A DNA stretch of 64,000 bases from Methylohalobius crimeensis 10Ki (GTDB taxonomy: Bacteria > Pseudomonadota > Gammaproteobacteria > Methylococcales > Methylothermaceae). Shown in pieces: positions 1-64,000 of the stretch. The first letter of the stretch is position 1. Each line of letters begins with the position of its first letter. A program made the translations under genes and the position numbers. The notes under the pieces are model-generated. The model was not told the origin of the DNA. It was given only the letters and a program-made list of their open reading frames with translations, and did no database searches. The stretch spans positions 1,054,001 to 1,118,000 of the forward strand of contig NZ_ATXB01000001.1 in NCBI RefSeq assembly GCF_000421465.1, read 5' to 3'.

Positions 1-24
1 TAAATTCAATAGGGGAATACCGAC

Positions 25-1119
25 ATGGCAACGTTTGCCAACGATACCGTTTCGACCCGGCATTGGCACGCACTACCCGACGGCAAGGTGCAGTGCGACC
101 TGTGTCCTCGTTTTTGCAAGCTTCACGAGGGGCAAAGGGGATTGTGCTTCGTTCGCGCTTGCCGGGACGGCCAGATCGTTCTGACCTCCTACGGTCGGGC
201 CAGCGGATTTGTCGTCGATCCCATCGAAAAGAAACCGCTGTATCATTTTCTTCCCGGCACACCGATTTTGTCTTTCGGGACCGCCGGTTGCAATCTGGCC
301 TGCAAGTTCTGCCAGAATTGGGACATCAGCAAGTCGCGGGAGTTCGATACCTTGACCGCCGAAGCTTCGCCGGACGCCGTCGCCCGGGCCGCCCAGGCCC
401 TGGGGTGTAAAAGCGTGGCCTATACCTACAACGACCCGGTGATCTTTCATGAATACGTGATTGACACCGCCCGGGCATGCCGGGAGGCGGGGATCCAGTC
501 CGTGGCGGTTTCCGCCGGGTACGTTTGCGCCGAACCGCGCCGAGAGTTCTATCGTTATATGGATGCGGTCAATGTAGATTTGAAGGCCTTCACCGACGGC
601 TTTTACCGAAAGATCTGCGGCGGTCGTTTGCAACCGGTTTTGGAGACCTTGGAGTACATCAAGCACGAGACCGACGTTTGGCTGGAGATCACCACCTTGT
701 TGATCCCGGGCGAGAACGATTCGGACGAAGAAATCGATCGGATGACCCGTTGGGTGGCGGAAAGGCTGGGACCCGAGGTGCCCCATCACTTCACCGCCTT
801 CCATCCCGAATGGAAAATGATGGATAAGTCGTCGACTTCCCGTTCCACTTTGATCCGGGCGCGGGAAATCGCCCTCAAGAACAGATTGCGTTACGTGTAT
901 ACCGGCAATGTGCACAATCCGGAAGGTGACAGTACCCGCTGCCATGGCTGCGGTCAGCGCCTGATCGGGCGGGATTGGTATGTGTTGACGGATTGGAATC
1001 TTACCGACGATGGCAAATGTAACCGATGCGCTGCGCCGCTTGCCGGAATATTCGAAGCTCAGCCCGGGGATTGGGGGGCGCGGCGCTATCCGGTGGATAT
1101 GGCGAGATATGCGGCGTGA
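25..1119 (+). CDS. amrS: AmmeMemoRadiSam system radical SAM enzyme AmrS
   Basis: The 364-residue protein carries the radical-SAM cluster motif CNLACKFC (C89, C93, C96), which would bind a 4Fe-4S cluster and S-adenosylmethionine. It also has the Cys-rich N-terminus (CDLCPRFC near residue 24, then GLCFVRAC) and the Cys-pair C-terminal region (CHGCG, CNRC) typical of AmrS. The family, formerly annotated as pyruvate-formate-lyase activating enzyme-like, usually sits beside AMMECR1 and MEMO1 homologues; those would lie to the left, outside the window. The reaction of the family is not firmly known. The ATG at 25 has AGGGG about 10 bases upstream. Its stop is only 3 bases from the stop of the convergent nadB. 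Family call is confident, function is not. Confidence 0.88.
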   Translation: MATFANDTVSTRHWHALPDGKVQCDLCPRFCKLHEGQRGLCFVRACRDGQIVLTSYGRASGFVVDPIEKKPLYHFLPGTPILSFGTAGCNLACKFCQNWDISKSREFDTLTAEASPDAVARAAQALGCKSVAYTYNDPVIFHEYVIDTARACREAGIQSVAVSAGYVCAEPRREFYRYMDAVNVDLKAFTDGFYRKICGGRLQPVLETLEYIKHETDVWLEITTLLIPGENDSDEEIDRMTRWVAERLGPEVPHHFTAFHPEWKMMDKSSTSRSTLIRAREIALKNRLRYVYTGNVHNPEGDSTRCHGCGQRLIGRDWYVLTDWNLTDDGKCNRCAAPLAGIFEAQPGDWGARRYPVDMARYAA

Positions 1120-1122
1120 GCG

Positions 1123-2724
1123 TTAACGAGGCAGCAAAATCGTGTTTTCGGCCGGACGGCTTTGGTTCGGAGCGGGATAGTCCAGGGTATAGTGCAACCC
1201 CCGGCTTTCCTTGCGCCGCATGGCGCTTTTGACAATCAACTCGGCGGTAATGATCAGGTTGCGTAGCTCCAGAAGGTCGCTGGTCACGCGAAAATTGCCG
1301 TAATACTCGGAGATTTCCTGTTTCAGTAGTTCCGCCCGCCTGAGAGCTCGCTCGAGCCGCTTGTCGGTGCGCACGATGCCCACGTAGTCCCACATGAAAC
1401 GGCGGATTTCGTCCCAGTTGTGGCTGACCACCACTTCTTCGTCGGAGTCGGTCACTTGGGATTCGTCCCAACAAGGAATGGTCGGTGGGGGAGGTAAATC
1501 CGGGAGTCGCCGACGCAGATCGTCGGCAGCTTGTTGGGCGAACACCAGGCACTCCAAGAGGGAGTTGCTGGCCATGCGATTGGCCCCGTGCAAGCCTGTG
1601 CAGGCGGTTTCGCCCACCGCATACAAACCGGGAATATCGGTGCGCGCCCGGGAGTCGGTGAGAACGCCGCCGCAGGTATAGTGCGCGGCGGGGACCACCG
1701 GGATGGGCTCCAGGGTCATGTCGATGCCGAATTTCAGGCAACTGGCGTAAATGTTGGGAAAATGACCTTGGATGAAATCGGCGGATTTATGGGAGATATC
1801 CAAATAAACGCAGTCCACGCCCAAGCGTTTGATTTCATGGTCGATGGCGCGGGCGACGATGTCGCGCGGAGCCAATTCGGCGCGCGGATCGAAACGATGC
1901 ATAAAAGGGGTGCCACCGGGCAGGAGCAATTTCGCGCCTTCTCCCCGCAAGGCTTCTGAAATCAGAAAGGATCGTGCCTGGGGATGGTAAAGACAGGTGG
2001 GATGAAACTGCATGAATTCCAAGTTGGCGACCCGGCAGCCGGCGCGCCAGGCCATGGCGATGCCGTCGCCGGTGGCGGTGTCCGGGTTGCTGGTGAAAAG
2101 ATATGCTTTGGCGGCTCCGCCGGTAGCCAGGACCACGGCTGGGGCCCGGAACGCCTTGACATGTTGGGCTTCGCGATCGAGCACATAGGCGCCGTAAACC
2201 CGTTGGGGAGAATCCCCCAGCTTGGCGGCGGTGATCAGATCGATGGCGTTATGGAATTCGTACAGGTCGATGTTGGGGTGGGACCGGGCATGATCGAGCA
2301 GCGAGGCCTCCACCGCTTTGCCGGTGGCGTCGGCGGCATGGACCACCCGGCGGTGGCTATGCCCGCCTTCGCGGGTGAGATGGAGCTGTTTTTCCCCGTC
2401 CTCCGATTCCACTTCGGTGAAAGTGACGCCTTGATCCAAGAGCCATTGAATGGAGGCCTTGCCGCGGGAGACGACCAAGCGGACGATGGCTTCGTCACAC
2501 AGCCCCGCACCGGCGTCGAGCGTATCCTGGATGTGGGAATCGATCGAGTCTTGGGCATCGAGCACCGCCGAAATACCCCCTTGAGCATAGAAGGTGCTGC
2601 ATTCGGAAAGACGGGCTTTGGAAACCACGGCCACTTTGGCCGTATCGGCGATGCGCAACGCGACGCCCAAGCCTGCGGCGCCGCTACCGATAATGAGAAC
2701 ATCGTAAGAAAGGGTTCTATTCAT
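1123..2724 (-). CDS. nadB: L-aspartate oxidase NadB
   Basis: A flavoprotein that oxidises L-aspartate to iminoaspartate, the first step of de novo NAD synthesis. The N-terminus holds the FAD dinucleotide motif GSGAAGLG (residues 13-20), followed by the succinate dehydrogenase/aspartate oxidase features GGISAVLD, the [12 protein letters not shown] segment and GGVLTD, and an Arg-rich helical C-terminal domain. Length 533 residues fits the family (about 530-540). The frame extends upstream to 2841, but those 39 residues lack homology character; the ATG at 2724 gives the canonical start just before the FAD motif. It is divergent from rpoE, sharing a 130-base intergenic region, as in Pseudomonas where nadB also sits beside algU/rpoE. 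No quinolinate synthase gene is in the window. Confidence 0.95.
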
Positions 2725-2770
2725 TGCATTTTTATAACAAAAGATGGGATCGCTGCCAATTCGCCTTGCA

Positions 2771-2799
2771 TTGAACGGGGGAAGGGAAACCGGGATAAT
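2771..2799 (+). promoter_or_regulatory. Candidate sigma-70 promoter for rpoE
   Basis: A -35 like hexamer TTGAAC (2771-2776, 4/6 matches), a 17-base spacer and a -10 hexamer GATAAT (2794-2799, 5/6) lie upstream of the sigma factor gene in the intergenic region shared with nadB. I looked for a sigma-E type element (GGAACTT and TCTGA) here and did not see one, so autoregulation is not visible. Inferred from sequence only. Confidence 0.45.
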
Positions 2800-2853
2800 G
2801 AAGGAAATCATTGGGTAACCCGGAAAAGGCGGGCGATTCAACCAGGTTTCATC

Positions 2854-3543
2854 ATGGCGGCGCGAGCCCGATCATCATCACATCACGGGGAAGCGGTATT
2901 GAAGGGGGAAAATCGATCGGCGGCAGAAGTCGATCAGGAGCTGGTGCAACGAGTCCAACAGGGCGACAAGCGGGCGTTCGACTTGTTGGTGCTCAAGTAT
3001 CAGCCCAAGATCGTCCAATTGATCACTCGATACATCAAAGACCCGTCGGAGGCCTTGGATGTCGCCCAGGAGACTTTTATCAAGGCTTACCGGGCCTTAG
3101 CCAAGTTTCGCGGCGACAGTGCTTTTTACACTTGGTTGTACCGGATCGCGATCAATACCGCCAAAAATCATATCGCCGCCCGTGCCCGCCGTCCATCCGA
3201 TTCGGAAATCGAACTCGAGACCGCGGAACAATTCGAGACGGCAATACGTCTAAAGGACCAGGAAACGCCGGAGGACGTTTTATTGAGTGAGGAAGTCGCC
3301 GAAGGAGTGCGGCAGGCGATCGAGGAATTGCCGGAGGAATTGCGTACGGCAATCACGCTGCGTGAGTTCGAGGGCATGAGTTACGAAGAGATCTCCCAGA
3401 CCATGAATTGCCCGGTAGGCACGGTCAGGTCACGTATTTTCCGAGCCCGAGAGGCGATCGATAAGAAACTGAGAATCTTGCGTGCAGGTATGCGCGAGAA
3501 AAAAAAACGCAATGAAAAAACTGAGCCATCTGCAGAAAAATGA
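2854..3543 (+). CDS. rpoE: ECF sigma factor RpoE/AlgU
   Basis: An extracytoplasmic-function sigma factor of the RpoE/AlgU group, which directs RNA polymerase to envelope-stress promoters. Sigma region 2 is seen in [13 protein letters not shown] through [14 protein letters not shown] and [15 protein letters not shown]; region 4 in [20 protein letters not shown] and the helix-turn-helix [13 protein letters not shown]. Downstream mucA-mucB-mucD fixes the identity as the sigma-E operon. With the ATG at 2854 the protein is 229 residues, longer than usual (about 193) at the N-terminus, and that ATG has a poor ribosome site. A TTG at 2899 preceded by GGGGAAG would give 214 residues and is an alternative. 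The lysine-rich C-terminal tail ([16 protein letters not shown]) is unusual for the family. Confidence 0.93.
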
Positions 3544-3558
3544 GAGAGGCGCCGGTCC

Positions 3559-4137
3559 ATGCAGGATGATGTGAATTGGAAATTATCTCTATTATTGGAT
3601 GACGAATTGGAGTCTGAGGAAGCGATAGGCTTGTTGGAACAGATCCATGGGGATCCGGAACTCCAAGCCAAGTGGTATGGCTACCAGGTGATTCGTCAGG
3701 CCCTCCAAACGGGAAGCGGCATTCAACCCCACCCAGGGTTTCTCGAGCGAGTCAGGGGTGCTCTCGAAGAAGAAACCCTGCCCATGCCCTCCAATCCCTC
3801 TTACCCCGACCCGCAGCCCTCGGATTTCAAGCGATACCGTTTCAACCGTTGGGCTATGCCGTTTGCCGTAGCCGCGGCGATTGCCATGGTGGCCGTCATT
3901 ATCGGCAAAAAGATGCTGGATCCAGCCGCCTCCCCCCCGCAAAATATCGAAGCAAAACCTCGAATGATCGTTGCCCAGCCGCCGGTTTATCCCGCCGAAG
4001 TAAGGCCCATCCGGCGGCGCCCGGGCTATTCCCGCCTGGAGGATTATCTTTTGGTCCACAGTGAGGATAGCCTGTATTGGGCAGGTCCGCAGCACATGCT
4101 CGGCTATGCCCGCATCGTCAGTCATGCCGACCGCTAA
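3559..4137 (+). CDS. mucA: Anti-sigma-E factor MucA/RseA
   Basis: A 192-residue anti-sigma factor that would hold RpoE at the inner membrane until it is cleaved under envelope stress. The N-terminal 75 residues form the RseA sigma-binding domain (KLSLLLDDELESEEA, then LQAKWYGYQVIRQAL), a single transmembrane segment lies at about residues 98-116 (WAMPFAVAAAIAMVAVIIG), and a short periplasmic domain follows. It lies 15 bases after rpoE and abuts mucB, so the three are co-transcribed. Length matches MucA of Pseudomonas (about 194). Regulated proteolysis is known for the family and inferred here. Confidence 0.9.
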   Translation: MQDDVNWKLSLLLDDELESEEAIGLLEQIHGDPELQAKWYGYQVIRQALQTGSGIQPHPGFLERVRGALEEETLPMPSNPSYPDPQPSDFKRYRFNRWAMPFAVAAAIAMVAVIIGKKMLDPAASPPQNIEAKPRMIVAQPPVYPAEVRPIRRRPGYSRLEDYLLVHSEDSLYWAGPQHMLGYARIVSHADR

Positions 4138-4138
4138 G

Positions 4139-5143
4139 ATGGATCGTCGTAGTTGGTGCCAGACCCTGGGCTGGTTGCTCGCCTGCTGGAGTATGTTGGC
4201 GGTGGCGGTGGAACCGGAGCGCCGCAATCCCGGTGAATGGTTGCGAATGTTGGGGGAGGCGATGCAGCACCTGGATTATCGGGCGACGGTGGTGTATACG
4301 CGTGATAATCGAATCCAGACGCTGCGCCTGACCCATCGCATCGAAGACGGCGTCATCCACGAGCATCTCCAAACGCTCAACGATCCGTTGCGCGAAGTAA
4401 TTCGGGAAGCAGGCAAGGTTACCTGTTATTTTCCCGAGCGGCGGACAATCGTAGTGGAGTCCCGGAATTTGCCACCTTCACTGTTCGGTGAGTGGTCCGA
4501 CCAGCGCGAGCAACAGACCGAATATTATCGCCTGGAACTGGGTCGACAAGGCCACGAGGCCGGTCGCGCCGCCCAGGAGATCGTCATCGAGCCCGCCGAT
4601 TCCTATCGCTATGGCCGCCGTATCTGGGTGGACCGGGATAGCAAGCTGCCTCTCAAGCTCGAGTTGTTGAATCGGAATGGAGCGGTGCTGGAAGCGATTG
4701 TCGTGACCGAATTGGGCGTGGGCGGCGTCGAGGAAGAAACCACTTCGGGCGTAGTGCCCGAGGGCGCTACCGAGCATTGGAAGGTGCTGACCCGCAAGGA
4801 GGAACCGGCCGAGCGCCGTTGGCAGTTGGCCCAGTTGCCGCCGGGGTTTCAGACGGTTAGGCATAGCCGTCGCGTGGACCCGATCGACGCCAAACCGATC
4901 GACCACATTTTGATCACTGATGGCTTGGGATCGGTTTCCGTTTACATCAAGCAACAGGATGCCGACGATGAGGAGTTCGATCCGGGGAAGCTTCGGTTGG
5001 GGGCGGTCAACGTCTACAATAAGCGGATCGACGGTTACCTGGTGACGGTATTGGGGGATGTCCCCCCCGAAACCGTCCGCCTGATCGGCGACGGCGTCCA
5101 GGCGGACGAGACCGATCCGGTGGATATTTTTGATTCTCCCTAG
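4139..5143 (+). CDS. mucB: Periplasmic sigma-E regulatory protein MucB/RseB
   Basis: RseB binds the periplasmic domain of the anti-sigma factor and protects it from proteolysis; it is also proposed to sense lipoproteins. The 334-residue product starts with a signal peptide (LGWLLACWSMLAVAVE) and contains the RseB N-terminal domain (WLRMLGEAMQHLDYRATVVY) and C-terminal domain (WQLAQLPPGFQTVRHSRR, then HILITDGLGSVSVYI). The frame is open further upstream into mucA; the ATG at 4139, one base after the mucA stop, gives the expected signal peptide. An ATG at 4124 overlapping mucA is an alternative. No mucC/rseC gene follows; the next gene is mucD after 213 bases. Confidence 0.9.
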   Translation: MDRRSWCQTLGWLLACWSMLAVAVEPERRNPGEWLRMLGEAMQHLDYRATVVYTRDNRIQTLRLTHRIEDGVIHEHLQTLNDPLREVIREAGKVTCYFPERRTIVVESRNLPPSLFGEWSDQREQQTEYYRLELGRQGHEAGRAAQEIVIEPADSYRYGRRIWVDRDSKLPLKLELLNRNGAVLEAIVVTELGVGGVEEETTSGVVPEGATEHWKVLTRKEEPAERRWQLAQLPPGFQTVRHSRRVDPIDAKPIDHILITDGLGSVSVYIKQQDADDEEFDPGKLRLGAVNVYNKRIDGYLVTVLGDVPPETVRLIGDGVQADETDPVDIFDSP

Positions 5144-5356
5144 GCGCTGTTTTTCTCGAGGTCGGTCCGAATGAGGGCGGGAACTCGGGGGGATGGTTGT
5201 CTCTGTTTTGTGGTTGCCACATCTGGTACGGTTTGAGAGAGTGTGGGGCCGTTCATACCGGCTCGCCGACTCCGGATGATTGAATGCCTGAAGGTTCCCG
5301 ACCCTGCAACCGGTTTTTTCTGGGGAAATTTTTATATACGTAGTGGATGGAATTCG

Positions 5357-6784
5357 ATGAAAATTATTCGAAGATTACGGCTATGCGACCTGATGACGGG
5401 GTTGCTATGGAGTTTGTGGTTCCTGAGCGGAGACGTTGTGGCCGCGCGTTTGCCGGATTTCACCGAATTGGTGCAAAACACCAGCGCGGCGGTGGTCAAT
5501 ATCAGCACCACTAAAAAAATCGAGCCGCAAGAAATGCCGCAACTCCCGGAAGGAATGGATATTCCGGAAGGTTCCCCCCTGGAGGAATTATTCAAACACT
5601 TTTTCGGCCAGCGGGGACTGCCCCAGGAAACCCGCTCCTTGGGTTCCGGTTTTATCGTTTCCGGAGACGGCTACATTGTCACCAACCATCATGTGGTGCA
5701 AAATGCCGATGAGATCATCGTGCGTTTGCAGGATCGGCGCGAATTGACCGCCAAGCTGATCGGGTCCGACAAGCGCAGCGATTTGGCGCTGTTGAAAGTG
5801 GAAGCAAAAGATTTGCCGGTCGTCCGGACCGGTTCGTCGAAGGTGCTCGAGGTGGGTGAATGGGTGGTTGCCATCGGTTCGCCCTTCGGTTTCGATCATT
5901 CCGTCACCGCCGGCATCGTGAGCGCCAAGGGAAGGAGTCTGCCCGGGGATAATTACGTTCCCTTCATCCAGACGGATGTGGCCATCAATCCCGGCAATTC
6001 GGGGGGGCCCTTGTTCAATATGGAAGGAGAAGTGGTGGGAGTCAATTCCCAGATCTACAGCCGTACCGGCGGCTTTATGGGATTATCGTTCGCCATTCCC
6101 ATCGACGTGGCCCTCGAAGTGGTCGAACAACTCAAGGCCCAGGGCAAGGTGATCCGCGGTTGGTTGGGTGTCCAGATTCAGGACGTGACCCGCGAACTGG
6201 CCGAGTCCTTCGGTATGAAGCGCCCCCACGGCGCATTGATCGCCCAAGTGTTGGCAGGCAGTCCGGCGGCCAATGCCGGCTTGCAGGTGGGAGACGTCAT
6301 CGTCGAGTACGACGGTCATCCGATCAAAACCTCTTCCATGCTTCCTCCCTTGGTGGGGGTGACTGCGGTGGGAGAGACGGTGCCGGTGAAGGTCCTGCGA
6401 GAGGGCAGCCTGCGTACCTTGCGGGTGAAAATTGGCCAGCTTTCGGAGGATGAAGCCGCTGCGGCTCCGCCGGCGGATCAATTGGAGCCCGATACGGTTA
6501 AGGTGGAATCCTTGGGGCTCGTCGTTGCCGATCCGTCGGAAGAAGAACGCCAGCGCAGCGGTGACAAAGGCGTGGTCGTGCGTCGAGTATTGCCGGGACC
6601 GGCTCGCCAGGCGGGCATTCGCGCGGGGGATCTGTTATTGCGAGTAGGGAAGACCCCGACCCCCGACGTGGAGACTCTCCTGCGCCAGCTCAAGCGCCTG
6701 CCCGGCGACAAACCGGTGGCGGTCTTGGTGAAACGGGGCGACGGTTCGTTGTTTTTGGCTATCAAACCTGAAGAAACTCAGTGA
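5357..6784 (+). CDS. mucD: Periplasmic serine endoprotease MucD (DegP/HtrA family)
   Basis: An HtrA-family protease and chaperone that degrades misfolded envelope proteins. The catalytic triad is visible: H112 in TNHHVVQ, D142 in KRSDLALLKV and S215 in NPGNSGGPLF. Two PDZ domains follow (about 290-370 and 390-470, with GALIAQVLAGSPAANAGL and VVVRRVLPGPARQAGI). The signal peptide is residues 1-30, ending near VVAARLPDF. Length 475 matches Pseudomonas MucD. The frame is open to 5243, but the ATG at 5357 gives the proper signal peptide and has GGATGG upstream. It follows mucB after a 213-base gap with no clear terminator; whether it has its own promoter is not obvious. Confidence 0.94.
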   Translation: MKIIRRLRLCDLMTGLLWSLWFLSGDVVAARLPDFTELVQNTSAAVVNISTTKKIEPQEMPQLPEGMDIPEGSPLEELFKHFFGQRGLPQETRSLGSGFIVSGDGYIVTNHHVVQNADEIIVRLQDRRELTAKLIGSDKRSDLALLKVEAKDLPVVRTGSSKVLEVGEWVVAIGSPFGFDHSVTAGIVSAKGRSLPGDNYVPFIQTDVAINPGNSGGPLFNMEGEVVGVNSQIYSRTGGFMGLSFAIPIDVALEVVEQLKAQGKVIRGWLGVQIQDVTRELAESFGMKRPHGALIAQVLAGSPAANAGLQVGDVIVEYDGHPIKTSSMLPPLVGVTAVGETVPVKVLREGSLRTLRVKIGQLSEDEAAAAPPADQLEPDTVKVESLGLVVADPSEEERQRSGDKGVVVRRVLPGPARQAGIRAGDLLLRVGKTPTPDVETLLRQLKRLPGDKPVAVLVKRGDGSLFLAIKPEETQ

Positions 6785-6804
6785 GTTAAGGGAATAAATC
6801 GAGC

Positions 6805-8613
6805 GTGACCGAATTAACCCATATTCGTAATTTTTCCATCATCGCCCATATCGATCACGGCAAATCGACCCTCGCCGATCGGTTTATCCAGCTCTGCGGG
6901 GGGTTGACCGAAAGAGAGATGAGCCAACAGGTGCTCGATTCGATGGATGTCGAGCGGGAACGGGGCATCACCGTCAAGGCCCAAAGCGTCACCTTGAGCT
7001 ATACAGCCGAGAACGGGGAAACCTATCAGTTGAATTTCATCGATACGCCGGGGCACGTGGATTTCTCCTACGAAGTTTCCCGCTCCCTGGCGGCCTGCGA
7101 AGGGGCTTTGTTGGTCGTGGACGCCGCCCAGGGGGTGGAGGCACAGACCGTGGCCAATTGCTATACCGCCATCGACCAGGGGCTCGAGGTGTTGCCGGTC
7201 CTCAATAAGGTGGATTTGCCGTCGGCCGAGCCGGCCAAGGTCAAGCACGAGATCGAGGAAATCATCGGGATTCCGGCCGACGAGGCCCTGGAAATCAGCG
7301 CCAAGACCGGCCTCGGCGTCCGGGAAGTGCTGGAGCAGCTCGTGGCCAAGATTCCCCCCCCGGCGGGTGATGTGGACGCCCCATTGCAAGCCTTGATCAT
7401 CGATTCCTGGTTTGACAATTACCTGGGTGTGGTTTCCCTGGTTCGAGTGGTGAACGGGGCGTTGTTCCAACGGCAGCGCATCACGGTGATGTCCACCGGC
7501 AAAAGTTATCAAGTGGATCAACTCGGTATGTTCACTCCCAAGCGCCAGTCTCGGGATTCCCTGCATGCAGGGGAGGTCGGATTCGTGGTGTCCGGGATCA
7601 AGGATATTTTCGGGGCCCCGGTGGGCGACACGATCACCGCCACCGACAACTTGTGCAGCGCGCCTCTGCCGGGATTTCAGGAAATGCGGCCCCGGGTATT
7701 CGCCGGCCTCTATCCGGTCAGCTCTGAGGATTACGACAATCTGCGCGAGGCCCTCCACAAGCTGCGTTTGAACGACGCCGCCTTGCAATTCGAACCGGAA
7801 ACCTCGCAGGCTTTGGGCTTCGGATTCCGGTGCGGATTCCTGGGTATGCTGCATATGGAAATCGTCCAGGAGCGGCTCGAGCGGGAGTACGACCTGGATC
7901 TGATCACCACCGCGCCGACGGTCGTCTACGAAGTGTTGACCACCCAAGGAGAGACCCTTGCGGTGGATAATCCGGCCGATCTGCCGCCGGTCAATCAGAT
8001 CGAAGAAATACGCGAACCCATCATCGAGGCCAATATTCTGGTGCCGCAGGCGTATTTGGGTGGGGTGATCGGATTATGCATCGAAAAGCGCGGCGCGCAA
8101 AAAAACCTGCAATATCTGGGCAATCAGATTTCGTTGACCTTCGAATTGCCTTTGAGCGAAGTCGTTTTGGATTTTTTCGATCGGCTTAAGTCGGTCAGTC
8201 GCGGGTTTGCTTCGTTCGATTACGACTTCAAGTGTTTTCAAGCCTCTCCGATGGTCAAATTGGACATTTTGATCAACGGTGAACGGGTGGATGCCTTGTC
8301 GTTGATCGTGCACAAGGACATGGCGCAAAGCCGCGGCCGCGAGTTGGTGGAAAGAATGAAAACCTTGATTCCCCGACAAATGTTCGAGGTGGCGATCCAA
8401 GCGGCAATCGGCTCCAAGATTATCGCCCGTTCCACGGTCAAGGCATTGCGCAAGAATGTGACCGCCAAATGCTACGGAGGGGATATTACCCGCAAGAAAA
8501 AACTGCTGGAAAAGCAAAAAGCGGGCAAAAAGCGCATGAAACAAGTGGGTAAAATAGATATTCCCCAGGAAGCTTTTCTGGCCGTCCTGAAGGCCGGTCA
8601 AGAATCCGAGTAA
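6805..8613 (+). CDS. lepA: Elongation factor 4 (LepA)
   Basis: A ribosome-bound GTPase that back-translocates or remodels stalled ribosomes. GTPase motifs are clear: G1 AHIDHGKST near residue 15, G3 DTPGHVDF and G4 NKVDLP. The LepA-specific C-terminal domain is present ([26 protein letters not shown]). Length 602 is typical (about 599). The start is a GTG at 6805, 20 bases after mucD. It leads the conserved lepA-lepB-rnc-era-recO-pdxJ run. Confidence 0.97.
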
Positions 8614-8628
8614 ATAAGGATAAAAATC

Positions 8629-9393
8629 ATGGATTTCGACTTCGAGTTCTTTCTTTTAGCGGGTACCTTGATTTCCGGGATGATTTGGGGGGGGTGGCTA
8701 TGGTGGTTCCGCAAAAGCGGCGAGGCCAAGGAACCTTTGCTGGTGGAGTACGCCCATTCCTTTTTTCCCATCCTCTTAATCGTGCTTGTGCTGCGCTCTT
8801 TCGTGGTGGAACCGTTCCGGATTCCCTCGGGATCGATGATGTCGACTCTGTTGGTGGGGGATTTCATCCTGGTCAATAAATTCGTGTACGGGATTCGTCT
8901 CCCGGTCATTCATACCAAGGTGATCGAAGTCAGCGAACCCGAGCGGGGGGATATCGTGGTGTTTCGTTATCCCAACAACCCCTCCGTGGATTACATCAAA
9001 CGCGTGATCGGCCTGCCGGGCGATCATATCGCCTACTATAATAAAAAACTGTACGTCAACGGCGAACCGGTGCCCTTGAAGCCCCTCGGAACTTACGTGG
9101 GGGTGGGGCAGAATCAACGCTATAACGGTGCCATGATGTACGAAGAAAAGCTGGGGAAAGCGCAGCATCAAATGTTAGTCATGCCGGGCCAGTCTTCGGT
9201 GGAGGGGGAGTACGTCGTGCCTCAGGGGCATTATTTCGTCATGGGCGATAACCGCGACAACAGTAATGACAGTCGCTACTGGGGACCTGTCCCGGAAAAA
9301 AACCTGGTGGGCGAGGCGTTCTTCATCTGGATGCACTGGGAACCCAGTAACCCCGGCGTCATATTCGACCGCATCGGGACGGTTTTGCAGTGA
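8629..9393 (+). CDS. lepB: Signal peptidase I (LepB)
   Basis: An inner-membrane protease that removes signal peptides from secreted preproteins. The catalytic Ser69 lies in IPSGSMMSTLLVGDF and the general-base Lys124 in DYIKRVIGLPGD; box E (GDNRDNSNDSRYWG) is near the C-terminus. Two transmembrane segments occupy about residues 7-27 and 44-60, so the catalytic domain would be periplasmic. At 254 residues it is shorter than E. coli LepB (324) but normal for many gammaproteobacteria. It lies 15 bases after lepA. Confidence 0.96.
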   Translation: MDFDFEFFLLAGTLISGMIWGGWLWWFRKSGEAKEPLLVEYAHSFFPILLIVLVLRSFVVEPFRIPSGSMMSTLLVGDFILVNKFVYGIRLPVIHTKVIEVSEPERGDIVVFRYPNNPSVDYIKRVIGLPGDHIAYYNKKLYVNGEPVPLKPLGTYVGVGQNQRYNGAMMYEEKLGKAQHQMLVMPGQSSVEGEYVVPQGHYFVMGDNRDNSNDSRYWGPVPEKNLVGEAFFIWMHWEPSNPGVIFDRIGTVLQ

Positions 9394-9400
9394 GGACATT

Positions 9401-9775
9401 ATGAACCACAATCCATCGCGTCAATCTGGCATGACCTTGATCGGTATGCTCCTGCTCTTGGGGCTGATCGGTTTTTTTGCTCTTCTGACATTGAAGATCC
9501 TGCCTATTTACTTGGAGCACTTCAAGGTTGCCAGTTCCTTGGAGTCACTTAAGGCTACCCCCGATCTGGCGAAAAAATCCCGCCGGGAAATCCGGAGTCT
9601 TTTGGTTCGGCGTCTGGATATCAACATGGTGGAAAATGTCGGTCAGGAGAATATCCACATTTCCAAAGGGGAAGGGGTCAGTAAGGTGGAAATCGATTAT
9701 GCGGTGGAAAAGCCGATATTGGGGAATTTAAGCGTGATCGTCTATTTTAATGATGTGGTCGAGGCGGGAGGGTGA
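9401..9775 (+). CDS. DUF4845 domain membrane protein
   Basis: A 124-residue protein with an N-terminal pilin-like hydrophobic segment (residues 12-33, MTLIGMLLLLGLIGFFALLT) and a small soluble domain. It matches in size, sequence and place the DUF4845 family, which sits between lepB and rnc in many gammaproteobacteria. Function is unknown. The N-terminus resembles a type IV pilin or minor pseudopilin leader, but there is no clear G-F-T-L-I-E cleavage site. It starts 7 bases after lepB, and its stop overlaps the GTG start of rnc by 4 bases, so translation is likely coupled. Confidence 0.8.
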   Translation: MNHNPSRQSGMTLIGMLLLLGLIGFFALLTLKILPIYLEHFKVASSLESLKATPDLAKKSRREIRSLLVRRLDINMVENVGQENIHISKGEGVSKVEIDYAVEKPILGNLSVIVYFNDVVEAGG

Positions 9776-10464
9776 CCGGCGATCTACAGTCCTTATGCAA
9801 AAAACTCGATCTTGATTTTCAGAATTTCCAGCTGCTCCAGGAAGCGCTTACCCATCGCAGTGCGGGGGCGCGCAATAATGAACGGCTGGAGTTCCTGGGG
9901 GACGCCGTTCTGGGTTTTATTATCGCTCACGAGCTGTTTCATCGCTTTCCCCATGTCCAGGAAGGGGAATTGAGCCGGATGCGGGCAACCCTGGTCAATC
10001 AGACCTCCTTGGCTGCCTTGGCTCGGCAATTGGAACTGGGAAACCATCTCATCCTCGGTCCCGGGGAATTGAAAAGCGGCGGTTTTCGGCGCGATTCCAT
10101 TTTATCGGACGCTTTGGAAGCCGTGATGGGGGCTTTGTTGGAGGATCAAGGAATCGATACTTGCCGGCAATGGGTTTTGAAATTGTTCGAATCCAAGTTG
10201 GAAGCATTAAGTGCCGGCCGATGTCGCAAGGACCCCAAAACCCGCCTCCAGGAATTTTTGCAGTCGCGGGGGCTTTCGCTTCCCCGTTATGAGCAAATCT
10301 CCCAGCGGGGCGCCCCCCACGACCAAATTTTCGAGGTGGCCTGTCATGTCACCCTGTTGCCCGAGCCTGGTTATGGCAAGGACTCTTCCCGCAAACGCGC
10401 CGAACAGCGGGCCGCTGCGGCGGTGTTGGAAAATTTATCCGAACAGTTCGGGAAGGCTTTGTAA
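9772..10464 (+). CDS. rnc: Ribonuclease III
   Basis: A double-strand-specific endoribonuclease for rRNA and mRNA processing. The RNase III signature NERLEFLGDAVLGF (residues 36-49) supplies the acidic metal ligands E40 and D44; the second acidic cluster is in DALEAVMGALLED. A C-terminal double-stranded RNA-binding domain covers about residues 155-225 (KTRLQEFLQSRG, then GKDSSRKRAEQRAAAAVL). Length 230 is typical. The start is GTG within a GTGA overlap with the preceding gene. Confidence 0.96.
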   Translation: MTGDLQSLCKKLDLDFQNFQLLQEALTHRSAGARNNERLEFLGDAVLGFIIAHELFHRFPHVQEGELSRMRATLVNQTSLAALARQLELGNHLILGPGELKSGGFRRDSILSDALEAVMGALLEDQGIDTCRQWVLKLFESKLEALSAGRCRKDPKTRLQEFLQSRGLSLPRYEQISQRGAPHDQIFEVACHVTLLPEPGYGKDSSRKRAEQRAAAAVLENLSEQFGKAL

Positions 10465-10467
10465 TCG

Positions 10468-11349
10468 ATGAATACCGGCTATGTCGCTTTGATCGGTCGC
10501 CCCAATGTGGGCAAATCCACCTTGCTCAATCGCTTGCTGGGGCAAAAACTCAGCATCGTTTCGCGCAAACCCCAAACGACTCGGCATCGAATCTTGGGGA
10601 TTAAAACCACCACCGAAGCCCAAATCCTGTATGTGGATACGCCCGGTATCCACCGGGCCGGTCCCCGGGCCTTGAACCGCTATCTGAACAAGGCCGCCGG
10701 GACGGCTTTGGTAGGCGTGGACGTGGTGGTATGGTTGATCGACGGCAAGGGGTTTCGCGGAGACGATCGCTTGGTATTCGAAAGACTGCGGGAAGTCAAA
10801 GTGCCGGTGATCCTGGCGGTCAACAAGGTGGACTTGGTCAAGGACAAGGAAAGCTTGTTGCCTTTGATCGCCGAAGCCGATCAGCGCTATTCCTTTGCCG
10901 AGATCATCCCCATTTCGGCTTTGGAGGACGTCAATCTGGATCGTTTGGAGCGCGCCATCGTCGCTCGTCTCCCCGAAGGCCCGCCGATCTATTCCGAAGA
11001 TCAATTGAGCGACAAACCGCAACGCTTTTTCACCGCCGAGATCATTCGGGAAAAGCTGCTGTCCTACCTGGGCGATGAGGTGCCTCACCAACTGACCGTG
11101 GAAATCGAGCTGTTCCAGGAAGAGGGAAAACTGGTTCGGATTCACGCGATTGTTTGGGTGGAGCGCGAAGGTCAAAAGCGGATCATCATCGGAAAGAAGG
11201 GCGATTTGCTGAAAAAAGTGGGCCGGAAAGCGCGTTTGGAATTGGAGAATTTCCTTCAAGCCAAGGTCTATCTCAACCTTTGGGTCAAGGTCAAAACGGG
11301 CTGGTCGGACGACGAGCGCGCCTTGCGGCGGATGGGGTATGCCGATTAG
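10468..11349 (+). CDS. era: GTPase Era
   Basis: An essential GTPase that binds the 3' end of 16S rRNA in 30S assembly. Motifs: G1 GRPNVGKST (residues 10-18), G3 DTPG, G4 NKVDLV and a C-terminal KH domain (KLVRIHAIVWVEREGQKRI, then GKKGDLLKKVGRKAR). Length 293 is usual. It starts 3 bases after rnc. The adjacent rnc-era-recO order is conserved from E. coli. Confidence 0.97.
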   Translation: MNTGYVALIGRPNVGKSTLLNRLLGQKLSIVSRKPQTTRHRILGIKTTTEAQILYVDTPGIHRAGPRALNRYLNKAAGTALVGVDVVVWLIDGKGFRGDDRLVFERLREVKVPVILAVNKVDLVKDKESLLPLIAEADQRYSFAEIIPISALEDVNLDRLERAIVARLPEGPPIYSEDQLSDKPQRFFTAEIIREKLLSYLGDEVPHQLTVEIELFQEEGKLVRIHAIVWVEREGQKRIIIGKKGDLLKKVGRKARLELENFLQAKVYLNLWVKVKTGWSDDERALRRMGYAD

Positions 11350-11361
11350 GTAGACGGTCCC

Positions 11362-12084
11362 ATGGGAACGACACAAGGTTCCGGAGGAGACTGGCGCGAG
11401 GGCTTCATCCTGCACCGCCGCCCCTGGCGGGAAACCAGCCTTTGGTTGGAGGTCTTCACGCCCGATCTCGGCAAGGTTGCCTTGCTGGCCAAGGGCGGAC
11501 GACGAAGCAAGCGGGGGGGCAATGGATTGCTGCAGCCTTTTCAACCCTTGCTGATGCGTTGGCGGGAAAAAAGCGATCTGGGTAACTTGATCGCCGCCGA
11601 AGCGCTCGATCACCGCCTTCATTTGGCGGGTCCCGCCTTGTATTGCGGATTTTACCTGAACGAATTGCTGTCTCGCTTGCTCGAGCGCCACGATCCCCAC
11701 CCCGGTTTGTACAGGGAATATTGCCAGTCTCTTTCCGCCCTTTCCCGGGGGGAAGAACTCGAGAATTGTCTGCGCTGTTTCGAAGTACGACTGTTCGCTG
11801 AAATCGGCTACGGTCTGATTCTCGATCATGAGGTAGAATATGGAACCGCAGTCGTTCCAACGGCTTGCTACCGTTACCACCCGGAGCGCGGTCCGATTCG
11901 CGATGACAGGGGTTGGTTGCACGGACAGACACTGTTGGCGCTCTCTCAAGGGCGCCTGGAAACGCCGGTGGCGCAGCGGGAGGCCAAACGCTTGCTGCGG
12001 GGATTGATCGATCATCGTCTCGAAGGGCGGGCGCTGAAAAGCCGCGCCCTGTTTCGTAAACGGATGGGGAAACATGAGCCATAG
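11362..12084 (+). CDS. recO: DNA repair protein RecO
   Basis: RecO helps load RecA onto SSB-coated single-stranded DNA in the RecFOR pathway. The 240-residue protein has the N-terminal OB-fold ([20 protein letters not shown], then [13 protein letters not shown]) and the helical C-terminal domain ([22 protein letters not shown]), both typical. The zinc-finger cysteines of some RecO proteins are absent, as in other gammaproteobacteria. It overlaps the start of pdxJ by 11 bases. Confidence 0.95.
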
Positions 12085-12814
12085 ACCGATTTTGTTAGGG
12101 GTCAACATCGACCATATCGCCACCCTCCGGCAAGCTCGGGGAACACCGTTTCCCGAACCCGTCCAGGCTGCTCTCTTGGCTGAGCAAGCCGGTGCGGACG
12201 GAATTACCGCGCATCTGCGCGAAGATCGCCGCCATATCCAGGATCGGGACATCCGTTTGCTGCGGGAATTGATCCACACGCGTCTCAATATGGAAATGGC
12301 GATCACCGAGGAAATGATTTCTCTCGCCTGTGCTATTCTCCCGAATGCGTGTTGTCTGGTACCGGAGAAACGCGCCGAGCTGACCACCGAGGGCGGTCTG
12401 GATGTGGCCGGACAGCTGGATCGCGTGCGCGATGCATGCGAGAGATTGGGGGAAGCCGGCATCGAGGTCTCCTTATTCATCGATCCGGACGCCACCCAGA
12501 TTGAAGCGGCTCAGCAGGCGGGTGCGCCGACGATCGAGTTGCACACCGGCCGTTATGCCGATGCGCGTGGAAGCGAGCAAATGCGGGAGCTCGATCAACT
12601 GCAGGCGGCGGCCGAACGGGGAAGCCGCCTGGGACTGAAGGTCAATGCCGGTCATGGCCTCCACTACCACAATGTGGCGCCTATCGCCCGAATTCCCGAG
12701 CTTACGGAGCTCAACATCGGTCATGCCATCGTCGCTCGCGCGGTGTTCACGGGTTGGGAGGAGGCGGTCCGGGAAATGAAACGACTGATGCGGGATGGCC
12801 GGGTGAGTATTTGA
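12074..12814 (+). CDS. pdxJ: Pyridoxine 5'-phosphate synthase PdxJ
   Basis: PdxJ joins 1-deoxyxylulose 5-phosphate with 3-amino-2-oxopropyl phosphate to make pyridoxine 5'-phosphate, the last ring-forming step of the DXP-dependent vitamin B6 route. Family sequence is clear throughout: [37 protein letters not shown], then [12 protein letters not shown] and [14 protein letters not shown]. Length 246 is normal. In many relatives acpS follows; here a membrane coiled-coil gene does. Confidence 0.97.
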
Positions 12815-12884
12815 CCGCCGCCGACGGATTTGTCATATTGATCTGTCCCTTGGGGGTTACAGCGTAAATTCGAGGGGGCGCTGT

Positions 12885-13604
12885 ATGGAGCGAAACAAAA
12901 TGACTCGAAGCACATCGGAACAAAAAACGATTCCTCAAACGGAGGCTGCCGCACAGCCGGACGCGTTATTTCTTGCCCGCCTGGCGGTGGAGGAGCAGCG
13001 CCGTTTCACCCGGCGTTTAGTGGCCGGATTGACCGCCTTTCTTTTATTGTGGTTGGCGGGGCTATTGTATTTCAAGCAACCGTCTTTGACCCGTTGGTGG
13101 GAAGCGCGGACAGCCTCGCCAGCCGAGACTTCGCCTGAAGCACCCGTCGCCGCCGGCAATCCTCAGGTGGACCGGCTCAACCGGGAATTGACCCGTTTGC
13201 AGCAACAGTTGGGCGAGGCCGTCACCCAGACTCTACGCATGAAGTTGGAATCCCTGGAGGATCGCATCCGCTTGGGGCGTGCCGGCCTTCAGGATTTGGA
13301 GTTGATCGAATCCATTAAAAAAGACATTCGCTTGCTGGCGCGTGATCTCGACGAGCCGGCTTCGGCGGCTTTCAACCAAAGTTCGACGATGGCGGTTCCG
13401 GGCGCGGCTCAGGCGGAAACGGCGGATCTTCTGAAACGGTTCGGCCGGCTGGAAACTTTGTTCTACTTTACCTTGGGATCATTTGCCTTGGTGACGATCG
13501 CTGCCGGGGGATACTGGTTTCGCTACGGCATCCGGTTGAAACGCTTGGATGCCGATTTATCCCAACTACGCGGCCAGCTTCAACACCCGCGTCATTCGGC
13601 CTGA
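12885..13604 (+). CDS. Uncharacterised two-TM coiled-coil membrane protein
   Basis: I do not recognise this 239-residue protein. It has a polar N-terminus, a transmembrane segment at about 44-63 (LVAGLTAFLLLWLAGLLYF), a central heptad-like region (about 92-155, DRLNRELTRLQQQLGEAV), a second transmembrane segment at 191-212 and a short basic tail. That topology puts the coiled coil outside the cytoplasm if both ends are inside. AGGGGG lies 6 bases before the ATG at 12885. The 3' end overlaps the convergent diguanylate cyclase gene by 13 bases. It could be an envelope or signalling scaffold, but nothing in the sequence proves this. Confidence 0.6.
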   Translation: MERNKMTRSTSEQKTIPQTEAAAQPDALFLARLAVEEQRRFTRRLVAGLTAFLLLWLAGLLYFKQPSLTRWWEARTASPAETSPEAPVAAGNPQVDRLNRELTRLQQQLGEAVTQTLRMKLESLEDRIRLGRAGLQDLELIESIKKDIRLLARDLDEPASAAFNQSSTMAVPGAAQAETADLLKRFGRLETLFYFTLGSFALVTIAAGGYWFRYGIRLKRLDADLSQLRGQLQHPRHSA

Positions 13605-14773
13605 TCGGCGCATTCGATTCGATTCCGCCCCCCTTCCTTGGCACGATAGAGGGCTTGGTCGGCCCGTTCGATGAAGCAGGAAGCGGTTTCATCGGGTCGA
13701 TAGCGCGCAACCCCCGCCGAGAAGGTAGGTAAATAAATCGAAGTCGCCCCTAGGGAGATGGCGTGGTCGGCCGAACGCTGATAGATTTTTCCCAGGGCTT
13801 TGACCGCGCCGTCCATATCGGTGTTGGGTAAGAGGACGATAAATTCTTCGCCGCCAAAGCGGGCGACATGATCGTGGCGTCGAAAGACCGACAAGGCGTG
13901 TTGCGCATATGCCTTTAGAACTTCGTCGCCTACCTGATGGCCGTACCGATCGTTGATTTGCTTGAAGTGATCGAGGTCGATGATCGCCAAGGTCAAGGGC
14001 TCTGGGTGGCGCTGGACGCGCACGACTTCCTCCTCCATCCGCCGCAAAAACGCGCGTCGATTGGGAAGGCCGGTCAACTCGTCGGTCAAACTGAGGGCGC
14101 GGGCCTGCTGAAGTTCTTCCTGGAGACGCTTGTTTCTGGCTTGGGTGCCGGCCAGTTGCTGCTGGATCTGCTCCAGGTGGAGGGCCAATTGATGCTGTCC
14201 ATGCAACAGATGCTGGGCTTGATCCTTCAGATCCTGCTGGACGGCGTCCAATTGAACGCCCTGGCCGAGATGTTCGATAATCTGGAGAATTTTCTCCACC
14301 GCCTGCGAAAAATGATCGTTGTTTTTTTGGATGGATTGGATCTTATCGGTCACCTCGCTCTGCCCGGCAGGAGCGGGATGGGGGCGGGATGTCGCGTAAG
14401 TCCCGGTGGGCGGATCCCCGATAATTTGATCGGATGGCGGCGCGAGGGTGGGCAGCGGGCCGAGCGCGCGCAATTCATCCAAGCCGCGGTGTAAGGTTTC
14501 CAAATCCCTCAGGGAAGGGGAATAGGTCAGTAGTTTGTCCAAAAAAGCCAAGCGCTTCTGTACCGGCTCGTGCTGCAGCGCGGGAAGCAGGGACAATTGC
14601 TGCAGCAGGGTCCGAATGATATTGAGATAGTGGCGTTGATAGGACTGCTGCAGCTCGTCCAGTGTGCTTAGGCTGATTTGCAAATGCTCGATGAACAGGT
14701 GCTCCACGTCGTAATCGTCGAGTACCTCCAATTTCTGAAGCAGCTTTTTGATATCGCATGACAGGGTGTTCAT
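13592..14773 (-). CDS. Diguanylate cyclase (GGDEF domain)
   Basis: A 393-residue protein with a C-terminal GGDEF domain whose active-site loop is GGEEF (residues 307-311), a catalytically competent version that would make cyclic di-GMP from two GTP. The inhibitory I-site RxxD is present (R298 to D301), so product feedback is expected. The N-terminal about 210 residues are helical and rich in Gln and Leu, with a coiled-coil stretch (HQLALHLEQIQQQLAGTQAR) that may aid dimerisation; no PAS, GAF or transmembrane segment is evident. The GTP-binding and metal motifs SLTDELTGLPNRRAF and IIDLDHFKQINDRYGH are intact. It is monocistronic and convergent with the preceding membrane protein gene. Confidence 0.92.
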   Translation of the reverse strand: MNTLSCDIKKLLQKLEVLDDYDVEHLFIEHLQISLSTLDELQQSYQRHYLNIIRTLLQQLSLLPALQHEPVQKRLAFLDKLLTYSPSLRDLETLHRGLDELRALGPLPTLAPPSDQIIGDPPTGTYATSRPHPAPAGQSEVTDKIQSIQKNNDHFSQAVEKILQIIEHLGQGVQLDAVQQDLKDQAQHLLHGQHQLALHLEQIQQQLAGTQARNKRLQEELQQARALSLTDELTGLPNRRAFLRRMEEEVVRVQRHPEPLTLAIIDLDHFKQINDRYGHQVGDEVLKAYAQHALSVFRRHDHVARFGGEEFIVLLPNTDMDGAVKALGKIYQRSADHAISLGATSIYLPTFSAGVARYRPDETASCFIERADQALYRAKEGGRNRIECADQAE

Positions 14774-14860
14774 GAAATGGTTTCGAGCAGCCTGGATTGA
14801 TATTCTTCAACGCTATAGATTCTATCTTATTCTGGGTCGCTGGGAACTGAAAGGAATGCA

Positions 14861-15820
14861 ATGATGCTATCCGTGGCGCCGATGTTGGATTGGACCGACC
14901 GGCATTTCCGATTTTTTTTGCGTCTGATCAGTCGCCGGATCTTGTTGTATTCGGAAATGATAGTCGCTGGTGCGGTGTTATATGGCGATCGAGATCGCAT
15001 TTTGGGTTTCGACGTTCGGGAAAAGCCATTGATTCTGCAGTTGGGGGGGAGCGACCCGGCGCAGTTGGGACGATGTGCGGAGATCGCCGAGGCATACGGT
15101 TACGATGGGGTCAATCTTAATGTGGGTTGTCCCAGCGATCGGGTGCGGGCCGGCCGTTTCGGCGCCTGCTTGATGAAATCTCCGCAATTGGTCGCCGAAT
15201 GCGTCGCCGCCATGCGGGCCTATACTTCCTTGCCGGTGAGCGTCAAGTGCCGCATCGGAGTCGATGATTTGGATACCTACGAATACCTCAGCGGTTTCGT
15301 GGCTACTGTGGCGGAAGCCGGTTGTCGCACCTTTATCGTCCATGCACGCAAAGCCTGGCTGAAGGGGCTTTCTCCCAAGGAGAATCGAACCGTTCCACCG
15401 CTGCGATATGCGGATGTTTATCGCCTTAAACGAGATTTTCCTGATTTGACCATCGTTCTCAACGGCGGCATTGCCGACCTGGATCAGGCGCGGCGTCAGA
15501 TCGAGCAGGTGGATGGGGCGATGCTGGGGCGCGCGGTATACCATAATCCCTATCTATTGGCGCAAGCCGACGCGAGGTTTTACGGAGACGATCATCCCGT
15601 CCCCGATCGCGAACAGGTATTGAGCGCTTTTTTGCCTTATGCGGCCGCACAGCTGGATCAAGGCATCCGTTTGCATACCCTGACCCGTCATTTGCAGGGC
15701 CTCTATCACGGCCAGCCCGGGGCGCGTAACTGGCGGCGCCATCTAAGCGGTGCGTGTCGACCAGGTGCCGGTCTCGAGGTATTGGAGGCATGGCTGGAGA
15801 AAAGGCGGTCGGCGGCGTGA
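14861..15820 (+). CDS. dusA: tRNA-dihydrouridine(20/20a) synthase DusA
   Basis: An FMN-dependent enzyme that reduces uridine 20/20a in the tRNA D-loop. The 319-residue sequence follows DusA closely: SVAPMLDWTDRHFRFFLR at the start, the catalytic-cysteine segment NLNVGCPSDRVRAGRFGACLM, VKCRIGVDD, the segment FIVHARKAWLKGLSPKEN, and NGGI followed by DGAMLGRAVYHNPY. DusA-specific features (KAWLKGLSPKENR) separate it from DusB and DusC. The ATG has AAGGAA upstream. It appears monocistronic. Confidence 0.94.
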   Translation: MMLSVAPMLDWTDRHFRFFLRLISRRILLYSEMIVAGAVLYGDRDRILGFDVREKPLILQLGGSDPAQLGRCAEIAEAYGYDGVNLNVGCPSDRVRAGRFGACLMKSPQLVAECVAAMRAYTSLPVSVKCRIGVDDLDTYEYLSGFVATVAEAGCRTFIVHARKAWLKGLSPKENRTVPPLRYADVYRLKRDFPDLTIVLNGGIADLDQARRQIEQVDGAMLGRAVYHNPYLLAQADARFYGDDHPVPDREQVLSAFLPYAAAQLDQGIRLHTLTRHLQGLYHGQPGARNWRRHLSGACRPGAGLEVLEAWLEKRRSAA

Positions 15821-15976
15821 TGAGCTACCGAGCGAGGCGAGAGATCCGGCAAACCGCGCATTTTTGCGTTCCCCCGAGTCTGGTAATATTAGAAAAGGTG
15901 GAAACGGTTACTGACGGGGATTCGGGCGAGATGTGCCCGGGTCGTGTGGACCGAAAAATCGAGAGGAGAACGTGGA

Positions 15977-16255
15977 ATGACGAAAGCGACTGTGTCAGTC
16001 ACTGGAATGAAGTGCGATGCGTGTGAAAATCTAATCCACGACGCGCTCATGGAGCGAGAGGGCGTGGTCGAGGTTAAGGCGGATCATCAAGCCAAGTCCG
16101 TCGCAATCGATTACGACGAAAATAAGGCCGATCTGGATGCTCTCAAGCAGACCATCGTGAGCCAAGGATTCAAGGTGGTCGGTTTCGGCGAAGAAAGCCT
16201 GTTCGACAAGATCAAAGCCTATTTGGACAATCTGTTCAAATTCTTCAAAAGTTAG
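15977..16255 (+). CDS. Small HMA-domain metallochaperone with amphipathic tail
   Basis: A 92-residue heavy-metal-associated (HMA) domain protein. The metal site is GMKCDAC (C13, C16) at the first loop, as in CopZ and Atx1, so a Cu(I) chaperone role is likely. The HMA fold ends near residue 70; the last 20 residues (ESLFDKIKAYLDNLFKFFKS) form a predicted amphipathic, aromatic-rich helix that ordinary CopZ lacks. GAGGAGA precedes the ATG at 15977. It is the first gene of a run of three HMA-containing genes ending in a copper ATPase, which supports copper delivery. The metal itself is inferred. Confidence 0.82.
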   Translation: MTKATVSVTGMKCDACENLIHDALMEREGVVEVKADHQAKSVAIDYDENKADLDALKQTIVSQGFKVVGFGEESLFDKIKAYLDNLFKFFKS

Positions 16256-16286
16256 TGCCCGGCACTGACGATTCAGCTCCCGTGGG

Positions 16287-16319
16287 CCGCCGGATGCGAC
16301 AATATGCCGCATCCGGCGG
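16287..16319 (+). terminator. Hairpin after the small HMA gene
   Basis: A perfect 12-base inverted repeat (16287-16298 and 16308-16319) with a 9-base loop lies 31 bases after the HMA stop codon. The stem is very GC-rich and is followed only by TTT, so it may be a weak terminator or an mRNA 3' stabiliser between the HMA gene and the SafE fusion gene. Confidence 0.5.
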
Positions 16320-16416
16320 TTTGCTGCCGGCTAATATAATTAGAATTTCAGGTTGCAGGGAGTATCTAGGCGCAGAATGCGTCTAATAATAATTCTTTGG
16401 AAGAATCTAGTTTTTC

Positions 16417-17880
16417 ATGCTTATGCGTCATGTGACATTCCGGGCCGAGGGAATGCATTGCACCAGTTGCGAGAAAGTCATCGAACTGGCCCTGAGCAAG
16501 CTTCCCGGCGTCGCGAAGGTCCGCTCCAATTTCGCTTCCCAGGTCGTTCGCGTGGCTTTCGATCCCGGTCGGATTTCCCTGGCGGAAATTCTCGATGTGG
16601 TGGAACGCAAGGGATACCGCGGTGTCCTGATCGACCGTTCCGCCCGGCGCAAGGATTTGTTTAACCGGGCCCTGGGCGTCATCTTGGGAGTTGCCGGGAT
16701 CCTGCTGATCCTCTACGGCGGTTCCCGTTTCGTCGACCATTTTCAACTGCCCGATCTGAATGTCCAGCTGGGGTACTGGGCGGTTCTGGTGGTGGGGTTG
16801 CTCACCGGCTTTCATTGCGTGGGGATGTGCGGCGGATTCGTATTGAGTTATACCGCCAAGGGTGCCCAGGAAGGCCAAAAAACCTATTGGCTTCATACCC
16901 AATATGCGGTGGGCAAGCTGCTGTCGTATACGGTATTGGGCGCCGGTTTCGGGATGCTGGGGGCACTCATCAGCTTTACCCCCACGCTGCGCGGCATCGC
17001 CGCGATTCTCGCCGGGGCGTTTTTGATTTTGTACGGTTTCAATATGCTGCATGTGTTTTCGGCGGTTCGCGTCGGATTTACCATGCCGCGTTTTCTGTCG
17101 CGTTTTGTGCGCAAGGAAACTCACCGCACCACCCAACCGTTCGTCATCGGCCTGCTGAACGGCTTGATGATCGCCTGCGGCCCCTTGCAGGCGATGTACG
17201 TTATGGCGGCGGGCACCGGCAGCGCCCTGGAGGGAGCCAAGCTACTGTTTATATTCGGCTTGGGCACCTTGCCCTTGATGTTCGGCTTCGGCTTTCTGGC
17301 GAGCATCATTTCCCATCGGATGACCCATAAAATCCTCAATGCTTCCGGAATCCTGGTAATCAGCCTGGGGTTGATCATGCTCAACCGGGGGTTGGCGATG
17401 ACCGGTTCCGGTTACGATTTCCATACGTTGCTGCAACGAAGCAAGGATTCCGCTCCGCAGCTCTTCGATTCCGTTTCCCGAGAGGGCAAGCCGGATAAGG
17501 ATGTTTCCGAGCAGGTGATCCACATGCAGGCCTTGGCCCGGGGCTACGAGCCCAATCGCTTTGTCCTTCGGCGCGGCGTGCCGGTGAAATGGGTGATCGA
17601 AGGCAAGGAATTGACCGGTTGCAACCGGGTGATCCTGGTTCCCAAGCTGAATCTGGAAATTGAACTCAAGCCGGGGACCCAGACAGTCGAATTCACTCCC
17701 CGGGAGATCGGACGGATATCCTGGAGTTGCTGGATGGGGATGCTGCACGGCGAGTTTCAAGTATTCGATGGCGCGGAATCGACCGCTGAATCTCAAACCC
17801 GTCCCTGGATACGGCGCGGCCGGGTGCGCAGTTCGGCGGCATCCTTGCAGCGTTGCGAACAGTGTCTGCAGGAAGAATAG
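16417..17880 (+). CDS. HMA-SafE/TauE membrane-cupredoxin fusion, probable copper handling
   Basis: A 487-residue three-part protein. Residues 1-75 form an HMA domain with GMHCTSC (C15, C18). Residues about 85-335 form a polytopic DsbD/SafE-like membrane domain with conserved FHCVGMCGG (H133, C134, M137, C138) and a second half with IACGPLQAMY. Residues about 365-455 form a cupredoxin-like domain of the EfeO/cupredoxin_1 type, with LTGCNRVIL and the ligand segment WSCWMGMLHG (C438, M440, M442, H444). A short tail ends with CEQC. Family knowledge links such proteins to copper or heavy-metal export and cytochrome oxidase maturation; the substrate here is inferred as copper because CopA follows. 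ATG at 16417; an ATG two codons in is an alternative start. Confidence 0.82.
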   Translation: MLMRHVTFRAEGMHCTSCEKVIELALSKLPGVAKVRSNFASQVVRVAFDPGRISLAEILDVVERKGYRGVLIDRSARRKDLFNRALGVILGVAGILLILYGGSRFVDHFQLPDLNVQLGYWAVLVVGLLTGFHCVGMCGGFVLSYTAKGAQEGQKTYWLHTQYAVGKLLSYTVLGAGFGMLGALISFTPTLRGIAAILAGAFLILYGFNMLHVFSAVRVGFTMPRFLSRFVRKETHRTTQPFVIGLLNGLMIACGPLQAMYVMAAGTGSALEGAKLLFIFGLGTLPLMFGFGFLASIISHRMTHKILNASGILVISLGLIMLNRGLAMTGSGYDFHTLLQRSKDSAPQLFDSVSREGKPDKDVSEQVIHMQALARGYEPNRFVLRRGVPVKWVIEGKELTGCNRVILVPKLNLEIELKPGTQTVEFTPREIGRISWSCWMGMLHGEFQVFDGAESTAESQTRPWIRRGRVRSSAASLQRCEQCLQEE

Positions 17881-18043
17881 GCAGTGATCGGAAGTGAGTT
17901 CAGCCAAGCTCGCAGCGCCCTTTCCCGGAAGCCGGACGGGGAGAGGGTGGAATCAATTATTCTGGTTTGGAGTTTGATTTGCTCCGGGGTTTGCGTGAGA
18001 ATTGAGCAATTACAATCAACGGTTTGATGAAGAGGATACCGAT

Positions 18044-20299
18044 ATGGCGGTAGCAGTGGAAAGAGAACAACCGGCGCAGGAAGAAGGTGAGCGCAATATT
18101 CGTTTGTCCATCCTGGGCATGCGCTGCGCGGGTTGCGTCAAGACGGTGGAAAACGCGCTCAAAGGCGTGACCGGCGTCAAAGCGGTCAATGTCAACTTCG
18201 CCGATCATTCGGCCGTGGTCGAAGGCGAGGTGGACACCGATCTATTGCGATCGGCGCTCCAGGAGGTAGGCTACGACGCGGCGGTGATGGAAAGCTTCGA
18301 GGATTTGGAAGCCCAGGAGCAAATGGAGGAAAATCGTTACCGTTCCCTGCTGCGTAAATCCGCGGTGGCGGCGGCCTGGGGGGTTCCCTTGATGGCTGGC
18401 GAATGGTTCGATTTATGGCCGCTGATCGGTACCGCCGAAGGGAGCACCTTCTGGTCGGTGGTGTCGCTGGTGACCTTCGGAGTCATGTATTATGCCGGCG
18501 GCCATTTCTTCAGCGGAGCGATCAAATCCTTGCGTGGCGGATCGGCCAACATGGACACTCTGATCGCCCTGGGTACCGGCGCGGCCTGGTTGTATTCCAC
18601 CATCGTGATTGACTTCGCCGAGGTATTGCCGGCCGAAGCCCATCCCTATTTCGAGGCGGCGATCATCATCATCGCCTTCGTCACCTTGGGCGGCGCGTTG
18701 GAGACCCGGGCCCGAGGTAAAGCCTCTGCGGCGATTCGCAAGTTGATCGGACTGCAACCGAAAACCGCGCGGGTGGTCCGAAACGGGAAAGAGATGGACA
18801 TTCCTATTCAGGAGGTGGGGGTCGAGGAGACCATCCGGGTGCGGCCGGGAGAGAAGATTCCGGTGGACGGGGTGATGATCGACGGTCACTCCAGCGTGGA
18901 CGAATCCATGCTCACTGGCGAATCGATTCCGGTGGAGAAAAGCGTCGACGACGAAGTAATCGGCGGAACGGTCAATCTCCGCGGCAGCTTCCTGATGAAG
19001 GCGACCCGAATCGGCACCGACACCGTGTTGTCCCACATCATTGAATCGGTGCGGCGGGCCCAGGGGAGTAAGCCCGAGATCGGCCGTATGGTGGACCAGA
19101 TCGCCTCGGTGTTCGTGCCGGTGGTGGTGGGAATCGCCGCGTTTACCTTCCTGAGCTGGTGGACTTTCGGTCCCGATCCGGCCCTTGGCTATGCGTTCGT
19201 CACCGCGATGACGGTGTTGGTGATCGCCTGTCCTTGCGCCTTGGGGCTGGCCACGCCTATTTCCATCATGGTCGCGGTGGGTCGGGCCGCCCAGATGGGT
19301 ATTTTGATCCGCAACGGCGACGCACTTCAGACCGCTGGGCGTTTGACCACGGTGGTACTAGACAAAACCGGTACCGTGACCGAAGGCAAACCCCGGGTCA
19401 CCGCCATCGAAGCGATGCCCGGCTGGACCGAGGATCTGGTCCTGCAATTGGCGGCCAGCATCGAGGCCGGCTCCGAACACCCCCTTGCCGGCGCGATCGT
19501 GGGAGAGTCCGAAAATCGCGAGTTTTCCTTGCGTTCGGTGACCGGATTCGAAGCGGTCACCGGAAAAGGGGTGCGCGCCAAGCTGGACGGCCAGAAGCTG
19601 CTCTTCGGCAATCCGGCCTTGATGGAAGCGGAAGGTGTCGACGCCGACGAGGTCGCTTCGCGGCTCGACCATTATTCCGAGCAGGGCCAGACCCCTATGA
19701 TCCTGGCGGTAGACAAGAAAGTGGCCGGGATCATTGCGGTGGCCGATACCATCAAATCCGATTCCAAGGAATCCATTCGCCAGCTCAAGGAGTTGGGCAT
19801 CAAGGTCTGGATGGTCACCGGCGACAACGAAAAAACCGCCCGTGCCATCGCCCGGGAAGCGGGCGTCGATGAGGTTCAGGCGCAAGTGCTGCCCGAAGAC
19901 AAGGCCGAGGTCGTGCGCGAGCTGCAGTCGCGCGGAGAATCGGTGGGAATGGTCGGCGACGGCATCAACGACGCGCCCGCGTTGGCTCAAGCGAATGTGG
20001 GCTTTGCCATCGGCACCGGAACCGACATCGCTATCGAAAGCGGGGATGTGGTCATCATGCAGGGCTCGTTGCTGAAATTGCCGGCGGCCATCAAGCTGTC
20101 CCAGGGGACGGTCCGCAATATCAAGCAAAACCTATTGGGGGCTTTCATTTATAACGTCTCCGCCATTCCGGTGGCGGCAGGGCTGCTCTATCCCATCTTC
20201 GGCTTGCTGCTCAATCCCATGATCGCCGGGGCGGCCATGGCCATGTCGTCGGTCACGGTGGTGACCAACGCCAATCGCTTACGCTATATCCGATTGTAA
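18044..20299 (+). CDS. copA: Copper-translocating P-type ATPase CopA
   Basis: A P1B-type ATPase that pumps Cu(I) across the inner membrane. It has one N-terminal HMA domain with GMRCAGC (C28, C31), eight hydrophobic segments, the CPC metal motif (C396-P397-C398), the phosphorylation site DKTGT (D440), the TGES-type actuator motif (MLTGES), the HP motif (SEHPLAG) and the hinge [10 protein letters not shown]. Downstream membrane motifs [11 protein letters not shown] and [15 protein letters not shown] match P1B-1 copper pumps. The frame opens from a TTG at 18002, but the ATG at 18044 with GAGGA upstream is preferred, giving 751 residues. It follows the SafE fusion gene after 163 bases and ends at a strong terminator. 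Confidence 0.93.
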
Positions 20300-20310
20300 G
20301 GATGAAAAAA

Positions 20311-20339
20311 GCCTCCTTCTCAGGGTTTGAGAGGGAGGC
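20311..20339 (+). terminator. Rho-independent terminator after copA (bidirectional)
   Basis: Stem arms 20311-20321 and 20329-20339 (11 bases, one G-U) with a 7-base loop; a run of A precedes and a run of T follows, so it can end transcription from copA and also from the convergent DUF502 gene. Confidence 0.9.
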
Positions 20340-20401
20340 TTTTTAGTTTTTAGTTGGAATGGGATGATGTCATTCTAGGAACACGGTTCGGTTGGAACCA
20401 T

Positions 20402-21013
20402 TTATTCCAAAAGTTTGGACCTTGCCTTTAAGATATCGGCCTCTTCCGGCTTCGGATAATCGGAACCGATGCTGATAATGAAGCTGGCGGCGTCCTCGAT
20501 ATCCATCTCCGATTTAACCACCTTCGATTCGGAAACCACGACGGTGAAACCGGAAGTGGGATTGGGCGAAGTCGGAACGAACAGGACGTACATACTACCC
20601 ACTTTATTGGTCACGTAGGCGGGCACCCAAACATCTTCCTTCGGATATTCCACGTACACCACCTCTCTTTTCCTCACTTCGCTATCGACGGTGAATAGGG
20701 TGATCATTTTTTTGGTGACGCGGTAGATGGTATTGAGAAAGGGGATTTTTTCGATGACGGTATCGAAAGCAGAGATAATGATGGAACGCCGGTATTTGGC
20801 CAACGAATAGCCGATGTAAGTGAGCAGCGCGATGCTCAAGACCAATAGGGTCGTAGTGAAGGAATAACTGGCGGAATAACCGTACAGACTGACGATAATG
20901 TCCGTCAGGAGCTCCTTGGTGAACAGGACGATTTGAACGGTCAACAGCAGGGGGATAACCGCCAGCACCCCGAGCATGAAGTATTTGAAGCCTTGTTTGA
21001 CGATCCTGAGCAT
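20402..21013 (-). CDS. DUF502 family membrane protein
   Basis: A 203-residue protein of the DUF502 family. Two transmembrane segments lie at about 11-33 (YFMLGVLAVIPLLLTVQIVLF) and 52-72 (SFTTTLLVLSIALLTYIGYSL), followed by the conserved soluble stretch with IPFLNTIYRVTKKM, VYVEYPKEDVWVPAYVT and the glycine segment PTSPNPTSGF. The family is widespread in bacteria and plants (LIKE COV) and has no firm molecular function; a role in membrane organisation or trafficking is only suggested in plants. Monocistronic here, with 198 bases to ppiD containing nothing I can identify. Confidence 0.85.
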   Translation of the reverse strand: MLRIVKQGFKYFMLGVLAVIPLLLTVQIVLFTKELLTDIIVSLYGYSASYSFTTTLLVLSIALLTYIGYSLAKYRRSIIISAFDTVIEKIPFLNTIYRVTKKMITLFTVDSEVRKREVVYVEYPKEDVWVPAYVTNKVGSMYVLFVPTSPNPTSGFTVVVSESKVVKSEMDIEDAASFIISIGSDYPKPEEADILKARSKLLE

Positions 21014-21211
21014 AAAAAGATTCTCTTTGTCGGTTGATCCAAGTGGGTGATATTGTAAAAAAACCGGACTCAGGCGGGAAGTTCGATTTCCGGCGGTGGC
21101 GCAAAAAAGAAAACGCTTCGTCGGTGGACGAAGTTCAGGCGTGCGCTATTGACGCATGAACTAGCTGACGGGCATCCGTGCCCCGGGAGCCGGCTGTTTT
21201 CTTGCCGGAAG

Positions 21212-23098
21212 TTAGTCTTCGGTCGGAGGCCAGTTGATTTCAGGGCTGGCCTGATCCCGTTTTTGCAACTGGTATTCTTGAAAGGTGATCCGCCCGAATA
21301 GACGGGCCAGATTGGCTATGAGTTTGTCCTTGTTGTCCTCTTCCAAACTGCCGTAGTCGCCGTCTTCCACCGAGAGGATTTGAATGAGCGTTTGGCGACC
21401 GTCAGCCAAGGCGACCCGGGTAAATACCGGTTGGTCTTTGGCCGGGTGGGGTGCCTGAAAAATGGTGCGGGTGGCCTCCCGGAGTTCGGGAACGGGGGTG
21501 TCGCGAACCAGATCGGCCGTTTGAATTTCTGACTGAGTTTGCTCCGCGAGCGTTTCCAGTTGAATGCCCTGATTCAATTTGGAAAGCCATTTTTTGGCTT
21601 GATTTTCCACTTCTTGTCGCGCTTTTTGTTGGCGGAGTCGGGCGACGATTCGATCGCGGACCGCGTCGAAGGCGCGTTTTTGCGCGGGTGTATGTTCGTG
21701 CAGGCGCAAGACCGCCACTTCCCCCTCGTCCAGCTCGAGGGGTTCGCTGTTGTTACCGGCCAGCACCTCGTCGCTGAAGGCGGCGGTACGGATTTTGGGG
21801 TTGGCCGCAATGCCTTCCCCTCGGCTTCGCGTAAAGCGGTCGGTGGTTTGAATTTCCAGCTCCAAGGCCTCCGCGGCGGGGTCCAGGCTTCCGGGGTTTT
21901 CATAGGCAAGCCGGGCCAGTCGTTCTCTCAGTTCATAAAAGCGGCTTTCTGCTTGTTGGCGCTGAAATTCTTGCCGAATTTGTTCTTTCACCGTTTCAAA
22001 AGACTTGGGCTTGCCGGCTTTAATCTCGGTGACTTGGATGAGGTGGTAACCGAACGGCGTTTCCACCGGTTCGGAAATTTCCCCTTCCGATAAGGAAAAT
22101 GCCGCTTCTTCGAAATTCCCCTCCAGCTCCCCGGGTTTGACGAAGCCCAGGTCGCCGCCTTTCGTTTTGGAACCGGGATCTTCGGAAAATTCCTCGGCCA
22201 GTGCCGCGAAATCCTCGCCTTGGTTCAGGCGCTGCTTGATTTCACGCGCTTGGGTCAACGCCTTTTGCTTGTCATCGGAAGAAGCCGTCGGCGGAACTGA
22301 GATAAGAATGTGTCGGATGCGGCGCTGTTCCGCCGGGGTCAATGCCGTGCGTTGCTCTTCATAGTAACGGCGCAGGTCTTCTCCTTCGGGTTCTATGTTC
22401 CGTCCGATGGCGTCGATGGATAAGGTGAGGTAATCGACCGAGGCCTGCTCGGGCGTTTGGAATCGATCTTGGTGTTGCTCGTAATAGGCTTTGGCTTCCG
22501 CATCATCCACCGTCATCTTTTCTTCGGGTAAGGGAAGAATCGCGTAGGCGATCTTACGGCGCTGGTTCTGGAGCCGGTAGAATCTTTGCGCTTCTTTCTC
22601 GATGGCGAAACTGGAAGCCTCCACGCTTTGTTCAATCTGTTGCAGGAGCAGGGAACGGCGCACTTGAGCGATGAATTGTTCCGAGCTCAATCCTTGGCTT
22701 GCCAATAGACGTTGATATTTTTCCTCATCGAAGCGCCCTTCCGTCTGAAAGAAAGGGAGACTTCGGACAAATTCAGCCGTTTGTCCATCGCTGGCCGCCA
22801 AGTCCTTGTCACGTGCCTCCTGAAAGAGTACTTCGTTATCGATCAGCTGATTCAGGGCATGCCGTTTCAGTTCCTGCTCACTGTATGGACTTTGCCCCAG
22901 AAGGTGAGCGAATTGTTGCTCGTAAAGCCGAATTAAATCGCGTTCGAAAAATTCCCGCTTGCCGACCACGGCGATGGGCTTTTCCTTGCCGGTGTCGAAA
23001 TAGTTCCCGATCCCCCAGAGAGCGAAGGGCACGGTGATGATAATCAGAATGATCCAGGCAAAGATTCCTTGGGCACGATCTCGGATCGTTTGCAACAT
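21212..23098 (-). CDS. ppiD: Peptidyl-prolyl isomerase PpiD (SurA N-terminal domain)
   Basis: A membrane-anchored periplasmic folding factor near the Sec translocon. One N-terminal transmembrane helix (about 12-34, IFAWIILIIITVPFALWGIG), a SurA-like chaperone domain, and a parvulin domain at about 262-365 (RRIRHILIS through PVETPFGYHLIQV) are visible, followed by a second degenerate isomerase-like region. Length 628 matches PpiD (about 620). It is the last gene of the lon-hupB-ppiD order conserved in gammaproteobacteria, but a terminator and two tRNA genes separate it from hupB. Confidence 0.94.
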   Translation of the reverse strand: MLQTIRDRAQGIFAWIILIIITVPFALWGIGNYFDTGKEKPIAVVGKREFFERDLIRLYEQQFAHLLGQSPYSEQELKRHALNQLIDNEVLFQEARDKDLAASDGQTAEFVRSLPFFQTEGRFDEEKYQRLLASQGLSSEQFIAQVRRSLLLQQIEQSVEASSFAIEKEAQRFYRLQNQRRKIAYAILPLPEEKMTVDDAEAKAYYEQHQDRFQTPEQASVDYLTLSIDAIGRNIEPEGEDLRRYYEEQRTALTPAEQRRIRHILISVPPTASSDDKQKALTQAREIKQRLNQGEDFAALAEEFSEDPGSKTKGGDLGFVKPGELEGNFEEAAFSLSEGEISEPVETPFGYHLIQVTEIKAGKPKSFETVKEQIRQEFQRQQAESRFYELRERLARLAYENPGSLDPAAEALELEIQTTDRFTRSRGEGIAANPKIRTAAFSDEVLAGNNSEPLELDEGEVAVLRLHEHTPAQKRAFDAVRDRIVARLRQQKARQEVENQAKKWLSKLNQGIQLETLAEQTQSEIQTADLVRDTPVPELREATRTIFQAPHPAKDQPVFTRVALADGRQTLIQILSVEDGDYGSLEEDNKDKLIANLARLFGRITFQEYQLQKRDQASPEINWPPTED

Positions 23099-23129
23099 AG
23101 TGAAGTTCCCGAAAGACTACGAGCATAAA

Positions 23130-23151
23130 AAACCCCGCCAAGGCGGGGTTT
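23130..23151 (-). terminator. Rho-independent terminator after tRNA-Asp
   Basis: Stem arms 23130-23139 and 23142-23151 (10 bases, GC-rich core CCCCGCC) with a two-base loop; on the minus strand it is followed by a T run. It ends the hupB/tRNA transcript just 31 bases before the ppiD start. Confidence 0.85.
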
Positions 23152-23159
23152 CGGAATAA

Positions 23160-23236
23160 TGGCGGAGTGGACGGGACTCGAACCCGCGACCCCCGGCGTG
23201 ACAGGCCGGTATTCTAACCAACTGAACTACCACTCC
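23160..23236 (-). tRNA. tRNA-Asp (GTC)
   Basis: A 77-base tRNA with encoded CCA end. The acceptor arm GGAGTGG pairs with CCACTCC, the anticodon loop CTGTCAC gives anticodon GTC (Asp), and the T-arm GGTTCGAGTCC is standard. It follows tRNA-Val by 7 bases, both downstream of hupB on the same strand. Confidence 0.97.
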
Positions 23237-23243
23237 TAATTGC

Positions 23244-23319
23244 TGGTGGGTGCTGCAGGGATTGAACCTGCGACCCTCGCCTTGTAAGGGCGATGCTCTC
23301 CCAGCTGAGCTAAGCACCC
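23244..23319 (-). tRNA. tRNA-Val (TAC)
   Basis: A 76-base tRNA with encoded CCA end. The acceptor arm GGGTGCT pairs with AGCACCC, the anticodon loop CTTACAA gives anticodon TAC (Val), and the T-loop sequence GGTTCAATCC is standard. It begins 18 bases after the hupB stop codon and is probably co-transcribed with hupB. Confidence 0.97.
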
Positions 23320-23337
23320 CCTCTCGAACTGAAGAGG

Positions 23338-23610
23338 TTATTGTACTGCATCTTTTAATGTTTTGCCAGCCTTAAATGCAGGAATTTTTGCCGCTTTAAT
23401 CGTCATCGGTTCACCCGTACGAGGATTGCGACCTTGGCGTTCTTGCCGTTCCTTGACTGCAAAGGTGCCAAAACCGATCAAAGTGACCGCATTCCCCCCT
23501 TTCAACGTTTCCTCGACCGTATCGAGAAAGGCATCCAGCGCCCGCGCAGCATCGGCTTTAGTCAGGTCGGCCTTGTCGGCGATGGCATCGATTAATTCGG
23601 ATTTATTCAT
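23338..23610 (-). CDS. hupB: DNA-binding protein HU-beta
   Basis: A 90-residue nucleoid protein that bends DNA as a dimer. The HU family signature is present in [18 protein letters not shown] and the DNA-binding arm with RNPRTGEPM. The ATG at 23610 is preceded by AAGGGGGA; the frame is open upstream but that extension is not HU-like. It lies between lon and the tRNA pair, as in the conserved lon-hupB-ppiD arrangement, and has its own strong promoter. Confidence 0.97.
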
Positions 23611-23702
23611 GGATTCCCCCTTGAGTGTGTGGTTTTGGGCAAAAAGATTGTAAATCGTCCAATTTGGACACGCCGCCGATGCGTCGTGCAAATTTGACGG
23701 CT

Positions 23703-23732
23703 GTTATAACAGTCCCCTGAAAGACCTGTCAA
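23703..23732 (-). promoter_or_regulatory. Sigma-70 promoter for hupB and the tRNA pair
   Basis: On the minus strand, TTGACA (23727-23732, 6/6) and TATAAC (23703-23708, 5/6) are separated by 18 bases, about 90 bases upstream of the hupB ATG. A strong promoter is expected for an abundant nucleoid protein and stable RNAs. Confidence 0.65.
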
Positions 23733-23783
23733 GCTGCCAAGCCGCATGGAGCCTTACTTTTCGGGGACTGTGAGATTTCTTTC

Positions 23784-26180
23784 TCAGTGCGCGGTGACCG
23801 CTTTTCTTCCCCTGGCCGATTTTGCTCGAGGGGTGGTTACCTCCAACTGGGCGTCCAAGGGTTGGGGAGGGCGCTCCAGCGCGCGCTCCACCACCTCGTC
23901 GATCCAGCGAACCGCGAGGATCTCCAGGTTTTGCTTGATATTGGTCGGAATTTCCATCAGATCTTTCTCGTTTTCCTGGGGAATGATGACCGTGCGGATG
24001 CCTCCCCGGTGCGCGGCCAGAAGTTTTTCCTTGAGCCCTCCGATGGGAAGGACTTCGCCGCGAAGGGTGATTTCGCCCGTCATGGCCACGTCGCAGCGGA
24101 CCGGAATTTCGGTCAAGGCCGAGATGAGGGCGATGCACATGCCGATGCCCGCGCTGGGGCCGTCTTTCGGGGTGGCACCTTCCGGCACGTGAATGTGCAT
24201 GTCCTTGTTGTGGTAAAAGTCCGGATCGATGCCCAACACCTCGGATCGGCTGCGCACGACGGTCAGGGCTGCCTGGATGGATTCCTGCATCACTTCCCCC
24301 AGCTTGCCGGTGTAGACTTGCTTGCCCTTGCCGGGAACCGCCACCGATTCGATCGTCAACAGCTCGCCTCCCACTTCGGTCCACGCAAGCCCCGTTACTT
24401 GTCCAATTTGATTGGCCTCTTCGGCGCGGCCGTAGCGGAAGTGCGGGACCCCCAAATATTTCGCCAGATTCCGCGCACTGATCCGGACGGATCGGGAAGC
24501 CGCCTTGCTTTGCAGATGTTTGACCACCTTGCGGCAGATGCTGGCGATTTCCCGCTCCAGGTTGCGAACACCCGCTTCGCGGGTATAGCGTCGGATGATA
24601 TCCCGAATCGCCCCGTCGCTTAAATGAATCTCGTTTTCTTTCAAGCCGTTGAACTTAACTTGCTTGGGAATCAGGTAGCGTTTGGCGATATTGACCTTTT
24701 CCTCTTCCGTGTATCCCGGCAGGCGGATTACCTCCATCCGGTCGAGCAGGGCCGGGGGAATGTTTAAAGTATTGGCGGTGGCGATGAACATGGTGTCCGA
24801 AAGATCGAAATCCACTTCCAAATAATGGTCGTTGAACGCCTTGTTCTGCTCCGGATCGAGTACCTCCAGCAGGGCCGAAGCCGGATCTCCGCGAAAATCC
24901 ATCGCCATTTTATCGATCTCGTCCAACATGAAGACCGGATTGCGGGATTTGGCCTTGGCCAGATTCTGAACCACCTTGCCCGGCATCGATCCGATATAGG
25001 TACGCCGGTGTCCGCGGATTTCCGCTTCGTCGCGCACCCCGCCCAAGGCCATCCGCAAGTATTTGCGGTTGGTTGCCTTGGCGATGGATTGCCCCAATGA
25101 GGTTTTGCCCACTCCCGGCGGCCCGACCAGGCATAAAATGGGGCCTTGCATTTTTTTGACCCGCTGCTGCACGGCCAGATATTCGAGGATTCTTTCCTTG
25201 ACCCGTTCCAGGCCGTAGTGATCGGTATCCAGAATCTCCTGGGCCTTTTTTAAATCGTTGCTGACTTTGGTCTGCTTTTTCCAGGGCACGCTGACCATCC
25301 AGTCGATATAGTTGCGCACCACCGTGGCCTCGGCGGACATGGGCGACATCATTTTCAGCTTGTTCAGTTCGCCCTCCACCTTTTCCCGGGTTCCCTTGGA
25401 CATCCCGGCCTTGGCGATCTTCCGGGTCAGTTCCTCGATTTCGTTGGGCGCATCGTCCAATTCACCCAGTTCCTTCTGGATCGCCTTCATTTGCTCGTTG
25501 AGGTAGTACTCGCGCTGGTTCTTTTCCATCTGCTGTTTGACCCGGCCGCGGATGCGCTTCTCCAGTTCGAGAATGTCAACCTCGCCTTCCATCAGCAGGA
25601 TCAACTTTTCCAACCGCGTGGCCACATCGCTCATTTCCAGAACGGTTTGTTTTTCGTCCAGCTTGAGGGTCATGTGAGCGGCGATGGTATCCGCCAGGCG
25701 GCCCGGCTCGTCGATGCCGTTCAAGGAGTTGAGTACCTCCGGCGGAATGCGTTTGTTCAGCTTGACGTAGTGATCGAAGGTATTCACTGCCGTGCGCATC
25801 AGAACGTCCAATTCTTGGTCGCTGCAGTGACATTGATCGGGCAGAGAAACGGGATCGGCAACCAGCGTGCCTTCGATTTCGGCAAAACCTTCCACCTGGC
25901 CGCGTTGGTTGCCTTCCACCAACACCTTGACGGTGCCGTCGGGCAGCTTGAGAAGTTGAAGAATGGTGGCGAGCGTGCCTACCCGGTAAATGTCATCGAA
26001 GCCGGGATCGTCTTGTTCGGCATCCTTCTGGGCGACCAGGAATATCTGCTTGTTGTCGCGCATGGCGGCATCCAGGGCCTCGATGGATTTTTTTCGTCCC
26101 ACGAATAAGGGAATGACCATGTGGGGGTAGACCACTACGTCACGTAAGGGAAGGACGGGTACGAATTTTTCTGAGGTCAT
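23784..26180 (-). CDS. lon: ATP-dependent protease Lon
   Basis: A 798-residue AAA+ protease that degrades damaged and regulatory proteins. The N-terminal substrate domain starts with VPVLPLRDVVVYPHMV; the ATPase has Walker A GPPGVGKT near residue 355 and Walker B VFMLDEIDKM; the protease domain has the catalytic serine in PKDGPSAGIGM (about residue 675) and lysine in GGLKEKLLAAHRGG (about 718). Length is close to E. coli Lon (784). It has a candidate heat-shock promoter upstream and precedes hupB. The C-terminal tail after the protease domain is rich in Arg, Lys and Ala (ARGRKAVTAH). Confidence 0.98.
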   Translation of the reverse strand: MTSEKFVPVLPLRDVVVYPHMVIPLFVGRKKSIEALDAAMRDNKQIFLVAQKDAEQDDPGFDDIYRVGTLATILQLLKLPDGTVKVLVEGNQRGQVEGFAEIEGTLVADPVSLPDQCHCSDQELDVLMRTAVNTFDHYVKLNKRIPPEVLNSLNGIDEPGRLADTIAAHMTLKLDEKQTVLEMSDVATRLEKLILLMEGEVDILELEKRIRGRVKQQMEKNQREYYLNEQMKAIQKELGELDDAPNEIEELTRKIAKAGMSKGTREKVEGELNKLKMMSPMSAEATVVRNYIDWMVSVPWKKQTKVSNDLKKAQEILDTDHYGLERVKERILEYLAVQQRVKKMQGPILCLVGPPGVGKTSLGQSIAKATNRKYLRMALGGVRDEAEIRGHRRTYIGSMPGKVVQNLAKAKSRNPVFMLDEIDKMAMDFRGDPASALLEVLDPEQNKAFNDHYLEVDFDLSDTMFIATANTLNIPPALLDRMEVIRLPGYTEEEKVNIAKRYLIPKQVKFNGLKENEIHLSDGAIRDIIRRYTREAGVRNLEREIASICRKVVKHLQSKAASRSVRISARNLAKYLGVPHFRYGRAEEANQIGQVTGLAWTEVGGELLTIESVAVPGKGKQVYTGKLGEVMQESIQAALTVVRSRSEVLGIDPDFYHNKDMHIHVPEGATPKDGPSAGIGMCIALISALTEIPVRCDVAMTGEITLRGEVLPIGGLKEKLLAAHRGGIRTVIIPQENEKDLMEIPTNIKQNLEILAVRWIDEVVERALERPPQPLDAQLEVTTPRAKSARGRKAVTAH

Positions 26181-26237
26181 AGGTCAAATCCTGATGATTG
26201 AAAATGGATAGGATTTCGAAACTGAGGCTATTGTTAA

Positions 26238-26266
26238 ATATGGGGGGTAAGTTCTGGAAATACAAG
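26238..26266 (-). promoter_or_regulatory. Candidate sigma-32 heat-shock promoter for lon
   Basis: On the minus strand CTTGTAT (26260-26266) and CCCCATAT (26238-26245) are separated by 14 bases, close to the RpoH consensus CTTGAAA with a 13-15 base spacer and CCCCATnT. It lies 58 bases before the lon ATG. Lon is a known heat-shock gene in gammaproteobacteria. Confidence 0.65.
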
Positions 26267-26326
26267 TTTTTGAGGACCGGAACGATAAAATGGTTCCTCG
26301 ATTCGACGGTTCCGGCTCAAAAGGGC

Positions 26327-26354
26327 TTGTCAAAAGCAGATAAAATTGTATAAT
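26327..26354 (+). promoter_or_regulatory. Sigma-70 promoter for tRNA-Val(CAC)
   Basis: TTGTCA (26327-26332, 5/6) and TATAAT (26349-26354, 6/6) with a 16-base spacer. The expected start of transcription falls just a few bases before the mature tRNA 5' end at 26367. Confidence 0.7.
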
Positions 26355-26366
26355 AATAAATTCTTC

Positions 26367-26441
26367 AGGCGCGTAGCTCAGTGGGAGAGCGCTGCCTTCA
26401 CACGGCAGAGGTCGGCAGTTCAATCCTGCCCGCGCCTACCA
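26367..26441 (+). tRNA. tRNA-Val (CAC)
   Basis: A 75-base tRNA with encoded CCA. The acceptor arm AGGCGCG pairs with CGCGCCT, the anticodon arm CTGCC/GGCAG encloses loop TTCACAC with anticodon CAC (Val), and the T-arm contains GTTCAATCC. It is divergent from lon. Together with the TAC-anticodon tRNA at 23.2 kb, two valine isoacceptors are in the window. No clear terminator directly follows. Confidence 0.94.
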
Positions 26442-26619
26442 TCTTCATATCCCAAGCGGACGCCTCAATCCTTATCCGAAGAGATCGCCGTTCGCCGATG
26501 GCGAGTTTCCCGTCTTTTGTCGCGGGTTCCTATCTGCTGTGATTTTCAGAGCGGTGACTACAAGGATGCATCAACTTCGTCGACGCATCCTCGATTCGAT
26601 TTTTTTCCCCATGAAGAAT

Positions 26620-26640
26620 CCCTCGCCCGATGGGCGAGGG
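26620..26640. terminator. Candidate terminator hairpin after the NAD-formate dehydrogenase gene
   Basis: Perfect 9-base arms (26620-26628 and 26632-26640) with a 3-base loop lie 25 bases beyond the minus-strand formate dehydrogenase stop. Neither side has a clean T run (GTGTTTGCTT on the plus side), so termination is plausible but not certain. The rest of the 224-base gap between tRNA-Val and this gene shows nothing else. Confidence 0.4.
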
Positions 26641-26665
26641 GTGTTTGCTTGACGCGAATCCGGTC

Positions 26666-27847
26666 CTAGGCGGTATAGGAATGGGCGCCGGTCCCTGCCA
26701 GCTTGCCGCCGTCGACGATCAGATACTCTTCCCGGATCGGCCGGCCTTCGAACCAGCACTCCAAAATTTCGCGCGTGCCGGCAGCGTAACGGGTTTGCGC
26801 TGATAAGGTGGTGCCCGACACATGCGGCGTCATGCCGTGATGGGGCATGGTCCGCCAGGGATGGTCCTTGGGTGCCGGTTGGGGGAACCAGACGTCGCCG
26901 GCATAGCCGGCAAGCTGTCCGCTTTCCAAAGCCCGGGCGACGGCATCCCGGTCGCAGATCTTGCCGCGCGCGGTGTTGATGAGATAGGCGCCGCGCTTCA
27001 TTTTACCCAGGAGGTTGTCGTCGAACAGGTGCTCGGTCTCCGGATGCAAGGGGCAGTTGATCGTGACCACGTCGCAAACGCGAATCATGGATTCCACGTC
27101 CGGATGGAAGGTGAGATTCAGTTCCCGCTCCACTGCTTCCGGCAGGCGGTGCTTGTCGGTGTAATGCAATTGAACGTCGAACGGCTGCAACCGGCGCAGG
27201 ACGGCAAGGCCGATTCGGCCCGCGGCCACCGTTCCCACTTCCATGCCTTCCAGATCGTAGGCCCGGCTGATGCAATCGGCGATGTTCCAGCCTTGTCCGC
27301 CGGTAGTGTCCCACAGGTTCTTGTTTACCACCCACTGATAGGAGGGCAGGTAATTGCGTACCAAGCCGAGAATCATCATCACCACGTGTTCGGCCACGCT
27401 GATGCTGTTGGAATAGGTGACTTCGGCCACGGTCACGCCGTGCTCGATGGCCGCCTTGAGATCGACGTGGTCCGAACCGATGCCGGCGGTAATCGCCAAC
27501 TTCAGCTTGGGTGCTTTCGCGATCCTTTCGGCGGTGAGATAGGCAGGCCAAAACGGTTGTGAGATGACAATGTCGGCATCCACGAGTTCCCGCTCGAACG
27601 CGCTGTCGGGACCTTCCTTGTCGCTGATGACGACCAGGGTATGACCCAGCCCTTCCAAATATTTCCGCAGTCCCAGTTCACCGGAAACGCTGCCCAGCAT
27701 TGCGCCGGGTTGGAAGTCCAGTCCCTTGGGCGTTGGCAGGGTCTGTCCATCCGGATAACGGTCCATTTTGGGGAGATCGTCGCGGGGATAGGTTTCGGGA
27801 TAGCCGGTAACGGGGTCGGGATACAAGACGCAAAGTATTTTCGCCAT
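26666..27847 (-). CDS. fdh: NAD-dependent formate dehydrogenase (D-2-hydroxyacid dehydrogenase family)
   Basis: A 393-residue metal-free formate dehydrogenase of the Pseudomonas sp. 101 type, oxidising formate to CO2 with reduction of NAD+. Active-site residues of the family are in place: N147 in TYSNSISVAEH, R294 in NTARGKI and H342 in TPHVSGTT. The Rossmann motif is GTVAAGRIG (205-213), and D231 in HYTDKH is the acidic residue that selects NAD over NADP. The N-terminal extension (LYPDPVTGYP) is specific to formate dehydrogenase and absent from other hydroxyacid dehydrogenases. The ATG at 27847 is preceded by GAGGTGAG. It is downstream of a LysR regulator and the fds operon on the same strand, so two formate dehydrogenases sit together. 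Confidence 0.92.
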   Translation of the reverse strand: MAKILCVLYPDPVTGYPETYPRDDLPKMDRYPDGQTLPTPKGLDFQPGAMLGSVSGELGLRKYLEGLGHTLVVISDKEGPDSAFERELVDADIVISQPFWPAYLTAERIAKAPKLKLAITAGIGSDHVDLKAAIEHGVTVAEVTYSNSISVAEHVVMMILGLVRNYLPSYQWVVNKNLWDTTGGQGWNIADCISRAYDLEGMEVGTVAAGRIGLAVLRRLQPFDVQLHYTDKHRLPEAVERELNLTFHPDVESMIRVCDVVTINCPLHPETEHLFDDNLLGKMKRGAYLINTARGKICDRDAVARALESGQLAGYAGDVWFPQPAPKDHPWRTMPHHGMTPHVSGTTLSAQTRYAAGTREILECWFEGRPIREEYLIVDGGKLAGTGAHSYTA

Positions 27848-27955
27848 TTTTCTCACCTCGTTCTGAGTCGATAAGGATTGACAGCCACTTAAAGGCTGGA
27901 CGAGATGAGTGTACTTAAACTGGCGGCTAGCGATCCAATCGTGATCCTGAATGGA

Positions 27956-28876
27956 CTAATAGATCGTTTTTATTAAAGCGTCGAAGCGGGACTGTAAGTC
28001 GAGTTGGTCAAGGAGCGACCAGGCGGCATCGATTACCGGAGGCCAGGGTTCACGCTTGGGTGCAATGGCACCGATCATGCGGGTGAGGGGAGGGTGCAAG
28101 CGAATCGCGGAGACTTCCTGGCGGATTTCAAAAAGACACAGAAGGCTGTGGGGGACGATGCTGAACAATCCGCCGTACCGGATTTGAGCATACAAAGTGA
28201 AGATGGAATCGGTTTCCACCCGGACGTGTGGGATAATTCCGGCTTCCCGAAAGGCGGCATTCACAATTCGCCGATTTTGCATATTGGGTGGTAGAAGACA
28301 CAAAGGCAAATCGCCGATCTCCGACCACCGTAACTCGGTTCTATCGCCGAAAGCGGAAGTATCGCGGGCGAGCAGGACGTAGTGTTCTTCGTACAGAGGT
28401 TGAACTTTGAATCCCTTGAGTCTGGGGTCTTCCAAATAGGTGATCCCCAGATCGAGTGTGAAGTTATCGAGCCGATGAATGATCGTCTCCGCGCTGAGCG
28501 AATGAATCATCGGCTTAACCCGAGGGTGATCGGCGATATAGGGGGAAGTGATCAGGGGGACGGCGGGCAGGGAGGTAGGGATGGCGCCGATACGCAGCTC
28601 CCCGGTCAATTCTCTGCGGGCGACCCCGGCCTCTTGCCGTAGTCCCTCCCAGTCGGCCAGTATACGGCGAGCCCAGACGAGCAAATGTTTGCCCTCGGAG
28701 GTAAAACCGACGAAGCGGTGGTGTCGGCGCTGAACCAGGGTCACACCCAATTCATTTTCCAGATGTTGGATGCCGGAAGAAAGCGTCGGTTGGGAGATCT
28801 CGCATATCTCCGCCGCTCGGCCGAAATGTTCGGTTTCAGCTAGGGCCGCTAGATATTTGAGGTGACGTAGGAACAC
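27956..28876 (-). CDS. LysR-family regulator, probably of formate dehydrogenase genes
   Basis: A 306-residue LysR-type regulator. The winged helix-turn-helix covers residues 1-60 (FLRHLKYLAALAETEHFGRA, then ISQPTLSSGIQHLE), and the effector-binding domain follows from about residue 90 (TGELRIGAIPTSLPAVPL). Sequence and location between fdsD and the NAD-formate dehydrogenase gene suggest control of formate oxidation, as with FdsR of Cupriavidus, but here the gene is downstream of, and in the same direction as, the fds genes rather than divergent. The ligand is unknown. A GC-rich palindrome (28932-28943) lies in the 102-base gap to fdsD. Confidence 0.85.
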   Translation of the reverse strand: MFLRHLKYLAALAETEHFGRAAEICEISQPTLSSGIQHLENELGVTLVQRRHHRFVGFTSEGKHLLVWARRILADWEGLRQEAGVARRELTGELRIGAIPTSLPAVPLITSPYIADHPRVKPMIHSLSAETIIHRLDNFTLDLGITYLEDPRLKGFKVQPLYEEHYVLLARDTSAFGDRTELRWSEIGDLPLCLLPPNMQNRRIVNAAFREAGIIPHVRVETDSIFTLYAQIRYGGLFSIVPHSLLCLFEIRQEVSAIRLHPPLTRMIGAIAPKREPWPPVIDAAWSLLDQLDLQSRFDALIKTIY

Positions 28877-28978
28877 GCGTGTCGATTCCCCGCTTTATTT
28901 GTACCACCCCACTCCTCAGCAAGTTGTGCGGCCGCCCGGGCGGTACCCTCTAACCCCAAGTTTAAGCAAAAGTCTTGG

Positions 28979-29215
28979 TTAAGAGGCTTTTTGTTGCTTC
29001 TGCTCGGTTTCGAGCCGTTGAAGGGCTTCCGTGGCCAAGTCGCAGAGACCAGGGCCGTCGGATTGAAGATGGGCGATGATCTGCTGGCGCATTCTGGGGT
29101 CCCAAAAGCGCTTGATGTGATTGTAAACACCGTCCACGGCAGTTTGGTGGTCGGGTTCGGCGTTGAAAAAGGCGGCGATGTCGTTGGCCATTTTGACCAG
29201 TTGCTCAACGTTCAT
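28979..29215 (-). CDS. fdsD: NAD-linked formate dehydrogenase delta subunit
   Basis: A 78-residue protein matching the small delta subunit of soluble Mo-dependent formate dehydrogenase (LVKMANDIAAFF, then HIKRFWDPRMRQQII). The subunit helps assembly or stability of the FdsGBA complex and has no cofactor motif. The ATG at 29215 overlaps the fdhD stop (ATGA), so translation is coupled. It closes the fdsGBA-fdhD-fdsD operon, the same order as in Cupriavidus (fdsGBACD). Confidence 0.88.
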   Translation of the reverse strand: MNVEQLVKMANDIAAFFNAEPDHQTAVDGVYNHIKRFWDPRMRQQIIAHLQSDGPGLCDLATEALQRLETEQKQQKAS

Positions 29216-30054
29216 ATTAGATCCTTCTCCTTTGAATGAACCAGGCGGTGGGCGTGAGTGTAGACGACATATTTGTCGCCGCGGGCAAAGCCTATCAGGG
29301 TAAGGCCGGTTTCTTCGGCCAACCGGATCGCCAACGCGGTGGGGGCGGAAATGGCCGCCATCAGAGTAATGCCCATGGTGGCGCACTTTTGAACCATTTC
29401 ATAGCTGGCGCGGCTAGTGACCAGGACGTATCCACGGTCAAAATCGGTGCCCGTCCGGGAAAGAACCCCGATCAGTTTATCCAAAGCATTATGCCGCCCC
29501 ACGTCTTCCCTCACTTTTTGAATACCATTTTCCGGCAACACCCAGGCGGCGGCGTGGACGGCCCCGGTGAGGCGGTTCAGGGTTTGATGGTCGCGAAGCC
29601 TTGCCAAGTTTTCCTGAAGCTCCCGGGCGGAAGCGTAAACCCCTTGCCCCACCGGCGAAGGGTGGCGCACCGCTTGGCGCAGGCTTTGGGCGCCGCACAG
29701 CCCGCAACCGGTGCGGCCGGTGAGATTGCGCCCCTTGCCGGTGAGACATGCGGCCCGCGCCTCAGGGATGCGCAGACGTACCTCAATGCCTTCGGTGCGC
29801 TGGTAAACTCTGATCGAGCCGATTTCCGCGGCGTCGGCGATGATCCCCTCGGTGAGGGAAAAGCCGAGGGCAAAATCCTCCAGATCCAGGGGCGTGGCCA
29901 ACATAACCACATGGGGAACGTCGTTGTAGATCAGGGAGACCGGTACTTCCTCGGCGACAAAATCTTGCTGCCGGGTCTGTACCGCCCCCTGCCATCGCTC
30001 GACGGTGTTTTCCCGATAGCCGGGCCAGCCCAATTCTTGAGGAATCGCGTCCAT
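29212..30054 (-). CDS. fdhD: Formate dehydrogenase sulfurtransferase FdhD
   Basis: A 280-residue accessory protein that passes sulfur to the molybdopterin cofactor of formate dehydrogenase. The active-site pair is C117 and C120 in GCGLCGAQ, and family segments ALGFSLTEGII, VGRHNALDKLIG and YEMVQKCATMGI are clear. This corresponds to FdsC in Cupriavidus and Rhodobacter. It starts 10 bases after fdsA and overlaps fdsD by 4 bases. Confidence 0.94.
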   Translation of the reverse strand: MDAIPQELGWPGYRENTVERWQGAVQTRQQDFVAEEVPVSLIYNDVPHVVMLATPLDLEDFALGFSLTEGIIADAAEIGSIRVYQRTEGIEVRLRIPEARAACLTGKGRNLTGRTGCGLCGAQSLRQAVRHPSPVGQGVYASARELQENLARLRDHQTLNRLTGAVHAAAWVLPENGIQKVREDVGRHNALDKLIGVLSRTGTDFDRGYVLVTSRASYEMVQKCATMGITLMAAISAPTALAIRLAEETGLTLIGFARGDKYVVYTHAHRLVHSKEKDLI

Positions 30055-30064
30055 AGCGCGTATC

Positions 30065-32917
30065 TTACTCGGCGGTCGTCACCTTGCGATTTTCAAGCAA
30101 GTCGAGCTGCTTCTCGGTGAATTCCTGATAACGCTTCTGCCACTCCGAGGGCTGGGACACCGGGGTCACCTGCACCGCGGTCACCTTGTACTCGGGACAG
30201 TTGGTGGCCCAGTCGGAGTTATCGGTGGTGATGACGTTGGCTCCCGATTCCGGGAAATGGAAGGTGGTGTAAACCACGCCCGGCTGTACCCGGTCGGTGA
30301 TGCGGGCGCGCAGCACGGTTTCCCCGGAACGACTCTGGATGCCGACCCAGTCACCGTCCTGGATGCCCCGGTCTTCGGCGTCGTGGGGATGGATTTCCAG
30401 GCGGTCTTCCTCGTGCCAGACCACGTTTTGGGTACGCCGGGTTTGGGCGCCCACGTTGTATTGGGTAAGAATGCGGCCAGTAGTGAGGATGAGCGGGAAG
30501 CGGCTGTTGACGCGCTCGTGGGTGGCCACGTATTCGGTGAGCATGAAGCGTCCCTTGCCACGAACGAAAGTATCGGCGTGCATTACCGGCGTGCCTTCCG
30601 GCGTATTTTCGTTGCAGGGCCATTGGAGGCTACCGTAATGATCGAGTTTTTCGTAACTCACGCCGGTAAAGGTGGGGGTGAGTCTTGCGATTTCGTCCAT
30701 GATTTCCGACGGATGCCGGTAGTTCATGGGGTATCCCAAGGCATTAGCCAAATCCTGGGTCACCTCCCAGTCGGATTTGCCGGCCAAGGGCGGCATCACC
30801 TTGCGCACCGGCGAGATGCGGCGCTCGGCGTTGGTGAACGTGCCGTCCTTTTCCAGGAACGAGGAGCCCGGCAGGAATACATGCGCGAACTTGGCGGTTT
30901 CGTTGAGGAAAAGATCCTGAACCACAATGCACTCCATGGAGCGCAGTGCATCGAGCACGTGCTGGGTGTCGGGATCCGACTGGGCGATGTCCTCGCCCTG
31001 CACGTAAAGCCCCTTGAAGCTGCCGTCGAGGGCGGCCGAGAACATATTGGGGATGCGCAGGCCGGGTTCCGATTGCAGCGACACGCCCCACGTGCTTTCG
31101 AACAGATGTCGGGTGGAATCGTCGCTGACGTGGCGATAGCCGGGCAGTTCGTGGGGGAAGGAACCCATGTCGCAGGAACCCTGCACATTGTTTTGACCGC
31201 GCAGCGGATTGACGCCGACCCCTTTGCGGCCGATATTGCCGGTGGCCATGGCCAGGTTGGCGATGCCGATGACGGTGGTGGAGCCCTGGCTGTGCTCGGT
31301 CACCCCGAGTCCGTAGTAGATGGCCGCGTTGCCGCCGGTGGCGTAGAGGCGGGCCGCTTTGCGGAGATCGGCGGCGGGTACGCCGGTGACCGATTCGGTG
31401 GCTTCCGGGGCGTGGCGGGGATCGGCGATGAATTGCCGCCATTTCTCGAACGAATCGGTTTCGCAGCGGGAAGCGACGAAGGATTCGTCCACCAGGCCCT
31501 CGGTGACGACCACGTGAGCCAGTGCGTTGAGCAGGGCGACGTTGGCCCCGGGGCGCAATTTCAAATGGTAATCCGCCTGAACGTGGGGGGATTTGACCAG
31601 ATCGATCCGGCGCGGGTCGATGACGATCAATTTGGCGCCCTGGCGCAGACGGCGCTTCATTTGCGAGCCGAACACCGGGTGGCCGTCGGTGGGGTTGGCG
31701 CCCATCACCAGAATCACGTCGGAGTCCATCACCGAATCGAAATCCTGGGTGCCGGCGGATTCGCCGAAGGTCTGCTTGAGGCCGTAGCCGGTGGGCGAAT
31801 GACAGACCCGGGCGCAGGTATCCACGTTGTTGTTGCCGAAGCCCGCACGCACCAGTTTCTGCACCAGATAAGTCTCTTCGTTGGTGCAGCGGCTGGAAGT
31901 GATGCCGCCGATGGAATCTTGGCCGTATTTAGCCTGGAGGCGTTTGAATTCCGAAGCCGCATAGTTGATCGCTTCTTCCCAGGTGACCTCTTGCCAGGGA
32001 TCGCTGATGCTTTTTCGGATCATCGGCTGGGTGATGCGATCGGAGTGGGTGGCGTAGCCGAAAGCGAACCGGCCCTTGACGCAGGAGTGGCCGTGGTTGG
32101 CGCGGCCGTTTTTGTCCGGCACCATGCGGACGACTTCGGATCCTTTCATCTCCGCCCGGAAAGAGCAGCCCACGCCGCAATAGGCGCAGGTGGTGACGAT
32201 GCTGTGCTCGGGCACGCCGCGGTCGATGATCGATTTTTCCATCAAAGTGGCGGTGGGGCAGGCTTGGACGCAGGCGCCGCAGGAGACGCATTCGGAGTCG
32301 AGAAAATCCTCCATTTGCCCCGGCGATACCTTGGAGTCGAAGCCGCGGCTGTCGATGGTCAGGGCGAAGGTGCCCTGGGTTTCTTCGCAGGCGCGCACGC
32401 AGCGGGAGCAAACGATGCACTTGCTGGGATCGAAACTGAAGTAGGGATTGCTGTGGTCGGTTTCCGCCTGCAGATGGTTTTTGCCCTCGAAGCCGTAACG
32501 GACTTCGCGCAGTCCCACCTCGCCGGCCATGTCCTGCAATTCGCAGTCGCCGTTGGCCGAGCAGGTGAGGCAATCGAGGGGATGGTCGGAGATATACAGC
32601 TCCATGACCCCGCGGCGAATGTCCGCCAGCTTGTCGTTTTGGGTGCATACTTTCATCCCTTCGCCCACTGGCGTGGTGCAGGAAGCCGGATAACCGCGCC
32701 CGCCTTCGATTTGCACCAGGCAGAGTCGACAGGAACCGAAGGGCTCGAGGCTGTCGGTGGCGCACAGTTTGGGGATGTCGATCCCGGCCGCCGCCGCCGC
32801 CCGCATGATCGACGTGCCCTCGGGCACGGTGACCTGGAAACCGTCGATTTCCAAAGTGACATGTTTTTCGGCGCTTTTGGCCGGGGTGCCGTAATCTTTA
32901 TCGCGCATCAGGGACAT
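30065..32917 (-). CDS. fdsA: NAD-linked formate dehydrogenase alpha (molybdenum) subunit
   Basis: A 950-residue catalytic subunit that oxidises formate at a bis-MGD molybdenum centre. The order is a NuoG-like [2Fe-2S] ferredoxin (CATDSLEPFGSCRLC), a His-Cys 4Fe-4S site (HPLDCLTCSANGDC), two 4Fe-4S motifs (CIVCSRCVRAC and CVSCGACVQAC), a further 4Fe-4S cluster at the start of the molybdopterin domain (CAYCGVGC), and the Mo ligand C372 in RVCHSPTGYG. It uses cysteine, not selenocysteine. The C-terminal MGD-binding domain (VNSRFPLILTTGRI) is complete. It lies downstream of fdsB. Confidence 0.96.
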   Translation of the reverse strand: MSLMRDKDYGTPAKSAEKHVTLEIDGFQVTVPEGTSIMRAAAAAGIDIPKLCATDSLEPFGSCRLCLVQIEGGRGYPASCTTPVGEGMKVCTQNDKLADIRRGVMELYISDHPLDCLTCSANGDCELQDMAGEVGLREVRYGFEGKNHLQAETDHSNPYFSFDPSKCIVCSRCVRACEETQGTFALTIDSRGFDSKVSPGQMEDFLDSECVSCGACVQACPTATLMEKSIIDRGVPEHSIVTTCAYCGVGCSFRAEMKGSEVVRMVPDKNGRANHGHSCVKGRFAFGYATHSDRITQPMIRKSISDPWQEVTWEEAINYAASEFKRLQAKYGQDSIGGITSSRCTNEETYLVQKLVRAGFGNNNVDTCARVCHSPTGYGLKQTFGESAGTQDFDSVMDSDVILVMGANPTDGHPVFGSQMKRRLRQGAKLIVIDPRRIDLVKSPHVQADYHLKLRPGANVALLNALAHVVVTEGLVDESFVASRCETDSFEKWRQFIADPRHAPEATESVTGVPAADLRKAARLYATGGNAAIYYGLGVTEHSQGSTTVIGIANLAMATGNIGRKGVGVNPLRGQNNVQGSCDMGSFPHELPGYRHVSDDSTRHLFESTWGVSLQSEPGLRIPNMFSAALDGSFKGLYVQGEDIAQSDPDTQHVLDALRSMECIVVQDLFLNETAKFAHVFLPGSSFLEKDGTFTNAERRISPVRKVMPPLAGKSDWEVTQDLANALGYPMNYRHPSEIMDEIARLTPTFTGVSYEKLDHYGSLQWPCNENTPEGTPVMHADTFVRGKGRFMLTEYVATHERVNSRFPLILTTGRILTQYNVGAQTRRTQNVVWHEEDRLEIHPHDAEDRGIQDGDWVGIQSRSGETVLRARITDRVQPGVVYTTFHFPESGANVITTDNSDWATNCPEYKVTAVQVTPVSQPSEWQKRYQEFTEKQLDLLENRKVTTAE

Positions 32918-32935
32918 GGCTGTTTTCCTCCATAG

Positions 32936-34486
32936 CTATGCAGCATGGGTTTTGGTTGCACCGAAATCTTCGGGGAAATGTTCGAGGGCGCTCAGAACCG
33001 GAAAGGGGATCATCCCGCCCAGGGCGCAGAGGGAGCCGTTCAGGAGGGTGTCGCACAGATCGCGCAGCAATTCCTCATTCCGTCCGCGCTGTTTTCCTTC
33101 GATAATGCGGTCGATCACCTCGACGCCGCGGGTCGATCCGATGCGGCAGGGGGTGCATTTGCCGCAGGATTCGATGGCGCAGAATTCCATGGCGTAGCGA
33201 GCCATTTTTGCCATGTCCACGGTGTCGTCGAAAACCACTACGCCGCCGTGGCCCAAGGCTGCCGAGATGGCGGAAAAGGCTTCGTAATCCAAGGGGGTAT
33301 CGAATTGAGACTCGGGTAGATATGCCCCCAATGGGCCGCCTACCTGGACCGCCCGGATGGGCCGTCCCGAGGCGGAGCCGCCGCCGTAGTCGTAGAGCAG
33401 TTCCCGCAAAGAGATCCCGAATGCCTTTTCCACCAGACCCGGGCGCTTGATGTTGCCGGCGAGCTGGATCGGCAGGGTGCCGCGGGAGCGGCCCATGCCG
33501 AAATCCCGGTAGTAGGCGCCCCCCTTGTCCAGAATAATGGGCACCGACGCCAGCGAGACGACGTTGTTGACCACGGTGGGTTTGCCGAAAAGTCCTTCGA
33601 TCGCCGGCAAGGGCGGTTTGAATCGGACCAGCCCGCGCTTGCCCTCGAGGCTCTCCAGAAGCGAGGTTTCCTCGCCGCACACGTAGGCTCCGGCACCCAG
33701 GCGCACTTCCAGGTGGAAGGACTTGCCGCTGCCGAGGATGTCGTCGCCGAGGTAGCCCGCGGCATAGGCCGCTTCGATGGCTTGATTGAGGTGGCGGTGG
33801 GCGACCGGGTACTCCACGCGCAGATAGATGTAGCCCCAGGTGGCGCCGACGGCCAATCCGGCGATGGTCATGCCTTCGATGAGGACGAAGGGGTCTCCCT
33901 CCATGGCCATACGGTCGGAGAAGGTACCCGAGTCGCCTTCGTCGGCGTTGCAGACGATGTATTTTTGGTCTGCCTTGCAGTCGTGCACCGTTTTCCATTT
34001 GATGCCGGTGGGAAAGGCGGCGCCGCCGCGGCCGCGCAGGCCGGAGTCGGTGACTTCCTGGACGATGTCGATGGGTTGCATTTCCAGCGCCCGACGGAGT
34101 CCGCGATAACCCTCATGGGCGATGTAGTCGTCGAGGCTCACCGGGTCGGTGATGCCGACGCGGGCGTTGGTGAGGCGCTCCTGATTTTTCAGGTAGCCGA
34201 TCTCGTCGGTGGGGCCGATGAAAAGAGGGCTTTGCGAGCCTTTCAGAAAACCTTCGTCGAAAAGGGTCGGAACGTCCGCTGGACGCACCGGTCCGTAGCT
34301 CACCCGCCCCTGGGGCGTTTCCACTTCCACCATGGGTTCGAGCCAGAACAGGCCGCGGGAGCCGTTGCGGATCAATTCGATGTCGGCGCCGCGCTTGGCC
34401 GCCTCCGCGCCGATCACTTCGGCGACTCGGTTGGCCCCCAGCGCTTGGGCGCTGGAATCGCAGGGGACATACACCTTGGTGCTCAT
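32936..34486 (-). CDS. fdsB: NAD-linked formate dehydrogenase beta (FMN/NAD) subunit
   Basis: A 516-residue diaphorase subunit homologous to NuoF, fused at the N-terminus to a thioredoxin-like NuoE-type domain (residues about 1-120), as in known FdsB. It carries the NAD/FMN site (GLRGRGGAAFPTGIKW, then CNADEGDSGTFSDR and GAGAYVCGEETSLLES) and the 4Fe-4S motif near the C-terminus (ESCGKCTPCRIG). It accepts electrons from FdsA and reduces NAD+. The ATG at 34486 overlaps the fdsG stop as ATGA; a longer frame upstream is spurious. Confidence 0.95.
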   Translation of the reverse strand: MSTKVYVPCDSSAQALGANRVAEVIGAEAAKRGADIELIRNGSRGLFWLEPMVEVETPQGRVSYGPVRPADVPTLFDEGFLKGSQSPLFIGPTDEIGYLKNQERLTNARVGITDPVSLDDYIAHEGYRGLRRALEMQPIDIVQEVTDSGLRGRGGAAFPTGIKWKTVHDCKADQKYIVCNADEGDSGTFSDRMAMEGDPFVLIEGMTIAGLAVGATWGYIYLRVEYPVAHRHLNQAIEAAYAAGYLGDDILGSGKSFHLEVRLGAGAYVCGEETSLLESLEGKRGLVRFKPPLPAIEGLFGKPTVVNNVVSLASVPIILDKGGAYYRDFGMGRSRGTLPIQLAGNIKRPGLVEKAFGISLRELLYDYGGGSASGRPIRAVQVGGPLGAYLPESQFDTPLDYEAFSAISAALGHGGVVVFDDTVDMAKMARYAMEFCAIESCGKCTPCRIGSTRGVEVIDRIIEGKQRGRNEELLRDLCDTLLNGSLCALGGMIPFPVLSALEHFPEDFGATKTHAA

Positions 34487-34959
34487 GCTTCCTCCTTCAC
34501 GGCTTCCACAATTTCGTCGAAACGTTCCGGCGTAACGCGGCCGTAGACCTCTTCGTCCACCATGATGGCGGGGGAGCAGGCGCATTGCCCCAGACAGTAA
34601 ACCGGTTCGAGGCTGAACGTTTTATCATCGCTGGTTTGGTGATAATCGATGCCGAGGCGTTTTTTTGCGTGGGCTTCAAGCGCTTCCGCGTTCATGGACT
34701 GGCAGGATTCGGCGCGGCATAGATAGATAGTGTGCTTGCCCGGTGGGGTTTGCCGGAAATAGTGGTAGAAACTGATGACACCGTGTACTTCGGCGCGGGA
34801 AAGATTCAGCTCGCTTGCGATGGCGGGAACGGCTTCCGAAGGGATGTAACCGAGGTCGTCCTGGATCCCGTGAAGAATCGGCAGCAACGCACCGGGTTTA
34901 TCCTTCAAGGATTCGATCACCGCTTGGATGCGCTGCTCGCGGGTCATGTTTTCTGTCAT
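34483..34959 (-). CDS. fdsG: NAD-linked formate dehydrogenase gamma subunit
   Basis: A 158-residue NuoE-like subunit with a [2Fe-2S] thioredoxin fold; the ligands are in CRAESC and YCLGQCACSPAI. It starts the fdsGBA-fdhD-fdsD operon. The ATG at 34959 is preceded by GAGGTGG. The 190-base upstream region to the next gene is AT-rich, with a minus-strand TATAAT at 35071-35076 but only a poor -35; the operon promoter probably lies there. A LysR-type half-site pair (ATAA and TTAT) is near 35080-35097. Confidence 0.93.
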   Translation of the reverse strand: MTENMTREQRIQAVIESLKDKPGALLPILHGIQDDLGYIPSEAVPAIASELNLSRAEVHGVISFYHYFRQTPPGKHTIYLCRAESCQSMNAEALEAHAKKRLGIDYHQTSDDKTFSLEPVYCLGQCACSPAIMVDEEVYGRVTPERFDEIVEAVKEEA

Positions 34960-35155
34960 TGCCACCTCTATCTATGCCGGCATACAAATTCTTTGAGTCG
35001 GTTATCTAAGTAAAGTTTCGGAGCGGCCGGTTGCCTGGTTGGGAATTGGAAGGGGTCGCTCTCGATTCAAATTATACAGTTTATAACATGCCTTGATTAT
35101 GTCTCACCATTCTAGTCAACAAATGAAATTTAATAAAGATGAAATAATGGGCCGG

Positions 35156-36925
35156 TCATAACGGCCACAGCCAAAGGATGGCCAGGACGCTCGCGATTCC
35201 CACCAGGATGTTCATGGGCAGACCGAATTTGAGGAAATCGGTAAATCGATAACCTCCGGGTCCATAGACCATGAGGTTGGTTTGGTAGCCCAAAGGGGTG
35301 GCGAAGCTGGCGGAAGCCGAAATCATCAGGGCCAGCAAAAACGGTTTGGGATCAACCCCCAATTGGACGGCCAATGCCATCACGATGGGGAATAAAATAA
35401 CCGCCACGGCGTTGTTGGTGATAATTTCGGTCAAGATCGAGCCGCTGGCGTAAGTAAAGGCCAGGGTCAACCATGGCGTGCCGTCGGCCAAGCGGAGGAA
35501 TTGATCGGCGAGGTACGCAGCGGCGCCGGTGACTTCCAGTCCCCTGCCGATCCCGAAAGAGGCGGCGATGCAGAGCAGAACCTGCCCGTCCAGGCTCTTG
35601 CGGGCGCTGCTCAGAGAGCAGCAGCCGGTGGCCAGCATCAACCCGGCCCCCAGGAGGGTCGCCTTGAACATGCTTAATAGGCCGGTGCCGCCGCATACGA
35701 TCACCGCGCCCAAAATCAGCCATGCGAGCCAGGCGCGATCGTGGCGGACGGGGAGATACTCGGAGACGGGGCTGATCAGCAGGAAATCTCCGGAGTTGCG
35801 ATGGCGTTCCAAAAAAGGAGGGCGTACGTCCAGGAGCAGGGCGTCGCCGGCCTGGAGGCGGATGTCCCCGATCTTGCCTTGAATCCGATGCCCCGCGCGG
35901 GCGGCGGCAATCACCGAGCCGCCGTAGGTCATCCGGAATCTGCCTTCTCGGATGGTTTTGCCCACCAAGGCGCAGCGCGGCGAAACCACCGCCTCCACCA
36001 ACACCCTCTCCCGGTGTTTGCGGTCCTGGAGGGTAAAGGTCTGGTCGGCGCAAGGGCGAAGTCCCCGGAAGCGCTGTAATTCCACCACTGCGTCCACGAC
36101 GCCGGCGAACACCAGCCGGTCGCCGCCTTGCAGGCGCTCGTAAGGTCCCACCGCGGCGAGAATTTCCCCGTCCCGGACGATTTCCACCAGATAGAGACCG
36201 GGCAAATGACGGAGGCCCGCCTGTTCCACCGATTTGCCGACGAGGGAGCCGTTCTCCTCCACCGTCATTTCCACCGTGTATTCTTTGGGATTGTCGAATA
36301 CATCGTGAACCGGTACTCGGGCGGGCAGTCGGCGGGGAGCAAGCCAAATCAGATACAAGCTGCCTACCGTCAAAGCCACCAGGCCCACGCCGGTTAGATC
36401 GAACAAGGAAAACCCCGGGTTTCCCCGGCTCAGCAACAAACCATTGACGGCGAGATTGGTGCTGGTGCCGATCAGGGTCAAAGTGCCGCCCAGGATCGCG
36501 CTATAACTTAATGGAATGAGTAGCTTGGAAGGAGAGATGCGAAGGCGTTTGGACCAATCCATGACGGCCGGGACGAGGGCCGCCACCACGGGCGTGTTGT
36601 TGAGAAACGCGCTTACCCCCGCCACCGGGAATAACATTCGCACGATGGCCCCGCGTTCGGTGCGGGGGCGTCCCAGTACATGATGGATGAGAAAATCGAT
36701 CGCGCCTGTTTCCCGCAAGCCTGCGGCCAAGACGTACATAAGGGCGACTGTGATCATCCCTTCGTTGGCCAGTCCCGCCAAGGCTTGCTCCGGGGTTAAG
36801 ATGCCCCCCAACAAAAGCACCCCGACACCTCCTACCAAAATCAGTTCGGGGGCGATGCGGGTGAAAACAAAGCCGGCGAAGCAAGCGGCGGCCACACCAA
36901 CGGCAATCCAGGCTTGAGGAGACAT
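35156..36925 (-). CDS. SLC13/DASS-type permease with two TrkA-C domains
   Basis: A 589-residue polytopic transporter of the divalent anion/Na+ symporter superfamily. Two membrane halves (about 1-190 and 395-589) flank a cytoplasmic insert with two RCK/TrkA-C domains (KEYTVEMTVEENGSLVGKSV near residue 210 and RCALVGKTIREGRFRMTYGG near 315). Conserved signatures include FLNNTPVVAALVPAV and GTSTNLAVNG. Such proteins move sulfate or dicarboxylates; the substrate cannot be told. The frame starts from a TTG at 36955, with ATGs at 36940 and 36925; the last is chosen, with GGATGGAA upstream. It is monocistronic. Confidence 0.84.
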   Translation of the reverse strand: MSPQAWIAVGVAAACFAGFVFTRIAPELILVGGVGVLLLGGILTPEQALAGLANEGMITVALMYVLAAGLRETGAIDFLIHHVLGRPRTERGAIVRMLFPVAGVSAFLNNTPVVAALVPAVMDWSKRLRISPSKLLIPLSYSAILGGTLTLIGTSTNLAVNGLLLSRGNPGFSLFDLTGVGLVALTVGSLYLIWLAPRRLPARVPVHDVFDNPKEYTVEMTVEENGSLVGKSVEQAGLRHLPGLYLVEIVRDGEILAAVGPYERLQGGDRLVFAGVVDAVVELQRFRGLRPCADQTFTLQDRKHRERVLVEAVVSPRCALVGKTIREGRFRMTYGGSVIAAARAGHRIQGKIGDIRLQAGDALLLDVRPPFLERHRNSGDFLLISPVSEYLPVRHDRAWLAWLILGAVIVCGGTGLLSMFKATLLGAGLMLATGCCSLSSARKSLDGQVLLCIAASFGIGRGLEVTGAAAYLADQFLRLADGTPWLTLAFTYASGSILTEIITNNAVAVILFPIVMALAVQLGVDPKPFLLALMISASASFATPLGYQTNLMVYGPGGYRFTDFLKFGLPMNILVGIASVLAILWLWPL

Positions 36926-37098
36926 GATGCTTGGTTCCATCCGAGAAAAAGCCAATCTGAACGAAGAAGATTGTAAAAGTCGTTAGAAATAATTTAAAAG
37001 AATTTAAAATATGTTTTATATTCCATAAATGAATAACAAGTTCGAAAGGCAGAGGTGACGGCCTTAATCGGGCGGGAGGATTTGCGAGACGGGATCGG

Positions 37099-37536
37099 TC
37101 ATGTGGACTCTATTCGGTGCACATGCAATTCGGCGCCTTGCTGTTGATAGGCACGGTATTTTTGCCGGCCCGCCGTCCGGGTGGCAGCGTCCTGGGTGAG
37201 GATTTCGGCAATCCGCTCGAAGCGATGCCAATCGGTGGGGGGGTCCGGATTCAGGTTGATCAGCAATTGGTGAAAGACTTCCGGTGGCTCGTCGGCGCCG
37301 ATTGCCGCCGGTACCAGCGGATCGCTGACCCGATTTTCGGCCAACGTGTGAGGGACGAAGCTGCCTTGGCGGAAGGTCCAAAGCAGATCGTCCAGTACCC
37401 GGGACTCCTCGGAGTCGGCGGTACGCAGAAAAACGTTGTGTTCCATCCGGTAGGCTTTTTCCGTCAGTCGGCAGGCGAACAGATGCCGGGCTCGGGAATC
37501 CCGGCCCGGCAATAAATAGAAATCGACCCGCGTCAT
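37099..37536 (-). CDS. holC: DNA polymerase III chi subunit HolC
   Basis: A 145-residue subunit that links the clamp loader to single-strand binding protein. Sequence follows HolC ([23 protein letters not shown], shortened here to the first part; then [16 protein letters not shown] and [15 protein letters not shown]). Gene order pepA-holC is conserved in gammaproteobacteria. The ATG overlaps the pepA stop as ATGA. The 173 bases between this gene and the permease, plus its own 3' side, show no clear terminator. Confidence 0.9.
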
Positions 37537-39023
37537 TCCGGCCGTTGGTCGAGCAAAAACTGACTCAAAAGCGGGACGGGACGGCCGGTGGCGCCTTTAT
37601 TTTGCCCCGTGTTCCAGGCGGTGCCGGCGATATCCAGGTGGGCCCAGGTGAATTTTTCGGTGAATCGGGACAGGAAGCAAGCGGCGGTAATGGTCCCCCC
37701 CTCACGGCCGCCGATGTTGGGCAGGTCTGCGAAGTTGGATTTGAGTTGTTCCTGAAACTCGTCCCACAACGGCAGTTGCCAGGCCCGGTCGAGAGCGGCT
37801 TCGCCGGCCTTGATCAAGGTGTGGGCCAAATCCTCCTCGTTGGCGAGCAAGCCGGTGGCGTGTCTGCCCAGGGCTACCAGGCAAGCGCCGGTCAAGGTGG
37901 CGATATCGATGACCCGTTTCGGTTCGAAGCGCTCCGTGTAGGTGAGCGCGTCGCACAGAATTAGCCGGCCTTCGGCGTCGGTATTGAGGATTTCGACGGT
38001 CTTTCCGGCCATGGTCTTGACGATGTCGCCGGGTTTGATGGCATTGCCGTCGGGCAAATTTTCGGAAGCCGGAATCACTCCCACCACATTCAAGGGTAGA
38101 TCCAGTTCCGCCGTGGTCAACAAGGTTCCCAGCACGCTGGCGCCGCCGCACATGTCGTATTTCATTTCATCCATGCTTTCGGACGGTTTCAAGGAGATAC
38201 CGCCGGCGTCAAAGGTCAGTCCCTTGCCCACCAAGGCGGTGGGTCGATCTTTGGCTTTGCCCCCTTGGTATTCCAGAACGATCAGCTTGGCCGGTTGGCG
38301 GCTGCCGCGGGAGACGGCCAAGAGCGCGCCCATCCCCAGCTTTTCCATTTCCGCCTCTTCCAGAACGGTCACTTTGAGCTTGCGGTAGCGGTCGGCCAGT
38401 TGTTGGGCCCGGTCGGCCAGGTAGGCGGGTGTGCAGATGTTGCCGGGCAGGTTGGCCAGATCCTTGGTCAGCTTCATTCCGGCGGCAATGGCGTGACCTT
38501 CCCGGGCGCCGCGGACGGCGGTTTCGCTTTCTTCTTTATCTCGGCAATGGAGATCCAAGTGAGCGAGGACCGGCAAAGCGTTGGGCTCGCTTTTGAGTTC
38601 GGTAAATCGGTAGCATCCGTCCGCGAAGGCGAGGGCGATTTGGCGTGCTTTCCAACGAGAATCGCACCCCGGCACCGGGGCTTCCAGCAAAGCGCACAGC
38701 GTCCGTTTGGCGGGGATGCCGGCGATCGTTTGGATGGCGGCGTCCAGCGCTTTGCGGTAAATCTTGTCGGTCAGTGTCTTTTTCTTGCCCAAACCCACAA
38801 GCAAAATCCGGTCTGCCCGACACCCCGGCAACTGATGAAGCAGCAAAGTGTCTCCGGCTTGGCCTTTAAAATTTTCTCGCTTGAGAAGCTTGCTCAAGGT
38901 GCCGTCTGCAGCCTGGTCGATTTTTTCCGCGCTCGAGGTCAGTTTGTATTTTTCGTAGGCACCGAGAATCAAGCAATCGGTGCGTTTTTTTTCGATGGTT
39001 CCGGTATGGGGGCTAAAATCCAT
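37533..39023 (-). CDS. pepA: Leucyl aminopeptidase PepA
   Basis: A 496-residue metallopeptidase (M17) that removes N-terminal amino acids; in E. coli it also binds DNA in XerCD recombination. The M17 signature NTDAEGRL and the metal and catalytic region [18 protein letters not shown] are present, with [10 protein letters not shown] between them. The N-terminal domain is the usual macro-like fold. Length is standard (about 500). It is translated just before holC. Confidence 0.96.
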
Positions 39024-39067
39024 AAGAAATGTCTACTCCGTCGATTTTCGGGACCGCTTGGCGATTA

Positions 39068-39316
39068 TCACGATTTTTCAGCGGTTTGGGGCGCGGCGGA
39101 ATCGGCCTCTCCCTCCTTTTTCTCCGTGGCGGCGAAACGGGCTCCGAAAAGCATGGCGATATAAATCTCTACCGCCAAGATGAGCATATAGAGGATGCCG
39201 GGAAGGCGGGCGAAGCTTAAGGTGAAAAACAACACCACAAAAATGGAGGTGAGAGCGGGGTGGGCCAGAAACTCGTCGTATCTGATCCGAATCTTAAAAT
39301 CTTCGATGTTTAGCAT
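39068..39316 (-). CDS. Small membrane protein of unknown function
   Basis: An 82-residue protein I cannot assign. It has two closely spaced hydrophobic segments (about residues 21-40, ALTSIFVVLFFTLSFARLPG, and 42-60, LYMLILAVEIYIAMLFGAR) and a charged C-terminal tail. The N-terminal IEDFKIRIRYDEFL and central FARLPGILYMLILAVEIY look conserved rather than random. The ATG at 39316 has GAGAGGAAG nearby. It sits between pepA and a divergent small gene and may be an envelope accessory protein. Confidence 0.6.
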   Translation of the reverse strand: MLNIEDFKIRIRYDEFLAHPALTSIFVVLFFTLSFARLPGILYMLILAVEIYIAMLFGARFAATEKKEGEADSAAPQTAEKS

Positions 39317-39509
39317 GGATGACTTCCTCTCGCTAGGTAAACGGTTCGTTGGTTGACCCGGTTGATACAAAATCCAACTGAAATTTACTTGGCATCTAAC
39401 CAATAACTATTATAAGGGATGCGACGGTCGTCGACGACCGATGTTTTGCGAGTGTAGGGTTTTCCGCCATGTGATAGGATTTGCTCCTTCGATGAGTTTG
39501 GAGTATCGC

Positions 39510-39779
39510 ATGAAGCCCGAGGAAAGTAAGCAGAAACTTGAAGAAGGTCTGTCGCGGCTGCGTTCGGAATTGGAAAACGCCGATGGCGCGACCCGGAAGC
39601 GGCTGGAACCCCTGGTTGAACGGATGGAGCGGCAGTTGGCCGCAAGTGAGGGAGAAGCGCCTCCTCACGGCTTGCTTCAGGAAATGGAAGACGAAATCAT
39701 GCATTTTGAAGTGGAGTACCCCCGTTTGACCGCGATCATAAACGACATCATGGTCGCGTTGAGCAACATGGGAATCTGA
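39510..39779 (+). CDS. DUF4404 family small helical protein
   Basis: An 89-residue, strongly charged, helical protein resembling the DUF4404 family (SRLRSELENADGATRKRLEPLV, here given as the first half; then FEVEYPRLTAIINDI). GGAG lies 6 bases before the ATG at 39510, which decides the start over an in-frame ATG at 39492. Function unknown. The 3' end is followed by pcnB after 31 bases. Confidence 0.6.
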   Translation: MKPEESKQKLEEGLSRLRSELENADGATRKRLEPLVERMERQLAASEGEAPPHGLLQEMEDEIMHFEVEYPRLTAIINDIMVALSNMGI

Positions 39780-39810
39780 TTTGATTGGCCTAACCTCGCG
39801 TTTTTGAATC

Positions 39811-41166
39811 TTGCCTTTTTTGAATTTCGTCAAAAAAATTCTGAAACCGGGTGTGTCGTCGTTGAAACCGGCTCAACCCAGGGTTTACGCACGCCCGGAG
39901 CATACCATCTCCCGCGCCCAGATCAGCCCCAACGCGCTCAAGGTGCTGTACCGCTTGAAGAAAGCGGGATTTCGCGCGTGCCTGGTGGGCGGTTGCGTGC
40001 GCGATTTGCTTTTGGGGCGCGAACCCAAGGATTTCGACGTGGCCACGGACGCCCATCCCGAGCAAGTGCGGGAACTGTTTCGCAATTGCCGCTTGGTGGG
40101 GCGACGGTTTCGCTTGGCGCATATCCGTTTCGGGCGGGAAATCATCGAAGTGGCCACTTTTCGTGGCGTAGCGGCTCTGGGGCGGGAAGGCGATTGGGCC
40201 CAGGAGGAAACCGGCCGTCTATTACGCGATAACGTATTCGGGACGATCGAGGAAGACGCATGGCGGCGCGATTTTACCGTCAACGCCTTGTATTACGACA
40301 TCGCCGATTTTTCGGTCATCGATTACGTCGGCGGGATGGAGGATTTGCGTCAAGGCGTTTTGCGCTTGATCGGTGACCCCGAGCGGCGTTACCGGGAGGA
40401 CCCCGTGAGAATGCTGCGCGCGGTTCGCTTCATGACCAAGCTCGGTTTCACGCTGGATGCCGCCTGTGAGCGGCCTTTATCGCGGTTGACGCCTTTGTTG
40501 GCCGATATTCCTCCCGCACGCCTCTACGAGGAAGTACTGAAATTATTTTTGTCCGGTTGCGCGGTGCAGACTTTTGAACGATTGCGCCAATACGGGCTGT
40601 TCGCCTATCTTTTTCCCGCCACCGACGAAGCGCTGGCGCAAGAACACCATGGCTTTCCGCTGACTTTTCTGGTTCGGGTGCTGGACAACACCGACCGCCG
40701 CCTCAATGAAGGCAAGGCGGTGACCCCCTATTTTCTCTACGCCGCGCTGCTTTGGGAACCGGTTCGTTTGGAAGCCCAGCGACGTCAGGAGGTCGGTTCG
40801 GCCCCGGTGGTGGCGATGCAGGAAGCGGCCAGCGAAATATTGAGCGTACAGATCCGACACGTGGCTATTCCTCGGCGAATATCCCTCCCCATGCGCGAAG
40901 TCTGGACCTTGCAGCCCCGGTTCGAACGCCGCCAGGGGGGGCGCCCCTTCCGCTTGTTGAGTCACCCCCGTTTCCGGGCGGCCTACGATTTTCTCTTGTT
41001 ACGCAGCGAAGCGGGAGAAGCGGAACCGGCGTTGGCCGATTGGTGGACGCGATTCCAGCAGGCGGATGAAAACGAGCGCAGGAAAATGCTGGAAAAGCCC
41101 CGGCGCAAGCGCCGTCGACGCCCCAGGCAGCGTAAGGGGGCCAAGCAAACTTCGGTGTCGACATGA
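39811..41166 (+). CDS. pcnB: Poly(A) polymerase I PcnB
   Basis: A 451-residue nucleotidyltransferase that adds 3' poly(A) tails to RNA and marks it for decay. The core is clear: the NTP site LVGGCVRDLLLGREPKDFDV, the CRLVGRRFRLAHI segment, DAWRRDFTVNALYYD and ERRYREDPVRMLRAVRF. The C-terminus is Arg/Lys-rich (RRKRRRRPRQRKG). The frame contains no ATG before the conserved domain and opens at a TGA (39805-39807); TTG at 39811 or 39820, or a GTG at 39853, must serve. E. coli pcnB also uses a weak non-ATG start, so low translation may be conserved. It overlaps folK by 4 bases. Confidence 0.93.
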   Translation: MPFLNFVKKILKPGVSSLKPAQPRVYARPEHTISRAQISPNALKVLYRLKKAGFRACLVGGCVRDLLLGREPKDFDVATDAHPEQVRELFRNCRLVGRRFRLAHIRFGREIIEVATFRGVAALGREGDWAQEETGRLLRDNVFGTIEEDAWRRDFTVNALYYDIADFSVIDYVGGMEDLRQGVLRLIGDPERRYREDPVRMLRAVRFMTKLGFTLDAACERPLSRLTPLLADIPPARLYEEVLKLFLSGCAVQTFERLRQYGLFAYLFPATDEALAQEHHGFPLTFLVRVLDNTDRRLNEGKAVTPYFLYAALLWEPVRLEAQRRQEVGSAPVVAMQEAASEILSVQIRHVAIPRRISLPMREVWTLQPRFERRQGGRPFRLLSHPRFRAAYDFLLLRSEAGEAEPALADWWTRFQQADENERRKMLEKPRRKRRRRPRQRKGAKQTSVST

Positions 41167-41672
41167 CGAAAGCCGGCGGATTGGTCTATATCGGGATGGG
41201 TAGTAACCTGGACCATCCCGTCGCCCAAGTCAAGCAAGCCCGGCGAGAGGTCGCGGCGCTGGATGGCGTTCGGGAAGAGGAGTTTTCCAGCTTGTACCGG
41301 AGTTTTCCCATGGGGCCGCCGGATCAGCCCGCCTACATCAATGCGGTCATGGCGGTCGATACCGAACGCCCACCCCATGACTTGTTAACCGCCTTGCAAA
41401 ACATCGAATTGGCCCACGGTCGGCTACGAACGGGAGAACGTTGGGGGCCGCGGACCTTGGATCTCGATTTATTGCTGTACGGACGTTGCTGCATGCGCAG
41501 CGAAACCTTGACCCTTCCCCATTACGGTTTGCCGGATCGCCCTTTCGTGCTCTATCCCTTGGCGGAGATTGCCCCTCTCGATCTGTTGATCCCCGGGCGT
41601 GGCACCTTGGGGGAATTGTTGCGACGCTGTCCCCGGGATGGCTTGGAGTGCTTGGAGGTGGACGATGACTGA
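41163..41672 (+). CDS. folK: HPPK, 2-amino-4-hydroxy-6-hydroxymethyldihydropteridine diphosphokinase
   Basis: The enzyme that pyrophosphorylates 6-hydroxymethyl-dihydropterin in folate synthesis. The HPPK signature [15 protein letters not shown] is present, with [12 protein letters not shown] at the N-terminus. Length 169 is typical. It overlaps pcnB (ATGA) and the start of panB by 8 bases; pcnB-folK-panB-panC is a conserved gammaproteobacterial order. Confidence 0.96.
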
Positions 41673-42465
41673 TGTGCTATCGGTGCCGGAATTGCGCGCC
41701 TTTAAAGAGCGCGGCGAAAAAATCGCTTCTTTGACCGCCTACGATGCCACCTTTGCCCGGGTGTTGGAAGCGGCCGGCGTGGAAGTCTTGCTGGTGGGGG
41801 ATTCCCTGGGTGTCGTGGTCCAGGGACATCTCACCACGGTGCCGGTTGGCTTGGAGGATATGGTCTATCACACTCGCTGTGTCAGCCGGGTCGTCAGGCG
41901 GCCGTTGGTGGTCGCGGATCTGCCTTTCGCTTCCTACGCCGAGCCGATGCAGGCGCTTCGTAGCGCCGCCCGCCTGCTGCAAGAAGGCGGAGCGCAGATG
42001 GTGAAACTGGAAGGCGGGCGTCAGCGAATGGAAGTGATGCGGTTGTTGGTAAGGGAAGGCATTCCCGTCTGCGGACATTTGGGGCTGTTGCCGCAATCCA
42101 TTCATCGCCTGGGGCGGTACCGGGTGCAAGGGCGCGAAGCTCAGTCCGCACAGCATTTGATCGAAGACGCGTGCCTATTGGAGGAGGCCGGTGCCGAATT
42201 GTTGGTATTGGAGTGTGTGCCCGCTACCTTGGCCGAGACGGTGACCGCCGAAGTGACGATTCCTACCATCGGTATCGGGGCGGGTTCCGGCTGCGACGGT
42301 CAGGTGCTGGTGCTTCACGACATGCTGGGAATGACGCCCGATAAGCCGCCTCGCTTCGTGCAGGATTTTCTCCCCGGGGCGGGCAGCATTGAAGCAGCCG
42401 TGACCGCCTACGTGACGGCGGTCAAGGCCGGTCGCTTTCCGGGCCCGCAACACGTTTATCGCTAG
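41665..42465 (+). CDS. panB: Ketopantoate hydroxymethyltransferase PanB
   Basis: Transfers a hydroxymethyl group from methylenetetrahydrofolate to 2-oxoisovalerate, the first committed step to pantothenate. Motifs: MTAYDATFA-type N-terminus ([17 protein letters not shown]), [21 protein letters not shown], and the catalytic-region [17 protein letters not shown]. Length 266 is standard. The ATG at 41665 overlaps the folK stop; the frame upstream is inside folK. A hairpin with a T run follows, separating it from panC. Confidence 0.96.
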
Positions 42466-42474
42466 GAGGCGGCG

Positions 42475-42505
42475 TCCAGGATCGGCCCTCACCTGGATTG
42501 TTTTT
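42475..42505 (+). terminator. Candidate terminator after panB
   Basis: Arms TCCAGG (42475-42480) and CCTGGA (42492-42497) with an 11-base loop, followed by TTGTTTTT. The stem is short, so partial termination is more likely than complete. Confidence 0.45.
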
Positions 42506-42569
42506 CCCATGGGCGGTTTAGCTTCGTATTTATTGAGTCGTTCCTACCCCATCCCCGGATACTTTGAAG

Positions 42570-43415
42570 ATGCAGATTGTTCACTCGATAGCGCATTTGC
42601 GAGGCCGCCTCACCGATTTACGTGAGGGGGGCGCTGCGATCGCCTTGGTCCCGACTATGGGAAACTTGCACGCCGGTCACTTACGGTTGGTGGAAGCGGC
42701 TCGGCAGCGGGCCCGCTCTGTGGTGGCGAGCATTTTCGTGAACCCCCTCCAGTTCGGCCCTGGCGAGGATTTCGAGCGCTATCCCCGGACCCTAAAAGAG
42801 GATGCCGGGAAGCTGGCCGAATCGGGAGTGGACCTGCTGTTCGCGCCGCCGGTGGATGTCATGTACCCTGAACAGCGGAAAAACACGGCGTTCGTGGAGG
42901 TGCCGGGGATTTCCGATGGGTTATGCGGCGCTTTCAGGCCGGGACATTTCCGAGGGGTAGCCACGGTGGTCGCCAAGTTGTTCAATTTGGTTCAGCCGGA
43001 TCTGGCGGTGTTCGGAGAAAAGGATTACCAGCAGCTGTTGGTGATCCGAAAGATGGTGGCGGATCTGAATTTCCCGGTGGAAATCTTGGGCGTGCCCATC
43101 GTGCGGGAAGTCGATGGCTTGGCGATGAGCTCGCGTAATTGCTATCTTTCCCCCGGCGAGCGCGCCAGGGCGACCCGCTTATACGAGGAATTATGCGCTG
43201 CCCGGCGGGCGATTCTCGAAGGAGAACGGGATTTTTCAGCACTCGCTGAACGGGCCATGAGCCGTTTGAAAGAAGCCGGCTTCGAACCCGATTATTTTGA
43301 AATCCGAAGCGCTTCGGATTTGTCCCCGCCCGTTCCGGATAGGCGGCCGCTGCGTATTTTGGCGGCCGCCCGTTTGGGGCGGACCCGTTTGATCGACAAT
43401 TTGGAGGTGGCATGA
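42570..43415 (+). CDS. panC: Pantothenate synthetase PanC
   Basis: Condenses pantoate and beta-alanine using ATP. The HIGH-like nucleotide site is PTMGNLHAGHL, and the KMSKS-like MSSRNCYLSP is present; FVNPLQFGPGEDF and FGEKDYQQLLVI complete the family pattern. 281 residues from the ATG at 42570. It overlaps mtnB by 4 bases and so begins a panC-mtnBDC operon. Confidence 0.96.
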   Translation: MQIVHSIAHLRGRLTDLREGGAAIALVPTMGNLHAGHLRLVEAARQRARSVVASIFVNPLQFGPGEDFERYPRTLKEDAGKLAESGVDLLFAPPVDVMYPEQRKNTAFVEVPGISDGLCGAFRPGHFRGVATVVAKLFNLVQPDLAVFGEKDYQQLLVIRKMVADLNFPVEILGVPIVREVDGLAMSSRNCYLSPGERARATRLYEELCAARRAILEGERDFSALAERAMSRLKEAGFEPDYFEIRSASDLSPPVPDRRPLRILAAARLGRTRLIDNLEVA

Positions 43416-44032
43416 CCCTGGAACCAGAATTCGAACAGCGTGCCCGGGAGTTGGTGGCCGCCGGGCAAGTGTTGTACGGTCGCGGTTGGGTGCCTGCCAC
43501 CAGCGGCAATTTTTCTTCCCGGCTGTCGGACGGGAGCCTCGCCATCACGGTTTCCGGAAGGCATAAAGGCTGCCTGACCGAAAATGATATTATGCGACTG
43601 GATTCCGAGGGGCGACCGCTGGATGGGCGCAAACCTTCGGCGGAGGCGGCTTTGCACGTGGCCTTGTACCGCCGTTATCCCCACGCCGGGACGATTCTTC
43701 ATCCCCATTCGCCCGGGGCGATTCTCGCTTCCCGCCTGTTCCAGGATGAAATCGTGCTCACCGATCACGAGCTGTTGAAGGCCCTGGAGGGAATCGAGAC
43801 CCATGCCCACCGGTTGGCGGTGCCGATTTTTCCCAACGATCAAAATATCGAGCGACTTGCCCGCCGGGTGGATGCGTACCTTGATCGCTACGGAGATATT
43901 CATGCCTATATCATCGCCGGCCACGGTTTCTATACCTGGGGGCACCGCGTCGAGGCCGCCCTGACGGCTGTGGAGGCCTTGGAATTTATGTTCGATTGTG
44001 AAGTCAGACTATACGGAGTTCAACACCGATGA
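43412..44032 (+). CDS. mtnB: Methylthioribulose-1-phosphate dehydratase MtnB
   Basis: A zinc enzyme of the class II aldolase fold that dehydrates methylthioribulose 1-phosphate in the methionine salvage pathway. The N-terminal GWVPATSGNFSSRL and zinc-ligand segment TILHPHSPGAI are clear, with a C-terminal IIAGHGFYTWG. Length 206 is normal. The overlap with panC and mtnD shows tight coupling. Confidence 0.94.
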   Translation: MTLEPEFEQRARELVAAGQVLYGRGWVPATSGNFSSRLSDGSLAITVSGRHKGCLTENDIMRLDSEGRPLDGRKPSAEAALHVALYRRYPHAGTILHPHSPGAILASRLFQDEIVLTDHELLKALEGIETHAHRLAVPIFPNDQNIERLARRVDAYLDRYGDIHAYIIAGHGFYTWGHRVEAALTAVEALEFMFDCEVRLYGVQHR

Positions 44033-44589
44033 GTATTCTCACCATTCACTCCGAAAGCGGTTTCGAACCGTTCGAATATTATGCCGATCCGATCGAAATC
44101 GCCACCCGTCTGAAGCGGATCGGCGTCCTGTTCGAGCGCTGGCAGGCGGACCGGCCATTGGCCCGGGATGCCGATCAGGACGCTATCCTCAATGCCTATG
44201 CCGATTCCATCGAGCGATTGAAAGAGGAATACGGCTTTGAAGCAGCGGATGTCATCAACGTGACGGCGGATCATCCCGACCGCGAGGCGCTGCGGCAAAA
44301 ATTTCTCTCCGAACACACCCACAGCGATTTCGAAGTGCGCTTTTTCGTCGACGGTCGTGGTTTGTTTTATCTCCACGCCGACGACAAGGTCTATGTGGTG
44401 CTGTGCGAGGCCGGCGACCTGATCAGCGTTCCGGCCGGGACCAAGCACTGGTTCGATCTGGGAGAGCAGCCCAATCTGAAGGTGGTTCGGCTGTTCACCA
44501 CCTCTGAGGGTTGGGTGGCCCGGTATTCCGGCAGCGACATTGCTGAACGGTTTCCCGAGCTGGAGGTGTATTTGGAGCATTTGAAATGA
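44029..44589 (+). CDS. mtnD: Acireductone dioxygenase MtnD
   Basis: A cupin-fold dioxygenase of methionine salvage; with Fe(II) it yields the methionine precursor 2-oxo-4-methylthiobutanoate and formate, with Ni it yields CO and methylthiopropionate. Metal ligands lie in EHTHSDFEVRFFVDG and VPAGTKHWFDLG. Length 186 is typical. It overlaps both neighbours by 4 bases. Confidence 0.95.
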   Translation: MSILTIHSESGFEPFEYYADPIEIATRLKRIGVLFERWQADRPLARDADQDAILNAYADSIERLKEEYGFEAADVINVTADHPDREALRQKFLSEHTHSDFEVRFFVDGRGLFYLHADDKVYVVLCEAGDLISVPAGTKHWFDLGEQPNLKVVRLFTTSEGWVARYSGSDIAERFPELEVYLEHLK

Positions 44590-45272
44590 TTCGAGCCGTC
44601 GTCACCGACATCGAGGGCACCACATCGTCTTTGCAATTCGTCAAAGATGTGCTGTTTCCCTACGCCCGCGAGCGATTGGCGAATTACGTCCGAGTCCATC
44701 AGGATGACCCCCAAGTGGTGCCGCTGTTGGAGGAGGTAAGACGGCTCGCGGGTCAAAGCCTGGGCTTGGAGGAAATCATCGGCCAACTCTTGGCCTGGAG
44801 CGATGCGGATGAAAAAGTCCCGCCTCTCAAAGCATTGCAGGGCCTGATTTGGGAAACGGGTTACCGGCAAGGGGATTTTCAGGGGCATGTCTATCCCGAT
44901 GCGGTGGCACAACTGAAGGCTTGGCATGATGCCGGAATTTGCTTGTACGTTTTTTCTTCCGGTTCGGTGGCGGCGCAGAAACTCCTGTTCGGGCATACCC
45001 GCTGGGGAGATTTGACGCCTTTGTTCTCCGGTTTTTTCGATACCCGTATCGGTCCCAAGCGAGATCCGGAAAGCTACCGTAAAATCGCCGCCGAGATTGA
45101 CTTGAAATCGCAGCAAATCCTGTTTTTATCGGATGTGAAACAAGAATTGGAGGCGGCGGACGTGGCGGGAATGAAACCTATTTGGCTGGTGCGCGAAGGA
45201 CATCTCGAATCGGACGGCGGGTATCGAAAGATCGGGGATTTTTCCGAAATCGATCTGGTCCGAGTGTCATGA
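44586..45272 (+). CDS. mtnC: Enolase-phosphatase E1 MtnC
   Basis: A HAD-superfamily enzyme that enolises and dephosphorylates diketo-methylthiopentyl phosphate to acireductone. The nucleophile motif is DIEGTTSS, with FSSGSVAAQ and LFLSDVKQELEAA completing the HAD pattern. Length 228. The mtnA and mtnK genes of the pathway are not in the window. Confidence 0.95.
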   Translation: MIRAVVTDIEGTTSSLQFVKDVLFPYARERLANYVRVHQDDPQVVPLLEEVRRLAGQSLGLEEIIGQLLAWSDADEKVPPLKALQGLIWETGYRQGDFQGHVYPDAVAQLKAWHDAGICLYVFSSGSVAAQKLLFGHTRWGDLTPLFSGFFDTRIGPKRDPESYRKIAAEIDLKSQQILFLSDVKQELEAADVAGMKPIWLVREGHLESDGGYRKIGDFSEIDLVRVS

Positions 45273-45312
45273 GAAGTTGATAACCCATGAAATTATCAGG
45301 AAAGGAAGATAA

Positions 45313-45711
45313 ATGAGGTACGGAATGAAATTATGCTTGGCGGCCGGCTTGGCGGCGCTGGGCTTGGCGGGATGTGCCACCCAGGCCCAGGATTCGGCTA
45401 TGCCCGAGACGAGGGTACAGGCGGTAGTTAACGACTTTCCCACCCAGGCGCGGGTGGAGTATGTGTTCGAATGCATGGAGCGGCTCGGCGGCCAGAACTA
45501 CGACAATTTGTACCATTGCAGTTGTATGATGGACGAGATAGCCAAGCGCCTTCCCTATCAGGAATATTCCGAAGCGGTGGTGTTCACCAAGCTGCGTTCG
45601 ACGCCCGGCGAAGCGGGCGGGGTATTCCGCGATCCGCCCCAGGCCAAGAGTCTGCGGGAAAAACTCCAGTCAGCGGAAAGCGAGGCCGAGTCGATTTGTT
45701 TCATAAATTGA
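45313..45711 (+). CDS. Putative lipoprotein with conserved cysteines upstream of xoxF
   Basis: A 132-residue lipoprotein: signal peptide with lipobox L18-A19-G20-C21. The mature part has C54, C69, C71 and C129 in an even, compact arrangement (FECMERLGGQNYDNLYHCSC, then DEIAKRLPYQEYSEA). Four cysteines outside the lipobox suggest disulfides or a metal site in the periplasm. I cannot assign a characterised family. GGAAAGGAAGAT precedes the ATG. It is 417 bases upstream of xoxF in the same direction; a link to methanol oxidation is inferred from position only. Confidence 0.7.
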   Translation: MRYGMKLCLAAGLAALGLAGCATQAQDSAMPETRVQAVVNDFPTQARVEYVFECMERLGGQNYDNLYHCSCMMDEIAKRLPYQEYSEAVVFTKLRSTPGEAGGVFRDPPQAKSLREKLQSAESEAESICFIN

Positions 45712-46128
45712 AACTCGATATGGTGATCAAGCCTTATGCAAGGGCGGGTCGAAAGGTTTTCGAGACGTGGGGGGGCGTTTTGACATTGAGTAAATCCAGG
45801 ATTTATCGGGAGTCGGAGAGCGCGCCGTGGCTCCCCCTGGCAAATGTCAACAGCCATCCAGATGCCGAGATCCCGGAGTTCATCTGCTGTGTGATCCGCT
45901 TGCGGTTTGGTGGCGAATGGGGACGTGGATTGATGGATGCAAGACGCGGTTTCCGTGTTTAAACTGGCTGTCTTGCCGAACGGCAAGGTTGACTTTTTGG
46001 CTAAAATCCTTCAATTTACCGAGCTAAGGAACGGCCGGGAAAACCTCCCGGACTCCTTGGGAAGCTTTCCCGGCCGTCCTGCAGATTTTCAACCCGACAT
46101 ACCTTCTAAAAACAACGAGGAGGATCCT
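45712..46128 (+). other. Non-coding interval upstream of xoxF
   Basis: 417 bases without a convincing gene; the open frames in it are short, lack family character and partly run on from the lipoprotein. It holds a small 6-base-arm hairpin (45972-45987) followed by T5, possibly a weak terminator for the lipoprotein gene, the large leader hairpin (46031-46077), and the xoxF ribosome site GAGGAGG (46117-46123). I could not pick a convincing promoter. Confidence 0.6.
46031..46077 (+). promoter_or_regulatory. Large inverted repeat in the xoxF leader
   Basis: Two perfectly complementary 12-base arms (46031-46042 and 46066-46077, ACGGCCGGGAAA and TTTCCCGGCCGT) enclose 23 bases that can pair further. 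It ends 51 bases before the xoxF ATG. It could be a regulator binding site, an attenuator-like structure or an mRNA 5' stabiliser. No strong T run follows. Confidence 0.55.
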
Positions 46129-47982
46129 ATGAAACAACCCTTCAAGAACGGCCTGATTGCAGCTGCCGTGGCATCGGCGCTGGTGGCCGGTGGGGCGCAA
46201 GCGAACCAGGAAGTCGTCAAGCTGTCACAAAACCCCGCCAACTGGCCCACCTGGGGCGGTAACTATTGGGGTACTCGTTACAGCGAGCTGGATCAAATCA
46301 ACAACCGCAACGCCGACAAACTGCAAGCCGCTTGGACCTTCTCTACTGGCGTGCTGCGCGGCCATGAAGGCGGTCCCTTGTTCATCAACGGGGTGCTGTA
46401 CGTGCACACGCCGTTCCCCAACCGCGTGTACGCCATCAACCCCAAAGATCAAAGCATCATCTGGAAGCACGAGCCGACTCAGGATCCCGACGAAACCATT
46501 CCGGTGATGTGCTGCGATACCGTCAACCGCGGCTTGGCCTATGGCGACGGTAAAATCATCCTGCAGCAAGCCGACACCACCTTGACCGCGCTGGACGCCA
46601 AGACCGGGAAAGTGGTCTGGCAAGTCAAGAACGGCGATCCCAAACTGGGGATGACCAACACCAATGCGCCGTTGGTGGTCAAGGACAAGGTTCTGACCGG
46701 TATTTCCGGCGGTGAATTCGGCGTGCGAGGCTTCATCGCCGCTTACAATCTGAAAGACGGCAAGCTGGCTTGGAAAGCCTACAGCACCGGTCCGGACGAT
46801 GAAATCAAGGTCGATCCCGAAAAGACCATGACCTGGATGGGTAAGGACAAGGGTCTGCAGCCGGTGGACAAGGACTCTTCCCTGAAAACCTGGGAAGGCG
46901 ACCAGTGGAAGATCGGCGGCGGCACCACTTGGGGCTGGTACAGCTACGATCCCAAGCTGAATCTGGTCTACTACGGCTCCGGCAACCCCAGCACCTGGAA
47001 CCCGGTTCAGCGCCCCGGCGACAACAAATGGTCCATGACCATCTGGGCGCGCGATGCCGATACCGGGGTGGCCAAGTGGGTCTATCAGATGACTCCCCAC
47101 GACGAGTGGGACTACGACGGCATCAACGAAATGGTGCTGGCCGACCAGAAGATCAACGGTAAAGAGCGCAAGACCCTGGTGCACTTCGACCGTAACGGCT
47201 TCGGTTATACCCTGGATCGCGAAACCGGCGAATTGCTGGTGGCCGAAAAGTTCGACAAGGCGGTCAACTGGGCCACGCATATCGACATGAAAACCGGCCG
47301 TCCGGTGGTCAATTCTGAATACAGCACTGAAGAAGGCGGTGAAGACTGGACCACCGAGGACATTTGTCCGGCGGCCCTGGGTTCCAAGAACCAAGGCCCG
47401 GTCGCCTATTCGCCGCGTACCGGTTTGTTCTACGTGAACGGTAACCACGTTTGCATGAACTACGAGCCGTTCGAAGTGGAATATACGCCGGGACAGCCTT
47501 ATGTGGGCGCCACCGTGAGCATGTTCCCGGCAGGCAAAGACGCCGAAACCGGCAAGAAGGACGGTTCCATGAATCTGGGGCAATTCACCGCTTGGGACGC
47601 CAAGACCGGTAAAATTGCCTGGACTTACAAAGAACCGTTCTCGGTTTGGAGCGGCGTCTTGGCCACCAAGGGTGATGTGGTCGTCCACGGTACCTTGGAA
47701 GGCTACCTGAAGGTGCGTGATGCCAAGTCCGGCAAGGAATTGTACAAATTCAAGACTCCGTCCGGCATCATCGGCAACCCCAATACCTGGATGTTCGAGG
47801 GCAAGCAGTATATCGGCGTCTTGTCCGGTCTCGGCGGTTGGGCCGGTATTGGCATGGCCGCAGGGCTGGAAGGTGACACCGAAGGTCTGGGTGCGGTGGG
47901 TGCCTACCGCTCCTTGGACAAATTCACCCAATTGGGCGGTGTGCTGAGCGTCTTCGCTTTGCCGGATTCCGCGGTCAAATAA
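46129..47982 (+). CDS. xoxF: Lanthanide-dependent methanol dehydrogenase XoxF
   Basis: A 617-residue periplasmic PQQ methanol dehydrogenase with eight W-motif propeller blades. The signal peptide ends near residue 26 (GGAQA/NQEV). The vicinal disulfide pair is C128-C129 in [10 protein letters not shown]. The catalytic aspartate is D328 in HDEWDYDG, and D330 two residues later is the extra aspartate that marks lanthanide-binding XoxF; calcium-type MxaF has alanine there. It oxidises methanol, and often formaldehyde, passing electrons to a c-type cytochrome. No xoxG or xoxJ gene is adjacent. GAGGAGG precedes the ATG at 46129; the upstream in-frame extension is not a signal peptide. A strong terminator follows. 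Confidence 0.95.
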
Positions 47983-48012
47983 CGATCGTTCGGATCCGAG
48001 TTCACTCGATTG

Positions 48013-48050
48013 CAAAACCCCGTCCGGGCGTGAGCCCGGACGGGGTTTTG
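48013..48050 (+). terminator. Strong rho-independent terminator after xoxF
   Basis: Perfect 17-base arms (48013-48029 and 48034-48050) with a 4-base loop, ending in TTTTG then CTTT. It begins 31 bases after the xoxF stop and insulates xoxF from the following operon. Confidence 0.93.
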
Positions 48051-48091
48051 CTTTATACTGGCCCGAAATACAAATCAATAAAGGAGGCACC

Positions 48092-48982
48092 GTGAGGGAA
48101 TTCGCTGCGTTCATCATGGCCAGTCGTTGGCGGGCGATGGCGGTAGCCGGGGTGTTCGGGGTCCTGGGTATTTTTTTCGTACCCCTTATTTTGCTCAGTG
48201 CGGCGGCCGTCGGTTTGGTGACGCTGCGTCGGGGAGGTTGGGAAGGCATTTTGGCGATTGTCGGCGGTGCGGTGATCGTGGGCGGGATATTTCCGTTTTT
48301 GCCCCCTAAGCCGGGTTTTCCGTTTCCCCTGGTGGCGGCTTTGTGGCCGCCGGTATGGATCGGCGGTTTGGTATTGCGGCAAACTTTCTCCCAGGGATGG
48401 GCCCTATCCGCGATCGGCGGTATGATGATTCTGTATGTGCTGGGCATGCACGCGCTTACCGGCGGTCAGGTGGAGGGGTTCTGGGAGGCGTGGCTGCAGC
48501 GCTCGATTGCCAATGTGCCGGGCGCTACGGTGGAGGGCTTCAGACGGGACGGCACTTTGCACTTGATGAACGGTCTGGTAGCCATGGGATATGGCGCCAG
48601 TATCGTGCTGTCTTTGCTGTTGGCGCGCTGGTGGCAGGCGATACTCTATCATCCGGGCGGTTTCGGAGAGGAATTTCGCCAGCTTAGATTACCTCGCTGG
48701 TTGTTGGTGCTCCTGGTGGGGGGGATGTGGCTGGCGGGATATTGGAACAAGGTGCTGCTATCCGATCTCTTGATCGCCTCCATGACGATCTATTTGTTTC
48801 AAGGATTGGCGGCATTGCATGGCATTGTCGCGCAGCGAAACCTGAGCGGTTTCTGGTTGGTGCCGGCCTACGGATTGCTCCTGTTGATGCCCCAATACGG
48901 GGTGATGGGGCTGTCTTTCATGGGGGCGGTGGACAGTCTGGTCAATTTCCGCGATCGCACCGATAGCGACGAGAACGCATGA
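48092..48982 (+). CDS. DUF2232 family membrane protein
   Basis: A 296-residue polytopic membrane protein resembling the DUF2232 family. About eight hydrophobic segments are seen (for example AMAVAGVFGVLGIFFVPLIL, then GILAIVGGAVIVGGIFPFL and LLVLLVGGMWLAGYW). It begins with GTG at 48092 preceded by AAAGGAGG. The family is often beside ribosomal protein genes in other bacteria; here it leads a run with a rhomboid protease and glcDEF, overlapping the rhomboid gene as ATGA. Function unknown. Confidence 0.72.
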   Translation: MREFAAFIMASRWRAMAVAGVFGVLGIFFVPLILLSAAAVGLVTLRRGGWEGILAIVGGAVIVGGIFPFLPPKPGFPFPLVAALWPPVWIGGLVLRQTFSQGWALSAIGGMMILYVLGMHALTGGQVEGFWEAWLQRSIANVPGATVEGFRRDGTLHLMNGLVAMGYGASIVLSLLLARWWQAILYHPGGFGEEFRQLRLPRWLLVLLVGGMWLAGYWNKVLLSDLLIASMTIYLFQGLAALHGIVAQRNLSGFWLVPAYGLLLLMPQYGVMGLSFMGAVDSLVNFRDRTDSDENA

Positions 48983-49683
48983 TACCGTTTCAGGACACCA
49001 TCCCTTGTCGTTTCACCCCGTGGATGACTTGGGTGCTGATGGGGACGTTTTTTTCCGCGTTCTTGTTTATCTGGCTGCTGCCCGACGAGGTGCGTACCCA
49101 AATATTTTTCCTCTACGGTTTGGTGCCGGCCCGCTATACCCATCCCGAATGGGCGGGCTGGGTAGGGTTGGATTCCCACAATTATCTGCCCTTTCTGACC
49201 AACCTTTTCCTCCATAGCGGTTGGCTCCATCTGGTTCTCAATCTTTGGTTGCTTTGGATATTCGGCGACAATGTGGAAGATCGCATGGGACCGTGGCGGT
49301 TCCTGCTGTTCTTTCTGCTCTGCGGGCTCTTGGCCAACGGTGTCCATGCGACGATCAGCCGGAATGCCATCACCCCCGCGGTTGGCGCCTCGGGAGCGAT
49401 CGCCGGTGTGCTGGCGGCTTATTTTTACTTGTTCCCCAATGCCAAAGTCATCCTATGGGCTTTCCCGTTGCCGTTATTCATCCGGGTTCCCGCGATCGTA
49501 TTTTTGGGGCTGTGGGTCATTCTGCAGGCGTATCAGGCCACCACCGCCATGATGGCGAACGAACCCTTCGAAAACGTTGCCTGGTGGGGACATCTGGGAG
49601 GATTCGCCGCCGGTTTCCTGTTGTTTCGTCTGTTTCTACGCAAAAATTGGGAAAACTCAGCGGAGAACCATGTCGACCGCTAA
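48979..49683 (+). CDS. Rhomboid-family intramembrane serine protease
   Basis: A 234-residue rhomboid. The catalytic dyad is S139 in VGASGAIAG (GxSG) and H205 in GHLGGFAAGF. Six transmembrane segments are consistent, with the conserved WLHLVLNLWLLWIFG between segments. An uncharacterised substrate would be cleaved within or beside a membrane helix. It overlaps the DUF2232 gene by 4 bases and glcD by 14 bases. Confidence 0.9.
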   Translation: MIPFQDTIPCRFTPWMTWVLMGTFFSAFLFIWLLPDEVRTQIFFLYGLVPARYTHPEWAGWVGLDSHNYLPFLTNLFLHSGWLHLVLNLWLLWIFGDNVEDRMGPWRFLLFFLLCGLLANGVHATISRNAITPAVGASGAIAGVLAAYFYLFPNAKVILWAFPLPLFIRVPAIVFLGLWVILQAYQATTAMMANEPFENVAWWGHLGGFAAGFLLFRLFLRKNWENSAENHVDR

Positions 49684-51130
49684 ACAGGCGTTGGTCCGGT
49701 CCCTCAGAAAAATCCTGCCGGAAGATGCGATTCTGACCGAAGCGGAAGAGCTTCAACCTTACGAGTGCGACGGTTTGTCCGCTTACCGCTGTCGGCCTTG
49801 GTTGGTGGTGATGCCGTGGACGCCGGAACAAGTCCGGGCAGTGCTGGCTCTTTGTCATGAGGGGGGCATACCGGTGGTGGCGAGAGGCGGGGGGACCGGT
49901 CTTTCCGGCGGTGCACTGCCGCTGGAAAACGGTGTGCTATTGAGCCTCGCCCGATTAAACCGAATTCTGGCCATCGACCCCGAGAATCGCATTGCCCGCG
50001 TTCAACCGGGGGTGCGTAATCTGGCCGTGAGCGAAGCGGCGCAACCTTACGGTCTGTATTACGCTCCCGACCCTTCTTCCCAAATCGCCTGCACGGTGGG
50101 GGGGAATGTGGCCGAGAACGCCGGGGGCGTACACTGTCTCAAATACGGCTTGACGGTGCATAATGTGCTCGGACTCAGCTTTTTAACCGTGGCCGGCGAG
50201 GAGGTCAGCGTCGGAAGCGGCGGCTTGGATGGACCGGGATTGGACATTCTCGCTCTGATGCACGGCTCGGAAGGGCTTCTGGGAGTGGTGACGGAAGTGA
50301 CCGTGCGTCTGTTGCCGTTTCCTGAAAGCGTTCAAGTATTGATGGCCGCTTTCGACGATGTCACCTGGGCGGCGGAGGCGGTGGCGGGAGTGATCCGGGC
50401 CGGTCTGGTGCCTGCCGGCTTGGAAATGATGGACCGGGTGGCCATCGAAGTGGTGGAGGATTTCGTCCATGCGGGCTATCCGGTGGGGGCCGAAGCGGTG
50501 CTCTTGTGCGAGTTGGACGGTCCGGTGACCGCAGTGGAAGAAGAATCGGCCCGGGCGGCGGCTTTGCTCAGGCAATGCGGTGCCTACGATGTTCGGGTCG
50601 CCCGCGACGAAGCCGAAAGGCGGCGATTTTGGGCCGGCCGCAAGGCCGCCTTTCCGGCGGTCGGTAAAATCACGCCGGATTATTATTGCATGGACGGGAC
50701 CATTCCCCGCCATCGTTTAGCGGAGGTTCTGACGGGCATTGAAAGATTGAGCAGGCGATACGGACTCGAGGTGGCCAACGTTTTTCACGCCGGGGACGGC
50801 AATCTCCATCCTTTGATCATGTACGATGCCAGCGTGTCCGGGGAACTGCAGCGAGTGGAACGCCTGGGGGACGAGATTCTGGCGCTCTGCGTGGCCGTCG
50901 GAGGGACCATTACCGGGGAACACGGGGTCGGTGTGGAGAAGTTGGACGGTATGTGCCATCAATTCGATCCGCAAGCTTTGGAACAATTCCACGCCGTCAA
51001 GCGTGCCTTCGACCCCGAGGGGCTGCTCAATCCCGGCAAGGCGGTTCCCACCCTGACCCGCTGCGCCGAATTGGGCGGCATGCACGTCCATCACGGCAAC
51101 TTACCTCATTCGGAATTGGAGCGTTTGTGA
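49670..51130 (+). CDS. glcD: Glycolate oxidase subunit GlcD
   Basis: A 486-residue FAD-binding subunit of glycolate oxidase. The FAD-binding motif region VVARGGGTGLSGGALPL, the segment TVGGNVAENAGGVHCLKYG, the C-terminal FHAGDGNLHPLIMYD and GEHGVGVEKL all match GlcD. With GlcE and GlcF it oxidises glycolate to glyoxylate. The ATG at 49670 overlaps the rhomboid gene by 14 bases. Confidence 0.95.
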   Translation: MSTAKQALVRSLRKILPEDAILTEAEELQPYECDGLSAYRCRPWLVVMPWTPEQVRAVLALCHEGGIPVVARGGGTGLSGGALPLENGVLLSLARLNRILAIDPENRIARVQPGVRNLAVSEAAQPYGLYYAPDPSSQIACTVGGNVAENAGGVHCLKYGLTVHNVLGLSFLTVAGEEVSVGSGGLDGPGLDILALMHGSEGLLGVVTEVTVRLLPFPESVQVLMAAFDDVTWAAEAVAGVIRAGLVPAGLEMMDRVAIEVVEDFVHAGYPVGAEAVLLCELDGPVTAVEEESARAAALLRQCGAYDVRVARDEAERRRFWAGRKAAFPAVGKITPDYYCMDGTIPRHRLAEVLTGIERLSRRYGLEVANVFHAGDGNLHPLIMYDASVSGELQRVERLGDEILALCVAVGGTITGEHGVGVEKLDGMCHQFDPQALEQFHAVKRAFDPEGLLNPGKAVPTLTRCAELGGMHVHHGNLPHSELERL

Positions 51131-52188
51131 ACATGGACCGGACTTCGGAACTCAAGGAAACGATCGAGGCGGCGATTGCTTCCCGTCGCCCTTTGTGTAT
51201 CGTCGGCGGCGGGAGCAAAAATTTCTACGGCCGCCGGTCTCAAGGCGACCCGCTTTCGATAGCCGGCCACCGGGGGGTGGTCGAATATGCTCCCAGCGAG
51301 TTGGTGATCACGGCGCGTGCGGGGACGCCCCTGGCGGATCTGGAGCAGGCGCTGGCCGCCGAAGGCCAAATGCTTCCGTTCGAACCGCCCCGCTTCGGTC
51401 CCGCCACCGTCGGCGGAGCGATCGCGGCGGGTCTGTCCGGTCCCAGGCGGCCCTTTACCGGAGCGGTACGCGATTTCGTCCTGGGGGTGAAACTGTTGAC
51501 CGGCCGCGGCGAGGTGCTGTCTTTCGGCGGCCAGGTTATGAAGAACGTGGCCGGTTTCGACCTGAGTCGTTTACTGGCCGGTTCCCTGGGCACCTTGGGT
51601 GTCATCCTGGAAGTTTCCCTGAAAGTCCTTCCCCGGCCGGCGGTGGAGCTGACCCTAAGCCGGGAAGTTGCAATCGACCGGGCTCTGGACACCATGGCCG
51701 ATTGGATGGGCCAATCCCTTCCCTTAAGCGCGCTGGCATACGAAGAACCGCTGTTATATGTTCGTTTGAGCGGTACCGAGCGGGCGGTGGCCTCGGCCGC
51801 CGATCGCCTGGGAGGGGAGCGGTTGGCGGAAGGAGAACGATTTTGGGAGAGTCTACGGGAACAACAACGTCCCTTTTTCACCGAAGGGAACGCGGATCTG
51901 TGGCGTCTTTCCCTGCCCCCTGCGGCGCCTGCACCGGATTTGCCGGGACGGATGCTGTTGGATTGGGCGGGCGCACAACGCTGGCTGCGCAGTTTGGAAG
52001 ACGCGCAAAAAATTTTCCGGGCGGCCGCCGATTTAGGCGGACATGCCACGCTGTTCCGGAGCCGGGGAGCGCGGCACGAGGTGTTTCAACCCTTGCCGGA
52101 ATCTTTGGCCAAGCTCCATCGGGCTCTGAAGGAAGCGTTCGATCCTCATCGGATTCTCAATCCAGGACGCATGTACGCGGAATTATAG
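51127..52188 (+). CDS. glcE: Glycolate oxidase FAD-binding subunit GlcE
   Basis: A 353-residue subunit related to GlcD: RPLCIVGGGSKNFYG, TVGGAIAAGLSGPRRP and GQVMKNVAGFDLSRLLAGSLG. The start is GTG at 51127 in a GTGA overlap with glcD (GGAG 5 bases before); an ATG at 51133 is a close alternative. glcF follows without a gap. Confidence 0.93.
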   Translation: MNMDRTSELKETIEAAIASRRPLCIVGGGSKNFYGRRSQGDPLSIAGHRGVVEYAPSELVITARAGTPLADLEQALAAEGQMLPFEPPRFGPATVGGAIAAGLSGPRRPFTGAVRDFVLGVKLLTGRGEVLSFGGQVMKNVAGFDLSRLLAGSLGTLGVILEVSLKVLPRPAVELTLSREVAIDRALDTMADWMGQSLPLSALAYEEPLLYVRLSGTERAVASAADRLGGERLAEGERFWESLREQQRPFFTEGNADLWRLSLPPAAPAPDLPGRMLLDWAGAQRWLRSLEDAQKIFRAAADLGGHATLFRSRGARHEVFQPLPESLAKLHRALKEAFDPHRILNPGRMYAEL

Positions 52189-53418
52189 ATGCACATACAA
52201 CCGGCCTCTTGGTTGCAAAACCATCCGGATGCGAAAATCGCCCGCGACATTATCCGGGCGTGCGTCCACTGCGGTTTTTGTAACGCCACCTGTCCCACTT
52301 ATCAACTGCTGGGGGACGAGCTGGACGGGCCGCGCGGGCGTATTTATCAGATCAAATCCCTGTGGGAGGGGGCGCCGCCCACGGCTCGCGTTCAAACCCA
52401 TCTGGACCGCTGTCTGACTTGCCGCGCGTGCGAGACCACCTGTCCCTCCGGCGTGCGTTACGGACGCTTGCTCGACATCAGCCGGGGCATCGTGGAGCGC
52501 CAAGTGAAACGTCCCTGGCATCAACGTTTGCTGCGCCGGCTGCTGAGGCTCTGCTTGCCTTATCCCCGGCGGCTCAGACCTTGCTATCGTTTGGCGCAAA
52601 CGGTGCGCCCGTTGATGCCGGCATCGCTCAAGGCCTATGTGGGGACCGACCGAACGCCGGTTTGGCCGGCTGCGCGGCATGCGCGCCGGATGCTGGTTTT
52701 GGACGGCTGCGTCCAGTCCGTGGTGGCGCCCGATATCAATGCCGCCGCCGCTCGAGTTCTCGACCGTCTGGGGATTTCTTTGATTCGAGCTCACCGGGCC
52801 GGTTGCTGCGGTGCGATGAGCGATCACTTGGGCGCCCATGACGAAGGCTTGGCGTTCATGCGCCGCAACATCGATGCTTGGTGGCCGTGGGTGGAGGCGG
52901 GCGTGGAAGCCATCGTCATGACCGCCTCGGGCTGCGGCGTGACGGTCAAGGAGTACGGTGAATTGCTGGCCCATGATCCGGATTACGCCGCCAAGGCGGC
53001 GACCGTTTCGGCGTTGGCCAAGGATTTGAGCGAAGTGCTGGCGGAACAAGCGGGGCTGGAAGCGCTGCAGCCCAAGCCGGTCAAAGTGGCCTTCCAAGCG
53101 CCCTGTACCTTGCAGCACGGCTTGGGTTTGGCAGGCAAAGTGGAAAACCTTTTGAGACGCTTCGGGTTCGAGCTGACGCCCGTCGCCGATCCCCATCTCT
53201 GCTGCGGATCGGCCGGCACCTATTCGATCCTGCAGCCCAAGCTCGCCCGCCGGTTGCGCCGCAATAAGATCGCCGCTTTGAAAAGCGGCGATCCGGACGT
53301 CATCGCCACCGCCAATATCGGCTGTCTGCTGCATTTGCGCCCGGCCGCATCCCGGCCGGTGGTGCATTGGATCGAGTTATTGGATCAGGGCAGCGGGGCG
53401 GGTCGGGTGAAGACGTAA
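52189..53418 (+). CDS. glcF: Glycolate oxidase iron-sulfur subunit GlcF
   Basis: A 409-residue subunit with two ferredoxin-type 4Fe-4S motifs: C25, C28, C31, C35 (CVHCGFCNATCPTY) and C75, C78, C81, C85 (CLTCRACETTCPSG). Two CCG domains follow (AGCCGAMSDHLG and LCCGSAGTYSI). It passes electrons from GlcDE to the respiratory chain. The start abuts the glcE stop. Its 3' end overlaps the convergent cytochrome P460 gene by 34 bases. Confidence 0.95.
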   Translation: MHIQPASWLQNHPDAKIARDIIRACVHCGFCNATCPTYQLLGDELDGPRGRIYQIKSLWEGAPPTARVQTHLDRCLTCRACETTCPSGVRYGRLLDISRGIVERQVKRPWHQRLLRRLLRLCLPYPRRLRPCYRLAQTVRPLMPASLKAYVGTDRTPVWPAARHARRMLVLDGCVQSVVAPDINAAAARVLDRLGISLIRAHRAGCCGAMSDHLGAHDEGLAFMRRNIDAWWPWVEAGVEAIVMTASGCGVTVKEYGELLAHDPDYAAKAATVSALAKDLSEVLAEQAGLEALQPKPVKVAFQAPCTLQHGLGLAGKVENLLRRFGFELTPVADPHLCCGSAGTYSILQPKLARRLRRNKIAALKSGDPDVIATANIGCLLHLRPAASRPVVHWIELLDQGSGAGRVKT

Positions 53419-53870
53419 TCGGTTTTCGCCGCGGTTTGGTGGCACTCGAAGCAGGACTTGCCACCTTGGTTGTTGAGTGGTTCCAGCTTCATACCCACCC
53501 AGCGGGCGAATCCCCAGCCGCCGGTCGCTTTGTACTTTTTACGGTCCTTGATCATGAATTCGATGTGGGAGAGTTCCCCCGGAACCAGGGCCGGTTGCCA
53601 GAGCGGGTGGCGACTGTCCTTCCACACCAGCTTGCCGAGGACGGTCCCATCCGGCCAGGGATCGGTTTTTCCCGCCCGCACCGCTTGCATGGCGATGGCG
53701 TTGCCGGTGATGGCGCGCAAGGAGTCGTTGTCGTCGCGGTGGGAAACGCCGATGACGCGCCAGTTTTTATAGGTCTCCGGCAGTTCGATGCCATTGGAGG
53801 GGGGAGGCGCGGCTTGGACGGTGAGGCAGAACAGGCCGATCGCTGAAGTCAGCAGGTGTTTTTTTAGCAT
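53385..53870 (-). CDS. Cytochrome P460 family protein
   Basis: A 161-residue periplasmic c-type cytochrome with signal peptide (HLLTSAIGLFCLTVQAA) and one CFECH heme-binding motif near the C-terminus (C140, C143, H144). Sequence segments YKNWRVIGVSHRDDNDSLR, KYKATGGWGFARWVG and HIEFMIKD match cytochrome P460 (CytL), which oxidises hydroxylamine to NO or N2O and is known from Methylococcus and Nitrosomonas. The heme-crosslinking lysine of true P460 cannot be proven from sequence alone, so the related cytochrome c'-beta fold is an alternative. It follows feoC by 16 bases with AAAGGAGG, so it is likely part of the iron-uptake operon. Confidence 0.87.
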   Translation of the reverse strand: MLKKHLLTSAIGLFCLTVQAAPPPSNGIELPETYKNWRVIGVSHRDDNDSLRAITGNAIAMQAVRAGKTDPWPDGTVLGKLVWKDSRHPLWQPALVPGELSHIEFMIKDRKKYKATGGWGFARWVGMKLEPLNNQGGKSCFECHQTAAKTDYVFTRPAPLP

Positions 53871-53886
53871 TATTTCCTCCTTTCGG

Positions 53887-54120
53887 TTAGGAGGAATTAT
53901 TGTCCTTGATCCAACGATAGATTTCCACGCTGTCGGGCGGACACAAGCGGCACCCGCCGCCGCACAGCGTCCCGGCAGGCAGCCGTTCCACCTGGCCTTT
54001 GCGGATCAGGCGCTCGAGCATGGGACAGGCGGTTTCAGGGGCGATGCCCAACTCCGCGGCCAGTTCCCCCAAGGGAATCTGCTGGTGCCGGCGGAGCAGG
54101 TCGCGAAGCTCCAGGATCAT
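53887..54120 (-). CDS. feoC: Ferrous iron transport regulator-like FeoC
   Basis: A 77-residue winged-helix protein: LLRRHQQIPLGELAAELGIA helix-turn-helix, followed by the Cys cluster CGGGCRLC (C53, C57, C60) that can bind an Fe-S cluster in FeoC. It is thought to tune FeoB stability or expression. The ATG overlaps the feoB stop as ATGA. The reading frame is open far upstream on the minus strand, which is spurious. Confidence 0.82.
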   Translation of the reverse strand: MILELRDLLRRHQQIPLGELAAELGIAPETACPMLERLIRKGQVERLPAGTLCGGGCRLCPPDSVEIYRWIKDNNSS

Positions 54121-56471
54121 TTGCAGCAGCTGCGTTGAAACATCCCGGGGCCATTTCCGGTTTGGGTGACCGCTCCCGGTGGAGGGGACAGGGTTCTGCC
54201 CCGGAGTTTGAGCAAACCGTACAGCAGGAGGATCGCCACCAATATCGAACCGATATAGATCTGCGACTGCTTGGGATGCTGCGTGAAAGTGACGGTTTGA
54301 TAATAGAGCGTGGCGGCGGCGTAGGCCAAGCCGGTGGTCCAGCTCACTGCGAACAACATCCAGCGCCACCCGGTTTCGCGGCGAATGGTGGCGGTGGCGG
54401 CGACGCAGGGGAAATACAGCAGGACGAACAGCAGATAGGCGAACGCGCCGTGTTGTCCGTCGAAGCGCCTGACCATGGCGCCGAAGGTGGAGGTATGGGC
54501 TTCCAGTTCCTCGGCCGCCCGATCGAGATTGCCGCCGCTGTCCAGGACCCGGAATCCCAAGGGGTCGGTGAGCAGGGCGAGACTTTCTTTGAGGTTCGCC
54601 GGGATGGTGGCGGCCGCTTCTTGGAGCGCTTCGGGAAGACTGAAATCGGAGTCGGCTTCCACCTGGTCGGTCGCTTGGTCCAGGCGCGAGTAGAGGGCGT
54701 CCAAGGTGCCCACCACGACTTCCTTGGCCAACACGCCGCTCAAGATCCCGACGATGGCGGGCCAATTGTCCTCCTCGATGCCCAGAGGCCGGAAAGCCGG
54801 GGTAATGGTCCTGGCCACGCTGGAGAGCCGGGAGGTTTCCGGCGGCACGTCCGGGCCGAACCGACCATCCGTGCTCCAGGCGTTGAGGACGTTGACCACC
54901 ATCACCATGACCACGATGTATTTGCCGGCGTCGGTGACGAAGCCTTTCAGGCGTAGCCAAGTGTGGAGAAGCAGATTGCGCCCACTGGGCCATTGATAGG
55001 CGGGCAGTTCCATCAACAACGGTTCCGGTTCCCCCGGCAACAGGGTGGCTTTGAGCAACAAGGCGGTGAGCATCGCCGCGAGAATCCCCACCAGATAAAG
55101 GACGAAGACGATGTTCTGGCCGTTTTGGGGGAAAAATGCGGCGGCGAAAAGCGCATAGACCGCCAGTCTCGCGCCGCAGGACATGAACGGCGCCATCATC
55201 ACCGTCAGGATGCGTTCCCGCTCCCGCTCCAGGGTGCGCGCCGCCATGATCGCCGGGACGTTGCAGCCGAAGCCGACGATCAGGGGGACGAAGGCTTTTC
55301 CCGGCAAGCCCAGCCGTTCCATCAGGCGATCCATCACCAGCGCCGCGCGGGCCATGTAGCCGGAGTCTTCGAGGAAGGTGAGAAACAGATAGAGGAAGCC
55401 GATGATGGGGATGAAGGTCGCGACGACTTGAAGTCCGCCGCCGATGCCGTCGGCCAAAAGCACTTGGAGCCAGTCCGGCGCTCCCCAGCTTTGCAGAAGC
55501 ACCCGGAAACCGTCCACCAGCAATGCCGCCGCAGCCAAGTCGAAGAAATCGATGAAGGCGCCGCCGATGTTGATGGTGAAGGTGAACATCAAATACATCG
55601 CCAGGAGGAATATGGGGCCGCCCAGCCAGCGGTTGAGGACGACCGCATCGATTCGGTCGGAAGGGGAGGTGGACTTGAGCTCCCCGTGTTTTCTCACGCC
55701 TTGGGCGATCCGCCGAGCGTGTTGATAACGGGCATCGGCGATTAAAAGATCCATTTCCTCGCCCAAGTTTTGTTCCACGTGGGAGCGCAGTTCAGAGGCG
55801 CGGTTCGTAATTTTCTCCGGAATTTCCTGGCGGGAAGGATAACCGGATAGAAGATCCAGCGCCTGCCAGCGAGCCGGCAACTCAGGCGCCGCCGCGGCGA
55901 GTTCTACGGCCACGGTATCGATGGCTTCCGCCAAAGGGGCAGGATACACCACGGAATGGCCGGCATGAGGTCGGCGGGCCTGCCGGGCAACGGTTTGTTT
56001 GAGTACTTCCACGCCCTTGCCCTGGCGCGCTACCAGCGGGACCACCGGAACCCCCAACGCTTCGCTCAAGGCATTGAGATCCAAATGGATGCCTTGACGC
56101 TCCGCCAAATCCATCATATTGAGCGCCAGGACTTGGGGGATTCCGGTTTCGATGAGCTGCAAGGTCAAATAGAGCGCCCGCTCCAGATGGGTGGCGTCGG
56201 CGATGTTGACGATCACCTCGGCCTGATGGGAGAGAATGAATTCCCGCGCGAGGCGTTCGTCGGCGGAAGATTCTCCCGGATCCAGCGAGTAGGTGCCGGG
56301 CAGGTCGATGAGAACGAATTGATCGTCGCCGTGACGGCACCGGCCTTCTTTGCGCTCCACCGTGACCCCCGGCCAGTTGCCGGTGCGCTGGCGAGCGCCG
56401 GTGAGGGCGTTGAAGAGAGAGGTTTTACCCGAATTGGGGTTGCCGATGAGAGCGATAGTGTGTGTCGTCAT
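54117..56471 (-). CDS. feoB: Ferrous iron transporter FeoB
   Basis: A 784-residue inner-membrane Fe(II) transporter. The N-terminal GTPase has G1 GNPNSGKT (residues 10-17), G3 DLPGTYSL and the NMMDLAE segment of G4. Two Gate motifs follow in the membrane domain (GFGCNVPAIMAARTL, and the segment LLYFPCVAATATIRRE). Fourteen-residue-scale details aside, length and domain order fit Nfeo-type FeoB. The start at 56471 overlaps the feoA stop. Confidence 0.96.
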   Translation of the reverse strand: MTTHTIALIGNPNSGKTSLFNALTGARQRTGNWPGVTVERKEGRCRHGDDQFVLIDLPGTYSLDPGESSADERLAREFILSHQAEVIVNIADATHLERALYLTLQLIETGIPQVLALNMMDLAERQGIHLDLNALSEALGVPVVPLVARQGKGVEVLKQTVARQARRPHAGHSVVYPAPLAEAIDTVAVELAAAAPELPARWQALDLLSGYPSRQEIPEKITNRASELRSHVEQNLGEEMDLLIADARYQHARRIAQGVRKHGELKSTSPSDRIDAVVLNRWLGGPIFLLAMYLMFTFTINIGGAFIDFFDLAAAALLVDGFRVLLQSWGAPDWLQVLLADGIGGGLQVVATFIPIIGFLYLFLTFLEDSGYMARAALVMDRLMERLGLPGKAFVPLIVGFGCNVPAIMAARTLERERERILTVMMAPFMSCGARLAVYALFAAAFFPQNGQNIVFVLYLVGILAAMLTALLLKATLLPGEPEPLLMELPAYQWPSGRNLLLHTWLRLKGFVTDAGKYIVVMVMVVNVLNAWSTDGRFGPDVPPETSRLSSVARTITPAFRPLGIEEDNWPAIVGILSGVLAKEVVVGTLDALYSRLDQATDQVEADSDFSLPEALQEAAATIPANLKESLALLTDPLGFRVLDSGGNLDRAAEELEAHTSTFGAMVRRFDGQHGAFAYLLFVLLYFPCVAATATIRRETGWRWMLFAVSWTTGLAYAAATLYYQTVTFTQHPKQSQIYIGSILVAILLLYGLLKLRGRTLSPPPGAVTQTGNGPGMFQRSCCK

Positions 56472-56701
56472 GATGCGCTTACCGGTTCGACCAGAATTTG
56501 TTCGGCGAAGCCCCGACCGATGGCCATCCGGTCGCCGTCTCGGCCGACGATGACCGCGCCGGCCCGGTTCCACAGCACGGTGAGGGTCGTGCCGGGGGCA
56601 AACCCCAGGCTTAGAAGACGTATGCGGACCCGCTTGCCGGGAACGTCCACGATTCGAATCCGTTGTCCGGGCGAAACCATGCTTAAAATTCGAGCATTCA
56701 T
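56468..56701 (-). CDS. feoA: Ferrous iron transport protein FeoA
   Basis: A 77-residue SH3-like protein that aids FeoB (VRIRLLSLGFAPGTTLTVLW, then MAIGRGFAEQILV). First gene of the feoABC-P460 operon, behind a promoter overlapped by a Fur box. It overlaps feoB as ATGA. Confidence 0.92.
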   Translation of the reverse strand: MNARILSMVSPGQRIRIVDVPGKRVRIRLLSLGFAPGTTLTVLWNRAGAVIVGRDGDRMAIGRGFAEQILVEPVSAS

Positions 56702-56717
56702 GGGGCGCCTCTTAAAT

Positions 56718-56736
56718 ACTAATGATAATGATTATA
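56718..56736 (-). promoter_or_regulatory. Fur box at the feoA promoter
   Basis: The 19-base element matches 15 of 19 positions of the Fur consensus (GATAATGATAATCATTATC), with a GATAATGAT core. It overlaps the feoA -10 hexamer, so iron-bound Fur would block transcription. It lies in the gap shared with the divergent CBS-domain gene, which may also be affected. Confidence 0.8.
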
Positions 56737-56758
56737 CTTTTTCCAATAAAATTGTCCA
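56731..56758 (-). promoter_or_regulatory. Sigma-70 promoter for the feoABC operon
   Basis: On the minus strand TGGACA (56753-56758, 5/6) and TATAAT (56731-56736, 6/6) are separated by 16 bases, about 30 bases before the feoA ATG. The -10 lies inside the Fur box. Confidence 0.7.
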
Positions 56759-56867
56759 GCGGATGGGACATTCGGTTTCCGATTCAGTTGCAAAAACTTT
56801 AAGATAGGGGTTTTGTGGGGAAATTCTCACGTTATTCGGACAATCACGTCAGTGAGTAGCTTTGAAA

Positions 56868-57659
56868 ATGGCCGATCAAGATCAAGCCAAGAAAAAAAAA
56901 CGACCTAAGAAACCTAAAAAAACCCGCTCCTATCGGGGCAAGGCACTTCTCTGGATTTTCGTGCTGTTGGTGAGCGATGAAGTCACGCCGGGGATCCCGT
57001 TCGCCGAAGTATTGATGCTTTCCATCTTGATTTTTTTGCCGCGTTGGTTCCTGAATATGGTCCATCGGGTTTACGAATACGTTCCTCGGAGCCAAGCCTG
57101 GCGTTCGGTGGGGGATATCTGCCAGCGTCAAGTGGTGACGGTTCCGCCCGACACGCCGGTGATCGATGTGGCTCGGTTGATGCGCGACGAACACGTTAGA
57201 AGCTTGGTGGTCGTGGAAAAACGCGAATATCTCCCCACCCCGGAAGAAGTCGCCTCCGAGACAATCAAAAAGAAAGGCGGAAAGGGTAAACGCGCACAAG
57301 AAAAAGCGGTCAGCCCCGGCCAACCCCGGGCCGAGACGATCCTGGTTCCAGTCGGAATCCTGACCGATCGGGATATCGCCCTCCGGGTTGAAGCGGAAGG
57401 TCTGTCCTGGAGCGCGACCACGGTGGCCGAAGTCATGACCACCAATTTGGCGGTAGCGGTCGAAACAGAGGATGTCCATTCGGTGGTGGAGAAAATGGGC
57501 GAGGTCGGCGCGCGGCAGCTTCCGGTGGTGGATCGGCGCGGGGAAATCGTAGGCACCCTCAGCCTGGATGAAACCATCGCCATGCTTTCCGACAGTTTGG
57601 ACGATATGGTGGAGCTGCTCCAACGGGAAATCCAAAGGGAAGCCGAAGTCAACGCTTGA
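56868..57659 (+). CDS. CBS-domain membrane protein, copy 1
   Basis: A 263-residue protein: a Lys-rich cytoplasmic N-terminus (KKKKRPKKPKKTR), two hydrophobic segments (about 27-60, ALLWIFVLLVSDEV and VLMLSILIFLPRWFLNMV), then a pair of CBS motifs (VGDICQRQVVTVPPDTPVID and VAEVMTTNLAVAVETEDVHS) that usually bind adenine nucleotides. A Lys-rich insert splits the first CBS motif (KKKGGKGKRAQEK). I cannot assign a function. ATG at 56868 preferred over an upstream TTG. It is followed by a paralogue 68 bases later. Confidence 0.78.
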   Translation: MADQDQAKKKKRPKKPKKTRSYRGKALLWIFVLLVSDEVTPGIPFAEVLMLSILIFLPRWFLNMVHRVYEYVPRSQAWRSVGDICQRQVVTVPPDTPVIDVARLMRDEHVRSLVVVEKREYLPTPEEVASETIKKKGGKGKRAQEKAVSPGQPRAETILVPVGILTDRDIALRVEAEGLSWSATTVAEVMTTNLAVAVETEDVHSVVEKMGEVGARQLPVVDRRGEIVGTLSLDETIAMLSDSLDDMVELLQREIQREAEVNA

Positions 57660-57727
57660 TTACGGAAGGTTTCACACGCGTCTGGACACAATTTTAGATC
57701 CGTTTGGTGAATCAGGAAAATTCTAAG

Positions 57728-58510
57728 ATGGCCGATCAAGAACAAGCGCAGAAGAAAAAACCTAAAAAGGAGCGTTCCTATAAAGCCAAGGTAATCATTT
57801 GGACGATTGTGCTTTTGGTAATCGATGAAGTGACGATCGGGGTTCCCGAAGCCGATCTTTTGTTGATTTTCGTGGTGCTGTTCCGTCCCCAATGGTTTCT
57901 GAACATGATGCACCGACTTTACAAGTATGTTCCCCATAAGCGGGCCTGGCGTCCGGTGGGAGAGGTATGTCGACGCGAAGTGGTGACGATTTCGCCGGAC
58001 ACGATGGTGGCCGATGCCGCTCGATTAATGCGCGATCGACACGAGCGGGGTCTTTTGGTGGTGGAAGAACGCGAATACTTTCCCTCCTTGGAAAGAGATA
58101 AGCGTAAGAAGAAAAAATGGTGGGGCAGACGGAGCAAGAAAAAATCGATCGAGTCGCCTCCGCCTGAAGCCGAGACGATTATAGTGCCGGTCGGCATTCT
58201 GATCGATCGGGACATCATTCTGCGGATCGGTGCGGAGGATCTTTCGGGGGCTACGATACCGGTGGCCGAGGTCATGACGACGGAATTGGAGGTCACGCTC
58301 GAATCGGAAGACGTGCATTCGGCCGTGGAAAAAATGCGTGAGGCCGGTATGCGGCGCTTGCCGGTGGTGGATCACCGGGGAAGTCTGGTGGGTATCTTGA
58401 GTCTGGACGACACCATCGCCATGCTTTCCGACGGATTGAATGATATGTCCTCGTTGCTGCAACGGGAAATGCAAAAGGAAGCTGCAGTCGAAACCCAGGG
58501 CGCCGGGTAA
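57728..58510 (+). CDS. CBS-domain membrane protein, copy 2
   Basis: A 260-residue paralogue of the preceding gene with the same order: MADQEQAQKKKPKKERS N-terminus, hydrophobic segments (VIIWTIVLLVIDEVTIG, then ADLLLIFVVLFRPQWFLNMM) and two CBS motifs (VGEVCRREVVTISPDTMVAD and VAEVMTTELEVTLESEDVHS). The Lys-rich insert differs in sequence but is in the same place. Tandem duplication is the simplest explanation. ATG at 57728 preferred over a GTG at 57704. It converges on the Clp1-like gene. Confidence 0.78.
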   Translation: MADQEQAQKKKPKKERSYKAKVIIWTIVLLVIDEVTIGVPEADLLLIFVVLFRPQWFLNMMHRLYKYVPHKRAWRPVGEVCRREVVTISPDTMVADAARLMRDRHERGLLVVEEREYFPSLERDKRKKKKWWGRRSKKKSIESPPPEAETIIVPVGILIDRDIILRIGAEDLSGATIPVAEVMTTELEVTLESEDVHSAVEKMREAGMRRLPVVDHRGSLVGILSLDDTIAMLSDGLNDMSSLLQREMQKEAAVETQGAG

Positions 58511-58520
58511 TATTAGAGCG

Positions 58521-59381
58521 TTATCCGTCTGCCGGATCCAACCGCAGATCGCTCCATTGAAGCACCTTGACCGCGTCCCGATTCACGGGGCTGGAAATAA
58601 AGATGCGTTGTTTATGCGAATCGAAGCGCTGAATCAGTCCCAATCCCAATGGTTTTTGGTGGGCATCAGCCAGACCGCACAAGAGATTTGCGCTTAAAAG
58701 CGTCTCCAAAGGGGGGCGTCCCCGCGTCGGAAGACGTTGTAGATTCACAACATTTCTATTGAGGGCAAATGCCTTGGCGCGACGGAAGTAACGACGGAAC
58801 GCGGCCTGCCTGCGCTCGAAGCGGAATTGCGGTGATTTGAGGCGGGCGTGAGAAGAAGGATGTAAACGTAAAATTCGAAAATGACGGTGGGCCGTCAGGA
58901 TGGCATTCAGTTCCCGTCCTCGCGCCAAGGCGACGATGGCATCCGGCTGGAGACTGTCAATCTGATACGCTTTCAATATTTCCCCGACGCCTTGTATCAG
59001 GCCGCTGGTGTTGATGATCACGAAGGGGGCATTTGTCCGATCCAGAAGCTGGCGGGTGCCCACGATCATGGGTAAAAAATGCGCCACCGGCGTCACCGCC
59101 CCCACGAAATAGATGCCGGCCGGCTGCAGACGGGAGAGCGGTTGGTTCAAATCTGGATAACCCAGCGTCACGGTGGCCGGAGGCCCGATATCTTTCTGTC
59201 CCACATCGGCGTCGATGATCGCCGGCTGCATACCTTGTCGCAACAAATACCACGCCAGGTAAGTGCAGAAAGTGCTTTTGCCCCGATCGGAAGCCCCCAA
59301 TACCAGGATCTTTCGAAGCCCGCGGCCAAATATAGATTGGGCCGCGTTTTTCCAGTCTTCCGGAACGTGCATGGTTTCCAT
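58521..59381 (-). CDS. Clp1/Grc3-like polynucleotide 5'-hydroxyl kinase
   Basis: A 286-residue P-loop protein. Walker A is GASDRGKST (residues 29-37), in the GxxDxGKST form typical of Clp1 and Grc3 kinases, and the catalytic/clasp motif DADVGQ (D57, D59, Q62) follows. The segment INTSGLIQGVGEILKAYQ is the Clp1 NTxGWxxG-like motif. Family members phosphorylate RNA or DNA 5'-OH ends; such genes are rare in bacteria. A partner ligase or nuclease is not adjacent. Kinase activity is inferred. The ATG at 59381 has no strong ribosome site; a second ATG lies three codons in. Confidence 0.75.
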   Translation of the reverse strand: METMHVPEDWKNAAQSIFGRGLRKILVLGASDRGKSTFCTYLAWYLLRQGMQPAIIDADVGQKDIGPPATVTLGYPDLNQPLSRLQPAGIYFVGAVTPVAHFLPMIVGTRQLLDRTNAPFVIINTSGLIQGVGEILKAYQIDSLQPDAIVALARGRELNAILTAHRHFRILRLHPSSHARLKSPQFRFERRQAAFRRYFRRAKAFALNRNVVNLQRLPTRGRPPLETLLSANLLCGLADAHQKPLGLGLIQRFDSHKQRIFISSPVNRDAVKVLQWSDLRLDPADG

Positions 59382-59489
59382 AAGGGTGGAGAAGCATCAA
59401 TGGATGCTGCATCGTAACGATCGGGATAATATTTGCAAACCAAAAGCTGTTTTGCTGGGGATCGACGTCGCTGCTATGGGAGAAATAAG

Positions 59490-61649
59490 GTGTTGAAATT
59501 TATCGTCCGGACGCTGCTGCGTTTATTTTACCGAGTAGAGCTGCACGGCTTGGAACAATATCGGAACGCCGACGGGAGGCTCTTGGTCGTCGCCAATCAT
59601 TTGTCCTTCCTGGACCCGGTATTGTTGTGGGCGTTTTTGCCCGGCCCGTTGACTTTCGCCGTCAATACCCATATCGCCCGTCTTGTTTGGGTTCGCCCGT
59701 TTCTGCGGTTTGCCCGCGTATTTCTTTTGGATCCCCACCAGTCCGGTGCATTGAAAGGTTTGATTCAACATTTGCGCGGCGGCCACCGCACGGTCATTTT
59801 TCCCGAGGGGCGGATCACGGTTACTGGCACCTTGATGAAGATTTACGACGGTACCGGCATGGTGGCGGATCGGGCCGGGGCCCGGGTGCTGCCGGTACGG
59901 ATCGACGGCGCGCAATTCACGCCGTTTTCCCGGCTCAAGGGGCGGGTGCGGCGTCGCTGGTTTCCTAAAATCACCCTGCACGTGCTTGCCCCCCGCGACA
60001 TTTGCCCGCCAGCCGAAATCAAGGGGGCGGAACGGCGCAAGCTGGCCGGCGTCAAGTTGGCGGATTTGATGACCGAAATGCTCCAGGTGACCGCCTCGAG
60101 CGATAGAACCTTATTCGCGACGCTGTTGGACGCCCGCCGTTTGCACGGCGGCGGGAAGCGGATCTTGGAGGATGTGGAACGCCGTCCATTGACCTATCGA
60201 AAGTTGATGACCCGCGTTTTGGTTCTGGCCCGGCTGGTCGACCGTCACACCGAATGCGGGAGCAACGTGGGCTTGTTGCTGCCCAGCACTTCCAATACCG
60301 TTGCCTTGATGTTTGCGGTCCAGGTGACCGACCGTTTGCCCGCGATGTTGAACTATACCGCCGGCGTGAAGGGGTTACTGGGCGCCTGTGCCACCGGCCG
60401 CATCGAAAGGGTGATCACCTCGCGCCGGTTCGTGGAGATGGCCGATTTGGAGCCCGCCTTGAAGGCATTGATCGAGAAGGGCGTGCGTCTCTTCTTTCTG
60501 GAGGATTGGGTCGATGAGGTGACGCCTCGGCTTAAGCTTGGCGCGCTTTGGCGTGCCTGGACCGCTTCCTGGTGGTACCGACCGAATTCGGAGGCAAGTC
60601 GACTGCCTGCGGTGATGCTGTTCACTTCCGGCTCGGAAGGCGCGCCCAAGGCAGTGCTTTTGTCTCACCGCAATATTCTCAGCAATTGTATTCAACTGGG
60701 GACGGTGGTGGATTTCGGTCCCACCGACGTGGTGCTCAATGTGCTGCCGCTTTTTCATGTGTTCGGTCTGAGCGCCGGGCTGATTCTGCCTCTCACTTCC
60801 GGCATAGACACTTTTCTGTATCCCAACCCGCTGCACTATAAAGTGGTGCCGGAGTTGGCCTACGAAATCAACGCCACCGTGCTGTTCGGCACCAATACTT
60901 TCCTGGCGGGATATGCGCGAAACGCTCATCCTTACGACTTCTACAGCGTGCGGTACGTGTTCGCCGGGGCGGAAAAGCTGCAAGCCGATGTCCGGCGATT
61001 GTGGATGGACAAATTCGGCATCCGGATTTTGGAAGGCTACGGCGCCACCGAAACCAGTCCGGTGGTGGCGGTCAATACGCCCATGTATTATCGGGCCGGC
61101 ACCGTAGGCAGGTTTTTGCCGGGTATCCGGTGGCGCTTGGAGCCGGTGGAAGGTTTGACCGAAGGCGGGCGTTTGTTCGTGCGGGGCCCCAATGTCATGC
61201 TGGGCTATTATTTGCCCGAACACCCGGGCGAGCTGGTTCCGCCGGTCTCCCACTTTGGCGAGGGATGGTACGATACCGGCGACGTGGTTCGTATCGACGA
61301 AGAAGGTTTCGTCACCATCTGCGGCCGCCTAAAGCGGTTCGCCAAGGTGGGCAGTGAAATGGTGTCTCTGACCGAAGTGGAGTCGCTGGCCTCCCGTATT
61401 TGGCCGGGCTATCGCCATGCCGCGGTGACCGTCCCCGACGCCCGAAAGGGGGAGGCGATCGTTCTGGTCTCCGAGTGTCCCCAGGTGGATCTGGAACATC
61501 TGCGTGGCCTTGCCCGTGACGAAGGTGTCCCCGAACTTTGGTTGCCGCGCCGGGTCGTTACGACAACCGAATTGCCGCTGCTGGGAAGCGGCAAGGTGGA
61601 TTGCTTTAGACTCCAAGTACGGATTCGGGAAAGCCTATCGGAGATGTAA
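59490..61649 (+). CDS. aas: Aas-type 2-acylglycerophosphoethanolamine acyltransferase/acyl-ACP synthetase
   Basis: A 719-residue two-domain enzyme for membrane lipid remodelling. The N-terminal acyltransferase has NHLSFLDP (H37, D42) and FPEGRITVTG (about 104-113). The C-terminal AMP-binding domain has the P-loop LFTSGSEGAPKAVLLSH (about 377), GYGATETSPVVAVNTP and YDTGDVVRIDEEG. It would activate fatty acids and reacylate lysophospholipids. It lacks the MFS lysophospholipid flippase domain that is fused in some proteobacteria. Start is GTG at 59490 with GGGAG 7 bases before; the frame is open further upstream. Confidence 0.87.
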   Translation: MLKFIVRTLLRLFYRVELHGLEQYRNADGRLLVVANHLSFLDPVLLWAFLPGPLTFAVNTHIARLVWVRPFLRFARVFLLDPHQSGALKGLIQHLRGGHRTVIFPEGRITVTGTLMKIYDGTGMVADRAGARVLPVRIDGAQFTPFSRLKGRVRRRWFPKITLHVLAPRDICPPAEIKGAERRKLAGVKLADLMTEMLQVTASSDRTLFATLLDARRLHGGGKRILEDVERRPLTYRKLMTRVLVLARLVDRHTECGSNVGLLLPSTSNTVALMFAVQVTDRLPAMLNYTAGVKGLLGACATGRIERVITSRRFVEMADLEPALKALIEKGVRLFFLEDWVDEVTPRLKLGALWRAWTASWWYRPNSEASRLPAVMLFTSGSEGAPKAVLLSHRNILSNCIQLGTVVDFGPTDVVLNVLPLFHVFGLSAGLILPLTSGIDTFLYPNPLHYKVVPELAYEINATVLFGTNTFLAGYARNAHPYDFYSVRYVFAGAEKLQADVRRLWMDKFGIRILEGYGATETSPVVAVNTPMYYRAGTVGRFLPGIRWRLEPVEGLTEGGRLFVRGPNVMLGYYLPEHPGELVPPVSHFGEGWYDTGDVVRIDEEGFVTICGRLKRFAKVGSEMVSLTEVESLASRIWPGYRHAAVTVPDARKGEAIVLVSECPQVDLEHLRGLARDEGVPELWLPRRVVTTTELPLLGSGKVDCFRLQVRIRESLSEM

Positions 61650-61662
61650 AGGCGATAACCGA

Positions 61663-63861
61663 TCAGCCTCCCATGTCACTGCTTTCTTTAGTCTCCGCCG
61701 ATTCATGCTGCCGATGATCGCCAGACTGTTTTGCCGGTATCTGCTTCTCGAAGTAATTGCCGGGAACCTCGTAAATCTGCCGTAGTCGTTGTTTGAACTC
61801 GTTGGTAATTCCATAGACATCGCCGCGGCTTTGAACGACCCGGGGGGTTAGCAGAACCACCAACTCGGTGCGATTGAACCTTTCGTTAGTGCTGCCAAAC
61901 AGGGGGCCGATCAGCGGTAACGAGTGCAAGAAGGGAATGCCCTGCTCGTCTTGACTCCTCCTGTCCCTGATTAAACCGCCGAGGACCAGGGTATCCCCGT
62001 CTTTGACGGCGACGGTGCTCTTGATTTCGCGCTTGAGGATGGTGGGGTTCCCACTGTTGTCCTGTTGAGCCCCCACATCGTCCACGGTTTGCTCCAATTC
62101 CATGATCACCAAGCCGCCGGCATTGACTCGGGGCTTGATGGTCAGCTGGACGCCGGTGTCGCGCTGCTGGAAAGTTTCCGCAACCCCGCTGCTGCTCGCG
62201 GTGTTCACAAACGAACCGGTGCGCAGGGAAATCTGATCGCCCACCACGATATTGGCTTCGTGATTGTTGAGGACCATCAGGGAAGGGGCGGAAATGACAT
62301 TGAGCTTGTTGTCGCTTGCCAGCGCTTGCAGGATGACGCCGATATCTCGCGAACTATTTAGAAAAGTATAAGAGAAGCCGGAGGAGAAGGTACTCAGTAG
62401 GGCCTCCTTGGCGGCATCGGTTAGATTGATTCCGTTTTCGGTCAGGCCTATCGAGCTATTAGTTTTGGGAAGCTTGTTTTGCACGAACCATTGCAGCCCA
62501 TATTGCAGCTGGTCTTCCAGGGTGACTTCGATAATGGATGCGTCGATAAAGACTTGCAGGGGCATGATGTCCAATCGGTTGATTACCCGTTCGATGGCTC
62601 GGTAATCCTCTTGATCGGCAATGACGATCAAGGCGTTGTTGGATTCGTCGGCAATGATCCGAACTTCTCCCTTGGTGGAAACAGCCGAACCGCTACTGGA
62701 AGCCCTGGGGCGGCTGTTGGAGGAGGATGAGCTGCCGGAAGTTGTGCCGCTCACCGTTTCCTTTTTCAAACCCGGGGCCAGCGAGGCTTCGGGCGGTTTA
62801 CTGCTGCGGCCGGTGAAGATCTGATTCAGGGTGTCGGCCAGTTCGACCGCATCCACGTTTTGCACCCGGTAGACGTGTACGCCCCCCGAAGTCTCGGAAG
62901 TGGTCCGATCCAGTCGTTCGATCCAGGTTTCCGCCATCTCCAGGTAGTCCGGTTGGCTGGAGATGACCATCAGGGCATTGAGGCGTTTGATCGGAAAAAC
63001 GCGCAGAAGGGAGCTCTCTTCGCCGAAGACCTTATCTCCCAAGACGTTTTTCAGGTCTTGGGCCAGCGTGTCGACATCCACGTTGTCGAGGGGAAACAGT
63101 CCCACCGACATGCCTTCGAGGTAATTCACGTCGAAAGCCTGGACGGTGTCTTCCAGGGGAGCCAACTCCGAAGCACTGCCCGCCACCACCATCAGGTTGC
63201 GGATATTATCGGTGTAGAGAATGGCGTTGGGCGGAAGAATCGGCTTCAGGATTTTCTCCATGGATTCGACGCTGACATAACGCAAGGGGAAAATGCGAAT
63301 CTGGAATCCCGGTGGCAATTTTTGTTGCACCAATCCGATCGGCGCGCCGACGGTCGCCTCGTTGGCCGGCCCGATCCAATAAAAGCCGTTTTTCAGGGTC
63401 AAAGCCAAGCCGTTCATCCGCAGCGCCATTTCCAGGGCAGGCATCACTTCATCTTTGCGGAGGGGACGGGTGGTCTGAAGGGTGATCTTACCCCCTGCTT
63501 TGGGACTCATCGTATAGTTGACCTGGAGGATATCCCCCAAGATGACTTTAGCCACCTCTCCCAGGTCGGCATCGTCGAAATTCAAGGTGTACTGGCCGGC
63601 TTCCTTCTTGGGGTGAGGCGTCGGCACGGGGCGCATAAACTGTTTGGTGCCCGGGTAGATTTCGGTTTTTTCCAAGCCGGGCTGTGCTTCCTCCTGGGAC
63701 AGGGGAATTTCGCCCTCGGGTTCCTCGGGCGGCGGTTCTATGGCGGTTACCGAATCGAGCGGGATTTTTTCGCGCAAGTTGGTGTCCAGGTATTCGCAGC
63801 TTGCCAATCCTGTGGTGATCAATATCGCCCAAGTGAGTCGTTTTGCAAGGTGCCACTGCAT
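61663..63861 (-). CDS. gspD: Type II secretion secretin GspD (lipoprotein)
   Basis: A 732-residue outer-membrane secretin. The signal peptide ends in a lipobox (GLASC, about residue 22), so this secretin is itself a lipoprotein. N0, N1, N2 and N3 domains are seen (YTLNFDDADLGEVAKVILGD, then FPLRYVSVESMEKILKPIL), with a Ser-rich linker (about 365-395) before N3 and the secretin channel core (VISAPSLMVLNNHEANIVVGDQ, first twenty residues shown; then LVLGGLIRDRRS and FGSTNERFNRTELVVLLTPR). Preceded on the same strand by the tail of another gene, so a T2SS cluster extends past the window edge. Confidence 0.92.
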   Translation of the reverse strand: MQWHLAKRLTWAILITTGLASCEYLDTNLREKIPLDSVTAIEPPPEEPEGEIPLSQEEAQPGLEKTEIYPGTKQFMRPVPTPHPKKEAGQYTLNFDDADLGEVAKVILGDILQVNYTMSPKAGGKITLQTTRPLRKDEVMPALEMALRMNGLALTLKNGFYWIGPANEATVGAPIGLVQQKLPPGFQIRIFPLRYVSVESMEKILKPILPPNAILYTDNIRNLMVVAGSASELAPLEDTVQAFDVNYLEGMSVGLFPLDNVDVDTLAQDLKNVLGDKVFGEESSLLRVFPIKRLNALMVISSQPDYLEMAETWIERLDRTTSETSGGVHVYRVQNVDAVELADTLNQIFTGRSSKPPEASLAPGLKKETVSGTTSGSSSSSNSRPRASSSGSAVSTKGEVRIIADESNNALIVIADQEDYRAIERVINRLDIMPLQVFIDASIIEVTLEDQLQYGLQWFVQNKLPKTNSSIGLTENGINLTDAAKEALLSTFSSGFSYTFLNSSRDIGVILQALASDNKLNVISAPSLMVLNNHEANIVVGDQISLRTGSFVNTASSSGVAETFQQRDTGVQLTIKPRVNAGGLVIMELEQTVDDVGAQQDNSGNPTILKREIKSTVAVKDGDTLVLGGLIRDRRSQDEQGIPFLHSLPLIGPLFGSTNERFNRTELVVLLTPRVVQSRGDVYGITNEFKQRLRQIYEVPGNYFEKQIPAKQSGDHRQHESAETKESSDMGG

Positions 63862-63871
63862 CTAAGCTTCC

Positions 63872-64000
63872 CTATTGGTTGTTTTTTCTTCGCGCCGCGC
63901 GAGCAAATGGGTTGTCGTGGGGGGGAGGTCGCTTCTGATTCTTTTCGGCTTTCGCTTGGCCAGGACGGGGTTTGATTAACTTGAGGATGTGATGTTCGCC
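63872..64000 (-). CDS. C-terminal fragment of the gene preceding gspD
   Basis: A minus-strand frame open to the window edge with a stop at 63872-63874 gives a 42-residue tail, Lys/Arg/Pro-rich (KLIKPRPGQAKAEKNQ). It ends 10 bases before the gspD start. Position suggests a type II secretion component such as GspC or GspN, but the visible tail has no diagnostic motif. Confidence 0.5.
   Translation of the reverse strand, partial: GEHHILKLIKPRPGQAKAEKNQKRPPPHDNPFARAARRKNNQ

Follow-up and report, generated by a model that had tools for sequence, protein, structure and literature searches.

Organization of the locus

The minus strand of the window (the whole 64-kb stretch of DNA that was analysed) carries feoA, feoB, feoC and a gene for a cytochrome P460, in that order (Table 1). 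The ORF coordinates place them where an earlier reading of the letters without database searches (the sequence-only reading) had named them. Adjacent genes overlap by 4 nt at feoA/feoB and again at feoB/feoC, and 16 nt separate the stop codon of feoC from the ATG of P460, which is preceded by AAAGGAGG. Both the coordinates and the Pfam matches bear out the claim that P460 is the last gene of feoABC, 16 bases past feoC. With adjacent feoA, feoB and feoC and a Fur box, the locus has the make-up of a feoABC operon, sharing its gene order, its overlaps and the upstream position of the Fur box with those of gammaproteobacteria. It differs from these by a fourth gene after feoC, which codes for a periplasmic heme enzyme; a signal-like segment was recognized by eye at the N-terminus of this protein.

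Among the genes around the operon, the CLP1-type P-loop domain protein has homologues near the feo operon in two other genomes of the genus (G003 and G006). The genome that contains the window (G000) also has two more, diverged FeoB genes, located less than 4 kb from each other (G000:C1:450966 and 454625; L061).

Table 1. Positions of genes and predicted elements at the feoABC-P460 locus, in window coordinates
Feature	Position	Strand	Description
glcF-like gene	52189..53418	+	Fer4/CCG domains; convergent context, outside the operon; its last 34 nt overlap P460
Cytochrome P460 gene	53385..53870	-	161 aa, one CxxCH; full-length match to PF16694, 128.1 bits (cut-off 27)
Predicted hairpin	53874..53896	-	8-bp stem; 3' end of feoC (TCCTCCTAA) paired with the P460 Shine-Dalgarno sequence
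feoC	53887..54120	-	PF09012, 59.0 bits
feoB	54117..56471	-	784 aa; PF02421 (FeoB_N), 214.5 bits; NCBIfam FeoB equivalog, 855 bits
feoA	56468..56701	-	PF04023, 57.7 bits
Predicted Fur box	56721..56739	-	AATGATAATNATTATCATT; near-palindrome reading on both strands, upstream of feoA; 2 mismatches
Sigma70-like promoter	56731..56758	-	TGGACA-16-TATAAT, 11/12 matches; -10 element under the Fur box
Two tandem related genes	56862..58510		Divergent from feoA; CBS domain shown for the first
CLP1-type P-loop domain protein	58521..59381	-	Near the operon

Predicted regulation of the operon

The Fur box, at 2 mismatches of 18 specified bases, was the single match to the Fur pattern in the window, where 0.01 matches would be expected. 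Over the whole genome, which has two Fur-family genes, the pattern gave 7 sites with up to 3 mismatches versus none for a reversed-pattern control. A Fur-like site (2 to 4 mismatches) was found upstream of feoA in 8 of the 9 feo-bearing genomes of the genus, and between 0 and 4 of 500 mononucleotide shuffles gave a site that was equally good. The ninth genome (G007) is uninformative about the Fur site, as its contig stops 42 nt ahead of the aligned feoA. The description of the operon as Fur-controlled agrees with the predicted site, its recurrence in the genus and the two Fur-family genes; control by Fur is a prediction with good support that very probably holds. With this pattern, the best match in the genome has 1 mismatch and sits immediately upstream of an ORF for a multicopper oxidase (G000:C1:115161; L094).

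A scan of 4.8 kb gave two sigma70-like sites, both on the minus strand (1.0 expected by chance), of which the first is the promoter-like site upstream of feoA. The second, which matches at 9/12 positions, is located within feoB and is at the level of chance. A separate promoter for P460, which the sequence-only reading had set against its own proposal, did not emerge: the scan gave no site between feoC and P460 and none above chance near P460. That reading had also reported the lack of a terminator between feoC and P460, and a scan of the 4.8-kb region found no terminator-like site there in the operon direction; on both strands together the region has 5 such sites, versus 5.9 in shuffles. It is highly likely, from this layout, that P460 is co-transcribed with feoABC.

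A feature of the junction overlooked by the sequence-only reading is a hairpin in which the last codons of feoC (TCC TCC TAA) form the 5' arm and pair with the Shine-Dalgarno sequence of P460 (Table 1). For the 42-nt junction the predicted folding energy is -11.3 kcal/mol, a value reached by none of 1000 mononucleotide shuffles; the result is weaker for 111 nt around the junction, where 8 of 200 dinucleotide shuffles were as low. Since there is no U-run on that strand, the hairpin is read as a stem that buries the ribosome-binding site rather than as a terminator. The stop codon of feoC lies in the 5' arm, and a ribosome ending feoC would therefore open the stem, which predicts translational coupling; P460 is probably coupled to feoC in this way. 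Among the 7 genus junctions folded, the hairpin was seen in the window genome only, and its absence from the other six rules it out as a conserved regulator.

Family and key residues of the P460 protein

The best solved relative of the window P460 is the cytochrome P460 of Methylococcus capsulatus (McP460, 6hiu; E=2e-47), and the protein is a member of the P460/c'-beta family PF16694 (Table 1). In McP460 numbering, R43, R50, K78, R121, C140, C143 and H144 are kept in all six intact copies of the genus. The cysteines and histidine belong to the c-type heme motif CxxCH, which reads CFECH in the window protein. K78 is the position of the heme cross-link lysine (Lys78 in McP460, Lys70 in NeP460 of Nitrosomonas europaea); it is present as a residue, the bond not being visible in sequence, and is shared by the 5 other intact genus copies. 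Compared with McP460 (PDB 6HIU), which the window P460 resembles in the cross-link lysine, CxxCH, R43, R50 and R121, two positions differ in 6/6 intact genus copies: the distal Asp102 is replaced by Glu and Gln100 by His. A distal carboxylate is therefore present as a residue, as a Glu at the Asp102 position. Both replacements are frequent outside the genus: in 64 non-genus P460-type rows, position 102 is Glu in 52, Asp in 9, Gly in 2 and Gln in 1, and position 100 is His in 41. The nine Asp rows comprise 7 Methylococcus-like ones, among which one gene appears twice, and 2 others.

The same combination of cross-link Lys and distal Glu is found in NeP460, where the carboxylate is Glu96 (PMC11928373), although the sequence of NeP460 is only distantly alike (2je2, E=0.00018). 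Cytochrome c'-beta shares the fold family and the Pfam family of the window P460, but is distinguished by the lack of both the cross-link Lys and the distal carboxylate and by a hydrophobic "Phe cap"; in McCP-beta, Phe takes the place of the cross-link Lys and Gly that of the carboxylate. With K78, E102 and R50, the window protein is not of this type. Its cross-link Lys, CxxCH motif, distal carboxylate and capping Arg mark it, as far as sequence shows, as a true cytochrome P460.

A 2025 review (PMC11928373) describes two hydroxylamine-oxidizing P460s that have the Lys cross-link together with a distal carboxylate, Glu96 in Nitrosomonas and Asp102 in Methylococcus, and an inactive P460 in which the cross-link is present and Ala replaces the carboxylate. 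The residues of the window P460 make it likely that the protein oxidizes hydroxylamine. According to the same source, the Glu96Asp substitution abolishes the activity of the Nitrosomonas P460. The placing of the carboxylate is thus exacting, given that the Methylococcus enzyme has Asp, and activity with Glu on the scaffold of the window protein is therefore not certain.

Conservation within the genus

P460 of the window type adjoins feoC in 7 of the 10 genomes of this Methylothermaceae genus, in which the relatives on named contigs are Methylothermaceae MAGs. The distance from the feoC stop codon to the P460 start is 16 nt in G000, 17 nt in G001, -22 nt in G006, -13 nt in G008 and 17 nt in G009, where the start codon is GTG. 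Five of the 7 junctions therefore fall between -22 and +17 nt, two of them overlapping; a broken copy, in G001, is among the five. The other two are looser. In G002 the gap is 160 nt when counted to the ATG that a Shine-Dalgarno sequence precedes, or 148 nt to a GTG upstream of it, and in G007 the distance is 1331 nt. An ORF of 339 aa lies on the opposite strand between feoC and P460 of G007 (L055, 3420-4436), where the sister genome G002 has only 160 nt. Because of the 160-nt gap in G002, and of the 1331-nt gap with its opposite-strand ORF in G007, transcription from the feo promoter may not reach P460 in these two genomes. In both, the sequence ahead of P460 resembles a promoter by eye, and no Fur box was found in the 200-nt stretches before the gene (best 7 and 9 mismatches).

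In G003 and G004, feo is present and there is no P460 of the window type; neither FeoB nor P460 was found in G005. The convergent glcF directly follows P460 in G000, G001, G008 and G009, another ORF lying between them in G006, and in G004 feoC runs directly into glcF. Because G004 pairs with G008, a P460 carrier, on the FeoB tree (99/96), its lack of P460 looks like a loss. The P460 of G001 (L049, 8414-8896) is broken: codon 37 is an in-frame TAG, and the heme motif reads CFECQ; G001 is a single-contig genome, and P460 is intact in its sister G009. Since P460 is missing from the feo-keeping G003 and G004 and broken in G001, it is, judging from these genomes, dispensable.

The feo-linked P460s form one clade (100/100) among the 71 rows of a tree from which four c'-beta paralogues, duplicate loci of genus copies and L076 were dropped. 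Compared unrooted, P460 and FeoB branch alike across the 7 genomes that have both, an agreement that suggests descent of P460 together with the operon; the root of the FeoB tree is unsure, its outgroup being a single very diverged FeoB on a branch of 3.66. Values of dN/dS were 0.08 to 0.20 for 15 pairs of intact P460 copies and 0.12 to 0.28 for 21 pairs of FeoB, all of them rough, with many dS above 1. By these ratios, P460 is under purifying selection.

Near feo, in the 9 feo-bearing genomes, the CBS genes were found in 8, P460 in 7 and glcF, on the downstream side, in 6, some contigs being too short there to be informative. The kept adjacency is insufficient as proof of function: glcF and the CBS genes, with no obvious link to feo, are retained in a similar share of the genomes.

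P460 loci outside the genus

No FeoA, FeoB or FeoC match was found in the flanks, of up to about 1.5 kb, of 59 non-genus P460 loci, the best-scoring loci from searches of the order and the class; L030 and L076 represent one gene, and the 5' flank of L079 spans no more than 319 nt. The Methylococcus-like P460 loci examined, unlike the window P460, have no feo genes within flanks of about that length, and none of 5 Bacteroidota P460 loci had a feo match within 6-kb flanks. Across the order, the closest non-genus P460-feo pairs noticed on shared contigs were about 28-29 kb apart, judged by eye among the matches listed. The association of P460 with feo proposed by the sequence-only reading stands within the genus, where P460 lies beside feoC in 7 of 10 genomes, and was not seen beyond it in the 59 best-scoring loci.

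Outside the genus the neighbors of P460 are varied, with 115 neighbor ORFs at 58 loci and the largest shared family present in 9. The members of this family are ECF-type sigma-factor-like genes (~170 aa), an assignment made by scanning one representative (L073:955-1461). They adjoin P460 in other gammaproteobacteria (L069, L072, L073, L074, L075, L080, L087, L089 and L091), downstream on the same strand in 7 loci and upstream on the opposite strand in 2. By eye, no common promoter motif was seen upstream of P460 in 20 of the 58 distinct non-genus loci.

Hydroxylamine-related genes in the same genome

A second member of the PF16694 family in the window genome (G000:C1:2657829) has Phe at position 78 and Gly at position 102, as cytochrome c'-beta does, and adjoins the gene for hydroxylamine oxidoreductase (HAO), not feo. 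The two genes are divergent (G000:C1:2657829-2659656; L058 and L092), and the pair recurs in contig 44 of G003. For proteins of the c'-beta type, NO roles are proposed in PMC11928373. The HAO of the genome has 8 CxxCH motifs and P460 has one. Genes of the PmoA/AmoA family occur at two places. PMC11928373 states that MMO forms some hydroxylamine from ammonia and that methanotroph HAO and P460 may remove it.

HAO was found in 9 of the 10 genus genomes, G008 being the exception. All genomes that lack an intact feo-linked P460 (G001, G003, G004 and G005) have it, which agrees weakly with the idea that P460 spares iron. As a candidate Fur box near HAO, the best site between HAO and the c'-beta gene had 8 mismatches and was equalled in 274 of 300 shuffles, and it was rejected. 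HAO is therefore not visibly switched by Fur, which counts against a reciprocal switch of the two enzymes.

DISCUSSION

The genes, their order, the Fur box and the pocket residues can be read directly from the DNA; what P460 does in this operon is a matter of interpretation. The explanation that we favor, at a probability of roughly one half, is that the feoABC-P460 operon is derepressed through Fur and that P460 serves as a periplasmic hydroxylamine detoxifier that costs less iron than HAO. The Fur-repressed feoABC transcript would run on through a fourth gene, for a secreted cytochrome P460 with a Lys cross-link, the translation of which would be coupled to that of feoC. Low iron would deplete Fur-Fe(II) and turn the operon on, and NO acting on the Fur-bound iron would be a second, compatible trigger. 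Hydroxylamine would arise from the co-oxidation of ammonia by pMMO, and P460 would oxidize it in the periplasm to N2O/NO, taking over detoxification when the heme-rich HAO cannot be built.

The sequence-only reading had called the expression of a heme enzyme at low iron unexpected. Its placement of the gene under predicted Fur control stands, and the surprise is lessened by the possibility that P460 is a cheaper substitute: with one heme motif per subunit versus eight in HAO, P460 is a heme enzyme whose production at low iron is coherent. HAO of N. europaea has 24 hemes per enzyme, and under Fe limitation a fur-promoter mutant of that organism showed a two-fold lower hydroxylamine-dependent O2 uptake than the wild type (PMC3050691); the main text of that study does not mention P460. 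Taken on its own, iron sparing is a tentative answer to why P460 is in the operon, and induction of the operon by NO through Fur is equally tentative. A full iron-sparing isozyme switch, in which the one-heme P460 replaces the eight-heme HAO once iron is exhausted or Fur is disabled by NO, is somewhat less probable still.

The strongest competitor is an accident of position, in which P460 settled downstream of feo in the ancestor of the genus and is passively read through, with no regulatory meaning. The absence or breakage of P460 in 3 of the 9 feo-bearing genomes (G001, G003 and G004) and the looser junctions of G002 and G007 fit such an accident, as do the preserved synteny of unrelated flanking genes and the varied neighbors of P460 elsewhere, where the largest shared family reaches 9 of 58 loci. 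It accounts less well for 5 of the 7 junctions, in which the genes overlap or are no more than 17 nt apart, for the purifying selection on P460, and for the hairpin at the ribosome-binding site, by which P460 of the window genome would be coupled to feoC. We regard it as a doubtful reading, though a serious one.

The suggestion of the sequence-only reading that P460 could act as protection against NO for Fe(II) uptake or for Fe-S proteins is not specifically supported. Such a P460 would bind or consume periplasmic NO, shielding Fe(II) uptake or Fe-S repair, and would be induced by the nitrosylation of Fur. NO reportedly inhibits Fur by nitrosylating its iron, an effect said to have been published by D'Autreaux in 2002. 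Reduction of NO to N2O by NOR or by cytochrome P460 is also described, but so is the formation of NO or N2O by P460 in its own oxidation of hydroxylamine (PMC11928373). The pocket, with its Lys and carboxylate, is of the hydroxylamine-oxidizing type, and the c'-beta type protein, for which NO roles are proposed, is a separate gene beside HAO. Defense against NO is therefore an improbable explanation.

We know of no P460 that reduces Fe(III) or feeds FeoB, and a role of this kind, in which P460 would reduce periplasmic Fe(III), or aid hydroxylamine in doing so, and thereby supply FeoB with Fe(II), is very improbable given the conserved ligand-pocket residues and the loss or breakage of P460 in relatives that keep feo. 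It would draw on the operon shared with an Fe(II) importer, the periplasmic site expected from the signal-like N-terminus (by eye) and the low potential of McP460, -380 to -300 mV (PMC6427953).

The favored explanation, a Fur-derepressed detoxifier of hydroxylamine, joins elements that are each known, namely P460, feoABC and Fur boxes, and their union in one operon appears to be new. A full-text search of 5.39 million open-access papers, which leaves most subscription journals uncovered, gave no paper with P460 and FeoB together, and none of the 25 papers listed out of 1,600 broader matches describes a P460-feo operon in its title or at the start of its abstract. The feo operon of Methylomonas sp. 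DH-1 is likewise found in a methanotroph and is stress-regulated, but RegA is its reported direct regulator, "Fur" is absent from the main text and cytochrome P460 is not mentioned (PMC13274454). A Methylothermaceae genome with hao, NirK and cNOR has been described in a paper whose main text contains neither P460 nor Feo (PMC4688376).

A methanotroph study calls the function of P460 in these bacteria still open (PMC6277846). The genus offers a natural comparison set for this function, with the fused operon, genomes that have no P460 of the window type and one broken copy. P460 can make N2O from hydroxylamine (PMC11928373), and a Fur-controlled P460 would tie the detoxification of hydroxylamine and the release of N2O to iron limitation by a concrete, testable rule. 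If the isozyme switch is true, the fate of hydroxylamine would shift from the products of HAO towards N2O, and iron status would directly set the N2O output of these methanotrophs.
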